A DNA stretch of 64,000 nucleotides from Owenia fusiformis. Its lineage: Eukaryota > Annelida > Polychaeta > Sabellida > Oweniidae. The stretch's first letter is position 1. Each line of letters begins with the position of its first letter. Where the stretch lies: positions 35,558,538 through 35,622,537 of the forward strand of contig CAIIXF020000007.1 of NCBI GenBank assembly GCA_903813345.2. The letters are read 5' to 3'. The notes beneath the pieces were generated by a model, which was not told the origin of the DNA, searched no databases, and was given only the letters and a program-made list of their open reading frames with translations. Positions 1-64,000 of this stretch are shown piece after piece. The translations under genes and the position numbers were made by a program.

Positions 1-140
1 TGTTAGATGACCCTTTCCTCATAAGCCCACCTAGGCACATTTTCCTTGATTTCTATAGCAACAAAACATGTTGCTATAGCAACCATAGCTGTAACCATGT
101 GTTACTATGGTATGATATCTGATGTTTCTATGTGACTTAC

Positions 141-3100
141 TAGTTACGGCTACATGTCTATTGTCTTTTCCAGCCATCATAATGTCTATAACTTCTTCAG
201 GGGATGAGACAAATTGTTCTGTTATACCCTGTTGGTGAGGAGGCAGGTTCAATGTACAATGTAGCATGGTGTAATGGCATAGAAAATACTACCATGTTCT
301 CATTGTATATGAAATACGATCACATTGCAAATGAAATACAATCACATTGCATATGAAATACAATCTCATTGTATGTGAAATACAATAATTGAAAATTAAA
401 ATGTTTGAGGGTAAATTGCATTTGGGAAATCTATTACTTATAGTAAAGATTTTATGATGTTATTATGGTTTAATATATTATCTTCGTTTTGATAAATGTA
501 GTTTATCATGTTTGATTCATTAACCTCTTGAATCCCAGGCTCTAAAATTGGCATGAAACCAGAGAATTTTTCATTTTTTGCCACCTTTTGACATTTTATT
601 ACATACCTATACAACTTTAGATGCTCAGCTTAGTAAAATTGGACGGCAGAGATCATTTCTACACGTTTTAAAACAATTTTTGTGTAAATTGGATGAAAAT
701 TGTTCAAATGAGACCAATTTTTGTGAAAAATTTTGTGACGGATTTTCTCATCCCTCTTGGCACCAGTCTTATTTCATTTGTGACGGATATATCCGTCACC
801 CTGGGTATTCAAGAGGTTAAATAAAGAGATAAAAAAGATTTTATGAATTTTAAGTTGATTTCATACAAATTTTAAAGACATTCAATTTCCAGTTTCCCAC
901 ATGCGATTTACCATTGACCAATTTAAATAGTTAAGATGTATTAAATAGTATGACTAAGCCACTGTCATTTCTGCCCATTAGATCAATTCAAGAATTTCCC
1001 TTTAATTGGCATTATTAGCCGTAAATCCTAATTACATATACAATGAGAACACCTATTTTCTATAATACGACAACAACAACACATTTTTAAATGAAATGCA
1101 CTACATTAAAATATGGCCACACAAAAAAACTCAAATTGTACACTACAAGCAAAACTGAAATTCATGACTGTGAAATATGCTCAAACTGAAACCATGTGCT
1201 ATGTAAAACGGGGAAAATATGGAGTTTTAGGATGACTTTTAAAGAATAGTTCCAAAAAGGCACGCTCTCTCTGATAATGGTGACCTGATCAGAACATTAA
1301 ATATCTGAAAGATTTTGCATTAATGTCAAGATCCTTTAACCATAACATTAAATATCGTAATAATTACGACATTGTGTACTAAAGGTACCATTTTGAGAAA
1401 GGCTCTTGCATCAATGACAAGATCCTTTAACCATTATTCAACCACTATCTGATACAGATCTTCAGTAAGAGTGTGCAAAGATACAGGAACTTTGAGGGAC
1501 TGTAAGTCGAGAATAATTTCTATGTGATGACTTTGTTGTGTAATTCTTTACAAAACCGAGACCACTTAAATTTATGATGTCCTTATGAGCATGGAAACAT
1601 AAGTGAAAGCTTGAATAATTGCATTCATTATGCATTTCATGAAATAGGTCAATCATCTCTTATCAGTTTTATTCATCTGGCAAATTAAGCAGATTTTAAA
1701 ACACATGAAGAAAGTAAAAGTAATATCTTAGTCATGTTCTATTTCTTTTGCAAGAATTACACAACATATTATTGAAGCGCCCATGTAAATGCCAAACAGT
1801 AAACCTGGAATGTGTGAAATGGGAATCCAGAATATGTAAAATGGGAATCTTGGAATGTGTGAAATGGGAACTTTAGGATTTGTGAAATGGAATCTGAATA
1901 TGTGAAATGGGAATCTTGGAATGTGTGAAATGGGAACTTTAGAATATGTGAAATGGGAATCTTGGAATGTGTGAAATGGGAATCTTGGAATGTGTGAAAT
2001 GGGAATCTTGGAATAGGTAGGTATAGAAGTGGTATGGATATTTTCATAATCTAGAGTATAATTTCTACTAAAATGAAAAAACCCACCAAGTATAGGATAC
2101 AATAAATTCTTAGAAAATTTCTAATATATCTTAAATATGTATTAAAATTAAGAGTAATTTCTTTAAGAAATCTATAAAAAGAGAATAACACGAGATTACA
2201 TTTTGAGCAAATGTTGAGGAGTCTTCCATAAGTAAAAGTTATCACATTTTATAAAAATTCAATTTTAATGTATTTTTACTAAGCATTATCATGATCTCCT
2301 TATTAACTGCTCCCTTAGACAATAGCTGTTGATGCAGACTTACCTTTACAAATGGAACCTTATTTTTATCTTCATGCACTGCAAGATTGGTTTTGGAAAC
2401 TGAAATGGAAAAACAATTTTTAAATGATTAATGATTGTGGTTTCATGTTTTTTTTCATTCTACTTTAATTCATATCTGAACAAAATATTTAATTTAACCA
2501 TTTTATTTACAAAGCACGACCAAGTCATGAACTAGAATAGCTGGCTTGAGACAAGTTTCTTTTTCATATTTCATATTTCCAGATATTGAAAGCTAATGAA
2601 TACAATATTCAAAATTTCAAAACTTACCATCTAAAAGATCTCTTATTTTATCCATGTATATTTCGAAATATGACACCTACAAAAGCAAATAAATATAATC
2701 AGTTTTCTATAATGTGTTCAAAAAGAGTATTTAATCAAGAACATGTTAATACCTGGGAAAAATGTATCTACTGAGTAAAAATACATGTATGCAAGATCAG
2801 GTACATGTAACGTTTAAAACGCAAAATGGAGAGATGACCTGCTTAAAATTAGTGTGTAAAACCGTGATTTATGAATGGGACTAGTTCTTGACATTAAGTT
2901 CACTCAGTTTAACGGTCCAGAGTATTCAGTCAAACCAAAGTTAATCAGGGGGTCATTAACAGAAACTTTGTAAGGTTACGAATTCATAAATCAATTGTTG
3001 TAACCATGGACTTAATGACATCACAGTTACAATGGACAATGGACTTTACAAATTTTAAACTTTTAGAAGTTTCTGTTAATGGGCATAATATGTCTACAGT

Positions 3101-6100
3101 AAAATCCACTTACTTTTATATGGAATTCAAGGTTTTCATCCATTTGATAAATATAATTGAACACATCATTGACAATTCTTGGAATAACTCCTTGTAACCT
3201 CTCATCTCCAAGAACACCCTACAATGTAAAAGCATCATTTCAATATGAATATGTACAATGTACAATATACAATATGTTTTCTGTGTACAGTGTATATGAA
3301 TTGTTGTATTTACACCAATGTGTACATTATCTGTATATATGATAATTTAGAAGTTTATGTCACCAAATTTTACCAAAGTACAAAAATCGGTAGAGGTTAT
3401 TTTTTATATAATTATTACAATCTGGATGCTGAATTATATATTTCTGAGATTACCATAGCTATAACTGTTGAAGACACTTGAAGACTAACACTAATGCCTC
3501 AGTCACATTTGAATTACGGCAAATGTGTGGCGTCTGTAGCTTCCCAAAATCGAGAGAAATATGCAACATAAAAATATAGGGATAAGCAGTACGATGTAAA
3601 TTTTCTATATCGATTTAGTGAAGCTATGGCCATCGTACAGCCGCAGCACTGAGCAAATGTGACTGAGGCTTTAGACCCATATTGAACAACATTGCCAATG
3701 ATAACCAAGATTAACCCATGAATGACCCATTATAAACAAAATGTTCATACATAACAGTAACAAATATTACTTTACCTCCATTGTATGGGTTTTACCAGAA
3801 GAGGTCTGCCCATATGCGAAAATTGTGCCATTGTAACCACTGAGGACATCTGAAAATATATGGAATAATAACAAATGAATGAAATGAACTTAACATGTAT
3901 AATAATAGCAATATCTACAATTTGAGACTCAGTAATGCTCCAAACCTAGGCATGTTCCATTGTTATAAAGATGAAATAAAAATAAAAGGTAAAAAGTTAT
4001 TTTTTATGGCATCTGGAGATACAAAAACTAAAGAGCATGGAGTTGACTTTACATGGAGTGACTTTACATGGAGTTGACTTTACATGGATAATAGTGATCG
4101 ATCAGAGCACAGTACAAGAAAAATCTAATGATGCAACATGTCATTCTTGCAAATGTCAATATTTATGTATTATTCATGTAATTCACCAGACTGACTTCCA
4201 AAAGCAACTTCCCAAAGTAGCAAATCCGATAAAACAAGAAAAACAAGAAATATCAAATCTTTTTTATGTTAAATGACTGGAAAAACCAAGCGGTACTACT
4301 GGGTCTTTTAACAAAATCTACACCCATGACATGATATGACGCCATATGACAAGTTCCTCCTTGGGTTCTATGTTTATATGGCATTAGCCTGCGAAATTTG
4401 AAACAAATCTGTCAGCCGATATTTGAGTTATCAACTGGGCAGACACACAGATGGTCAGACATACTGACGGATGGATCAATAGATGGATGGAGAAATGGAT
4501 TCTCTATATCTCTACGCAAACCAATGAACTAATTATCAATCATCTCCGTATAGTTACATCTAAAATAACAATCCAATCCAATTAGAGCATATAATTGAAA
4601 CATGAAGTTGTCATGCGTGACCATAATATTTATGTTCACCCTGTACAGCTATCAATCCCATGAATCATAAAAATGGTATATTTTACCAGGTTTTCAGAGG
4701 TCAGAGACCTTAGTGCATACGAATAAACTATAAAACGTTTAAAACTGAAGACAGTAATTCGGCCAGCCCTAGCCCTAATGGGTGCCAAACTGGGTTGAGA
4801 ATATGTTGCCCAAAGATCCGGGTATCTTACATATTTCTGATTAGTCTTTTGTGATGCCTCGTAGTTAATTTCCTTTACTTAGGGCCATTTGGGAGATGTG
4901 TGTTCTTAGTAAATTAATCAGCAGAGACTGTTAGCATGCTGAATGTATGCAATATCTGCCCTGGCCTAAAACAGCTTTTTGTCATCTTGATTTTCTTAAA
5001 ATCTACACAAATCCTGCTAAATATATGACTGATATTTTTCCATCTTTTAACAGTTTAGAAACTGTAGGATTCATGTCTCTTGTTCCTAACTATTTCTGCC
5101 TAAATTCACGCTATCTGAACACAGGAATGTATTATTTTATCTATGAGTAACCTGCTTCAGGTCAAACTGACACAAAATTACATGAGTTAAAAGGGACCAT
5201 GCCCAAAGCAATCAACACTTGGTTTATATAATTTTAAAATACTGAATAAGAAAAATGATTAAAATATAAAATTCTTCCACAGGCAGAAAATCTGATGGTT
5301 CTGCGATAATTATATTTGGCATAAAAAATCTAATTAGAAAATTTTGTTACAAGTCAGAATTTAACCTAGTCTAAGTTGAACATCTCATACCATAGGAGCA
5401 ATCAATGGTTGAAGAAATGTCTGCAATCCTTTAAGGTCAGCTGAACTAATGGTTACTACCCTTGAAATCATACCATCTCATAGCATCAAGCCGTAACATC
5501 TTAATTCACCCAACACAATAAATAGCTACTAGATGAGAAGTACAAAACTGATGATTTGCGGGAACAATCACAAAACTGAATCAGAATCAGAATCATCAAC
5601 AACATTTTCTGGCAAAATGATATTTCTGTATTGCCTCAGATCTGGTTAGAGTTTTATTATGATGTGAAGAAAATCAATACTGTCTACATAATGGCATGTG
5701 GAGATGTTAATACCGCTGACGGATAAATCTCTCGACATGTCTACGACTTTAAGACTACATGAAAACAGTAGAATTTCTTTCAAATATCTCTATTTCAAGA
5801 CACTATGGAACTGATATCTAAACCTGTATTTTGATATAATTAATTATATCAATATATTATGCATAATATATTATACACAATATATTGTGCATAACTCAGT
5901 TATGCATAAATTCATATCTGGTTCCTATACATTTCACCCTCAGCACTTATCAAAATCAATTAGAGATGAATATTATTTTAATAAAATTATAGCAAAACTT
6001 GTATATCCAAACACCTCTCTAATATGAACACCTCTTGATGTGAGTGCTTCTTTCTGTCCCATTTATTTTCTGGCATAGCTAAAGCATGTTCAAAAACCTT

Positions 6101-9100
6101 GAAATGTGAACACCTGCCAATCTGAACACTTTTTTTCTGGTCCGAGTGGTGTTCACATAAGACAGGCTTTACTGTACTGCATTTTGTTATGTCATAAATA
6201 TATTATGACTCATGCAATACATTATCATTCCATGTCCCCTTACTTCTCTACATATCGATTCACAATACAATTATGTTTTTCTATTATGACCTTCCAGAAG
6301 TTTTTCTATTTTGACTTTCCAGAAATTATTACCATCGTAATGCATGCACCATCCTTTCTATATAATATCTATACTTGTATGAAAAACATTCCATACTTAA
6401 GCAAGGAGATCATCTGATCAAAACATGATACAACAAGGTTCACAATCAGGAAACATTTTGTCATTTGGCTTATGACAATGCATACTAAGTATGTCATCTT
6501 TGCGACTCAAATACAAAAAAAAATTAAGGACTCAATCCAATGATTTTCTATCCCGGGGACCAGCTCTAGTATATTAAAAATAAGAAAGGATTGTTAGTTT
6601 AGTATAAGATCTGAACTTCACCTTTTTACTGGGTGACAAATGGCAAAAACATGTGAAAATATTGTTTTTTTACGATCTTCCAAAATCTCAACTGGAATTG
6701 ATGCAACTGGATGCGTTTGTATTCTTGAAAAGATTAGGGGCAATAAGTTAAAATGAAAGGATTCCTCATCTTAGATCACACATATCCAGATTATCTCATA
6801 TCCAGAAATTGGTCAATTTTCCCAAGTGTATTGCATTTAGTTTCAATGAACCTAGAAAAATGAGAAGTTTATATCTATAGCATCTGGGTAATATATCATA
6901 CTCACAACTCTGAAAAAACACTAGAACATATTGAAATATACACTGCAAGTAGAGTATAGACACAGATGTTACCTAGTATCATGCTATAAATATCGGATGA
7001 GTCAAAGTATATGAGTAGAAGGCCTGCTCATTAGGAGACCAGTTATTATTGATAGGGTTTAATCTGAAATACATCTGTCAATAACAATCAGGAGATTTTT
7101 CATATATTTTCCAATAACCTGAGTTTCCTTTAAAGGGAGTTTTGCATGATCACAATATCTATTATTTGATGAAATAAATATTTTTCAAAACATTTTGTGG
7201 ATATTTTTATGTAATTATAGGAATCAAAGTACAAAATCAAAATATTTTGTCGAAAATGTCTGTAGAAATTACATTTCTCTGGGTTATTTTTTCAATTTTC
7301 ATGAAACAACAGAACTACCTTAATAATCTTGAATAAGTGGCCAAATATAATGATTGTCATATTTCTTACTATGTATGTATTACCTGTATGTATATAAAAA
7401 AAGGTCAGCATAAGTAATGAGCCAAATTACCACATTCCTTTATCATCTTGAAGCCCTGTGATCGGAGGATGTACAGTTCATAAGTCAATATGATGCCAAA
7501 TGTAACCATTATCATATTTCTTTAATTCAACCTTTGCATAGATGGTCTGAGGGCAGATGCAACAAATACAATATGTCTAGGTTTGTATAACGACTTTCTA
7601 GTAACACTTACTATAATAGATCATTTTAAGGCCCTTTTGTAACAATAACCATCGTGAACTATAAAGGTAATAACGAGGCCTAAATGTAACAATTTTCACA
7701 TGTATGCAAGATAAATCCCAATTTGGTAGGAGGAATGTCCTATCAAATGATTCAACACTGTAAAATTGTATTCCTCTACAAGATACTCAATTTGCAATCA
7801 TTAGGGCCAAAAAGCAATTTCAACAAAACATACAGAAGAGGAGACAAGCAGTCTAATGAAGGTTTTACATGCAAGAAATATTGCATGATGCCTGCCTGAG
7901 TTTGCTGTATCATGTATGTAATATTCTGGATTAATGTTCATGTGAAACATATGTAGTAGAACCTTACTTTACCATCTTAAGTCCAAGGGTATTTCATTTC
8001 TTTCTATTATAATGTAAAAGCATCATATCTAAATTTAAGCATAAATGAAGTCTGTTCAAGAAGGATGTCTTTACCCGTTAGTTACTGAGACTCAGGAAAA
8101 ATGGGACTGAAAATGTGTTCAAATAGAGGAGTTCTGATTAAAGACATGTTCTGATTAGGTTTCACTGTACCAGCATAAGATTGATTTGTTAATTGACAAG
8201 TGGATATATCTACATATTTTAGGTGATAAAGTTGTGTAAAAATACAAAGAGGGAGGTCATATTATCTCCAGAAGGATAAGGTTTGAAGCAGTTCTAGTTG
8301 CATCAAAACCTTGTTTCTCTGTTTCTCATTACCCCACTTTTGATTGGGAATGGAAGTACGCAACACAGCTTGGACAAGATGTAAGAAATAGATATCAGAG
8401 CATACATTCATTCGTAATCACTGGACAGTTATTTTGTATATTGTAGCCCTGCATTTGGAAAATGCAGAAAGTAAGCTTCAAGTGCAACTTGGCTTGAAGT
8501 ATAATAGGGAAACAATTCTGTTACTAAGTGATAACATAATAATAATGAGACTGCTGGAGACACGAGTGATTATTATATTCTACTACTGATCATAATTAGA
8601 ATTCTCAGCTAAAACATCGCATAATCCAACTCTAATAGAATAGCTAGCTATATAGAATAGAATAGCTAGCGATATATGCATTGCATTTATTATAAGGAAT
8701 TTGAGGGTCGATTTGTTATTATATAACCATTAAGAAGGCGTGATATACTGATAATTGGCCACTGTTTTTGTGGCTGGTAGTCACAAGGTGGTTTCAGCAT
8801 CTGTAACAATTGTAACACTTTGGGAATCATTTCCAGGTTGTGATATTTTTTCTTATCACATTCTATGTAGAAATCTAGTGATTTGATTGGTTGCTTTCTA
8901 TGACGTACTTCCCGTATCACATAAATTTCATATGATACGAGCACACATACCACACGTTGTCTATGGTAACGAAATGACGTCATACAACTTCATTCTATTC
9001 TTTCCTAATTCAAAATGACGTCACATATAGGCTATGTTATTATTTCTTAGAAATGACGAAATTCGTCATTTGGGGAACTAGAAGTTAGAACGTCAAAGAA

Positions 9101-12100
9101 AGCTACCAATCAAATCACTTAAATTCTGCATAGTATGTGATAAAATCGTCATCACACGTTTCAGCGTATGTGATATGGGAAATATTCCACTCAGTAAAAA
9201 GGTATCACCACTCAAGCTGCGCTTTCGTGGTGATACAATTTTTACTTTCGTGGAATATTTCCCGTATCACATGCTGAAATGTGTAATAACTGATAATATC
9301 AATGCCATGTTAATATATGTACCTCTTGCCAAATCATAATTTCTATGTGCCTTTTATAATATTGCTGTTATATATGTAATAAAGAAATAAACAGTCATGA
9401 AAGCCGCTACCTCAAAAAAGCTTAAGAGGGAGAATACAGATCTGGCGAAATCTGGCTCAAATTATATGAAACATTTAGAGTGATCATTCTTGAAATCATC
9501 TTCAAATGTTTCAGCTTCTCTTCATCAAATTCTGTTATTCCTTGATTCATGATTATTCTATGCCAAAAAACTTTCATTCATTATTTTTAATTTCTAGCCC
9601 ACTTAGTTTGATAATCTTATCACTGATGTCAGTCACAGTACCATGGCAACAGCTATTCACTCATTCAGAAAACAACATTCTTCAATATCACTTTTTCATA
9701 AAAAATTAATTTTACAATGAGTGTCAGTGTCAGATGTATAATAGATTTTTATACATACATAATACTTGCTTTAAATAATAGATAACAATTATCAAATGTC
9801 TGTCTGATTTCACTCTATTGTGGATTTAAAAACAGAGTTGCTATATAATTTCATTTACAGGTTGTATGAAGTCTGAAGATGACACATTCAAATCTTAACT
9901 GAATAATTTCTTAATTCAAATCATAGCTCTGCAAATATATTTTCCTAACTAAGGTAAATTGAATCAACACCCTGTGACATTCAAATTGATACTTTATTTG
10001 TTTTTATGTAAAAAATGCCCTAAGAAAAAATGTATGTGATTGCACCTACGCCTTATGTACCTAGGTACGTCATAACTTTGTTTTGGTTAAAGTAGCAAGC
10101 TGGGTAATATAAGGGGGGATTCAGAATTTCTGTATTAAGTCTATACCCAAAACAGCAGAATTTTTTGGGAAATATTTTGAAGTATACTTGTAGTTCATAA
10201 TTTTGAATTTTTACATGAAACTAAAAAATAAGTAATAAATAAAACAAATCCTTATTAAAAACAAATCCTTATTCATCAAGTTTACAGAATTTTCACTCAG
10301 TCGACTGATTGAAGAGAAAAGAAGACAGGGGAAGAGAAAGCAGATGAATAATGGCAACGATTTGATAATTTGGTATATTCTGTAAATATAATTTGTCTTT
10401 GAAATTTGCCTTTTAAATCCATCATAGATTACCGTGATAAAGAACCTTGAAGTCAAAAAATCTGCCAAAATGAAAACTTTTGCCCAGTCGTCAGTGATGT
10501 TCAGATTAGGGAGGTTTCAATTACTGCATTCAGTGTATTACAACTCAACATATCATTCATTCATCAATTAAGCATCAACATGGTTTTTTATGGAAATCAA
10601 TCCATTATTTGTATGTTACTGCTAAAAACTGCAAAAGTAAACAAAGATCCACCACTTAAATTACAACTCTCAAAATGTAATTTATTATAAAATACTTGAA
10701 ATGTTACTCCTACACAAGGAATGCTCGGTTAATAACCCATATAAATGTAAATCAACAATTTATACTTCCACTTCCACAATTTTTTAATTCAACTTGATCT
10801 TTTTATAACCTACATTAAAAAACATGAAGAACTTGACTAATATAAATTGTCTAACATCCTTTGGAGGTGTCTGGTTTAAATATATTTTCGTAATAACTCG
10901 TTTTGTCCTATAACGTGGATCATATGCCCCTTGGGGTGTCTTCCACTATTGTGATTGCACTTGTATTATTTGGAATCAAGGAAATAAATAAAACAAACAA
11001 ACAAAACAAACAAACAATAACTAAGTCCAATTAAAACTCAAAAGCCATTAGGAATACAAACATGCGTTGATTCCTCAGATTTCCCATTTACTCTCATGTT
11101 GAAACACTGAACCAGTGACGATATGTTTGTTTTTGAAGGTTAAGAATTACGTCAAATGTAAGGTTAAAATACTTATTCCAAACGTCAAGTAGTTGCTGAT
11201 AAATCTTAGAACTGGAGGGGCAATAAATATATCTTGTGTTCTCATCCTTCCTCATACCATTGATTCATGAATTCTACATTTTCTCTTATAATAAATTAGT
11301 GATCCAGTATTAGGAGTTAATTGCCTAATTTCAACTTGATAATCTTAAAAACCTGCTCTTGTGTATATATTTTTCCATTCCCTTATATGTAAATGTCTCT
11401 AAGTGATGGCATAAAATACTGCAATTTTTGTTACTAAATTTTAAGCTTCAAGAAGAACTGAAAAAGTACTTCAAAGATCAGATAGCACATGAATTGGTAA
11501 ACCATGTTAGATATCAAATCATTTTTGCTCGTTTTATTTGCCTGCTGATTGAGTATTGCATTCATAACATTGAAAAAGGGACCTCTGCACTCATAAAATT
11601 AGACACATGTGAGCCAAAAAGCAAACCAAGTATAGAACACTGAAACTATTATCTGTTCACAAAAAACTTGATCTTAACACTTAAAGATTTTCATTCATTT
11701 TTTCTATTAAATGTCAATTTACACTTGACACCTTAAATGTTTTGAAAGTACATGCCTTTAAAAGGGTTTGTTTGAGAACACTCAATGCCATTATCGAAAA
11801 ACATGTTTTATCCATTTTTTATAAATGTGTATCTTGTTCTGCAAAGGTTCAGCAAGTACAAAGGGGAAGGTGTGCTTTGGGAACTTTGTTGTCTGGCCTT
11901 ATAAGGCACCAGGATATCAGACAAAAAGGACAAATTTTATCAATTCTAACCTTTTTTCAATAGGTATTTTTGTAAATAACAGTCTTTAAATAAACAGGCA
12001 TTTAGACTAGAAATTTAAGACTTCAAAAAATCCTTAATCCTATAAACAGGGGTCTACAAAAACAGCTTCTATGAAAGGAATTTGATGTCATATGTTAAAA

Positions 12101-15100
12101 ACATAGAACACATTTGAGTTGAAATAGTCTATCCCTTTCCAAGGAACATGAATCCTCCTGATATAGGTGACCATAATAAGCAGTGTAATGGTCACAATAC
12201 ATGGAGATATGTGATTTTATTATATCACTATCTAGCTAGCGACAGTATGATTGGTCACATGTCGTGGGATATCTGGCGATATTCAATGGCAATGCTAATC
12301 AGATAAGACAACCGTGAGATATCTAGCGATATCCCACGCTCCCGGGAATTTTCAAAGAATTTGTTTTCGTTCAGTGTAAATGATTTAGTTCAGTGTAAGT
12401 CAAAATGGCAGACGAACCGAGTAGATAATTTCGTAAAAATATATATATTTCAATGTTAACCTATGACTTAATAATATTAGGGATGATTAGCTATAGACAG
12501 TGATATAATAAAACAAATATTTCACTCTATTTTCGGTGAATACCTGTAGCACTTTCACAAGGTGATATTCCACTTGTACCCTTCGGGCTTCGTGGAATAT
12601 CACTTGTGAAAGATGTACAGGTATTCACCTCAATAGAGTGAAATATTTGTTCAGTATACTTCTACAGCTTGATCCACAATAACTGTCAACGATTACCAAT
12701 TCATACAATTATATATTGAGATCGGATTCTGGTATATACCTGAATTATAAAACAAAGGGAACATTTTTGCGATAGTTAAATGGAGAACTCGCCCCAATAA
12801 AGACCAAATTGTGTCCCTGATTGGAACATTAAAATTTTTCATGTCATCTGTCATTCTAAATGTTTATTGGATTCAATAGATCTGTACTTACCTAAGACAA
12901 TCTGTTTGGCTGCTGAAGTATACACAAATTCCTGTGTCACATTAGGTTTGAATACTTTATCAAATACATAGATCTTTCCCTGAAATGACAAAAACATAAA
13001 ATTCATTAATCAACATCTTGGTTTGCACTTTTGACTTTAATCTCATTAGATTCTAAACATTGATGGACTTTTGGAATAATTATCATGATATCATTTATAA
13101 AGTTCAAGGGTGATGTTCTTTATGTGCAATATATCAATCTATATTTTGGCTTACTCTATTGACTGTAATCTCATTTATATTCTATTAAGAACTTATGACG
13201 GGGGGGGGTTTGCTTTTAATACTGAAACGATGACCTAATATCTAAATTCAGAAATCAAATTTCAATCAAATCAGAAGTAATTTCTGGATTCATCCTAAAG
13301 GACTTTTGGATTCAAGATTAAATTAACATTATTCATCAATTCAAAGGGAGGTATATACAGGTTTTTCACAATATACACATTGAATATATTTTCATAGTTC
13401 ATATAATCTCAGAAACAACAACAATGACAGCTTGTTCTCTTGGTTGGATATATTGCTGTTTTTCCCTATGATATTATAATTTCCAATAAATCAATCAACT
13501 TTGTCTTCAGTCTACAATTCAGCCTTACCAGAGTTTTCGTTAATTCTATAAAGGATGATTTTCAAAAGTACAAAACATCGCAATAGAACAATCAATCAAG
13601 AATGATTCCATTTGAAAGCCAAGAATCAAACAAAATTATGCCTTCTCGATGGTTAATCTTCCGGGAATGCAAATCTACATTAGTCAAAATCAATACCTAA
13701 TAAATTCTGCTATAGCTTAATCTTGTATGGATGTGCCATGATTCATTTCACGATTCCTATTGACCCTTGGGGAACTCAGAGAATGTCTCGTCTAACATAG
13801 AACTTCTTCAATATGTTCCGCTAAATGTGCATGGACATAAACTTTACCTTATAACTATAAAGGATATTTCATTTTACAATTGGAAGTTCTACCAATCACA
13901 GAGCAATGCCAAGGATCTAGCTATATGTTTTCCCTAATTGGACATATTCTGAGAATCATGGCTGGGTAAAAACCTGGATGATACTAAAATAGAGGGCTTT
14001 CAATAAGGCAGGCCCGTAGCCAGGGGGGAGACTCGGGGGTTCTAAAGAATCTCCCCCAGCCAAAAATTCTTGCAAAATCATGCAGTTTTTCATCATTCTG
14101 AGCACTTTTCTAGTGATTTTGGCCAGTTTTGGGAAGTAAACTCCCCCTTGGCAAATCTTGGCTGTCCAATAATCTTTTAGACTAACTCTGTCATACTCGA
14201 TCTGTGCATCGTACCTAACACTCCGAATGTACAAAATTATAAATGGAACACCTGATTTGTATAACAAGTATATGAAGAAAGATATGCCACAGTGTTTTAT
14301 CATAACAAGCAGAGTTGTTATCTGTCCTGGGGAGAACGGGAAATGTTTGTGGTCATCTGACCGTAACCCTTACAACACAAATATGGTCTTATGTCTATAA
14401 CCCACACAACTCTGGTCCACAGAGAGTTACCTTTAAAACACATCTATACCGACTGTTACCCTTATAACATAATAACTATGGTCTAATGTATGTTACCCTT
14501 ATAGCACAAATATGGTCTTATGTCTATAACCCACACAACTCTGTTCTACAGAGAGTTACCTTTAAAACACATCTATGGTCTACTGACTGTTACCCTTATA
14601 ACATAACTATGGTCTGATGTCTGTTACCCTTACAGCACAACTATGGTCTAATGTCTGTTACCCTAACTATGGTCTAATGTATGTTACCATTACTGCACAA
14701 CTATGGTCTAATGTATGTTACCCTTATAACATAACTATGGTCTAATATCTGTCTGTAATCTATACCTATGTTAATAATCAGCCCATTTAAAGCAGCTATA
14801 TAATTTTAACATTCATGTTTCTGTTACCTTTATATATATAACTACTGTCCATTACTCTTTCATTCATTCAGCCATTTTATAGTATCTAAGTTATTCATAT
14901 TTAGTGATTCACCTGCTGTTTTCAAATGTAGCTAACTGAACCCTTAAGACACAAAAAACAATTACGAGTACATTTTAATGATGATGATATGAATGTATAT
15001 ATACCGTATATCTTCATTAGCCTATTATATATGAACATTATATACATAATGTATTTTATCAGGAGATTGTGGAGTCTAGCCTTTAATAGAGTTTTGGTTA

Positions 15101-18100
15101 TTTGAATTTCCCGCTGGAACTTGAACACATGCCAGGAGCCAATCAATGAGTGGCACACGACGATCAGCCAATCAGAACGCAGTGTGGGTATTGAAAGACA
15201 AGATAGCGCCCATCCTGCTCGAAGACAAATTATTGAATTATCTCCTCAAGTTTTTTACACTTTTGTGACGAATAAAGTGTAGGTAAGCATGCAATTTTGT
15301 TTCGTTTACGATCAAACATATAACACGCTTGTTTAGGCAAACTTTCGAAGTCGATATGGCACACCAGGAGAGCCTATTGGAAGATATATCTTCACGCTCT
15401 GGAAATTTTCGCCATTTTCTGTTCCATTTTCTAGTTGAGTTCTCGTTTCGATAGTTTGCCGTAGGTTTGATCCGTTTTAAGTCATTGCGGAGATAAGTGG
15501 GGATGGTTCATATGCCCCAACTAATTAATAACATTGTTAACCACTACAGTGATTAATTTACAGGTCAAGAAAGTGTAAGTATATTGCTTTGGAATAAACC
15601 AAAGGATATAAGGTTAGACTCCCATTTCCCATAAACTTTTTCTAATTGTGGTTACAGTTATTAATTACGTAGCAATGTCTATAAGATAAAGATTATTATT
15701 ATAATATAGCAGGTCTACTGATATCTGGTGATAATCCAAGCAGTAGAACTCACCCTGCTGAACATCTAGAATGAAAAAAATAAAACATCACATGATTGCT
15801 TTCTAGAGAGAGCAGTTTTAAATATAACATTGTCTTTTTATGACTTAAAAAGAGTGATGTTTATCAGATATATAGAAATTGATGTCCTTAAATGGTTGTA
15901 AGAAAAGGAGATCTCCTTATATCTTACCACAGGTCTGGGAAATGTAGCATAAGTTACCCTGTATTCAGCAACTATTGTAATATTCTCTGACCATGAGCAA
16001 CCGATTCACATTCAACCAATTGGCCAATAAGAAAGCACCACAGAGCCAAACTAATACATTAACATATTTAAATATGTTGAAATCATTAGTTTAACAATGT
16101 CAGCCTGATTAGCTGTATGAGTCGTAGTATATGAGAAGTTTATCAATCAATTTAAGAGAATCAACCATGGTTGATCATTTCCAAAGGGTAACTTCCAGTA
16201 GACAGGTGACCTGAAGTGTAAGGTAGCCTGTTTGTGGTTACAAGACCAGTCACATGGAAAATGTCAACAAACTTGAATTAATTATTTCCCCAAATATTTA
16301 TAGTCATTTATAAATAAACTTCCATAGTCAAAACATGGATTCTCAGGATATAGAAGGAATTTTGGTACCCAATTAAGAATTCAAAAATAAGATTTTACCA
16401 ACCTGAAAAAATCTGATTCAGAAATTCATGAAAAACTTTTCTTATAGGGTTTGGACATAGTACACAAATTGCAATATAAAAATGTTACTTCCAGTTATGA
16501 AAAGTTCATCAGACAACACATACCTAGTCAAATATAAGTTGTTTTCAACTATAAAGGTTTATTCTAGTTAACACATTGAATGATGACATGCAAGTCAAGT
16601 AGATATAGAAGCCTTCTTACTTTAAGCTCCTACATAATCCACATAAAAAACTGAAATAAAAATGCTATTGAAAAAAATGAAAGAGTAAAGTTCAGATATT
16701 TATAGGATATCCTATGATTTTGAGGAATATCATTTTTATCTACGAGGTGATATTGATATCTGCACGAGAGAGCGAAGCGAACGAGTGCATATATCAATAT
16801 CACCGAGTAGATTAAAATGATATTCTGAAAAAAATCATAGGATGTTCTTATTATCCTACACTTACAAGGAGTGTACTGAATGTATAATATCATTGTAAAA
16901 GGAATTTCATGCTAAATAGAGTCAATTTGGCGGGAAATCAACAATCGGAGTATATCGTCACAATATCCTCCGCATATTGGGGTTTCCGGAGTATATCGTC
17001 ACGATATCCTCCGCCCGGAGTATATCGTTACGATATCCTCCGGATATTCATTTTGCCAATAAATATCAAATTTATTTTTTCATGTTATTATACATTTAGT
17101 ACACTAAGTGTAGGATAACATTTTGTATAAAGTATGAGAACATGCAAACTGTTAAAGCCTTAACCTCAGATATGTCAGCCAAAGAGTAGAGTACACGTAC
17201 ATGTGTAGTCTAGGTGTTCTAGGTTATTTTGGCTTGTAACATCATGACCTTTTTCTCTTTATCCCAGGTATTCTGCTGGCATCGTGTTTTGGATCATTGA
17301 TCAAAGCATAATCACTCTATACAAATGTGACACATTGATGAGGATATATGAGCAAGCGGTATATGGCAAATAATTCTAAATAGCATTTGAGAATACCTGG
17401 CACTAATTCTGTTATATGCGTTTGTTATAGTATGAACAAATACAGTAAAACATGTATATCTGAACACCTCTGTAATCTGGATACCTCTCAATGTGAATGA
17501 CTGTAAGGTCCCATTTTAAATCTGCTATAGATTGCCATGTTAAAGCCTTAAAATGTGAACACCTGCTTAAATGAACACTATTGGCCAGTTCCAGTTGCAT
17601 TCACATTTAACAAGTTTTACTGTATGTTATATTCTAAACAATTAGTAGCCTTTAGCAGTAATGTAGCATATGTGGGCAAATGTTGGCAGGCAGGTGAAAG
17701 TAGAACTGAATTTACTGTTAGTTATTTATACTAGCATGTGATGGTACATAGACAAACATGTATACTATGGGTCCCTGATCTAATTTAAATCCTCCGATAA
17801 CGAACCCATGGAATATGGAATTATGATTTGGTGAATAGCAAGTTTTCGTATGAATCAATATGAGTCAGTCTAATCTGTCGATAGATATTATGTCTGGGGG
17901 ACGATAACCTGTGTTGTATGATTAGGGAGGTTTAGCTATATACGTTTTTGTACATTAATAAGTAATAGTATGACCCCCAGGGATTAGTGTCACCCTACTG
18001 ATCAAGTTTTCTACGAACTAATAATGCATATGCGAGTAGGCAGTTACCAGTTTCACCACCAGGTGGCTCGTTCAGGTCAGTTATGCAATAGTTATGCAAA

Positions 18101-21100
18101 TTAAAATATGTCCAGTAAAGGAAAATGTTATCTGTCCAATACAAGAAAAGTAGAGGCTGACGGTAATTCCGGTTATACGGTTTCGGTACGGAATTGAGCA
18201 TTTACCGGTATTGAAATTATTAACCGGTTAACCGACGATAATCCCCGGGGAAATAAAAGACACGTCGTTTTTTAATTATTTCGTTTAATTTCCACTTTCA
18301 CGATGCGTACATTTACATAGACATTTAGATGTCCATGTTCGGCAGTTCAGGTGTGATGTCCATGTTTGGCAGTTCGGATGTAGTAGCTTCATGCTCAGAT
18401 TCAGATTTGTTTGTAGTTATGTTTGGCAGTTCCGGTGTAGTTGTAGTGTCAACGTCAGATCCAGAAACTATTTAGAATTATGTTTGTAATAGTCATTTAC
18501 GAACAACAAGGCATTGTTGACCCCTCAGCAGGTTGAAGTCGTGCCCGTTTGGAAGTGATGGTGTTGCCAGCTGCACTGAACTGATGTTCACTTGACACGG
18601 ATGACGCAGGAATAGCATGATATGTTTCAGCCAAACTCGCCACATCAGGATATTTTGTTAAAATCTATTTTACCTACCCCCATGTATACTGCACGTCGCT
18701 TTCTATTGATACAGTTGAGAAATGGTTTGAAATGTGTAATACATTTAATTTAAAACTAAAAATACATCTTGATTCGTAAGATAGTTACATACTATTTCGT
18801 GAAGTTCATCAGCATGGGTTCAAATCGGTCTTGCACCATGTATGCATATAGACTTGAGAAGCTATGGAGAGAGTTAGGAACAAAGTGGGGGTGGCAGCGC
18901 AACGGCATTTTATATTACATATTTTTACCGGTATTTCGGTAACGGTACGGTTATTAGCATGACGGTTACCGGTACTGGTTTTCAGTACCGTTGCGACCTC
19001 TAAAGAAAAGGTATTTCACTTTTTGTGATTTTGTAACATGAGGTCTATGGGGAATCAACCTGAACTAGCTAGAAGTCACATTTTCAATAAAAATTAAATT
19101 TTCAAAGTTGAAACCACGAATTTTGCATATTTATTGACGTAAATCAAGATTATTTCTACTCGCGTCTATTTAGCATTCACTTTAATTCAATCAGGTAAAT
19201 TACAAGGGGGACAACTAGTCGACATTGGACTATTTTACATGTTCAAGTAAAAGTTATCTTAACATGTAGCTAACCTCCCTTTCTAGGGTGCATTGCTCTG
19301 TATTGAACTATCTTGGGTTGAACTGTCATAGATAGAAACTTGCCTAAGGTTGAAGAGCCTTAAGATATGATGTGCCTCAGGTTTAAGCAATTGTGTCAAT
19401 TGAACTATCTTGGGGTAGGTTAAGTACTACAGTCTCCATCCCTCCCCCCTCTACTCACAGAAGGTAGGGCATCTTGAAAAGGTCACAATGGCCTGAAGCA
19501 AGACTAGGTTATATATTAACATTACTGAATTGTATGGGTTGTCTTTGGGAAAATATCTTAAGTTTATAAATCATCAGTAAATTGCCTGAAAAACAAGAGC
19601 TGAAAAATCTAACAAACTTTCAACTGATCACATCTACTAAAGTAGATCAAATAATTAACCAATATTATTTCCATGTTCAGTAAAGCTCCGATGATTTTGA
19701 GTTTGTAAATGTGTTTTTGGATGATTCAGAAGGATGTGTGAATAACTGATATTTCCAGCAGCATGTGAAAAGGATGTGTAAAAGCCAGACAGCTTACAGA
19801 TAGTAATGATGGCCTAGGATGATACACTGAACTACAGCTGTACATGTACAGGGAAATCTCCATCATATGTACAAAATAATTGCAAGAACATACATTGCAA
19901 TAAATATATGAAAACAACCACAATGGATCACGCATTCTTTTTTCATACATCCATACCATACACAGTGAATCTATTATGATTTCTAACAAGTCTTGAGTTT
20001 AGTTTTTATCTTCAAATGCATAAAACATTTATCAATTCTGACCAGGTAATTAACCTTTAGGTTTTATGTAATTCTCACTGGACCATTATTCATCCAGGTG
20101 TGAGGTAAAATGTCAGTGATATCACATGTTACATTAGACTTCAGGTAGAAATCAGACAGACTGCTGCGTAATTACAAGTGAAAAAACACACAAGATAATG
20201 TATCGGGTAAAATGGTTAAATCTTGCTGAATGCTAGCTGTGGGTGAGACATGAGTATTTACCATAACCAAGGACTTGGCAGTTATGTGATAGACCATGAT
20301 TCATAATACAAGCTTATGCTTTTAAAATCTCTTATATCTCTCTGGTTTGAACCCCCCCCCCACATACCCTATTATTCAACTATCTATTGGCCTAACCTTA
20401 TATTGAGAGAATTGACTGTCCCTGCATTGACAGTTAGAGCATAATTGGGGGGGGGGGGTATTCATACTCACATATAAAGAAATTGAGCCATCAATTAATA
20501 TAAACAAAAAGATAACCAAGAGATCCTTTCTATTTTGGTGTTTTAAAAGGTTCTAAATATAATATCAAGGAGAACTGAGAACTGCCATTTTGAATTTAGG
20601 TTTCTAAAATGGCTGTCATAACAGTCCTTAAATTAACATTGCCAATATAAGAGACAAGATGTTAAATGAACCATATAACAATTAAATCTGCATTAATGCT
20701 TCAAATTTTCAGGAACCTCTTGGCCTTTGATAATCATTTACATCATTAGCTACGTATTCTATCTCTAGATGCATATGTCTTCCTTTTAGTATGATTCTTG
20801 GCATTTTCTCCTAATAACCTGTAATGATAATGTAGGCTACATTTGCGTTGCTATTATGAATGAAAGTAGGTCAACATGACCGTGTTTATTTCCTTCTATC
20901 TCTTTACATATTTCAGACCAAAATAGAAGTTAAAGATAGCTCTAAACATCAGCAGTATTTAATATGTACACATATAGAAGATGCAGTATAATAAAAAAAG
21001 ATTTGGGTATAGCTTCCATTTAAGATTACACAAACATTTTATGTAGCATTACCTAATACATTGTACAGTTCACACAAAAATGATAGGTAGAACTAAGTAA

Positions 21101-22168
21101 ACATGTTTTAAGGCAAAAGCCGCTAGTAATCACTGATTCATTCATCTCTGGGGTCATAGGTCTATGAGGTGACATAAACCTGGCACATATTGATTTTCAA
21201 TAAATAATATTATTGGCTGCAGAGAAACGCACCATCTGGATATAGCATCAAATCAAGAACTGTGTGATTTTTAACTGGCTAGAAATATTGGTCTTCAAAT
21301 ATCAGCGTGATTTCATAAATAATGCAACATTGGTTCATAATCTGATAAAACAATTGCCACCAAGCCTTACAAAATCAATATACTGTTTGTCTTCTACGTT
21401 ACATCATATCATGCCAATGATTATATTTTGGAGGTACCGTTAGCTAACAGATGTATTAGAACAGAACATAATCCTCGATTTCATAGCTGATATTAGCAAA
21501 TTCAATTTGATGGAATTCAATTGTAAAATCAGAAGTATTCTTCAAGCTTATAGAATCAGTAAATATTGTGTCATTGAACATTAGATTTCAAATGTAAAAC
21601 ATGCAATTTAAAATGTGCCATACTTTTAACCAAGTTAACATGTGTATAACTGCATGACTGAAATAAAATTATCAGTTTCAAGTTCAATTTAGAACTCTTG
21701 CAAGTGAATTGTGATAACAGATATAGGTCAAAAGGGAACACTTTAGAATGAAAATTCACACGTCCACATGTAGTATGTGATACTATAGATAGCACATTTT
21801 ATAAATATGAAATGTTCAAACTACACTTATATTCTCTCAAATTTACCTCAAATACAATTATAGTCACATTTTCCACAGCCTATGTTGTCCTGTTAAGGCC
21901 ATGGGAGATTCATAATAAAACCATTGATAATTTATGATAATGTCTAATGCTATAATGACATCATAGAAAACATTTCCTCCAGAAACAAAAGCAGGTTTGT
22001 AAATAAAATACATACCCCTAATGATATAGAATCGTCTGTTTGAAGTTTCGCTATGAATTTACTGCCAGTTTTTTCCTCATTCTCATTCAGTGGCCTAACT
22101 CTGCAGACTACTTTGATACCGCATTCTGCGGGAGGATCAGCAGCCGGCAACACTTGCGACGAATCCAT
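141..22168 (-). CDS. KIF5: Kinesin-1 heavy chain, N-terminal motor domain (partial, 7 exons)
   Basis: Plus-end-directed microtubule motor. Coding exons in transcript order: 22016-22168, 12892-12979, 3776-3849, 3114-3218, 2628-2676, 2344-2399, 141-228. All have GT-AG borders and compatible phases, giving 204 codons plus one base. The start (MDSSQVL) is followed by [14 protein letters not shown], the kinesin beta-1 strand. Later come [13 protein letters not shown], the P-loop GQTSSGKT (about residues 94-101), THTMEG spanning an exon junction, [37 protein letters not shown] and [22 protein letters not shown]. This order and wording are those of conventional kinesin, KIF5A/B/C, rather than other kinesin classes. 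The remaining motor domain (switch I onward), stalk and cargo tail lie beyond position 1. Intron 1 is about 9 kb, intron 2 about 9 kb and the last visible intron about 2.1 kb. The gene diverges from GLB1. Exon identities are secure; the symbol is by family. Confidence 0.95.
303..386 (+). repeat. Short ~25 bp tandem repeat
   Basis: Four imperfect copies of ATATGAAATACAATCACATTG. It lies just before the last visible kinesin exon in transcript direction. Confidence 0.7.
1805..2015 (+). repeat. Minisatellite, ~20 bp GGAATGTGTGAAATGGGAAT units
   Basis: About ten copies of GGAATGTGTGAAATGGGAAT alternating with variants that carry CTTTAG or AATATG. The minus-strand open frames over it give a repetitive HTFQDSHF-type peptide, explained by the repeat. 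Kinesin intron. Confidence 0.85.
3491..3674. mobile_element. Miniature inverted-repeat element
   Basis: A 184 bp element with inverted ends of about 21 bases built on GCCTCAGTCACATTTG / CAAATGTGACTGAGGC. It lies in the kinesin intron between the P-loop exon and the next exon. Confidence 0.7.
4037..4088 (+). repeat. Three ~17 bp tandem copies
   Basis: CATGGAGTTGACTTTA repeated three times, the middle copy lacking one base. Kinesin intron 2. Confidence 0.6.
6000..6177. mobile_element. Tc1/mariner-like miniature element remnant
   Basis: Right end GACAGGCTTTACTG and internal CCAAACACCTC, ATATGAACACCTC and GTGAACACCTG motifs match the CAGTAAAAC family. The left end has decayed. It lies in kinesin intron 2. 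Further right-end remnants occur at about 8105-8170, 37385-37496, 46000-46080 and 61370-61440. Confidence 0.55.
9150..9286. repeat. Long hairpin (arms ~60 bp, loop with GCTGCGCTTTC)
   Basis: The arm CACACGTTTCAGCGTATGTG...GGTATCACCAC pairs with GTGGTGATAC...CACATGCTGAAATGTGT. A wider, weaker inverted pair (GTGATTTGATTGGTTGCTTTC at 8878 and GAAAGCTACCAATCAAATCAC at 9098) lies just to its left. Kinesin intron 2. Confidence 0.72.
12513..12650. repeat. Long hairpin (arms ~60 bp, loop with CCCTTCGGGC)
   Basis: The arm ACAAATATTTCACTCTA...GGTGATATTCCAC pairs with GTGGAATATCAC...TAGAGTGAAATATTTGT around a short loop. A separate imperfect pair, GTGGGATATCTGGCGATAT / ATATCTAGCGATATCCCAC, lies just upstream at 12264-12338. 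Kinesin intron 2. Confidence 0.75.
14010..14164. mobile_element. Second copy of the AGGCCCGTAGCC miniature element, truncated
   Basis: Starts AGGCCCGTAGCCAGGGGGG and runs through the same AAATCATGCAGTTTTTCATC core as the copy at 47297, in the opposite orientation. It fades out near CTCCCCCTTGGCAAATCTTGG without the terminal repeat. It lies in kinesin intron 1. Confidence 0.75.
14360..14750 (+). repeat. Compound minisatellite, ~34 bp units in ~118 bp sets
   Basis: Units of CTATGGTCTAATGTCTGTTA with CCCTTATAACATAA recur at least eight times. A larger set including CACACAACTCTG...CAGAGAGTTACC occurs twice. Kinesin intron 1. Confidence 0.75.
15130..15285 (+). promoter_or_regulatory. Possible promoter and first exon inside kinesin intron 1 (plus strand)
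   Basis: Two CCAAT boxes (AGCCAATCAA near 15137 and AGCCAATCAGAACGC near 15166) are followed by a GC-richer stretch, then TAAAGTGTAG|GTAAGC, a good 5' splice site at about 15283. The arrangement looks like a promoter with a non-coding first exon. No coding continuation was found. CCAAT pairs also occur in transposons here, so this is tentative. Confidence 0.25.
16705..16847. repeat. Long hairpin (arms ~60 bp, loop with GAGCGAAGCGAACGAG)
   Basis: The arm from GGATATCCTATGATTTTGAGG onward, ending GGTGATATTGATAT, pairs with the arm from ATATCAATATCACC to AAAATCATAGGATG. It directly abuts the TTATCC element at 16851. One of three look-alike hairpins in kinesin introns. Confidence 0.75.
16851..17120. 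mobile_element. Miniature element (TTATCCTACACTTA ends) with three internal palindromes
   Basis: The left end TTATCCTACACTTA...AGTGTACTGAATGTATAATA pairs with the right end TATTATACATTTAGTACACT...TAAGTGTAGGATAA. Inside, a palindromic box CGGAGTATATCGT...ACGATATCCTCCG occurs three times (16945-17042), once with an A for the central G. It lies in kinesin intron 1. Confidence 0.72.
17443..17622. mobile_element. Tc1/mariner-like miniature element (CAGTAAAAC family)
   Basis: A 180 bp element with ends CAGTAAAACATG / CAAGTTTTACTG, flanked by TA. The interior has paired CTGAACACCTC and GTGAACACCTG motifs. It lies in kinesin intron 1. It is the cleanest small member of a family dispersed through the window. 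Confidence 0.8.
18151..19002 (-). mobile_element. hAT-superfamily element, defective, 8 bp target duplication
   Basis: Flanked by exact 8 bp copies of AAGAAAAG (18143-18150 and 19003-19010). Terminal inverted repeats start TAGAGG and end CCTCTA; both sub-terminal zones are rich in ACGGTA and ACCGGT motifs. The interior retains a transposase C-terminal fragment on the minus strand. It lies in kinesin intron 1. Confidence 0.9.
18497..18660 (-). pseudogene. hAT transposase C-terminal dimerisation fragment
   Basis: Translated on the minus strand this reads [19 protein letters not shown], then [20 protein letters not shown], ending at a TAA at 18497-18499. That is the signature of the hAT dimerisation domain ([26 protein letters not shown]). 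No catalytic region or start remains, so it is a relic. Confidence 0.9.
19011..22015. other. Kinesin intron 1, 5' part: nothing recognisable
   Basis: Three kilobases with poly-C and poly-G tracts (about 20350 and 20447), but no element ends, repeats or coding exons that I can support. Confidence 0.55.
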
Positions 22169-22711
22169 TGTTCAATTCTTTCACAATCTACAGATATATA
22201 ATCCTCTTTCCACGAAAGTGAATTTCTATTTTTTATTATGCCATCTTGTATTGATTACATTACAGACTAATGAAGTGTTATTATTTGACAGCTTTTCTAT
22301 GAAGATAGGTGTATCCAAATATGCCCTTTTTAAAGTGCTTGTATCTCAGTACGTACTGTTCCGATTTTCTTCAAAATAAGGTTTAATATATCCACATATA
22401 CTCCTCTCTTGATTCTAGATAAGCATAAGGCGATAAAACTTAAACTTACTGAGATAATTTGCTAAAATTTATGTCTGGTTTTTAGCTATTTTTTCTTGCC
22501 ATTTTTTGGCGAAATGCATGCTGGGTAACGATGAGTAATGTGTCATTATTTTATATGAATTTATAATAAATACAAATTTAGGATAATCAGAAACTATACA
22601 AATACAATAATGAAGTAGAATACAATAATATGGTGTTATAAAATCAAACTTTGATGAGTTTTACCAGGCAATTTTATTAGTCACGTGATACTCACATGAT
22701 TCCACTTCAAA
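22169..22711. promoter_or_regulatory. Divergent promoter region between kinesin heavy chain and GLB1
   Basis: The two start codons point away from each other across 543 bases, so this interval must hold both 5' UTRs and both promoters unless upstream non-coding exons exist. It is AT-rich, with no CpG island visible to the eye. A GCATGCTGGGTAA stretch near 22518 resembles part of a ZNF143-type motif (weak). The E-box pair at 22680-22700 is listed separately. No TATA box stands out. Confidence 0.6.
22680..22700 (+). promoter_or_regulatory. CLEAR/M-box-like pair (TCACGTGA and TCACATGA)
   Basis: GTCACGTGAT at 22680-22689 differs at the last base from the CLEAR consensus GTCACGTGAC, which TFEB/TFE3/MITF bind in lysosomal gene promoters. 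A second related octamer, TCACATGA, follows three bases later. The pair ends 11 bases before the GLB1 start codon. GLB1 is an established CLEAR-network target in mammals. The function here is inferred from sequence and position only. Confidence 0.55.
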
Positions 22712-25700
22712 ATGGTGGACGGACTTTCAAAGATGATTTTAATTTACTTTTGTGTTGTTTGTCTTTATGCAACACAGGTAAGTCATAATTGTACTCAAAA
22801 TAAATCAAACTAACAGTCAAAACACAGGTGTTCTAGATCTAACTTCTCGATTGTTATGCTACAGGCAATTTCATTGTTTTATTTTTAGTAAAAAATAAGA
22901 AATCAAATGATCATTCATTCATTGTACAATAATATATGGAAAAATATATTCCTATTGCCCTACATAAATCACATTTCTATATCTTGGATTGCTTCCTAGT
23001 CCTAGCCTTGCCCAAGTCGGTATTTTTTTTACTTATCTGATCTTGAATTATTACCGCCTTGTCCATGTCCAATCCAATACATCTCCGCTGATATTATGCT
23101 GAGATATTCAACAGTTTCGAGATTTCCATAATACCTACGCTATCAGGGGTATCGCGAAACCTTATTGATTGACAGATCACTTGGACACGACGTGTGACTT
23201 CAGGCTGATTGACCAATCAAAACGTTATCAGGTTGACCTGCTTAAAGAAAGCGAACTTCCCGTCTACGACTTGAAATTCAATGATCTGTTTGAGTGTTTC
23301 TTTAGAGTTACAATATATTATGTAATTAAATGTACATTGGAATGAAAGAGTCATTAATATAAATTAAATCATGCGATTCAATGTTGATTTAAAACTGATT
23401 TTGCGATGAAAATGCACGAAGACCTAGTCCATGTAGCGGGTCATGGAGTCGTCGATCAGTGATTGAATATCAGCCTACATGTTCGATCATTTGAATTCAA
23501 ATGAGTTTCAACGTTTATTGTTGAAATCTTCTCACCTCCGGTTATCCGATTGATGCTCCGGCATCCACTAAACTCTGATTGATATTTATCTGATAAAATA
23601 TTTGTATTTTCATGATGGCAAGATTTTTTCGTGAAAAGTCCCGGTGAAAAGTGTACTTGTTTTTGACCGTGCATAATAATGAGCTAGCGCTGCAGGGCCG
23701 TCGTTGATTGGTCAAATTTTACAGGCACAAACATTGGGTCGGTAAAGCATGTGGCTTTCTCTTGGGTACAAGGCGGTCATAATAGAAATCAAGATAAGCA
23801 AGGCTACCTAGTCCTAGTAAGTCCAGATATAGTGGAAATTGTGTCCATAATGACAAATAAGAACTTAAAAATTTGAAGTGGATATTCACATGTTAATGCC
23901 GACTCTTCAAATGTTGAGTTAATTTCAGTGGAGACGATAACCCCATTTAACGTGAAGTACGGCAGTTGCCATGTTGCACGACAACTGACGTGAAATTATG
24001 AAACATAAGTGCGCATGTCAATAGATAATAGCGGCAATTGCCGTCATGTCCGTCAAGTGACGTGCAATATTTTGCACGGCAATTGACGTGCAAACTATAA
24101 TCTTTTAAAAGTTTCACATATTATCGGCAGGACGACAGGCAGTTATAAACTGGGAAACAGTGGGTAAATCATGATCTGCATCGTATGTAATAATTATAAC
24201 CATAAACATTTGCTATTGTCCGGGTTGCATTTTGAACTAACAACTATCATGATGTGTTTTCGTCAATGTTTACAAGAAATATTTATTCAACAGCAAACCG
24301 GAAGTAAACACACGAGGGAAAGAAAACTAATAAATTCTGATCTAATGGGGATAGGATTTAAATTGTTTATAATTCATTTAAGGTAATCATTGGATCATCG
24401 CAAAGAAGGTTTAAAAATCAAATCCAGCCAGGAAAAAAACGAAAAAATCAGCAACATATCGAGGTCAGGAAAACACTTCCGGTCAAAAAGAAGAGGGGAA
24501 GTAGACCCCATTTTAGTGATTTCCAGTGGTCTTTTCTCGGAATTGAGGCTCACGTTGTATTAAGAGATTAAAATACCATTGGATCAGTACCAATTTTGTC
24601 GTAAAACCCGTCAGAAAGACGATATCTAGACAATTGAAGGAGCATTAGTAATTCCAATATGGCGTTTTTCTAGGATTCGTGAGAGGTAACTTTGATTAGT
24701 TTTAGCGCAAAATTGCCACATAGGATCGCGAATTCCTGCATACAAGTGCTAGATTAGATTAAATACTTGAAGAAAATGCAATAAAAAGCATTCCATCGAT
24801 CGATTTAGACTTTCCAAGAATGCAAGTTCGGTGGTGACTTCATTGGTTCGTAACATTGACAGAAAATTCACAAGATTGAACGGTATTTTCTCCACAATTT
24901 TGGAATGAAATACTTCCCTGGGATTTAATATATCATTAATGTTTACCTAAGTATACGTACTATAAAAGAAATATTACTTAGATTGTATATATTGTGAACG
25001 CTGGGTCTTCTAATTAACCTGGTGTTTCAAATTATGAATTATTATTGACATTCTGCTTATTGGCGTGATTCACGTCAATTGACGTGCAAAATGGCAATCT
25101 CCGTATTACACGTTAAATGGGGTTATCGTCTCCACTGAATTTTGGAGCCCGATTACGCCACAATGAGGGTTGGCTCCCAGAATGCAACATGACACATGCC
25201 AGCCTTCAAAATGCCGTTCTGCCATTTTGAAACCTGTCATGAGTAAATAAGGTTAACTGATGTTGCATTCTGGGAGTCAAGGTTAACTGATGTTGCATTC
25301 TGGGAGTCAATCATCATTGGATCACAAACATGGCGATTGATGAAAACATTCGTTCGATTTGGTAGGGATTTATCCACTATTTGCAGGTATAAACCTTTGG
25401 AATCATTTATTGTGCTACTAAAAGTGAACGGGAATTATTTTTCTACCACTTAGGCGAGTTTAAGACATGAAACTTAGAATTTAGTTCATTGTGACAATTT
25501 TTGATGGTTGAGGTTTATTTTTGTTCCGCACTTTATGTGGTCTCTTATATTTTGATGCTTCTCTGCCATATTTTCAAAAAGATTAACATGGCTGAAATTT
25601 TTTAATTACAAGGGGATAGCATCATTTCCATTCAAGCGAGGTTGGGCCATGCAGCCGAAGGTGAGCCATACAACCAAATTTTGCCTATTTAATCTGACGG

Positions 25701-28700
25701 AGAATCCCGAGCCTCTCTTTTTGACCAATTAGAGACGTCCTCTTCACATTCGTGGTACCCTCGGCCAACTTACAAGAGGACACGGTCTTATTGCACAAAA
25801 AACTAAATAATCTGAAATATTCAAATGCCATTCATGTACAATATGAATATACTTTTACATATTATATTATTGCACAATGGTCTCCTGGTTTCTTATTTTT
25901 GGGGTTCTACTGACGCAATAAAACAGTGAAATGGGCTATAAATCCCTTTGCAATTGGTGGTTCTACCCAAAGAGGTTCCAACACAATCTTCAATCTCCAA
26001 GCAGATTATTAAAGGATGCACCCAAGTAAAAAGAAATGGCAATTCTCATGTAATAATTGGTTAACTTTGGTCTAATAATTATGCATTTTGATAAAAGTTA
26101 ACCTATTTGTTAAATGAGCATTAAATCAATGAAAGTTGAATGCCAATAAATAGCTATTTATTACACCTATTTATTATTTTAACAACTATGTTATAATGCT
26201 CTTTGAATAATTGGGTAACTTTTTGTCATCCTTGCTACCCTAGGGGATAAAAATTAGCTAATTGTTAAGATTGGACTTAAAAAGAATGTGGCAGTGAGTA
26301 TTAGCAAAATATTAACTTTCCCGCTCTTTTTAAACCAAAAGAAAAATGGCTGACAAAGAATGTTCAACTGTAAGAGATTTGGGTAATTTTATGATTTTAT
26401 AATAATAGTATGAAAATGACCAATCAAATATAGATTCAGAAGTTACTGACATACTTGAACATTCTGCATGTCTACTTTGTGAGAGGTAAAATGTAAGTAT
26501 TGCTGTTTTATTCCAGTTTAGATGGGCAAATCTTCTTTTCTTTCTGAATTTATAAAGGCTAAATTTTAATTCTATTCATACAGTCAAAGTGGTCAAGCAT
26601 AAATGTGTTGTGTATGACTAATTGTACCATGCAGTAAAAATATAAGGTATTTTATAAAGATTATGAAGATAAATACTGCTGGAGGCCTAGAGGGTCCTTC
26701 AATTACTGTGAGCCTTCTTGCCTTCAGGACAATTCTGATCGATGGGTAAAATTACCAGTGATGTCCCATAATAATTGCTTATATCATCTTACATACCCAG
26801 GGCCAACCTAAAATGAACAATTTGCTTGAGATTTCCAAAAATTGTGGTACTTTTACGGGAGATTTTTACAAAATCTGGAAGTTTTTTAAAAAATTGTTAG
26901 TTTTCGCCGTAGATTTTAAAAAATCTGGAGTTTTTGAGGTGAAATAACTGGAGTTTTTACGGTAGATTTGAAATAAACCGGTACTTTTTTTTATAAAAGC
27001 GGATTATCTCCAGTTTTTTTTTCTAATAAACGCAATAGTTTTTGCGGTAAATTCTGCAAAAAGTGGTACTTTTGTGGGAGATTTTTGACAAAATCTGTAT
27101 AGTTTTTGCAAGAGAATTTGCAATGAATTAATTTATACGCTTTGCATGGCCAGATTTGAATATTCACTCGAATTACATATACGTCACATATTTACTTCGA
27201 ATTTGTGTGTCCCTACCCATTTTGTAGACCATAATGCATCTTGGGTAAGAGTAATGCAACAAATAGGTTTTAAATAGCTAATAATTAGGTAATACTCTGT
27301 TAATTCTTAGCTAACGAATACCTAAAAAATTTATCATGCAAATTAGAGAATATTACCACAATAAATATGTACAATATTTAGGTAATATTCTGTTAACATA
27401 TAGCTTATTATTGGAAGATAATAAATACATGATTATTAGATTTCTAATTTTACCTTATTGTTACAATGTAATTTTCATTTGATAATCAGTCAATATTCTA
27501 CATGAGCGTTGAATGTTAACAATACCTTATTATTAACACCTATTTATTAACGTAATTCTCTCTAATTTGCATGATAAATTTTTTAGGTATTTGTTAGCTA
27601 AGAATTAATAGAGTATTACCTATTTATTGTCAATATTTTCCCATTGACTTTTTTCGCAATAATAATGAAAGTGAAAGTATTTGGCCGTTGTTAGGAATTC
27701 CCCAAAACAAATGTCACAATGATTGTCTCCATACCATCCAAAGCATATTACGTAATATTTGTGGCTGCTCTTGTGAGAAACCAATGTAATGTGACATCAT
27801 TTCACTAACAACGACAGATTTGGAGAAACCCCCAAACTGTAAGTGGATTCCCAAAATTATTTTAAATTTATATACAAAATTAACTTTATAACTTGGGTAA
27901 AATAAGCTTTCTACCACATTGCAATAGATTCCTCATATTAATACAAATACAGTAAAACCTGCGAACAGGGAATGCTCTTGGGACTGGAGGAAAGTTTCCT
28001 TGTTCAGAGGTTTTCCCTATAGAGAGGGGCCACAATTTCAGCAAACTCAAACTTGCCGAATAACCATATTTGTATCTATATGGGTGTTGATTGATTGTAC
28101 CAATGCCGACTCCATACTTGGTTGCTAGACCTTGTAGTGACATCTTGGAAGATGTATGAAGGTCTCCCGCCTCCCTCCATTGGCTGAGGGTAAGGAGCGT
28201 TCTCCCTATGTTGATTTTAGCCGCCGCTACTGGCGTCTGATGATGTCTAGTTGATGTAATTTTTGATATGATGTGTAGAAATCTGTTGCTAAGAACTGAA
28301 TTTCAAGTTTCATCGACCCCATTTTATATCATTGATAATCTAGAAGTTTGGATCAGTAAAAGATTTAAAGAGATTTGGCTCAACATGACACATGTACTAC
28401 CCTTTGCATTCGTTTGACTTCACTTCTTAAAAGAGAGCTTCGTCTTCATTTTTGGTTTAACTAGACTCTGCACGCAGGGTACACATGTACTTATCTGTTA
28501 TCCCCTTAAAACAATTGTCAGTTCCTGAGTCCCTAGATTATCACAACTGATTTGATGTAATTAGGTTATTATATCAGGGTAATTAACAGTGGGTGGGATG
28601 CTACATACTGTAAACAATTGGCTTATCTTAATCTCAATCATATTTATCCAAGCTTTTTAGGATCAGATATTGGCTTAGGACTTTCACACCTCTGAAAAAT

Positions 28701-31700
28701 AATGGAATGTACAGTGTCACCAATATTCCATATTCCTTGTTCACGGGTGAATATTTATAATTTGCCCCAAAATAGTGTTCCTTGTTCCCTGTTCACAGGT
28801 TTTCCCTACAGAGAGGGTCCGTTAACATGTAAGTCAATAGAAAAATATTTGGTTCTTTTGAAAAGCATTCCTTGTTCATAGGTTTTCCCTACAGAGAGGT
28901 ATTCCATCGGACAGGTTTTACTGTATAACAATAGCGCATGATGCTTTCAAGAAATAAGCCCAAAAACAGGAATTTTATTGTTGTTGAATTAAGGTGGGCC
29001 CCTCATTAAATACACTGGATGAAACGTTCTGAAAATTTCTAAAAGCAGGGGTCATTGTTACAAGGGGATAGCATCTTTTCCATTCAATCGAGGTTGGGCC
29101 ATGCAGCCGAAGGTGAGCCATACAACCAAATTTTGCCTATTTAATCTGACGGAGAATCCCGAGCCTCTCTTTTTGACCAATTAGAGACGTCCTCTTCACA
29201 TTCGTGGTACCCTCGGCCAACTTACAAGAGGACACGGTCTTATTGCACAAAAAACTAAATAATCTGAAATATTCAAATGCCATTCATGTACAATATGAAT
29301 ATACTTTTACATTATATTATTGCACAATGGTCTCCTGGTTTCTTATTTTTGGGGTTCTACTGACGCAATAAAACAGTGAAATGGGCTGTAAATCCCTTTG
29401 CAATTGGTGGTTCTACCCAAAGAGGTTCCAACACAATCTTCAATCTCCAAGCAGATTATTAAAGGATGTATATAACTATCAATGGCTTAGAAAACAATAA
29501 AAATTAGTTTTTTTGAAGAATATCATCAATTAAAAATGCAATAAATACGCTTTCGCTATCTAATCAAATGTGAAAGTGCTCTAATAATGAAAGTGAAAGT
29601 ATTTGGCCGTTGTTAGGAATTCCCCAAAACAAATGTCACAATGATTGTCTCCATACCATCCAATGCATATTACGTAATATTCGTGGCTGCTATTGTGAAA
29701 AACCAATGTAATGTGACGTCTTTCCCTAACAACGGCAGATTTGGAGAAACCCTCAAACTGTTAGTGGATTCCCCAAATTATTTTAAATTTATATACAAAA
29801 TTAACTCTAACTTGGGTAAAATAAGCTTTCCACCACATTGCAATAGATTCCTCATATTAATACAAATATCCCAGCCTATCGTCAGGCGCAATATTGGTCA
29901 ATATTTGAGGTCTACTTTTGGTCTACTCATGAGGCGTACTTCTGGTCTACTTTTGGTTTTTCTCTGTGTTAAATCCCCATAGTCAGGCGCGTTTCAAATA
30001 TTTAAATTAAGCCAAAAGTAGACCAGAAGTAGACCTCATTTAATGACCTCATCAGGTTTATCAGGTCTATATTTGAGGTCTAGACCTCATTTAAGCCTCA
30101 CCTATCTGTAAATCAGGTCTATATTTGAGGTATACTTTTGGTCTACGCCTTATTTGAGGTTCACTATTGGTTTTCAGGTCAACTTCTCTTCTGCTTTTGG
30201 TGTACACCTTACGTTAAGGCACATTTCAATTATGGAAATTAAGCCTTAAGGTCTACTTTTGGTCTAGACCTCATTTCAGGTACAAGCCTCATATACCTGT
30301 AAGTAAGGTCAGGTCATGTTTTGTTGTTTCAAAGTAGAAAAGTACTTAGTACATATCAGTACCCTCCATAGTTGTTAAATAAATTGCATTTATTTTGAAT
30401 TGCTGTGTTGTTTTCTAGGATTAACTTGTCTCATGGATAAGATACAGATCTATGAACACATTAGAAAGATGAAGCAAAAATTACACAGTATTCTTATATA
30501 AATTATATGTAGGCTTCTAATATGATGTATTTTTGTTTCATCATTTAAATTTAACAATATTTCAATATTTTATTATTTTCAGACATCCTTCTTTAGGTTT
30601 CCCAGATTTTGATTATTTTTTTAAGAAAAACCATTAATAGGAGTTGAAAATACAGTTTACTGGTCTGTTAACCTAATATATTATAATCTGTCTCCTTCGT
30701 GATTCTGACAAAATACTACAGTAAGTGTGGCTTTTTCAGATTTATGTTTTCTTAGTTTTTAAAAAAATTCTATGTTTATCAGGTCTAGATTTGGTCATTT
30801 TATAAATGTTTAAGTTTTTAAGGCGCAGTTTTGGTCTATACGCCTGTCAGTGAGGTCTATTCTAAAATGTTCTTAGTTTATCAGGTCTAGATTTGGTCAT
30901 TTTGAAAATTGTTCAAGTTTTTCAGGCGCACTTTTGGTCTATACGCCTTACAGTGAGGTCTATTCTAAAATCTTCTAAGTAAATATGGTTTAGATTTGGT
31001 TTTTAAGGCGCAGTTTTGGTCTATACGCCTGAAAATAAGGTCTATAACTGGAATTATTGTGAGTAAATGAGGCTAGGTTTTGGTCTAAGCCTTAAAAATA
31101 CCTGTAAAAGAGGCATACTTTTAGTCTAGACCTGAAAGTAAGGCGCATTTAAGGTTAACTTTTGGTCTACGCCTCAAAAACCTGATGATAGGCTGGGATG
31201 TTATAACAATAGCACATAATGCTTTCAAGAAATAAGCCCAAAAACAGGAATTTTATTGTTGTTGAATTAAGGTGGGCCCCTCATTAAATACACTGGATGA
31301 AACGTTCTGAAAATTTCTAAAAGCAGGGGTCATTGTTACAAGGGGATAGCATCTTTTCCATTCAATCGAGGTTGGGCCATGCAGCCGAAGGTGAGCCATA
31401 CAACCAAATTTTGCCTATTTAATCTGACGGAGAATCCCGAGCCTCTCTTTTTGACCAATTAGAGACGTCCTCTTCACATTCGTGGTACCCTCGGCCAACT
31501 TACAAGAGGACACGGTCTTATTGCACAAAAAACTAAATAATCTGAAATATTCAAATGCCATTCATGTACAATATGAATATACTTTTACATTATATTATTG
31601 CACAATGGTCTCCTGGTTTCTTATTTTTGGGGTTCTACTGACGCAATAAAACAGTGAAATGGGCTGTAAATCCCTTTGCAATTGGTGGTTCTACCCAAAG

Positions 31701-34700
31701 AGGTTCCAACACAATCTTCAATCTCCAAGCAGATTATTAAAGGATGTATATAACTATCAATGGCTTAGAAAACAATAAAAATTAGTTTTTTTGAAGAATA
31801 TCATCAATTAAATGCAATAAATACGCTTTCGCTATCTAATCAAATGTGAAAGTGCTCTAATAATGAAAGTGAAAGTATTTGGCCGTTGTTAGGAATTCCC
31901 CAAAACAAATGTCACAATGATTGTCTCCATACCATCCAATGCATATTACGTAATATTCGTGGCTGCTATTGTGAAAAACCAATGTAATGTGACGTCTTTC
32001 CCTAACAACGGCAGATTTGGAGAAACCCTCAAACTGTTAGTGGATTCCCCAAATTATTTTAAATTTATATACAAAATTAACTCTAACTTGGGTAAAATAA
32101 GCTTTCTACCACATTGCAATAGATTCCTCATATTAATACAAATATGTTATAACAATAGCACATAATGCTTTCAAGAAATAAGCCCAAAAACGGGAATTTT
32201 ATTGTAATTGAATTAAGGTGGGCCCCTCATTAAATACACTGGACGAAACGTTCTAAAATTGCTAAAAGTAGGGGTCATTGTAACAGCTCCCACTCCGTCA
32301 ATATTTTATCAATTTCTGTTTTCTTTATATGGAATGAAAGATGAAAATCCACTCCAAATACGTAATTAAAAATCAGTGTTATATATACACAGCAACATGC
32401 TGTATTAAATATTTGAAAAGGAGTGAAAATCACTTTTAGATTAATAGTTATATACAACCTTTAACTGATCATGCCTTAATTTGATACATCTTTTTTGGCT
32501 TTAGCATGGAATGCACGAATGAACTTATACATGTACAGATTATGACTATATCCTCTAGTCCGAAATATTTTTGAAAGGACCTTATACACCCTCCATTGGG
32601 ATCTCCCCATGAGAAAAAAATAATTCATCTGATTTTTCAAAATGAGTTTTCTGCTTCAATTATTACATTTATATGCACACTAGTATCTTGTTGACCTATA
32701 TTCAGCACTGTATTGATGTATAGGCCACTTATTAGGGTCATAATTCAATCATGAAGTGTAGAGGCATATGATTCCAAACCAGGAAGTATTTTTGTGTCTG
32801 TCAAAATCCATTTGCATCCTACGCATCCCTACATCTTATCCAAATATGTTACTACATAATGAAATAAAATAGTATATTCTTTGGTTTTACAAAGTTGTAT
32901 GAATTTTGATAAGTGTAAAAGTTGTTTTTGGAGCATTTTTCTATAGCCATTTTGTAGGGAAAAAAATGATGAAAAAATGTACAATCTTTTAATTTTAAGT
33001 ATGACCTGAATCGATTGCAAACTTCATATTTGCACATTTGATGAGATAAACCAATAGTGTCATATTGTGAAATTATTAAGTTTGCAATCGATTCAGGTCA
33101 TAGTGTATTTTTGTGATAATCAATAGAAACCAATGGCCTCTATTGGGATCTGCTGATATCCTCATGTTAAGTCAATGATGAACAGCCCCATGTAAGTCAA
33201 TACAACCTCACTAAACTAAATGGCCCCTATCTCAGCCTATGTGTGCCCGAGCACTTTAATATTTTCCAAAGAGTTATATGACATTCTATTCTTCATGTTA
33301 CACCTAAGAATTATTCATTTTGACCATAGGGGTATTTGCCAATAAACGCACCTCTTCCTTTGGAATGAAAATATTCAGACTAGAGCCCACATGTTATAAG
33401 TAATGAAAACTATTATACACAGCAACACGCTGAATAAAGGCTTTGAAAAGGTGTCAAAAACACTTTGATAGTTATATACAACCTTTAATGTCTTATAATG
33501 TCATATGTGATTTATACAATATACAATATACATTGTACTTCTATTCACCCAGGCCGCTGCAGTAAATAGAACATTTGAAGTTGGTTACAAAACATTCCTG
33601 AAGGATGGAGAACCTTACCGTTACATATCAGGCAGTATTCATTATAGCAGGGTACCACATTACTATTGGAAAGATAGGTTAATGAAGATGAAAGCAGCTG
33701 GATTGAATACCATTCAAATGTAAGACTTGATATTTCAACTAAGGGGAAGGAGGGTAATGTTGATGTAGGGTATTTATGATAATCAGAAGTAAGGTCATCA
33801 TGCACAGGGGCGTAACCAGCTTTCAGTCAGGGAGGGGTGTGATTGTGGCATAAACAAGCCAAAAAATTAAGATGTATCTTGAATTTTACAAAAATTGATG
33901 CAACTTCCTTCAAAATTAAGCTAGACGCTTCAAATAAAAAGCAGTTAAAGCTTTTTACTTCCTCTATTATATGGGGTGTGATTGCACATATCGCACCCCC
34001 CCCCCCCTCCCCTGGTTATGCCTATGATTCAAGAGAAAAAACATCAACTACTCAAGTCTGGATTGGATGAAGAATAAGTTCCTTTTTTATCGCACTTTGA
34101 AAAAGTTCTATATTGTCGTCGTCTAATGTGCTGTTGGGCGGGCGGGCGTGCGGTCGGGCGGGCGGGACATAAACCAAATCTTGTCATCAAATTTCCAGGA
34201 TAACTGCTTACCTGTTCAAATTGAAATTTTTACAGATGCAAGAGCAGACTAGTACCAAGATCTGATTATGTTAAGGGCATGCTGGGTAAACTACGTGGTG
34301 GCCATTTTGAATTTTTCAACAAATCTTGTCATCAAAATTCCAGGAAAACCACCATTTTGAATTTTTCAATTTGGTGGCCATTTTGAATTTTTCAACTTGC
34401 TCCAAATTGACCAAATTTTTTTTTTAAAAACATCTACATGTTCTCAAAAGTTCAAATCTGACCTTAGATTTTAGATTTGACCTTTCATTCACCTTCAGTG
34501 ACCTTGAAAAGGTAAAAAAAAATTGATTTTCTAAATTGATATTTTGGATTTAAATTTAGGTCAGCTTAATTACAAAACACCTACTGAGGTCTGAAAAAGT
34601 TAAATTTTCAAGGTCGAAGGTCAAGGTCATTAAACTAGGTCACAAATGATGTTATCCAAGTTTCTTAAAGTTTGAGACTACAAATCAATTCTTGTCATCA

Positions 34701-37700
34701 AAATTCCAAGAAAACAGCTAACCTGTTCAACTTGAAATTTTTACACATGCAATAGCAGACTAGTGCCAAGATCTGATTAGGTTAAGGGCATGCTGGGTAA
34801 ACTACGTGGTGGCCATTTTGAATTTTTCAACAAATCTTGTCATCAAAATTCCAGGAAAACCACTTATCCGTTCAACTTGAAATTTTTACAGATGCAAGAG
34901 CAGACTATTGCCAAGATCTGATTAGGTTTTGGGTATGCTGGCTGAATTACATGGTGGCCATTTTGAATTTTTCAATTTGGCGGCAATTTTGAATTTTTCA
35001 ACTTGCTCCAAAAAAGTTGATTTTCTAAATTGATATTTTGGATTTAAATTTAGGTCAGCTTAATTACAAAACACCTACTGAGGTCTGAAAAAGTGAAATT
35101 TTCAAGGTCGAAGGTCATCAAATTAGGTCACAAACGATGTTATTTAAATTTTCCCAAAGTTCAAGACTACAAATAAATTCTTGTCATCAAAATTGCAGGA
35201 AAACCGCTAACCTTGTCAACTTGAAATGTTTACAGATGCAAGAGCAGACTAGTGCCAAGGTCTGATTAGGTTTTGGCCATGCTGGGTAAATTGCATGGTG
35301 GCCAGTTTGCTCTTCAAAGTGCGATATTTATCACTGTGTGTCTTGTTCTTTTTTTCCATTTATTTAAATTTCCTAGATATTGATATATATACAAATGTAT
35401 GCCTTTGTTAACTTAATAACATTAGCGGCATAGTAAATATTAAAAATATAACACAGGAATTTACACAATACAAAAATCACGTAGTATGTTCAGTCTGTAT
35501 GTATGCTTGCTCCCCATCCCACCCATAAGGTTCCCAAAGGATTTTAGAATGTTTCACATGCTGTTTAAAACTGGGATTGCTGCTGAGACATAGTGAGCCA
35601 CGATTTCAATAATTTTGCCATTCATCACATCACTAAGGTTGGTATTCCCATTCAAAAGTGTATCTGATTTCTTAGAGATTGTTAAATTTCTGAAATCGGG
35701 CAGACAAATAAGTTCCTAAGTAATCATCTTTCATCCTCCACATTAATGTTTGCTATATTGAAAAAATAACTTAAAATTTTTATAACTTACATATATCATT
35801 ATATCATATATCAAATGAGACCATTCTGATTACAGGTATATAAACTGGAATGTCCACGAGCCCAAACCTGGGAAATACAACTTCACTGGCCAGCAAGATG
35901 TTGTGCAGTTCATGAAAATAGCTCAGGATGTTGGTTTAGATGTAGTACTCAGAGCAGGGCCTTATATCTGCGGGGAATGGGAAATGGTATTGAATCTATA
36001 TTCTTCTATTGACTGATATTGTCTGTTTTTTCCTATTAAAATTACATTAATGATTTTATTGATCATTTTATAATTAGCTACAAATTACATGTAGGTCTGA
36101 AATTATGATTGTTCCAAAGTCTGAAGGCAATATTTGAAATTAAAGTTCTGTTCTGATTCCCTTGAACAGTTCTGTACCAGCTCTATAATGTTACTTTATT
36201 TTATCATTTTAGGGTGGTATCCCTCCTTGGGTAACAAAGAACAATGCCTCTATAGTGTTGCGTACAATAGACCCCCAGTACCTTGCAGCTGTAGACAGAT
36301 GGCTTAGTGTACTACTACCTACAATAAAACCTATGCTACATATCAATGGAGGTCCAATACTGATGGTGCAGGTAAGGCAAATAAAATGACTTGTCACATG
36401 AAAATAATGCATGATATTTAAATGATTTCCCAGTTTTTAGTTTATCTAAGCTTGTATTCACGAATGCAACTTCCGGGATTAACCTACTATTTTATGACCT
36501 ACTCATTCAAATATGAATGAGTTGGATACATGAGCAAATACAAGATTAGTGAAGTTATTAGCCATTTGATATCAACTTGAAAATACATGCACACAGTACT
36601 TCGTAAGTATAAAACCTGTCCAATTCAAAAGTCACTGGGACTGGCTCATAGTTTATGGAATAGCATGTGTTCATATTTCAAAGTTGGTTTATCAAGGGAG
36701 TACAGGTGGAACTGAAACTGTTCATATTAAGGGGAGGCATCAAAAGATTGATGTCAGATCGGAAACTTAATAAATTAGTTTTGACTCGCACCCCCCCCCC
36801 CCCCAAAAAAAAACACACCTAAATGCCATGAAAGTTGATCGCTGACTTCTGGTTTGAGAATTTGAAAAATGATTGCTAAACAAGATCTAGTTTTTTTGTT
36901 AATTCCTATCGTAATTTGCGGCTTTTAACAACTTTTGATAGAATAGAATCCATTGGAATGATCTTGACGAAGAAAGCATCAGGTAAAATCTTTATTTTTG
37001 AACCATTCCAAGGCATTCTGATCCAAAATTGCCAAAAATTTTAAATGTTGAAATTTGTCGGATAGCAAACTGGAACTGGGTTTGAACAGTTCTCCCCCTA
37101 ACTAGATTTATTTAGTTCCGACATTGAACTTTTGATGCCTCCCCTAAGAGATGTGTAGATTACAGAGTTGTTTGAATATACAGGTTTTACTGTAGAGGTT
37201 ACTATAAGTACATGTGAACATTCTTATGACAGAGTTGCATACTTATTCAAGATTTGCTAAATATTGCGCAGATGATTCAGTATACTAAATGTACACAGTC
37301 AATTCACAATTTGAATAGGAAAACATTAGAAAATTACTCAGGGTACGTTACCCTATGCTAGCCAATACATGTATCATTGGTCTAATCTCAACAACTCTCA
37401 ATGTTTACCATGCTAAAAACCTGAAATTGTGAACACCTGCAAATCTGAAATCTTTTGGCTAATCCAAGTGGTGTCGGGATAAGATAGGTTTTACTGTACA
37501 TTGTATATGGTTTCGTCTAGGTTGAGAATGAGTATGGGAGTTACTTTGTGTGTGACTATGACTACCCGAGACATCTCAGACTATACATTGTGTATGGTTT
37601 CTTCTAGGTTGAGATTGAGTAGGGGAGTTACTTTGCATGTGACTATGACTACCTGAGACACCTCAGACTATACATTGTATATGGTTTCTTCTAGGTTGAA

Positions 37701-40700
37701 AATGAGTAGGGGAGTTACTTTGCATGTAACTATGACTACCTGAGACATCTCAGACTATACATTGTATATGGTTTCTTCTAGGTTGAAAATGAGTAGGGGA
37801 GTTACTTTGCATGTGACTATGACTACCCGAGACATCTCAGACTATACATTGTATATGGTTTCTTCTAGGTTGAGAATGAGTATGGGAGTTACTTTGCATG
37901 TGACTATGACTACCTGAGACATCTCAGACTATACATTGTATATAGTTTCTTCTAGGTTGAGAATGAGTATGGGAGTTATTTTGCATGTGACTATGACTAC
38001 CTGAGACATCTCAGACTATACATTGTATATGGATTCTTCTAGGTTTAGAATTAGTATGGGAGTTACTTTGTATGTGACTATGACTACTTGAGACACCTCA
38101 GACTATACATTGTATATGGTTTCTTCTAGGTTGAGAATGAGTATGGGAGTTATTTTGCATGTGACTATGACTACCTGAGACATCTCAGACTATACATTGT
38201 ATATGGTTTCTTCTAGGTTGAGAATGAGTATGGGAGTTACTTTGTATGTGACTATGACTACCTGAGACATCTCAGACTATACATTGTATATGGATTCTTC
38301 TAGGTTGAGAATGAGTATGGGAGTTATTTTGCATGTGACTATGACTACCTGAGACACCTCAGACTACAATTCATCAACTACCTAGGCACAGAAGCACTAC
38401 TATTTACCACTGATGGGGCTGGGGAAAATTACCTTAAATGTGGAACTCTGGAAGGCTTGTATTCAACAGTTGACTTTGGTCCAGGTATGTAAAGTTATTG
38501 AGCAATGAACACTGACAGATGGATATGATTGATGGCATATTTAAGCAATGTGAGAATCATCAAATTATTGAATATAATGGCCACTTAAAAAGTCAATAAC
38601 TATGAATTCTCATTTTTAATAATTCTAGAAATATTTTATTATTCACAAACTTTTTTTTTCTGAAAATATCAAAACTTAACCATTACTTTTTTGTTTAATA
38701 AATATAATTGATCATAGCTCATTTGATTAAAAAAAGGATTTCTACGAGGTGGCAAATTCTCTTGAAATCTCAGTGTCTTAAAGCAGATATGAAATGGTAT
38801 TTTTAACCTTAGCTAAAGGAATCAATATAATTTTTTGATAAATGTATTTGGACATGTTTTCTCATCAGTATTGTGAAAATTATTTCTCTCTAACGATCGT
38901 TATAGCTGCTTAATAAGCAATATTCGAATTGGTTTTGACGTTATTGGCCCCCACGTGATCTGTCACTGGTCCCCACGTGGCCTGTTTCGGTCCATTAGAT
39001 CATGACGTCATAATGCCAAAATGTTTTGTTACTTGTAACAACCCTATGGTTGCCGTGACGTTTTGATTACTAAGGAACCAATAAACCAAAGCTGTATTTT
39101 GTATATGACGTTACTAATCACGTGGGGGCCAATTTGATTGATCAGTTAGTTTTATTTCGTTATCTATGACCGTTAGCAGTTATCTAACATTTATTATCCC
39201 ATCGAACGAAGTTCGGAGGGATATAGGGAACGCCTCCGTCCGTCCGTACGTACGTCCGTACGTACGTCTGTACGTACGTCCGTCTGTCCGTCCGTTCGGG
39301 CAATAACTCAAATACCGTTGGCCCGATTTTATTCATATTTTGTACACATATACCCTATGGAGGTAGAAGTTCTGCTCGAAAGCCGATTTTTAAAATGGCC
39401 GCTCATTTAAAAATGGCGGCCATTTTAGTGCCGATTTTACAGTAATTTAGGTGCAATATGTAAAACTGTAATAGCAATATGTTTTAAATGTAAAAAAAAT
39501 TATATAGGACATTAATAAAGCTAGTAATGTAGATATTAAAAAAGCACATGGCAGCCATCTTGAAAAATGGCGGCCTTTACTCATTATTTTACGATTTTTG
39601 CTGTAACTCGAAAAGTAGTGGAGCGATTTTGTTCATATTTGGTATGTGAATACTATAAGCATGGCACACTGTCTAATGAAGCTTTTGATAGAAGGCGGTC
39701 ATTTTGAAAAATGGCGGACATTTTGAAAAATGGCCGCCATTTTTACTTATTTTACTAAAACTCGAAAAGTAGTGGAGCGATTTTGTTCATATTTGGTATG
39801 TGAATACATATAAGCATGGCACACTGTCTAATGACACTTTTGGTAGAGGGCAGTCATTTTTCAAAATGGCCGCCATTTTAACGTATTTTACTATAACTCG
39901 AAAAGTAGTGGAGCGATTTTGTTCATATTCGGTATGTGAATACTGTAAGCATGGCACACTGTCTAATGACACTTTTGGTAGAAGGCAGCCATTTTGAAAT
40001 ATGGCGGACATTTTGAAAAATGGCTGCCATTTTAACTTATTTTACTATAATTCGAAAAGTAATGGAGCGGTTTTGTTCATATTTGGTACGTGAATACGTA
40101 TAAGCATGGCACACTCAGTCTAATGACACTTTTGGTAGAAGGCGGCCATTTTTCAAAATGGCCGCCATTTTAACGTTTTTTACTATAACTTCAAAAGTAG
40201 TGGAGCGATTTTGTTCATATTTGGTATGTGAATACTTTAAGCATGGCACACTGTCTAATGAGACTTTTGGTAGAAGGCGGCCATTTTTCAAAATGGCCAC
40301 CATATTAACGTATTTTTTTACTATAACTCGAAAAGTAGTAGAGCGATTTTGTTCATATTTGGTATGTGAATATTATAAGCATGGCACACTGTCTAATGAC
40401 ACTTTTGGTAAAAGGTGCCCGTTTTGAAAAATGTTCGATGGGATTCGCTACGCTTTGGCGTTGCCGTTGTTCTGGTTTTATAATGGCTATCGCAAGAACT
40501 CTACAAGGGCCGATCAAAAAGTTTCTTACCGTTGGCTCTCAATTTTATAATAAGAGGAGTTGGAAGCTCAAACTTTAACATGAGACAGGATAGTTAGTTT
40601 GCTTGAATCTGTACGAGTTTCATATAAATTGGTTTATTGGTAGTGACACAGAGTCAATACATATTTTCAATGACAAAGTTAGGTGGAGTAGCGTTATATA

Positions 40701-43700
40701 TAAAATATATGCCGAGTTGTGGTTCTGGAAATTTACCGAAATCGTTTCAAACCTCTCATATGAAGGCCTTAAACATGTGTTTTTGGATCGAGTGGACAGA
40801 TATAGGAAGTGCATTGCAACTGGGGTTGACTATTTTGAATGAGAATGAATATTAGCAGAAAAAATAGTTAAACATGATTAAACTACACAGTCTGTTGACA
40901 GATGATACTACTTAGTGTTAGAAATTTTCGAAATCTGCAACTTAGCACAATTTTTTATAAAAAACGCTGCTCCACCTAATTCGATCATTGAAAATATGTA
41001 TTGACTCCGTGTCACTACCAATGAACCAATTAAAATGAAACTCGGACAGTCTCAAGCAAACTTACTACCCTGTCTCATGTAAAAGTTTGAGCATCCAACT
41101 CCTCTTATTATAAAATCTAGAGCCAACGGTAAGAAACATTTTGATCGGCCCTTGTATGTTGGGCTTACAATGGAAAAAAAACGCATTTTTGTAGCTGCAA
41201 GTTGAGAAAAGCTATTTCAGTTGTCCTTTAATGATTTAATTGTCTTATTCCAGGAGATGCAGTGAATTATTTTAAGCCTATGCAAAAGTGGGAGCCAAAT
41301 GGTCCTTTAGTAAGTAGACTTTTTACCTAATATATTTTTAGGGATACTTCCTGTTATTAAAAATAATATTACTTTAATTTTTGCATGCAGAGTAGCATAT
41401 TCAATTGTAGTATACTCCAATTACTGTTTTTTCCCCAAAGTGTTATATTTTATGTCTGATTAAGTTTGCCATGTGTCTTATATTCATTTTTCCTGTTTAG
41501 GTCAACTCTGAATACTACACTGGCTGGTTGGACCATTGGGGCTCCCCCCATTCTCAACGTGACATCCCATCTATTGTGAATACATTGAAACAGATGCTTG
41601 ACTTGGGAGCAAGTGTAAATATGTAAGTAATGTACAGTTAGACCTATCTGTTTTGGATGCAAATGGGACCAGACAAGTTTGTTCTGATTGGCATGTGTCA
41701 CATTTTGAGGCTTTTTAACATTGTAATTTATGACAGATTGAAAAATGGGACAGAAAAAGGTGTCCAAATTAAGAGATGTTCAGACATACAGGTTTACTGT
41801 ACAACAAATTGGGACAGTTACCAAAGGTTTGCAGAGGTGTTTTCTTAAGTTCTCTGGTTAAATGTGCCTAGATCTGCACTCAGAGCTGTCAAGTGTCCCG
41901 CGAATGGCGGGATTATCCCGCGAATTTGATCAAAATTAGGCTTATTCGCGTGTCCCGCAATGTCCCGCGAAGTCCCGCAAATGTGGTTTTGACCTCCGCG
42001 AATTTCCGAAATTGTTTGAATCCCCTATATTGTGATTATCTTATCTTATATAAGAAGCCAAGTTTTTGCACTTTTGAGGAGTAAAGTTTACCTAATTTTA
42101 AGTACCTAGCATGCTGTTGTTTGGTATGAAAATAAAGAGGAAGGGTTCAACTTTCATTTTAATTACGAAAATAGGGATGTAGGTCAAAAATAGTTCTAAC
42201 GTTGGCAAACGCGAGTTACAATAAATGGACGCTGATATCTAGAAAGGGTTTGTAGAAAAACCGGGTACCGGGTAGTAAATCCTCCATGCTGGGTTCAAAC
42301 TTGGTACCCGGTACCCGGTCAAAAAACGGGTACCCAAAAAACGAAAAATACGAATATATAACATAATTAGATTATGAGAAAACGTGTAAGATTTGTTTTG
42401 AATTCACAAAAATGTATGTATCCTTCAAAATTGAGCTAGAAGCTTCAAATAAAAAGCATATTTAAGGCTCCTTTCTTCCTCCCCCCCTTCATTACCAATG
42501 GAAATATGACCATGATGATAGAGGACAAAAAGAGCCTTAAAATGCTTTTTCTTTGAAGCTTCTAGCTCAATTTTGAAGGAAGTTACATACATTTTTGTCT
42601 ATTCAAAACAAATCTTACACGTTTTTTTAGTATATTCGTATATTTCGTTTTTTGGGTACCCGGTTTTTTCGACCGGGTACCAAGTTTGAACCCAGCATGG
42701 AGGATTTACTACCCGGTACCCATTTTTTTCTACAAACCCTATCTAGAAAAGTAACCCCATTCCCTATAATTTGATGTAGATTAATCGAACCCCGATATCA
42801 TGGGCTTTCAATTGAAAGAAAATGCCTACAGTATATGAATAGGTACATTTTAATATATAACATTATGGGGGTAAGCGTTTCATAGTTGTTCACGACGCCA
42901 GAAATGCAAAGTATTGTTCCGAATTTTTGAATTTCGTGTTAGATTACGGTACTCACACCTGAAGCATGGTTTTTGCTTTTGAAAAATTACAATAAAGTTT
43001 AATACTATTCCTATACGTATTTTGTGAAATTGTGTTGACGTTTATTTAAGTTACAATACAACGGTGCATTGTATTTGATTAATCAGTATTTGGAAGTTTG
43101 ATTTAAGTACTTTTACACGCTTTTACATTAGTCCCAATCACGCAAATCCTTGAATGTCCCGGGACATCCTGCAAATTTAGGTGAATGTCCCGCGAAATCC
43201 CGCAAATTTAGGGCACTTTGTCTAAAAAATCTGTCCCTCTATCAAGTTTTTGGCGTTAAACCTGTTACTATCCCACAATTAGGGTGTTTGTCCCTCGAAT
43301 GGTCCCGCGAAATCCCGCGAATTTGAGAAAAAAAAGATGGCCTATTAGCGCAATCACGCAAATCCCTTAAATGTCCCGCGAAATCCCGCGAATTTAGTAG
43401 ATGTCCCGCAAAATCCCGCGAATTTTTGGCACTGGGTCTAAAAAATCTGTCCCGCGGGAAAATCTTTAGGGGTTGACAGTACTGTGCACTGAAAAGAATA
43501 CATGAAATTATTCTAAATATGATATTGTACCAATGACAATTAAATATATATTCAAACATATGCTTGGAAAATAATTAAATCTTACAACAGTGAAATCGAT
43601 CGTGTGCATATATTGAATTTAGGATCTTGAATTTTTTTCATATTTTAGTTAAACTTTATTTTATCATACTAAAATATGTTCTAATGTATTTTAAATATTC

Positions 43701-46700
43701 ATTACAAATTGAATTGAATTATATATTCTCGTCATACTGAATTGAATTTTTTTGTATGTTGTTGAAGTGTGTTGTTTATATAAAAGTTTATTGTATACAT
43801 CAAAGTGTATTTTTGTATATATTCCAGGTATATGTTTGAGGGTGGTACTAACTTTGGTTTCATGAATGGAGCCAATGGGGCCCACCCAGGCTTCCAACCT
43901 GTGCCTACCAGCTATGATTATGATGCACCATTGAACGAGGCTGGTGATCCTACTCCTAAATACATGGCTATCAGGGACCTACTTGCTAAAGTAAGTGTAG
44001 ATGGTACCTGTATATGAATTGTAATTCTGATGTACCATGGTAACTTTCCCAGGTTGTGTGTGCAAAACATTTTTCATTTTGGGCCTGGATTTTGAACTAT
44101 TTGGTTCTCTTAAATTAGTTCTCATTGTTTAAAAATAGTCTATTCGATAAAAGGATCTGAATTGTTTGCATGGAAGAATTTTATGGGATGACTTCCATGG
44201 AACCATAAGTTTACTATATATAGTATATACATAAAGTTCATGCATTACTCATTATAATATTTTATTTGATTTATTGCAGTATAACACAGGCCCCCTCCCT
44301 CCTGTACCCCCAGCTCTGCCCAAGTATGCATATGGTACAGTGCAGATGAAGTTTGTAAGTTGACCTTTATTAGTAATAGTATTTGTATAGAACAGCCCAT
44401 TCTACTATAATACCAGACCCCCTCTTCTCTGCCGTTGGTGGAATTCCACTTTGGAAAGATCAAAACAAAAGGGGCATTGTTATCGCAATGTGAACAGCCT
44501 TCTGTCTGCAGCAATGCTCAAATATGATATTCCCATATCCAGCTAATTTTAAAGGAGATTAAATTTTCTTTATACCATCATACTACAGTACAAAATTAAA
44601 GTAGATTTCCCAATTTTTCTGTATTCTGCGTTTCATCGTCTTTGTGTCATTAATTGACGTTTTAGACGCATTTCAAGTAAGTTATGCATTTCTCATTCTC
44701 ATATCCGTCTACAATAAAAAGGTGAAAAGTTAAATTATGAAGCATAAAATGGTCCAACCGGCATGTAAAAATACAATCAATCGATATTCTAAGTTGACTT
44801 TTATAATTCTCCCTTGCCACTATACTATCCTAATGCCGTTTCTGGTTTTTATATCACCACCAGAAGTAAGGCATTCGGCATCTGTAACCAATGGCATGTT
44901 AATGCCTTGTCTCATCATTCCTTTGAAATTGTGCCATATATTTAAGTAGGGGTGAGACGACAACCCGATGAGTCGAGGACTCGCGGGTTTGGGGCTTCGA
45001 GTCGAGTCGAATCGAGTCGAAGTTGATGAATCGAATCATTTTCGAGTTGAGAAAAAAATTCGAAAAAATAAAAAAATTCAGAAAAATACTGTCAATATGC
45101 ATGTTTTTACTCTATATTGCGTTGAATATATAAGTTTCAATGACTTGGATATGCTTGTATTAAATTATTATATTGTATGTACACATAAATGAAAGAATAT
45201 ATGTAATAAAATCAGAATAAATTTACGACGAATTGTGTTTGTTTATATTTCCGGCTTTCCACCATTGACGCATTAAAAATACGAACGGTCAAAAGCGATG
45301 TTGTTCGCACTTCGCGCGACTCGAAACGGATTCGAAACTCGAATCGTCATTTTCTGACTCGAATCGGATTCGACTCAAATCGGATTTTTTCGACTCGTCT
45401 CACCCCTATATTTAAGTGTTACTGTTTCATTTGATATTTTGATTATCCATAATAGCTTTGAAGTTACTTGCTAAGTTTGGAAATGGTAATTAACCTGTCA
45501 TCTTGTTTACTTTTATGGCTACCTTGTTTATGTTTCAAGGTATCTACTGTAGTTGAAGCCCTGCATACACTCTCTCCTGAACCTGTACAGTACAAGTGGC
45601 CTCTATCTATGGAACAAGTTAACCAGGTTTGTAAACAGTTGAAAACGAAGGACTGGTTGGGGAATTTAGTTCACCAAACCCCACCTAGTCCTTTATACAT
45701 TTTTGTCATTATCATTCATCTTCTTTGATTCCCTTGTAATTTTCTAAAATTGATATTTGGATGTTTTAAATTTTCAGTTTTATATTCTGACATTTAAGAG
45801 TTTTGGTTATTTTTTCTGGTTTCCTTCACAGTGAAGTTGTTTCTGAAGATTCAATATTAGCCACACACTTATTTTTGTCTATAAATCAGATGTTATCACC
45901 TTGAAGATGAGATCTCAAAGATGAAATATCAAGATTTTCAACCTCTCTTTATGGAACAGTTGTCAAGAGCCAAGTCTCATTGGCTAACGTGTTAATTAAC
46001 CCTCTCTGTAAGGAAAAAACCTCCCTAAAAAGAAGTTTTGGTCAGCATTGATATTGTTCCATACACACAGGTTTTACCATATTATGAGTTTCGTTTTATT
46101 TTCAGAACTATGGGTTCATTGTATACAGACATTTGCTCAGAAAGAACTACACTTCTCCCACACTTGGTTGCCTCGGAGTCAGAGATAGAGCCTATGTTAT
46201 GATTGATAAGGTATTTCTTAATTTCTATAATTGCACCACATATTGTTATAGTCTCCAAATTTTTGGTGTTGGCTGTCGGCGCTCGGAATTGGGCACTTGG
46301 CATCTGTAACAAATGGTAGGTGGTGAGATTTTGCAAGTTAATGCCTTGTTAATTATTTAATCTAGCTTAAGAGAGTTAGCAGTTTACAATATTATTATAG
46401 TTACCCTCTAGGCATCTACATTGCATAAATGAGAAATACATGAACATGTAGCTGCATTAATGTGTTGCAATAAATGCCTTTGTGTATTCTATGAAATTCT
46501 GTTGATGACTGAAATGGTTAAGTTATCATGAACTGATATTTTATCACTGCCTCTCACTACTATTTCGAGTTCCAAATGTTTGGACAAGTTCTGATATTTC
46601 CCAATGTCTTACATAAGGGTGGAAGGATAAATATTAGTAGTTTGTTTGTGTTATTTTCTTTATATAGATAGACTTCAGTTTTTTGGATACACAGCAATAC

Positions 46701-48684
46701 AGCTGCAGTCTGTATTTCAGTCATGTGGTTCTATTCTCAAACATACACCCTGTTTTGGCCTGTTATGTCACCACCACAAGTGGTGAGGTATTTTTATAGT
46801 TTTCAATCTTTTTGGGGATGGTGTTTGGCAGTCAGCAGGGTACTGTACTAGACTTTTCATTGTTAAGGATTTTTAAAAGAAATATGAATGCGATGAATGA
46901 TTTATTAATTGTGCATTTTTCTACAGCAACCTCAAGGAATCATGAATGGAGATGGGCCTAACTCTCTGAATGTATCCATAGTTGCTGGTCAAACTATTGA
47001 TATTATAGTAGAAAACCAGGGCAGAATCAACTTTGGCACTAGTATCAATGGAAACTGGAAGGTAAATCACACTATTATCACTAATGTAACACTAAACCAT
47101 AATACATATTATTCATTTTTTTATTAACATCACATAGAAATAGACACACTATTTTCACTAACATCTAGAATTCACTATACAATGTGTCATATTCAGTTTT
47201 TATGAAAAAATATTTAGAGATTTCTGATATGACAATTTTACATGGGTGTATTTTCAAGGATTAGGATTGAAAAAAACTTAAGAGTGGTTGATATCCAGGC
47301 CCGTAGCCATGATTTGCCAAGGGGGGTTCACTTTTTGAATATTTCCAGGGGGGGTTCACTTTTGACAATTTTGGTCCAAAATCACTTAAAATGTGCTCAG
47401 AATGATGAAAAACTGCATGATTTTGAAAGAATTTTTGGCCAGGGGGGGGGTTGTTCGAACCCATCGAACCCCCCCCCCCCCTAGCTACGGGCCTGATATC
47501 CATTATGATAATGATTAGTTTAAATACATATTTGATGGACCATAAGTAAAACATTGCAATTGGCTTTTTTAGGGTTTAATTCAGAATGTTACCATGGGAA
47601 CAGAAGTGTTGGAAGATTGGGAAATTTTCCCCCTCCCTCTTGATAACATCAATGAAGAAACTTTGAGAAAACTGGAACACAGGTATGATCTCGGTTGTCT
47701 CCCCCAATGTAAATACATGTATTATATTAGATGTCTCTCCAAAATAAAGTTATAATCCCAATTGTCCTATAAAGCACTGATACCTTCTCACTTTTGGATC
47801 AGTAATAAAAATCCTTGAATTAGTGTCACAAAATGCACGCTGTTTTTGCTTCTTTGCTAGCTATATTGTCATAATTTGATACTGTTGTTATTTGATGATT
47901 TAAATTCTTGATTTGCAGTGCCAGATCATCTCCACATCTGGGAGCTTTAAAGCAGGGTGGTTACCATGGTAAAGCTGATACTGTTGTCTTGACTCCTTCT
48001 CTTTACAAGGGAACATTCCAAGCTCCCAATAAGCCAGGCTTCCTTCGGGATACTTTCCTCAATATGGATGGATGGTTTAAGGTAAGAAGAACTCTAAGTT
48101 ATAACTGTACTGATACAGACTTTTCCCACAATTTTGTTTATATTTAATCTTTGTTTATATTTAAACTTGGAAGTCTGAAACATTGTCTTTTAGAAAGTGA
48201 TGTCCATTTTCATAAGTATATTTTAATTTTTTGTATTAAAAAATTGGTGATGATGTCATTTTCATATGCTGATATTTTATGTCATATATTTTATGTGGTA
48301 AAGCCATTTCAAGAAGCAATTGCTACCAGTCAGGTGTTTACAACTACAAGGTGTTCAATTGGATTTGTTACACCTTCGCTTGGCATTGCTGTTATAGATT
48401 GCTGTTGTACATTTTGAGTTTCCTTTCAGGGCCAGGCATTTATGAACGGCTTCAATCTGGGGAGGTACTGGCCAGTGAAGGGTCCCCAAGTCACCTTGTA
48501 TGTACCTTCAGGGGTCCTTAAAGCATATCCTGCAGAGAATGACCTTGTGATGATGGAACTGGAATGGGCCCCTTGTGCTATGAACAATAATCAAATAGGA
48601 GATGATTGTACAGTGAAGTTTATTGATACTCCAATAATCAATTCTACAAGTATTGCAGTGTCACAATTTGGACACTCTCCTTAG
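22712..48684 (+). CDS. GLB1: Lysosomal beta-galactosidase, GH35 (15 exons, complete)
   Basis: Removes terminal beta-galactose from gangliosides and glycoconjugates in the lysosome. Exons: 22712-22777, 33553-33719, 35836-35986, 36213-36371, 38304-38484, 41254-41309, 41501-41622, 43828-43990, 44280-44354, 45540-45626, 46106-46210, 46927-47061, 47573-47682, 47919-48081, 48430-48684. All are GT-AG, phases agree, and the total is 1995 nt (664 codons plus stop; human is 677). Exon 1 encodes a hydrophobic signal peptide ([13 protein letters not shown]). The GH35 barrel shows [24 protein letters not shown] and [29 protein letters not shown] has the acid/base Glu near residue 185, and [14 protein letters not shown] has the nucleophile Glu near 264. 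Then come [29 protein letters not shown] and the C-terminal beta domains with [15 protein letters not shown] and LELEW-like MELEWAPC. Both catalytic residues are present and no frame break is seen. Intron 1 (10.8 kb) and intron 4 hold large repeat structures described separately. No AATAAA follows closely after the stop, so the 3' end is open. Confidence 0.96.
22990..23825. mobile_element. Foldback element with diverged inverted arms
   Basis: Left arm from about 22990 (CCTAGTCCTAGCCTTGCCC, then TTATTACCGCCTTG) pairs with the right arm at about 23768-23825 (CAAGGCGGTCATAATAG, then CAAGGCTACCTAGTCCTAG). The inner part has paired GATTGACCAATCAAAA and GTTGATTGGTCAAAT. No target duplication could be fixed. 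Confidence 0.5.
23926..25137. mobile_element. Inverted-repeat DNA element (CAGTGGAGACGATAACCCC ends), 5 bp AATTT duplication
   Basis: Ends CAGTGGAGACGATAACCCC / GGGGTTATCGTCTCCACTG, flanked by AATTT (23921-23925 and 25138-25142). The arms continue as CATTTAACGTGAAGTACGG against CCGTATTACACGTTAAATG. Repeated AATTGACGTGCAA motifs lie inside each end. No transposase is recognisable. It lies in GLB1 intron 1. Confidence 0.8.
25251..25311 (+). repeat. Direct 30 bp duplication
   Basis: GGTTAACTGATGTTGCATTC plus TGGGAGTCAA occurs twice in a row. A reverse-oriented partial copy (GGCTCCCAGAATGCAACAT) lies at about 25170. The TGCATTCTGGGAG core resembles half of a ZNF143 site, but this is deep in GLB1 intron 1. 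Confidence 0.6.
26850..27125. repeat. Degenerate ~45 bp tandem repeats
   Basis: Repeats built on GTTTTTGCGGTAGATTTT and AAAATCTGGAG vary in length and sequence. They form part of the 1.6 kb segment (26019-27652) that interrupts the oldest copy of the intron 1 repeat unit. Confidence 0.55.
27280..27632. repeat. Inverted repeat with ~75 bp arms
   Basis: TAATACTCTGTTAATTCTTAG...CATGCAAATTAGAGA (27291-27350) pairs with TCTCTAATTTGCATG...CTAAGAATTAATAGAGTATTA (27548-27625). The spacer of about 200 bases contains further GGTAATATTCTGTTAAC variants. It forms the right part of the inserted segment in GLB1 intron 1. Confidence 0.65.
27950..28923. mobile_element. TA-flanked element with CAGTAAAACCTG ends, large form
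   Basis: Starts CAGTAAAACCTGCGAACAGG and ends GACAGGTTTTACTG, flanked by TA on both sides. Internal repeats read GGTTTTCCCTACAGAGAGG. The ends and TA target fit the Tc1/mariner superfamily. No transposase is seen. Confidence 0.8.
29870..31197. mobile_element. DNA element with CCCAGCCTATC ends inserted between repeat units
   Basis: Inverted ends CCCAGCCTATCGTCAGG / CCTGATGATAGGCTGGG, flanked by AT. The junction between units 2 and 3 (around 32137-32155) shows the same target without the element, so insertion with a 2 bp AT duplication is directly supported. The interior is made of degenerate repeats of TTTTGGTCTA and AGGCGCA. It has no coding capacity. Confidence 0.85.
32380..33487 (+). repeat. 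Pair of ~80 bp direct repeats about 1 kb apart
   Basis: A sequence with ACACAGCAACATGCTG...TTTGAAAAGG...GTTATATACAACCTTTAA at 32380-32463 recurs at 33410-33487 with ACACAGCAACACGCTG. The second copy ends 65 bases before GLB1 exon 2. The sequence between holds the hairpin at 33001 but no gene. Confidence 0.6.
33001..33103. repeat. Short hairpin with perfect 25 bp arms
   Basis: TATGACCTGAATCGATTGCA at the left pairs with TGCAATCGATTCAGGTCATA at the right, around about 50 bases of loop. GLB1 intron 1. Confidence 0.7.
33806..34025. mobile_element. Miniature element with AGGGGCGTAACCAG ends (GLB1 intron 2)
   Basis: Ends GGGGCGTAACCAGC / CTGGTTATGCCT. The interior CCTTCAAAATTAAGCTAGACG...TTCAAATAAAAAGCA and a poly-C run match the miniature elements found inside the palindromes at 42246 and 58667. 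It starts 86 bases after exon 2. No clear target duplication. Confidence 0.65.
34089..35325. mobile_element. Core-repeat element 1 (GGGCGGGC microsatellite plus ~143 bp repeats)
   Basis: Short inverted ends ATCGCACTTTGAAAAAG / CTTCAAAGTGCGAT. It opens with a (GGGC/GCGG) microsatellite at about 34135-34165. Then come repeated blocks with ATCTTGTCATCAAAATTCCAGG, ACAGATGCAAGAGCAGAC and GTGGCCATTTTGAATTTTTC (near 34170, 34320, 34690, 34830 and 35175). It lies in GLB1 intron 2. The architecture resembles Helitron-related pearl/HINE elements of invertebrates (inference). Confidence 0.7.
36731..37144. mobile_element. PIF/Harbinger-like miniature element, TAA target duplication
   Basis: Inverted ends GGGGAGGCATCAAAAG / CTTTTGATGCCTCCCC, flanked by TAA on both sides (36728-36730 and 37145-37147). 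The sub-terminal arms continue to pair for about 45 bases. The interior includes a poly-C/poly-A tract. It appears to be nested in a larger CAGTAAAAC-type element (about 36610-37194). It lies in GLB1 intron 4, upstream of the 87 bp array. Confidence 0.82.
37497..38366 (+). repeat. 87 bp tandem array duplicating the intron 4/exon 5 junction of GLB1
   Basis: Ten copies spaced exactly 87 bases apart. Each is 24 bases of intron end (TACATTGTATATGG, pyrimidines, TAG) plus the first 63 bases of exon 5. Exon parts begin at 37521, 37608, 37695, 37782, 37869, 37956, 38043, 38130, 38217 and 38304. Only the tenth (38304) continues into the rest of exon 5. Every copy keeps the AG acceptor. Copies 2, 3 and 4 have a TAT to TAG change at the Tyr of ENEYG; copy 7 has two stops. 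Copies 1, 5, 6, 8 and 9 have an open 21-codon exon part. If unspliced, each unit reads into the TAG of the next acceptor, because 87 is a multiple of 3. Variants shared between non-adjacent copies (ATTCTTCTAG acceptors of 7 and 10) indicate unequal exchange. Confidence 0.97.
39197..40443. mobile_element. Core-repeat element 2 (CCGT/ACGT microsatellite plus ~140-150 bp repeats)
   Basis: Ends TCCCATCGAACGAA / GTTCGATGGGA. A (TCCGTACG)-type microsatellite lies at about 39236-39297. Six repeats of ACTCGAAAAGTAGTGGAGCG...GCATGGCACACTGTCTAATG follow, separated by AAAATGGCCGCCATTTT. Start points are near 39606, 39759, 39896, 40048, 40187 and 40326. It lies in GLB1 intron 5. The open frames across it on both strands are repeat frames. 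Confidence 0.75.
40504..41154. mobile_element. TA-flanked foldback element with ~185 bp inverted arms
   Basis: Ends CAAGGGCCGATCAAAAAG / TTTTGATCGGCCCTTG, flanked by TA. The arms (40504-40690 and about 40972-41154) match closely over AGTGACACAGAGTCAATACA and similar, around a loop of about 280 bases. It lies in GLB1 intron 5. Open frames of 60-80 codons within it are not recognisable proteins. Confidence 0.78.
41635..41799. mobile_element. Tc1/mariner-like miniature element (CAGTAAAAC family)
   Basis: Ends CAGTTAGACCTATCTG / ACATACAGGTTTACTG, flanked by TA, starting 12 bases after GLB1 exon 7. The interior shows the GTTCTGATTGGCATGTG type of sequence found in related copies. Confidence 0.7.
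41881..43484. mobile_element. CCCGCG-rich DNA element, copy A, 6 bp target duplication
   Basis: Ends CAGAGCTGTCAA and (inverted) CAGTACTGTCAA, flanked by TGCACT on each side (41875-41880 and 43485-43490). Both termini hold degenerate arrays of GTCCCGCGAAATCCCGCGAA, which translate only as repeat frames. It carries a nested palindromic insertion at 42246-42739. It lies in GLB1 intron 7. The superfamily is unresolved: the CAG...CTGTCAA ends are hAT-like, but the duplication is 6 bp. Confidence 0.85.
42246..42739. mobile_element. Nested palindromic element (GGGTTTGTAGAAAAA ends), 10 bp target duplication
   Basis: Begins GGGTTTGTAGAAAAA and ends TTCTACAAACCC; flanked by TATCTAGAAA on both sides (42236-42245 and 42740-42749). 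The arms contain GGTACCCGGTACCCGG blocks. The centre is an inverted pair of the AGCTAGAAGCTTCAAATAAA sequence. The duplication length suggests a Mutator-like element. It is inserted in copy A. Confidence 0.8.
44947..45408. mobile_element. Non-autonomous hAT element, 8 bp target duplication
   Basis: Perfect terminal inverted repeats TAGGGGTGAGACGA / TCGTCTCACCCCTA, flanked by exact duplicates of TATTTAAG (44939-44946 and 45409-45416). The ends consist of degenerate GAGTCGA/CGAATC repeats. There is no coding content. It lies in GLB1 intron 9. Confidence 0.92.
46250..46352. mobile_element. Right-end remnant of the GTCACCACC family
   Basis: TTTTTGGTGTTGGCTGTCGG...CATCTGTAACAAATGGTAGG followed by TGGTGAGATTTTGCAAGTTA matches the 3' half of the element at 62066-62212. 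It begins 40 bases after GLB1 exon 11. Confidence 0.55.
47297..47494. mobile_element. Miniature element with AGGCCCGTAGC ends, 7 bp GATATCC duplication
   Basis: Ends AGGCCCGTAGCC and GGCTACGGGCCT-like (GCTACGGGCCT), flanked by GATATCC (47290-47296 and 47495-47501). The interior has G- and C-runs and a TGATGAAAAACTGCATGATT core. It lies in GLB1 intron 12. The short open frames on either strand are just element sequence. Confidence 0.85.
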
Positions 48685-50198
48685 ACATGTACATATGCTG
48701 AAAATGTCATCTTCGTCTGATATCCATATTTTTTTATTTTCCCTGCTTTCTAACTGATATTGTCCAATTGGTAACAGTTGTGGACAAATGAAGTTAATTT
48801 CATGAGTGGGGGGATTATTAATGATGATTTTGTTTGTAAGGTTTTTTCAACATTTTGAAATTGTAAGTGGGATGTATTAACATCCAGTGATAGACTCAAA
48901 GACAACTAGGATTTATGCTTATATATGTATTTATGCTTATATATGTATTTACATATCCTGACTATGACCGAATGGCATTTTAGCAGCAGCATGTAGGTAA
49001 TCTTATATGTCTCCTTTATCAGCTGATATTTGTATTTCATATCTCAAAAGTTAAGTCATACCAGCATTCTTTACAGAATTTTTTCTCAAGTGGGTGCAAA
49101 ATTCTCATTTTCACAATTCAGACCAAAATTGTTCAATATATGCCATTTTTATGATTTTTCTTATTTTCAAGTGTGTGCAAATGGATTTTCAGTTAAGTGC
49201 AAGCCTGTTTTCAAAATCTCAGGTGGGTGCTGTGCCCACTTGCTTTAATGCTGGGGATAGCACTGCATACTCTTTTTTTATCAATAATATTGGTAATTTT
49301 GGTAAATAAGAGATACAAATGCTCTAATGCAACAATTTTCTTTTAACATGGGATGAACATAATTATTAGTTATGTTGATAAGTGAGTAAAGTTTTTGCCC
49401 ATTCTAGATGTCAAGCTTAGTCCTTCATTTCAACACTGTTTAATTTCATAAATGTCTATTTTCTGTTCTTCTGTGAACATTATCAAAAAATGTAACAAAA
49501 ACATCGTAAATTCACATTGCCTTTTATAAAGCATTGATTTTCCTTTTGAAATATAATATACTCACATTATACTGTATATACATTGTACTGAATATAATCA
49601 TTCAAAATGTAATTTTGCTATTGAATGTACATAACCTGATAGTATGTTGATAAATTAGTTTCAGTCAATACTGTGGAATATATTTTTTAAAAAGTGCCAT
49701 TTTATGGCTTTGGCCTTTGTCAATTTCTAGTGCAATATAAGAGTGAATAATATTATTCCCAGTCCATTATGTAATTTAAAGAATTTTATTACAAATTGCA
49801 TGATTAGAAGGTTTATAGCTGCAGATTTGTAGATATTAAAGGCAGAATCAGATCTATTTATTAGGGAGTGACAAAATTGGAAGAAATATGTACAATTGAC
49901 GTACCAATTCCTTACAATTTCAAATATAATGTCTCCCAAAATATCCAGGCTATGTTATCAATTTTTTATTTAGAAAATAGACATGACAAGGAATGATATT
50001 ATCCCAAAATATTCTAAAATTGAAACAATTTTTGTCAAGAGTACTCTTGACGATCTTGCTAGATCTGATTCTACCTTAAATGTTTGAGAATTGTTTCAGT
50101 CAAAGTAGAATTATTATTAATTTACAAATCAAATAATTGTATATTTGCAAAGATTGTTTGTTTGTCTGCTTATCAGAATATATATTGTTTATGTTTTT

Positions 50199-51531
50199 AT
50201 GTCCCCACCACATAGTGTTGGGCCATATTGTCGGCCTAGGCGTGATAATTTTGTAAAAAGATTTCAACAAAAACTCATAATCACTTTTTTATTGTCGGCC
50301 ATTTTGGATTTTTCCGTCCTATAATCTTGTCTGTAAAGTCTTGTCTACGCGTTTTCAGGTGAACCGTTTGGTAGATCAATTTCAAATTTTCAGGGATGAT
50401 TCTTAGTATGAGAATCTAGATCTGATTAGTTTTTGGGCATTCTGGGTAAATGTCAAGGCAGCTATTTTGGATTTTTCGTTCTAAAATTTTGTCTTTAAAG
50501 TCTTGTCTACGCATTTTCAGGTGAACTGTTTGGTAGATCAATTTCAAATTTTCAGGGATGATTCTCAGTATGAAAATCTAGATCTGATTAGTTTTTGGGC
50601 ATTCTGGGTAAATGACAAGGCAGCCATTTTGGATTTTCCGTCTTAAAATCTTGCCCGTAAAGTCTCGTCTACGCGTTTTTAGGTGAACCGTTTGGTAGAT
50701 CAATTTGAAATTTTCAGGGATGATTCTCAGTATAAAAATCTAGATCTGATTAGTTGTTGGGCATTCTGGGTAAATGTCAAGGCAGCCATTTTGGATTTTC
50801 TGTCCTAAAATCTTGTCTGTAAAGTCTTGTCTACACATTTCCCGGTGAACTGTTTGGTAGATCAATTTCAAATTTTCAGGGATGATTCTAAGTATGAAAA
50901 TCTAGATCTGATTAGTTTTTATGCATTCTGGATGAATGTCAAGGCAGCCATTTTGGATTTCCCATCTTAAAATCTTGCCCGTTAAGTCTTGTCTACGCGT
51001 TTTTAGGTGAACCGTTTGGTAGATCAATTTCAAATTTTCAGGAATGATTCTTAGTTTGAAAATCTAAATCTGATTAGTTTTTGGGCATTCTGGGTAAATG
51101 TCAAGGCAGCCATTTTGGATTTTCTGTCCTAAAATCTTGTTTGTTAAGTCTTATCTACGCATTTCCAGGTGAACCGTTTGGTAGATCAATTTCAAATTTT
51201 CAGGGATGATTCTTAGTATGAAAAACTAGAACAGATTAGTTTTTTGGCATTCTGGATAAATGTCAAGGCAGCCATTTTGGATTTTCTGTCCTCATATCTT
51301 GTCTGTAAAGTCTTGTTTACATGTTTTCTGGTTAACTGTGTGACGGATCAATTTCAAATTTTCAGGGGTGGTTCTTAGTATGAAAATCTAGAACTGACTA
51401 ATTTTTTGGCATTCTGGGTAAATTTTAAGGTGGCCATTTTGGATTTTCCGTCCACAAATTGTGTCGGTTAAGTCTTGTCTACTCATTTTTAGGATAACCA
51501 TTTGACAGGATCACCCAAAAGGTGGGGACAT
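50199..51531. mobile_element. Core-repeat element 3 (~162 bp repeats, GTCCCCACC ends)
   Basis: Ends ATGTCCCCACCACATAG / AAAGGTGGGGACATTTT. About eight repeats, roughly 162 bases apart, carry GTAGATCAATTTCAAATTTT, TAGATCTGATTAG and GCCATTTTGGATTTTC. It has no long microsatellite. It lies downstream of GLB1 and may fall in its 3' UTR or between genes. Confidence 0.78.
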
Positions 51532-52084
51532 TTTGTACACATTTGTGTTCTTGTTCAACAATTTACAATGGCTACATTTATATGCATGACACTTCAATAT
51601 ATATTTTTATTATAAAATAGCATTTTACAGACCTGTACAGATGGTTAAACAATTCATGTTTTTAAAATTGTACTCTGACTAAGACTGTATGACATTCCAT
51701 TATGCATTTTATGAGAAACATATGTTTATATTATTATAGCAACAAATATATTAAATTAAATTGTTGAACGGGATACTGCTAAGAGTACTGTTAGTGTATA
51801 ATTATATATGACAAAATGATTAAATAAAAAAAGACTATATTAAATACAATTGTTTTTTCTTGTAAAACTAACCTCTTATGACACAAATCCCTTTTATAAA
51901 GTTCAATATACATGTTCCCCATTAAATGTAAATCTTTGACTGAAAGGCATTATATTGTACATGACGTACAATTAATACATTTACACACTCATAGATAACC
52001 AATTTAAATCTTCATGAATATCCAGTTTCATACAGTGGTATTCCTTTCATAAATCTGCCCAATTAAGGAAATAAGTAAAATTTA

Positions 52085-52201
52085 CAGTAAAACTATATCT
52101 GAGCACCTATTATCTAGAAATGTGTACACTTCTCACTCTCCCCCATTTTTTAATCTGCCAATGAGGTCAAAGTAGTGTTCAGAAATAGACAGGTTTCATT
52201 G
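52085..52201. mobile_element. Tc1/mariner-like miniature element (CAGTAAAAC family), short copy
   Basis: Ends CAGTAAAACTATATCTGAG / ATAGACAGGTTTCATTG, flanked by TA. It lies downstream of the TM6SF-like stop codon. Confidence 0.65.
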
Positions 52202-52449
52202 TATATCTTTATAAATTCCTGAGTAATAGAGCTGAGCTGCACTGTAAACATATATTTTATACAGGTGATTTCATTGTTGTACTCCGCTACAGTAAAGTTG
52301 CATCAAAATAATTGGCAAGTATCTATCAGAATATGCATATAATGTAGAATATTACTATAAAATCACGGGCAAAAGGTAGCCTTTAAACTTTAATTTTGTG
52401 AACTTTTCTCACTTTACAGTATTTTTAAATGTTTAGAATCCATTATGAT

Positions 52450-53553
52450 TCAATATTGTTTCTTACTGACTTGTGGTGTAAAGAACTTTCTTTGATTGTA
52501 ACAGCGATAAGCGATCAACTGAGGCACAATGGCAAGCCCAAGATTAATTAACCAGAACCACATGTTTCCTTGTGGAAACATCTTTACTCTAAAATCAGCT
52601 GGGGTTCTTGGGTAAAGGGCTCCTCCTATGAAGCATACTTGGGATTGAATCGCTGCTCCTGCATGAATCATGGACCAGTCAACCATCCATGACTGACCAG
52701 GGGAAAGAAATCCATAAATTGCCATCACGTAGTAAAGTGAAAAGTAAAAGAAGTAAACAAATCCTTGCATTTTTCCGTAAGAAGCGGGATCATTCAAATA
52801 AGGCTCAATGTTACTCAGGTAACTTGTGAAAAATTCCATGTCACATCCGAGCAGTGAAAATCCACGGATTATTGAAACTACCAAGGCTGCGACAAGGTAA
52901 AGTATAAAGAAGATATCTTGAGGCCGTTGGAAGATAGTAACATGATGTTCATTAGCCATTTTAACTGATATGCTCTGGTTTGGTCTTTGCTTTAAAAAGC
53001 ATCCTGTTGCAATAATCGGGAAAATGAACCATGGCATGTTCATAAGATAAGCGGATTTGATTCCAAAGTTCCCAACGACGCTGCCGACTAAAAGAACAAT
53101 CATACTGTTGATTAGTGAGCCTGCCCAGTAAAGTCCTAGTATCCTGTAGTTCTGTTTGTTGGAAATGGCACGCATCATAAGCAAATACATTGCTAAATGT
53201 CCCGTTCCATCCCAATACGAACATAGAGCTCCATATGGTGTTGTTAGATACACTTCCCCGTTCTTGAAATAAAATGCGAAGAATCCATTGATATACTTGT
53301 CGGCCTCCAGAGCAATCAACATACTACAGATTGCACCAAATGATGCGAGGGTATAGAAGTAGTAGAATGGATCATGTGGTCTGTTCTCCCTAAGGAGAAA
53401 GTACATAACCATGACAACACCTAATAATATTGAGAATCCAATCAATGGTATCATTCCTTCTAACTCCATTGTCTGCACTAAATTCACATTGTAAGTTATT
53501 GGAATCGCCGTGAATGCGATAATAAGAGATTTTAGCCACGGTGCAATTTCCAT
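52450..53553 (-). CDS. Transmembrane 6 superfamily (TM6SF1/TM6SF2-like) protein, single exon
   Basis: A 367-residue polytopic membrane protein with about ten hydrophobic segments. Matches to the TM6SF family as I know it: an N-terminal AFTAIPITYNVN segment, RENRPHDPFYYFYTLASF, the central GEVYLTTPYGALCSYWDGTGHLAMYLLMM block (around residues 102-128; vertebrate TM6SF has a similar YLNTAYG...CYWDGSAHYLMYL), LYWAGSLI, an EPYLNDPASYGKMQ block, GQSWMVDWSMIHAGAAIQSQ and a terminal PQLIAYRC. The YWDG/His region belongs to the EXPERA fold shared with EBP and TMEM97. Vertebrate TM6SF1 is lysosomal and TM6SF2 sits in the ER/Golgi and affects lipoprotein lipidation; which role applies here is unknown. 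The reading frame is uninterrupted from ATG to stop, with no intron, unlike the neighbouring genes and unlike multi-exon vertebrate TM6SF genes. A possible ATTAAA on the minus strand lies at 52389-52394. It converges on GLB1. Confidence 0.9.
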   Translation of the reverse strand: MEIAPWLKSLIIAFTAIPITYNVNLVQTMELEGMIPLIGFSILLGVVMVMYFLLRENRPHDPFYYFYTLASFGAICSMLIALEADKYINGFFAFYFKNGEVYLTTPYGALCSYWDGTGHLAMYLLMMRAISNKQNYRILGLYWAGSLINSMIVLLVGSVVGNFGIKSAYLMNMPWFIFPIIATGCFLKQRPNQSISVKMANEHHVTIFQRPQDIFFILYLVAALVVSIIRGFSLLGCDMEFFTSYLSNIEPYLNDPASYGKMQGFVYFFYFSLYYVMAIYGFLSPGQSWMVDWSMIHAGAAIQSQVCFIGGALYPRTPADFRVKMFPQGNMWFWLINLGLAIVPQLIAYRCYNQRKFFTPQVSKKQY

Positions 53554-53928
53554 TTTGCAATAAAAGCAGTTTAATCATAGAAAAGGTCGAGGTCCAAATT
53601 CTTTAAAAAATGACAACCGGAAGTTTTAATTAGAAAGGAAGTAAGTTCACACTCGTTAGATGAGCGATAATGGAGTAATATAGATTTGTGTTAGTTTTAT
53701 CTGTTTTTATCGGTTTATATGCAATATATTCGAATAAAATTAGATACGAAGTAACCAATATTTGGCAATGCTGATGAAGTAATGTTAAAAATCTAGATAG
53801 TAAGTATCATGGCTCTGCAAACGTTCAAATGAGCTAGCAAGTGGCTACTGGCTACTACGTGTTTTTGCTAGAGAGCCGACAATTTCATAAATAAATCGAC
53901 TACTTTTACTTTTAGAAATAACCTCATC

Positions 53929-55580
53929 ACTGGTAGCCTCGTGGTTAGCGAGCACGACTCGAACACACTCGGGGCTTTGTATAAAAAACCTCCTACCCAG
54001 GTACCCTCGTACCCACGTACGTGGGTCCTGACCCAGTCTTTAAAGAGTTAAATTTTTAAATGTTTAAAACATTATTCAATCTCAGTTTATCCTGAATTAT
54101 AGATGAATTTATGCATCCATATGGCTTTATTTATAGGTCTGACATCTCTCTAGTAAAATAAAATAAAGCCGGAATTGCATAAATGTTCATTATTTTTGAG
54201 CTATTTGATTTATGTTTTTGATATGTCGAAATGTTTTTTGTTGATCGGGCAGTCTTACCTGTTTAACACATCAGTGCTGATTAGCAATCTCCTAGCCTTC
54301 GTTCAGTGCAATCCGTGCCTCCTGTTACCTCATGCAGATTGTAAATGTCCCGGGAAGTTTACCCTTGTCCAAAAGTTGACATCTTTTTAAAAATATATTT
54401 CTTAGAGTTTCCAACCAATTAAATTCACCACATTTTATTAGATGTTTATTTCAAATGTTATTAGAATTCATTCTTACGAATATTATACGTTATTAACGTA
54501 TGTTAGTCAAAGATTTGGTGTCGTTGTTGTCCATTGTATTCACGTTTTACGCGCAAAAAGCTAGAAACTACAAAGCTGAACTTTTATCATTCAAACCAGT
54601 TTTACATCAAATCATTGTCAAAATAAAACTACTCTTCATATTACCTAATTATGTATCAAACGGCCATGAATAATGTCGAAGTTTACAAAACCAAACTTAC
54701 ACTCCCCTGCATAAGTTTGGCAACTCTAACTTTTAATTCCATCTAAATGATTCACTGAACTAGTGCGCACAATTATCCTTAAATTGTGCCAAAAAGCGAT
54801 AAAAAACGAATATAGCGAATCCTTCTACTTTTCAAATATTTCGTTATTTAATTGCGCCACGGTTAAACAGAAATGCAGCCTTTATTATTCCTTGAGATCG
54901 TGTGAATTGATCACTCTATCACTTTGTATCTCCAATTCTGATGTTAAATTAAATAAAAGACATAAGACAAATTACACGTATAGTTCAAATCTGTCGTGCA
55001 AACAATGAATACTTGTAATATCGTTTGAAAGAATAAAAAGTATATGTGATAAAAATCGAAACTACAGGGTGTTAAAAAACAGGACCGATGAAAAGTTGAA
55101 TAACTTCGTCAATCCAGAATCATTCAGGTCATTCAATGTGAATTTTGTTGTGAAAGTTTGACCATATTCTGCTCATGGAGTCAAAAACTACAGCACTTTA
55201 CAACACATGCCCCATGTGGCCAATTCGCGCCAAGCAATAGATTGGTTGTACACTGTAAGACTGCCCGATCAACAAAAAATCGCTTCGATATATCAAAAAC
55301 AACACTCAAATAGCTCAAATGAACATTATGCAATGCCGGCTTTATTTTATGACGAGACAGATGTCCGATCTAGAAATAAAGGCATATGGGTACATAAATT
55401 CATCCATAATTAAGCATACATTGAGATAGAATAATGTTTAAAAAATGTTAAAGATTTAACTCTTTAAAGACTGGGTCAGGACCCACGTACGTGGGTACGA
55501 GGGTACGTGGGTAGGAGGTTTTTTATACAAAGCCCACACTCGGTCCCGAGTTCGAATCCCGGCAGGACCTGCTTTTTTCT
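53929..55580 (+). pseudogene. tRNA-like sequence split by the Mutator-like element
   Basis: The left flank of the foldback element reads TAGCCTCGTGGTTAGCG (RNA polymerase III A box, near 53934). The right flank reads GAGTTCGAATCCCGG (B box/T arm, near 55549), followed by GCAGGACC and a T-rich run. With the insertion and one target copy removed, the two boxes fall at tRNA spacing. The T stem has one mismatch, and I could not pair a convincing 5' acceptor strand, so it may be a tRNA pseudogene or the head of a SINE. The amino-acid identity is not assigned. Confidence 0.5.
53973..55534. mobile_element. Mutator-like foldback element with long inverted repeats, 9 bp target duplication
   Basis: Starts GGCTTTGTATAAAAAACC and ends GGTTTTTTATACAAAGCC, flanked by CACACTCGG on both sides (53964-53972 and 55535-55543). 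The arms run for roughly 300 bases (CCCACGTACGTGGGTCC blocks, then matching sequence out to about 54325 and from about 55210). No transposase is visible. Long inverted repeats plus a 9 bp duplication are typical of Mutator-like elements. It sits between the TM6SF-like gene and the RPP25-like gene. Confidence 0.85.
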
Positions 55581-57929
55581 TTTGAGGGGGGGGGCATAGT
55601 GCTTCTTTTGCAGTATGGAATCGCACAGGCATTAACTTGTTTTGAGCCATAATTTATTTCGACAAAAATTGATTCAACTTCCATCAAAATTGTCCTACAA
55701 GCTTCAATGAAAAAACATTTTAAAGCTCTTTTCTTGTTCTATCTAATGGGTCGATATATACAGTTAGGGGAGGGGATGCTTTCGCCCCCGTCTCTCTCTA
55801 CCCTTACTACGCTAGACTATATCCTATTTAGTCTGAATTATATTCAGACTATAAGGCACCTATGTTAAAGTTTGGTAATATGAAATATTTGTTTACATAG
55901 GAAGTGCTATTCAAAATGGCCGATTGGTAAAATTAATTTGCTCATTTGTTACTTCAACTAGCTTTATTTCCACTTGACAATATGCTGTGTTACTTTTTAT
56001 TGCATTTAATTGTACCTTACTATTTAATTGAAATTTTGTAATGTTTATTTTATTGAAGAAATGGTTCCTCTAATTGATAATTTTGTGCAAAAAATTTCAC
56101 TGCAATTTCCACAGGAAAGTAGTACATCATAACAGACTGACTTCTAGTCAGTCTGTTGGATACATACTACTTACTACGCCATGGCACGGGAGAAATATCT
56201 CATTTGGAATATATCACTGTTTACTTTGCGTTTGGTAGCTCTCTCATGCGAGATGGAATCGTGGCCATTAACTAAGGGAGCCAAATGCAACTTCCATCAA
56301 AAATTGTGCTATAAGGTATGAGTACCGTAATCCAACACCAAATTCGAAAATTCATAACAATACTTTGCACATATGACGTTCGTGACCAACTATGAAACGC
56401 TTACCCCCCATAGTGTTATATATCAAAATGCACCTGTCCATATAGGGGTTCGATTGATCTACATCAAATTATAGGGAGTCAGGTTACTTTTTGAGATATC
56501 AGCGTCCGTTTATTGTAACTCGCTTTTGCTACCACTTCCTCAATTCTGATATGACAGGCAAACGCGTAGTAAACATGCTCACGTTCGGAACTATTTTGAC
56601 CTACATCGCTATTTTCGTAATTCAAATGAAAGTTGAACTCCTCTTTATTTTGATACCAAATAGTGGCATACTAGGTACCCTAGAAGCCAACTATTGGTTA
56701 TTTAGAACGATACCACTGGTTTTTAAATGGACTATATAGGGATGGATATGGAACCTCATACCATAAGCTTCAAATAAAAAACATTCTAGCTATTTTCTTC
56801 TATCTAATGGGTAGCAAACGCCCGTTTCTACGCCTGATCGGCTCAGGAGTAATATCCTGTCTGTTTAGAATATGTATAGCCGTTTACTCTGCATTAATAG
56901 CTTTCTAACGTCTTACTTGTTCATGTTTTTTATATTGGGTTTTCAACGTTTACTACCATTCCCTGTTCCCGGGCTACCATTTTTTGACTGGGTTTGGTAA
57001 TGCCCTCCCCGGGTTTTGCGCTTGTTCCCAAAATATCCGTATGATATCTGAAATATCCCCCCGCGCATTGCGCATGCGCCAGAAAATTCGAAAATCAATA
57101 TTTGTCGGTCCTCTAGCGTGTAAACACAGCATATCTCCCGTACCGACAATTTATTTGTCGGTCCTCAAACGTGCCACCACCTCAGGGTCTAGAGTACCGA
57201 CAATTGTCGGTACTCTAGCCTTTACGTTTTATAAAACCTAGTGCAGGCTCTCAAGAGACAATTTATGTATACAAGGACCAGGTATACAATTTATGTAATT
57301 GATGTACAGTATGAATATATTTTTCCATATGTTACTGCACAATAATCTTAAGATTTCTTATTTTTAGGTTCAACTGGTTGCTTTGTAGTCCAACAACATT
57401 AGACCTAGCCTGGGCCTCGTTTCTTATCTGACATGTCTTATGGCCCCGGCTAGGTCTAACCTCCATGATCATTTTGCCCTTGTTGCGCGTTCCGCAGGTT
57501 TCGACCAGCGGAACTAATTAACACTGAAAACATGGTAATATTACATAAAGAATGTGATTCAAGCATGCATACATACCTTATGAATACATACACACCATCC
57601 CGTATCCCCCTTAGACCCTATTGATGCATAATTACGAAAATATTGGAGACAGGTTTGGAATTTTACGAAATTCTCGGTCAGTTCCGGTAACATCGAAATT
57701 GCAAATCGTTTCAGGAATTGACCGTCATTGCGACACTGCATCAACGAACAGTAGGTTTGCAATTAATAACTAATTTGCGTGTATACAAGCGCTCCATAAA
57801 TCAATCAAAGATACCTGTTATCCTCAAAATTGATCTTTATATCCCGAGTAATCGCGTGATAATTATCAATCTATTTGACAACAATTTCGTTTCAATAGTT
57901 TAAATTTTAACCCGGGACGAACAGACACA
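55580..57929. other. Intergenic sequence upstream of the RPP25-like gene
   Basis: Contains diverged copies of the poly-C/TTCAAATAAAAA miniature element (about 55560-55815 and 56740-56850) and fragment C (56318-56690). A GTCGGTCCTC/GAGTACCGACAATTGTCGG cluster lies at about 57100-57220, and a small inverted pair TTAGACCTAGCC / GGCTAGGTCTAA at about 57398-57462. The promoter of the RPP25-like gene must lie in its last part; no core motif stands out. Confidence 0.5.
56318..56690 (-). mobile_element. Interior fragment of the CCCGCG-element family without the nested palindrome
   Basis: In reverse orientation this matches the parts of copies A and B that flank their palindromic insertions (TACCGTAATCCAACAC... 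through AACGCTTAC..., CAGCGTCCGTTTATTGTAAC... to TTGATACCAAA). Around 56485-56502 the two parts are directly joined (AAGTAACC next to GATATC in element orientation), so it preserves the unoccupied site. The CCCGCG arrays are missing. Confidence 0.75.
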
Positions 57930-60900
57930 ATGACGGACATGCGGAATGTCATTTTAGAGATTGGTAAGTTTAACCTCATTTTACTTGTATAAATGACCAT
58001 TTAATACAATAATATTGTGTTGAATCGCTTGATGTTATGTGTTTTTATATTGTTGTTAATTAATAAGTAATTTCATGCGCGTTTAATTAATAACTGATAG
58101 TGAGAATTTGCAACAAATGAAAGCATACCACGGAAGTTAAACCCAATCACGGCAACAAGAACATTCAGATTAATAAATGAAAGCCGTGGTATTGGGTTTA
58201 ACTTGTTGAACTAGTTGCTTTGAAGCATTGTAACAGCCTACTCGATGATAATACAGAGCTGTCAAGTGTCCCGCGAATGGCGGGATTATCCCGCGAATTT
58301 GATCAAAATTAGGCTAATTCGCGTGTCCCGCAATGTCCCACGAAGTCCCGCAAATGTGGCTTTGACCTCCGCGAATTTCCGAAATTGTTGCAATCCCCTA
58401 TATTGTGATTATCTGATCTTTTATAAGAAGCTAAGTTTTTGCACTTTTGAGGAGTAAAGTTTACCTAATTTTAAGTACCTAGCATGCTGTTGTTTGGTAT
58501 CAAAATAAAGGGGAAAGGTTCAACTTTCATTTTAATTACGAAAATAGGGATGTAGGTCACAAATAGTTCCAACGTTGGCCTTTTTACTACCCGTGTGGCC
58601 TTCATCTCAGAACTGAGCAAATATTAGCAAACGCGAGTTACAATAAATGGACGCTGATATCGGAAAGGGTTTGTAGAAAAACACGGGTACCGGGTAGTAA
58701 ATCCTCCATGCTGGGTTCAAACTTGGTACCCGGTACCCGGTCAAAAAAAAACGGGAACCCAAACAACGAAAAATACTAATATATAACATAATAGATTATG
58801 AGAAAACGTGTAAGATTTGTTTTGAATTTACAAAAATGTATGTAACATCCTTCAAAATTGAGCTAGAAGTTTCAAATAAAAAGCATATTTTAAGGCTCTT
58901 TTCTTCCTCTATCGTCATGGCCATTGGTTATGGGGGGGGGGGGTGCGATCGCACCATCGCACCCTCTCCTGGCTACGCCTATGACATTGTAAGACATAAC
59001 AATTTACAATTCAGTGGACATTTTGTCGAAAATTGGGATAACTTAAATTATGATTAATAATCAAAATCTTACACGTTGCATCCTTTAAATTAACACACGT
59101 CACCTCTCTGCTAAAGCAACGATAGCTATTTACAGGTTTAAATCATAATCAAAACAATTCATGTACCAACATACGAAGTATTGAAAATAGAGTAAGATTG
59201 ATTTGTCTTGGTTTTCAAATCGTCTTACAATGTCATTGGCGTAGCCAGGAGGGGGTGCGATCGCACCCCCCCCCCCCCCTTCATTACCAATGGAAATATG
59301 ACCATGATGATAGAGGAAGAAAAGAGCCTTAAAATGCTTTTTATTTGAAGCTTCTAGCTCAATTTTGAAGGAAGTAACATACATTTTTATAATTCAAAAC
59401 AAATCTTACACGTTTTCTAATGATCTAATTATGTTGTATATTCGTATATTTCGTTTTTTGGGTACCCGTTTTTTTCGACCGGGTACCAAGTTTGAACCCA
59501 GCATGGAGGATTTACTACCCAGTACCCGGTTTTTTCTACAAACCCTTTCTAGAAAAGTAACCTCATTTCCTATAATTTGATGTAGATTAATCGAACCCCT
59601 ATATCATGGGCTTTCAATTAAAAGCCCATGCCTACAGTATATGAATAGGTACATTTTAATATATAGCATTATGGGGGCAAGCGTTTCATAGTTGGTCACG
59701 ACGCCAGAAGTGCAAAGTATTGTTCCGAATTTTTGAATTTCGTGTTGGATTACGGTACTCACACCTGAAGCATGGTTTTTGTTTTTGATAAATTACAATG
59801 AAGTATAATAATATTCCTATGCGTATTTTGTGAAATTGTGTTGACGTTTATTTAAGTTACAATGAAACGGTGCATTATATTTGATTAATCAGTATCTGAA
59901 AGTTTGATTTAAGTACTTTTACACGCTTTTACATTAGTCCCAATCACGCAAATCCCTTGAATGTCCCGGGACATCCTGCAAATTTAGGTGGATGTCCCGC
60001 GAAATCCCGCAAATTTAGGGCACTTTGTCTAAAAAATCTGTCCCTCTATGAAGTTTTTGGTGGTACCCCTGTTAACTGTCCCGCAATTAGGGTGTTTGTC
60101 CCTCGAATGGTCCCGCGAAATCCCGCGAATTTGATAAAAAAAATTGGCCTATTAGCACAATCACGCAAATCCCATAAATGTCCCGCGAAATCCCGCGAAT
60201 TTAGTAGATGTCCCGCAAAATCCCGCAAATTTTGCGCACTTGGTCTAAAAAATCTGTCCCGCGAGAAAATCTTTAGGGGTTGACAGTACTGATAATACAA
60301 CTGATGATTGTCAATCTGCCAAATTAAATAACAATCAAAATTTCAAAATCTGCCAAACCCGTCAAATTAAACAGGGCCAAATTAACAAATTAATTTACAG
60401 TTTATTCAAGTTTCTTTTATTCAGAGCCTAATCTGCTAATGTACATGTATAGTCAAGACAGAAATGTTTGTGAGTACTTTGAATTTAAAAAATAAGCAAT
60501 CAGATGACCAAATTGAAACAGTTTATGTAAAAATAGAAACATTTATATTTATCCTAACTTTTGTATATTTTAGTTTGTTTTGTAATTTGGCTATCATATC
60601 CGTGTCCTCTTATATTTTGATACTTTTTACATAAACTGTTTCAATATGGTCATTTGATTGCTTATTTTTTAAATTCAAAGTACTCACAAACATTTCTGTT
60701 TTGACTGTACTGTACAAGGCCCTGTCACTCAGCATATACCCGCTGTAATCTGTTGCTTGTTGTTATAGTGAATAACTACATAAAGGGTGAGACAAAAGAG
60801 GTCATGCCAGAGTATGGATTGCAGATGGATCCAAGTGTTGTACACATGAGAGTCAACTCTGGTAGTAAGATCCGCAACCTCATGACATATGCCATAAAGA

Positions 60901-63141
60901 AAATCAAAGTAAGTACTGTCTTTACTAGACCTATACATGCATATTTCACCCAATAATTCTCTATGTAAAAAAGTATGATACTGTCAAAGTTTGATAGATT
61001 GATTCCAAAATGGATTTATTTTTGACTACAATATTGTTCTGTGCTTTGTTGTCCTTCGTCACTTTTATTACTTTTGAATAATTTTTAACTATCCCTCTTT
61101 GAATTCACCCCTCAATTTACATGTTTGCAGGAGCCAAATGTGACACAGTTAGTGTGGAATGGGTCAGGCCAGGCATTGACTAAGGTCATAGCATGTGCTG
61201 AGATCATGAAGAGAAAAGTCAAGGTAGGTAACCACCAACTGCTATCCTCGTATTAGCATATTATCCTTTGACTCACTACTTCTTAGAAACATTTTGCCAG
61301 GAATGATGCTTAATGTTGCTTGTTGATTGTTAGTGTTAATCAACTTTTAATTGTGGACAATAATTCCTGTGTATCCGAACATCTCTCTTGTTTGAACACC
61401 TCTCAAAGTGAACACTGGCATTTGCATATGGCAGATTGTACTGTATATATATGATTTTGATTCTGGATAAATGATAAATGCATAGTTTAAATGTATTTTA
61501 TCTTGTTTCAGGGACTCCATCAAATAACAAAAACAGATTACAAAAGGTAGGGTACCATATAATTAAAGTATCATTTTTCAAATCAGTTACAGGACACATT
61601 ATTAAAGTTTAAAATTAGAAATAGCTACTGATACTTGTCTTGCCTAAAGTAAAGACCCCCCCCCCCCCACTGAGAAACACAACATGATGTGTTGAAAAGG
61701 TGAAGTGCACAGGGGGAGTGCAGTCTTTAGAGAAGACATACAGATACAAACCAGTTTTAGTATGCACAGAAATTAGTAACACCCCCCTCCCCTTCCCCCA
61801 ACTTGCAATACATACCCCCTCCCCCTCAATGGCCCGCCTCTTCTCCTTCAAACCCTAATTTTTAAAGTATGATTTCAGAATTGAGGAGTACTGGGAGCCA
61901 AAGATAGAAGGGTTAGAAAGGTATGCAGATATGAATGTTATTTTATGAGTTGGACTTAGTACTATTAGGCTAAAATTGAAAATAAATTTGCAAGTGTGGA
62001 AGAAAAACAGAAAACATAAAATGTCCACATTCATCTCGTATAAATGAGATGTTCAGTTTTAAAGTCACCACCAAAGGGGGTGATGTACATTATTGTTATA
62101 AATATTGTGTCCAATTTTTTTGTGGACGGTATTGGGCGATTGCTATTCAGCTGTTGGTGGGCAGTGTCTGTAACAAATAGCAGGTGGTGACATTTTGCAT
62201 GTTAATGCCTTGGTTGTATTGCAGACAGCATGAAACGGGATGTGCAGACTGAATGAAACTTTAAATGAAAATCAGAGTCCATGAATCTCAGCTTTTTTGC
62301 TTAATATGAAACATAATTTGAAATGGTAGATTTAATTAAAGTTGTTCATTTTGTGTTTGTTAAGGTTAAAAGTAAACCGCGATGTCCCACACATGATGAT
62401 CTTGCTATCCCAGAATCCTTTGGATACAGAGGAACCTGGGTGAGTACTCCAGAAAACTGTAAATATACTGATAATTACATTTATATGAAAATGATAAATG
62501 ATACCAGTTACGAGATCTTTATATTTATTCCAAATAGAATGGACATTTTGAATGAAATGACAGGTTAAAATTGTCATTGATGTTTCAACAAGAGTTTCCT
62601 ATAAATATGATTACTCAGATTTAGATGATGCCCCTCACATACACGCCCTCCCAGCCCAACTTCTTTGGAGTCTTTGCCATGTATTTCACTTCAGACATAA
62701 ACATTTATATTCACATTGTGGCATTATAAATATTTTCTTTTTCTTAATTCCAGCTACCAAGCTCCAGATAAAGGGGATGCATTTTGGAAACGATCTGCCA
62801 CTTCAAGCAGCAAACCTAAAGACTCAAAACTAAGACAAAAAAGGGATCAGAAATCGCAAAATGAATTCTCTGAGGCTGCTCAGTTTCAGAAAAAGAAAAA
62901 GAAACAAAAATTTGGCAAACAACAAGGGCAAGATGGAGTCCAGGAGTCTAATGGACAGAATACAAAGAAAGCATATGATAAAAAGAGGAATAAAAAAGTT
63001 AAAAAGACTGATAAAATGCCTTCTAAAACTGACACTGACAACTCCAAATCTTTAAAAGATTCAGATGTCAGTGTTGACTCTAAAGAACCAAAAGATCATG
63101 TGACACTCAATGAAAGTACAGTTTCCATGAAAACTGAATGA
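57930..63141 (+). CDS. RPP25: Ribonuclease P/MRP subunit p25-like, Alba domain (7 exons)
   Basis: RNA-binding Alba-family subunit that in animals pairs with RPP20 and binds the P3 domain of RNase P/MRP RNA. Exons: 57930-57963, 60769-60908, 61131-61223, 61512-61546, 61879-61920, 62365-62439, 62754-63141; phases agree and give 268 codons. Visible family blocks: HMRVNSGSKIRNLMTYAIKKIK (from about residue 37), QLVWNGSGQALTKVIACAEIMKRKVKGLHQITK, then EYWEPKIEGLERLKVNRDVP. A block reading ILLSQNPLD and then GYQAP matches vertebrate RPP25/RPP25L (human: LLSRDPLD, GYQPP). This match fixed the exon 6 frame, which is not the frame with the longest open stretch. Exon 7 encodes a long, low-complexity Lys/Gln/Ser-rich tail (KKKKKQKFGKQQGQ and similar), longer than in human RPP25 (199 residues) or RPP25L (163). 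Vertebrate homologues have an intact single coding exon; here six introns interrupt it. Intron 1 (2.8 kb) holds a transposon. Confidence 0.9.
58254..60291. mobile_element. CCCGCG-rich DNA element, copy B, 6 bp target duplication
   Basis: Same family and same orientation as the copy at 41881, with nearly identical ends; flanked by ATAATA (58248-58253 and 60292-60297). It is longer because the nested palindrome at 58667-59545 holds extra material. It lies in intron 1 of the RPP25-like gene. Confidence 0.85.
58667..59545. mobile_element. Nested palindromic element in copy B, with two poly-C/G miniature elements inside
   Basis: Same GGGTTTGTAGAAAAA ends and GGTACCC arms as at 42246. The interior holds two inverted copies of a miniature element with GGTGCGATCGCACC and a GGCGTAGCCAGG end (about 58850-58985 and 59238-59390). 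The flanks have diverged from a clean duplication (ATCGGAAA on the left, TTTCTAGAAA on the right). Confidence 0.7.
60440..60717. mobile_element. Foldback miniature element with ~85 bp arms
   Basis: Left arm TAGTCAAGACAGAAATGTTT... (60450-60540) pairs with right arm ...AAACATTTCTGTTTTGACTG (60628-60710); an AT-rich loop lies between. It sits just before exon 2 of the RPP25-like gene. Confidence 0.7.
62066..62212. mobile_element. Miniature element of the GTCACCACC family
   Basis: Ends GTCACCACCA / GGTGGTGACATTTTGCATG, followed by TTAATGCCTT. The AACAAATxGxAGGTGGTGA right end recurs at 46300-46352 (GLB1 intron 11). A shorter relic occurs at 44851-44915 (intron 9). The ends resemble those of core-repeat element 3 (GTCCCCACC). 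Intron 5 of the RPP25-like gene. Confidence 0.6.
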
Positions 63142-63171
63142 TTTTCAAAATGTGTTCAAAATCAGACCTAA

Positions 63172-63177
63172 AATAAA
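63172..63177 (+). terminator. Polyadenylation signal of the RPP25-like gene
   Basis: A canonical AATAAA lies 31 bases after the stop codon of the Alba-domain gene, giving a very short 3' UTR. It is the only close, canonical signal following that stop. Confidence 0.7.
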
Positions 63178-64000
63178 CTTCAAAATTGCTCAGAAACAGA
63201 ATCTTGTGTGTCGATTTTATTCTTCTGCATTACCAAGAGAGAATATGTTAAGAATTTAAAGGGTGACGCATATCGTTTAGCAAATCGAACGCTCGTTTCT
63301 GGTGTTGCTCACCGTTTAGTATAAAAGGCCCGATCCCTGAATAATGCTCAAGGGTTCACAGGTTCGAGGTCGTTGTGTCAACACCTCTAACTGTTATATA
63401 GCATAAGTATATTATAGATCGTCACACATTTATAAAAGGGTGAATTTTATTTTGACAAATCAATTCCACATTTATGGGTGAAGTTTCAGGATCTTCTATT
63501 TGTGTACAATAAGGAAAAATTGGCATCTAAATTTCCCCATAACGTAATAGCACACAGCTTGGCATATGAAATATCCTACAAATGAAACAAAGCAAGACAA
63601 ACCGGTTTCTAATACAAGGATTTATATTGGCTGTTGTACATGTATTCTTTGAACGCAATCACTCTTTGGATAACGTTTTCAAAATCATTATAAACGGATT
63701 ACTTCATCTCAAAGACAATTTCAATAAACTGGATTTTACAGAACTCCCCTTATTTCTTAAAAATGGACTGATCCAGTTGATTCGCCTGGAGCCGCCATAT
63801 TGTTTTTATACGGGATGCTAATCGGAACCCTTTAGTACAGGACACAGTATAAAACTAGAGGATTCAATGAACTGTTGGTTGATTTAATAAATGAGGTTAT
63901 GTATGCAATGTGCAAGGCACAGTGTTAGGCTTACATACAAGAAAATTATGCATTAAATCACCTACAATGCATTAGTCCCGCGCTTGAATTCTTTCCAAAA
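63178..64000. other. Sequence beyond the RPP25-like gene: no gene recognised
   Basis: An open frame of 79 codons from 63582 has no start context or family resemblance I can name. Nothing else is supported up to the window edge. Confidence 0.5.

Follow-up and report, generated by a model that had tools for sequence, protein, structure and literature searches.

Ten tandem copies of a 3' splice site at the catalytic exon of GLB1 in Owenia fusiformis: an array probably of the mirage type

The 3' splice site of intron 4 in the GLB1 gene of the annelid Owenia fusiformis is preceded by nine close copies of itself, which raises the question of how the real exon 5 is reached and whether the copies are put to any use. 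The window analysed here comprises 64,000 nucleotides (assembly GCA_903813345.2, contig CAIIXF020000007.1, positions 35,558,538 to 35,622,537, forward strand), and all coordinates below refer to it. Matches to erythrocruorin linkers likewise point to an annelid.

The GLB1 gene and the geometry of the array

The elements that matter for the question are the following.

33553..48684, + strand: GLB1 (GH35 lysosomal beta-galactosidase) coding exons, 14 exons labelled e2-e15
36213..36371, + strand: exon 4 (numbering of the initial annotation), donor CAG/GTAAGG
36372..38303, + strand: intron 4 in its present form, 1932 nt, nine decoys inside
37490..37494, + strand: branch-point-like TTTAC from a branch-point scan, A at -28 from acceptor 1
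37493..38366, + strand: tandem array, 10 x 87 bp; per unit, the last 24 nt of the intron followed by the first 63 nt of the exon
38304..38484, + strand: real exon 5, 181 nt, phase 0 to 1, VENEYG motif, donor CAG/GTATGT at 38485

Joined together, the 14 exons give 642 codons with a single terminal stop and GT-AG ends at all 13 introns between them; an initial exon coding for the signal peptide was not found, the exons recovered being e2-e15. The joined protein matches PDB entry 3thc (human beta-galactosidase) over residues 3-631 (phmmer, 718 bits), and the 60-aa translation of real exon 5 matches the same entry with E 5.2e-23. Similarity of the product to GH35 lysosomal beta-galactosidase is full-length with the ENEYG motif present, and VENEYG of real exon 5 is the acid/base Glu motif of the enzyme. 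The initial annotation, which had named the gene GLB1, is thus borne out both by exon 5 and by the joined exons. No other locus of the assembly was found to be a close copy of GLB1. A back-up GLB1 elsewhere in the assembly was considered and rejected: the other GH35 loci found are distant, with pieces 38-63% identical. Since the exons are open and intact and no other close copy of GLB1 was found, the array appears to be tolerated by the gene, which looks otherwise intact.

Tandem Repeats Finder (TRF) delimited the array as 37493-38366 with period 87, 10.0 copies, 94% matches and 0% indels (score 1552), and a separate repeat search gave nine start-to-start spacings, each of 87, so that the ten units described earlier as spaced exactly 87 bp, without indels, proved to be correct. 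Every unit spans the intron 4/exon 5 boundary, its intron part consisting of a pyrimidine tract and TAG, and the AG/GT junction is kept in 10/10 units (37521, 37608 ... 38304), which places nine extra acceptors upstream of the real one. Units checked singly also agree with the earlier statement that each of the nine copies before the genuine exon 5 carries the pyrimidine tract, the AG and the 63 nt of exon. Pairwise identity of the units is 90-99% (mean difference 5.7%) and hardly drops with distance up to lag 5; the least similar to the others are copy 7, an inner one, and copy 1 at the edge. The 87-bp unit has 10 matches in the 498-Mb assembly, all within the array, and among the best candidates, which were the ones scored, neither a second haplotype nor a paralogous array was found. 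Tandem arrays as such are commonplace in this genome: four regions with period of at least 40 and at least 5 copies were registered in 20 fixed-position 10-kb pieces.

Tandem repeats are often misassembled, and PMC3087553 mentions an array of comparable kind in amphioxus that appears misassembled in the genome draft. We nevertheless regard an assembly artefact as very improbable here, given private changes in copies 1, 2, 3, 6 and 7 and the position of the array within a contig of 39.8 Mb; with units that differ by 5.7% on average, the assembly is unlikely to have looped through identical copies. The exact copy number in the assembly could be off.

Splicing signals and the fate of decoy transcripts

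The nine additional boundaries are listed below by their exon parts.

37521..37583, + strand: decoy exon start 1
37608..37670, + strand: decoy exon start 2, in-frame stop within
37695..37757, + strand: decoy exon start 3, in-frame stop within
37782..37844, + strand: decoy exon start 4, in-frame stop within
37869..37931, + strand: decoy exon start 5, unit identical to the consensus
37956..38018, + strand: decoy exon start 6
38043..38105, + strand: decoy exon start 7, two in-frame stops within
38130..38192, + strand: decoy exon start 8
38217..38279, + strand: decoy exon start 9, with a C-to-T change giving TTT/GTATGT at 38244

Acceptors and donors were scored either with local matrices, built from 13 sites each of this one gene, or with vertebrate frequencies; the branch-point scan relied on vertebrate weights. 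By sequence score 5/9 decoy acceptors lie above the real one and 1/9 is equal to it, and the ten acceptors of the array are the top ten among 117 AGs of intron 4 (local matrix trained without exon 5), in keeping with the earlier view that nine decoys precede the real acceptor; by sequence they are about as strong as it. Since five of the nine outscore it and one equals it, the acceptor is not what marks the real exon; judging from the scores, this role belongs to the strongest downstream donor, 38485. With vertebrate weights it is the best one between 37491 and 38500 (5.6, the next being 1.0), and with the local matrix it reaches 12.3, whereas none of the other 13 listed exceeds 7.1. For comparison, the 13 real donors range from -1.8 to 7.4 by vertebrate weights and from 3.9 to 11.6 by the local matrix (leave-one-out). 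Masking of acceptors by RNA structure was considered separately and left no sign in units 9-10, the only ones folded (z +1.06, 178/200 shuffles folding at least equally well).

Whichever of the nine decoys exon 4 is joined to, a stop follows within 29 codons: such a transcript has up to 28 sense codons and then TAG, while copies 2, 3, 4 and 7 stop sooner, in the exon part. The premature stop foreseen in the initial annotation is therefore real, but its length, 21 codons before the TAG of the next acceptor, has to be corrected. Decoy exons running to the 38485 donor would be 268 to 964 nt long, 268 and 355 nt for the nearest two. No long open frame runs across the array in either direction: of nine stop-to-stop frames of at least 30 aa listed for the region 37300-38500, those within the decoy part reach 57 aa at most.

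The decoys might also serve as small exons adding copies of the catalytic segment to the protein. The period of 87, equal to 29 codons, together with phase 0 would keep the frame, and copies 7 and 9 gained TTT/GTATGT, which scores 7.1 by the local matrix, inside the range of real donors; in copy 9 the site at 38244 is a possible donor for an open, in-frame micro-exon of 27 nt (38217-38243). Cassette exons would each have their own donor and an open frame, whereas stops interrupt the exon part in 4/9 decoys (copies 2, 3, 4 and 7) and the internal GTATAT is weak by vertebrate weights (-3.9, under all 13 real donors), yet scores 4.2 with the local matrix, at the low end of the real range. The distances are unfavorable too, since the shortest GLB1 intron found has 191 nt, while joining of adjacent copies needs an intron of 18 nt and the micro-exon one of 60 nt; from GTATAT to the next-but-one copy the arithmetic gives 105 nt. 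The in-frame 69-nt cassette proposed earlier, with GTATAT joined to the adjacent copy, is thus not feasible with an 18-nt intron, and repeat-domain isoforms, suggested along with it, are unlikely for the combined reasons of stops, donor strength and intron length; as a general explanation of the array we give small exons very little credence.

Another way to use the copies would be self-repair, when exon 4 joins a decoy, regenerates the donor CAG/GTTGAG and the GT...AG surplus of 87 nt or its multiple is then spliced out, giving normal mRNA at any copy number. The required geometry is exact in all units and resembles recursive splice sites and RS-exons, where the acceptor adjoins GT and joining regenerates a GT 5' site (PMC6224609). 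The same source states that recursive splicing needs a strong regenerated 5' site, others being repressed by the exon junction complex, and here the array departs from it, the regenerated site being weak in all nine decoys by vertebrate weights (-3.0 to -3.4, under all 13 real donors). With the local matrix 8/9 decoys remain below the real donors (-0.1 to 0.2), and only copy 7 attains 4.2, close to their lower limit. In Drosophila lacking the exon junction complex, weak regenerated sites do undergo re-splicing (PMC8184009). On balance such self-repair is hardly to be expected. The local-matrix scores of GTATAT, of the regenerated donor in copy 7 and of TTT/GTATGT nevertheless speak against calling these sites dead.

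Drift of the copies and the output of the gene

Within the exon part 12 distinct changes relative to the consensus were registered, of which three nonsense and four missense ones occur in decoys only; the real copy has two differences, both synonymous. Changed sites make up 4/216 in the intron-like and 21/567 in the exon-like part (one of the latter 21 sits in the unique flank of copy 1), which is no clear difference (p 0.26) and gives no indication of selection on decoy signals. Preservation of AG in all nine decoys says nothing on selection, because by hand arithmetic from unit divergence it is about half likely by chance at ~3% divergence.

These data bear on the supposition that decoys truly compete with the real acceptor, so that captured transcripts would hit an in-frame stop and decay, productive GLB1 mRNA would fall with copy number, and length variants would set the enzyme level. 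Approximate equality of the acceptors in sequence, the early stop for every decoy with many junctions downstream, and the branch-point-like TTTAC at decoy 1 only are in its favor. It is weakened by the lack of any sign of selection for or against the decoy signals, by the second haplotype not found among the best candidates scored, and by amphioxus, where comparable arrays reportedly leave splicing undisturbed (PMC3087553). We consider such competition rather unlikely. That each unit diverts a share of pre-mRNA to decay via the TAG of the next acceptor, and that the unstable length would yield heritable, finely graded GLB1 levels, is a doubtful proposition, read from the sequence; in a bolder form, a second splicing step that takes out exact multiples of 87 nt might restore part of the misjoined transcripts.

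Counterparts and the route to the real exon

A tandem repeat over an intron-exon junction, described by Simpson in 2007, is reported to affect alternative splicing. The closest counterparts are the amphioxus mirages of Adh3 and the globins BflGb6 and BflGb9, minisatellite-like tandem repeats over an intron-exon boundary which, to judge from RT-PCR, leave splicing unimpaired (PMC3087553). As in GLB1, the 3' end of the intron and the 5' part of the exon are repeated in BflGb6, many units having AG/GT, and unit likeness is comparable (81-100% in mirages, 90-99% here). Unit length differs (87 bp versus 150-160 in BflGb6 and 10-72 in Adh3), as does unit number (ten versus 6 and 3 in BflGb6 haplotypes); moreover, the amphioxus mirages concern other genes in another phylum, and both their splicing and their variation in length have been documented. 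Head-to-tail minisatellite units, authentic intron end and exon start, and AG/GT in 10/10 units are all found in GLB1. Judged by structure, divergence and single location, the array is of the mirage type, and in this respect it is not unprecedented.

Other systems share single features. In potato RdRp, the case of the Rogers model of intron gain by tandem duplication, a piece with AG/GT was also tandemly duplicated, but the branch site was copied too and a cryptic GTAAG donor activated; among the fission-yeast genes of the same source one intron lies across four 24-bp duplicates (PMC4974935). By donor scores, no new donor for a gained intron comes near the strength of 38485 in the array, and since no activated donor of the potato kind is evident, the GLB1 repeats most likely merely lengthen the old intron. 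Human duplicated genes with repeats at exon-intron boundaries likewise display minisatellite expansion altering exon/intron length, though these are recent paralogs with transcript evidence (PMC2812944). Inspection by eye revealed no regularly spaced run of short segments, as expected of other mirages, among 106 P450 matches (92/719 candidates scored) or 92 myosin-head matches (65/210 candidates scored). With so few candidates scored, and with a run of twelve like exons at irregular spacing in the myosin-head list, this comparison carries little weight.

Based on this evidence we consider it likely that a near-neutral mirage minisatellite crosses the GLB1 boundary and is passed over through exon definition, a fraction of transcripts being spliced into decoys and decaying. 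An 87-bp segment lying by chance across the intron 4 acceptor would have been tandemly duplicated, and slippage or unequal exchange would then have raised the number of units to ten. Each copy brought a pyrimidine tract and AG with it, and TTTAC lies outside the copied 24 nt of the intron and is kept by decoy 1 alone; because it was not copied, copies 2-10, the real one included, would have to draw the branch point from the preceding unit. The real acceptor is probably picked since no other acceptor of the array is followed by a strong 5' splice site at normal exon length (181 nt), under exon definition between two long introns (1932 and 2769 nt); the rule is given in PMC9225289. In the human data of that source the more upstream of two 3' splice sites stays preferred under exon definition, only less strongly, so one cannot take for granted that nine decoys of equal strength are simply bypassed. 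Against skipping of the array, TTTAC retained by decoy 1 would favor this decoy, and the nearest decoys with their 268- and 355-nt exons are still permitted by size. Some transcripts probably enter decoys, the nearest ones above all, and should decay after the early stop, leaving the array nearly neutral as far as the protein is concerned, and probably of variable length.

With ten near-identical acceptors that differ chiefly in downstream context, the GLB1 array is a natural counterpart of a duplicated 3' splice-site minigene. Isoform reads of GLB1 would gauge how far exon definition overrides first-acceptor preference and whether array length affects the output of the gene.

The array and its host gene

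The window carries a gene of a GLB1-type beta-galactosidase, and the repeat lies across the boundary between intron 4 and exon 5 of this gene:

33553..48684, plus strand: 14 GLB1 coding exons found, which when joined give 642 codons and then one stop
37493-38366, plus strand: tandem array of ten 87-bp units (TRF: 94% matches, 0 indels)

The exon count leaves aside the first, signal-peptide exon, which was not located. All 13 introns between the coding exons have GT-AG ends, and the product was aligned with PDB 3thc over residues 3 to 631 with a score of 718 bits. When the assembly was searched for GH35 matches, this gene was the only close copy found. An intronless GH35 gene at C4:19985862-19987655 (C4 and similar names denote contigs of the same assembly) has a 709-aa open frame with 38% identity to the window GLB1 and, as judged by eye, a hydrophobic stretch at the N-terminus. 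Other GH35 loci, with pieces 38-63% identical, were registered approximately at C7:32.76-32.86 Mb and C10:23.39-23.41 Mb.

Each unit consists of the final 24 nt of intron 4 (consensus TACATTGTATATGGTTTCTTCTAG) and the initial 63 nt of exon 5, encoding 21 residues in the consensus. Ten boundary copies spaced by exactly 87 bp were described in the initial annotation, and this observation is confirmed by the TRF borders, by the start-to-start distance of 87 in nine cases out of nine and by AG|GT kept in 10/10 units; the interpretation offered there is supported only in part. Below, copies 1-9 are called decoys, and copy 10, with the acceptor of exon 5 at 38304, the real one. Among the best candidates scored in an assembly-wide search with the unit there were ten matches, all inside the array, and copy 1 taken with its unique flank returned the identical ten locations. 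Since the units differ on average by 5.7% and the contig is 39.8 Mb long, a simple loop in the assembly does not account for the array; ten as the exact copy number is provisional, pending long reads.

Signals of the real exon and the decoys

A small local matrix, built from the other 13 acceptor sites of the gene, ranked those of the array in the first ten places among the 117 AGs in intron 4. Decoys 3, 4, 5, 8 and 9 exceeded the real copy, copy 7 equaled it, and copies 1, 2 and 6 were below; such ranking of near-identical acceptors depends little on the small size of the matrix. Two further signals were considered, with vertebrate weights in both cases:

38485, plus strand: donor of real exon 5, CAG|GTATGT (5.6 by vertebrate weights, 12.3 by the local matrix)
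37490-37494, plus strand: branch-point-like TTTAC with A at -28, a good fit to the vertebrate motif

The runner-up GT between 37491 and 38500 reached 1.0 by vertebrate weights; by the local matrix TTT|GTATGT, with 7.1, led the other 13 donor sites listed. The exon ending at the 38485 donor is 181 nt long from the real acceptor versus 268 to 964 nt from the decoys. Excerpts of PMC9225289 place the shift to exon definition at an intron length of 250 nt, which both intron 4 (1932 nt) and intron 5 (2769 nt) exceed. According to the same excerpts, based on human data, exon definition weakens the preference for the upstream 3' splice site and does not reverse it, and some leakage to the decoys is therefore expected.

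The TTTAC site is outside the copied 24 nt of the intron, and copies 2-10, including the real one, have in its place CTCAG at -30 and other candidates, which the unit before them supplies from its exon part. Duplication would thus have moved the real exon about 810 nt away from TTTAC, and a new branch point would have to serve it.

Consequences of decoy use

Joining of exon 4 to any decoy leads translation to a stop in nine cases out of nine: copies 1, 5, 6, 8 and 9 give 28 sense codons and then TAG of the next acceptor, and copies 2, 3, 4 and 7 an earlier stop within the exon part. A stop with many junctions downstream is a target for decay by the usual rule, as transcripts spliced to decoys would be. 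The cassette joining adjacent copies, suggested in the initial annotation, is excluded by the required intron of only 18 nt. Absent from its list was the product of a C-to-T change that copies 7 and 9 have in common (38070, 38244); the resulting TTT|GTATGT carries the same hexamer as the donor of real exon 5. In copy 9 it delimits a candidate open in-frame micro-exon of 27 nt (38217-38243), which would precede a 60-nt intron, while the shortest intron among those found in the gene has 191 nt.

As a minor alternative, decoy joining might be followed by excision of the surplus. This surplus, located between the decoy junction and the real exon, begins with GT and ends with AG, so that a second splice would restore the exact normal mRNA, and weak sites do undergo re-splicing without the exon junction complex, as stated in excerpts of PMC8184009. 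However, recursive splicing requires a strong regenerated site, others being repressed by this complex (PMC6224609, in part), and exon 4 joined to a decoy regenerates CAG|GTTGAG (copies 3 and 4: GTTGAA; copy 7: GTTTAG), scoring from -3.0 to -3.4 by vertebrate weights, beneath 13/13 real donors. Scores from the local matrix put eight decoys out of nine under the range of the real donors and copy 7, with 4.2, at the low end of this range.

Across the unit's 59 exon positions there are 12 distinct changes relative to the consensus: 3 nonsense, 4 missense and 5 synonymous kinds, against a random expectation of about 5.5%, 72.5% and 22%, respectively (transitions weighted 2). Of the nonsense kinds, two are GAG codons turned into TAG in copy 7, and the third is TAT to TAG, common to copies 2, 3 and 4. 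The real copy differs from the consensus at two exon positions, both synonymous, and two of the five synonymous kinds are also present in it. Nothing seems to hold the decoys to an open reading frame; missense kinds are without excess, so this is no formal test. Changed sites in the nine decoys (4/216 intron-like versus 21/567 exon-like, p 0.26) displayed no clear difference, and thus give no evidence of decoy signals being kept or purged.

Minisatellite background and known systems

In 20 fixed-position 10-kb pieces, taken at 5 and 15 Mb on C1-C10, TRF registered 11 non-overlapping regions with a period of at least 40, four of them with at least 5 copies; the window by the same criteria has seven and two. 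Minisatellites are therefore common in this genome, and one straddling a splice site requires no special cause. The window also contains a large minisatellite at 50298-51504 (period 162, 7.4 copies, 87% matches) and, in GLB1 intron 5, nested tandem repeats with periods 136-138 and 290 (39586-40433).

Matches to P450 (106) and to the myosin head (92) showed no short segment repeated at regular spacing, a weak negative limited to the scored part of the candidates. At C9:37986009-37994334 one and the same segment of the Myosin_head profile (approximately positions 27-81) matches the minus strand twelve times in tandem at irregular spacing, reminiscent of a large alternative-exon cluster of myosin. 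Three matches to the erythrocruorin linker PF16915, presumably an annelid family, exceed the curated cut-off within 15 kb at C6:27033687-27048438, which makes amphioxus an unlikely source of this genome.

The structural features in the available description of amphioxus “mirages”, minisatellites crossing an intron-exon boundary (PMC3087553, in part), recur in the GLB1 array. The same excerpts report length and somatic instability of mirages, with regular splicing undisturbed, as RT-PCR suggested. Related cases, likewise taken from excerpts, are the FAM20C VNTR, which spans an intron-exon junction (PMC5941971), repeats at boundaries in human duplicated genes (PMC2812944) and intron gain through tandem duplication (PMC4974935). 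The array is a further case, probably from an annelid, of a known kind of minisatellite. Most likely it is near-neutral, and its interest lies in offering a 3' splice site multiplied tenfold by nature.
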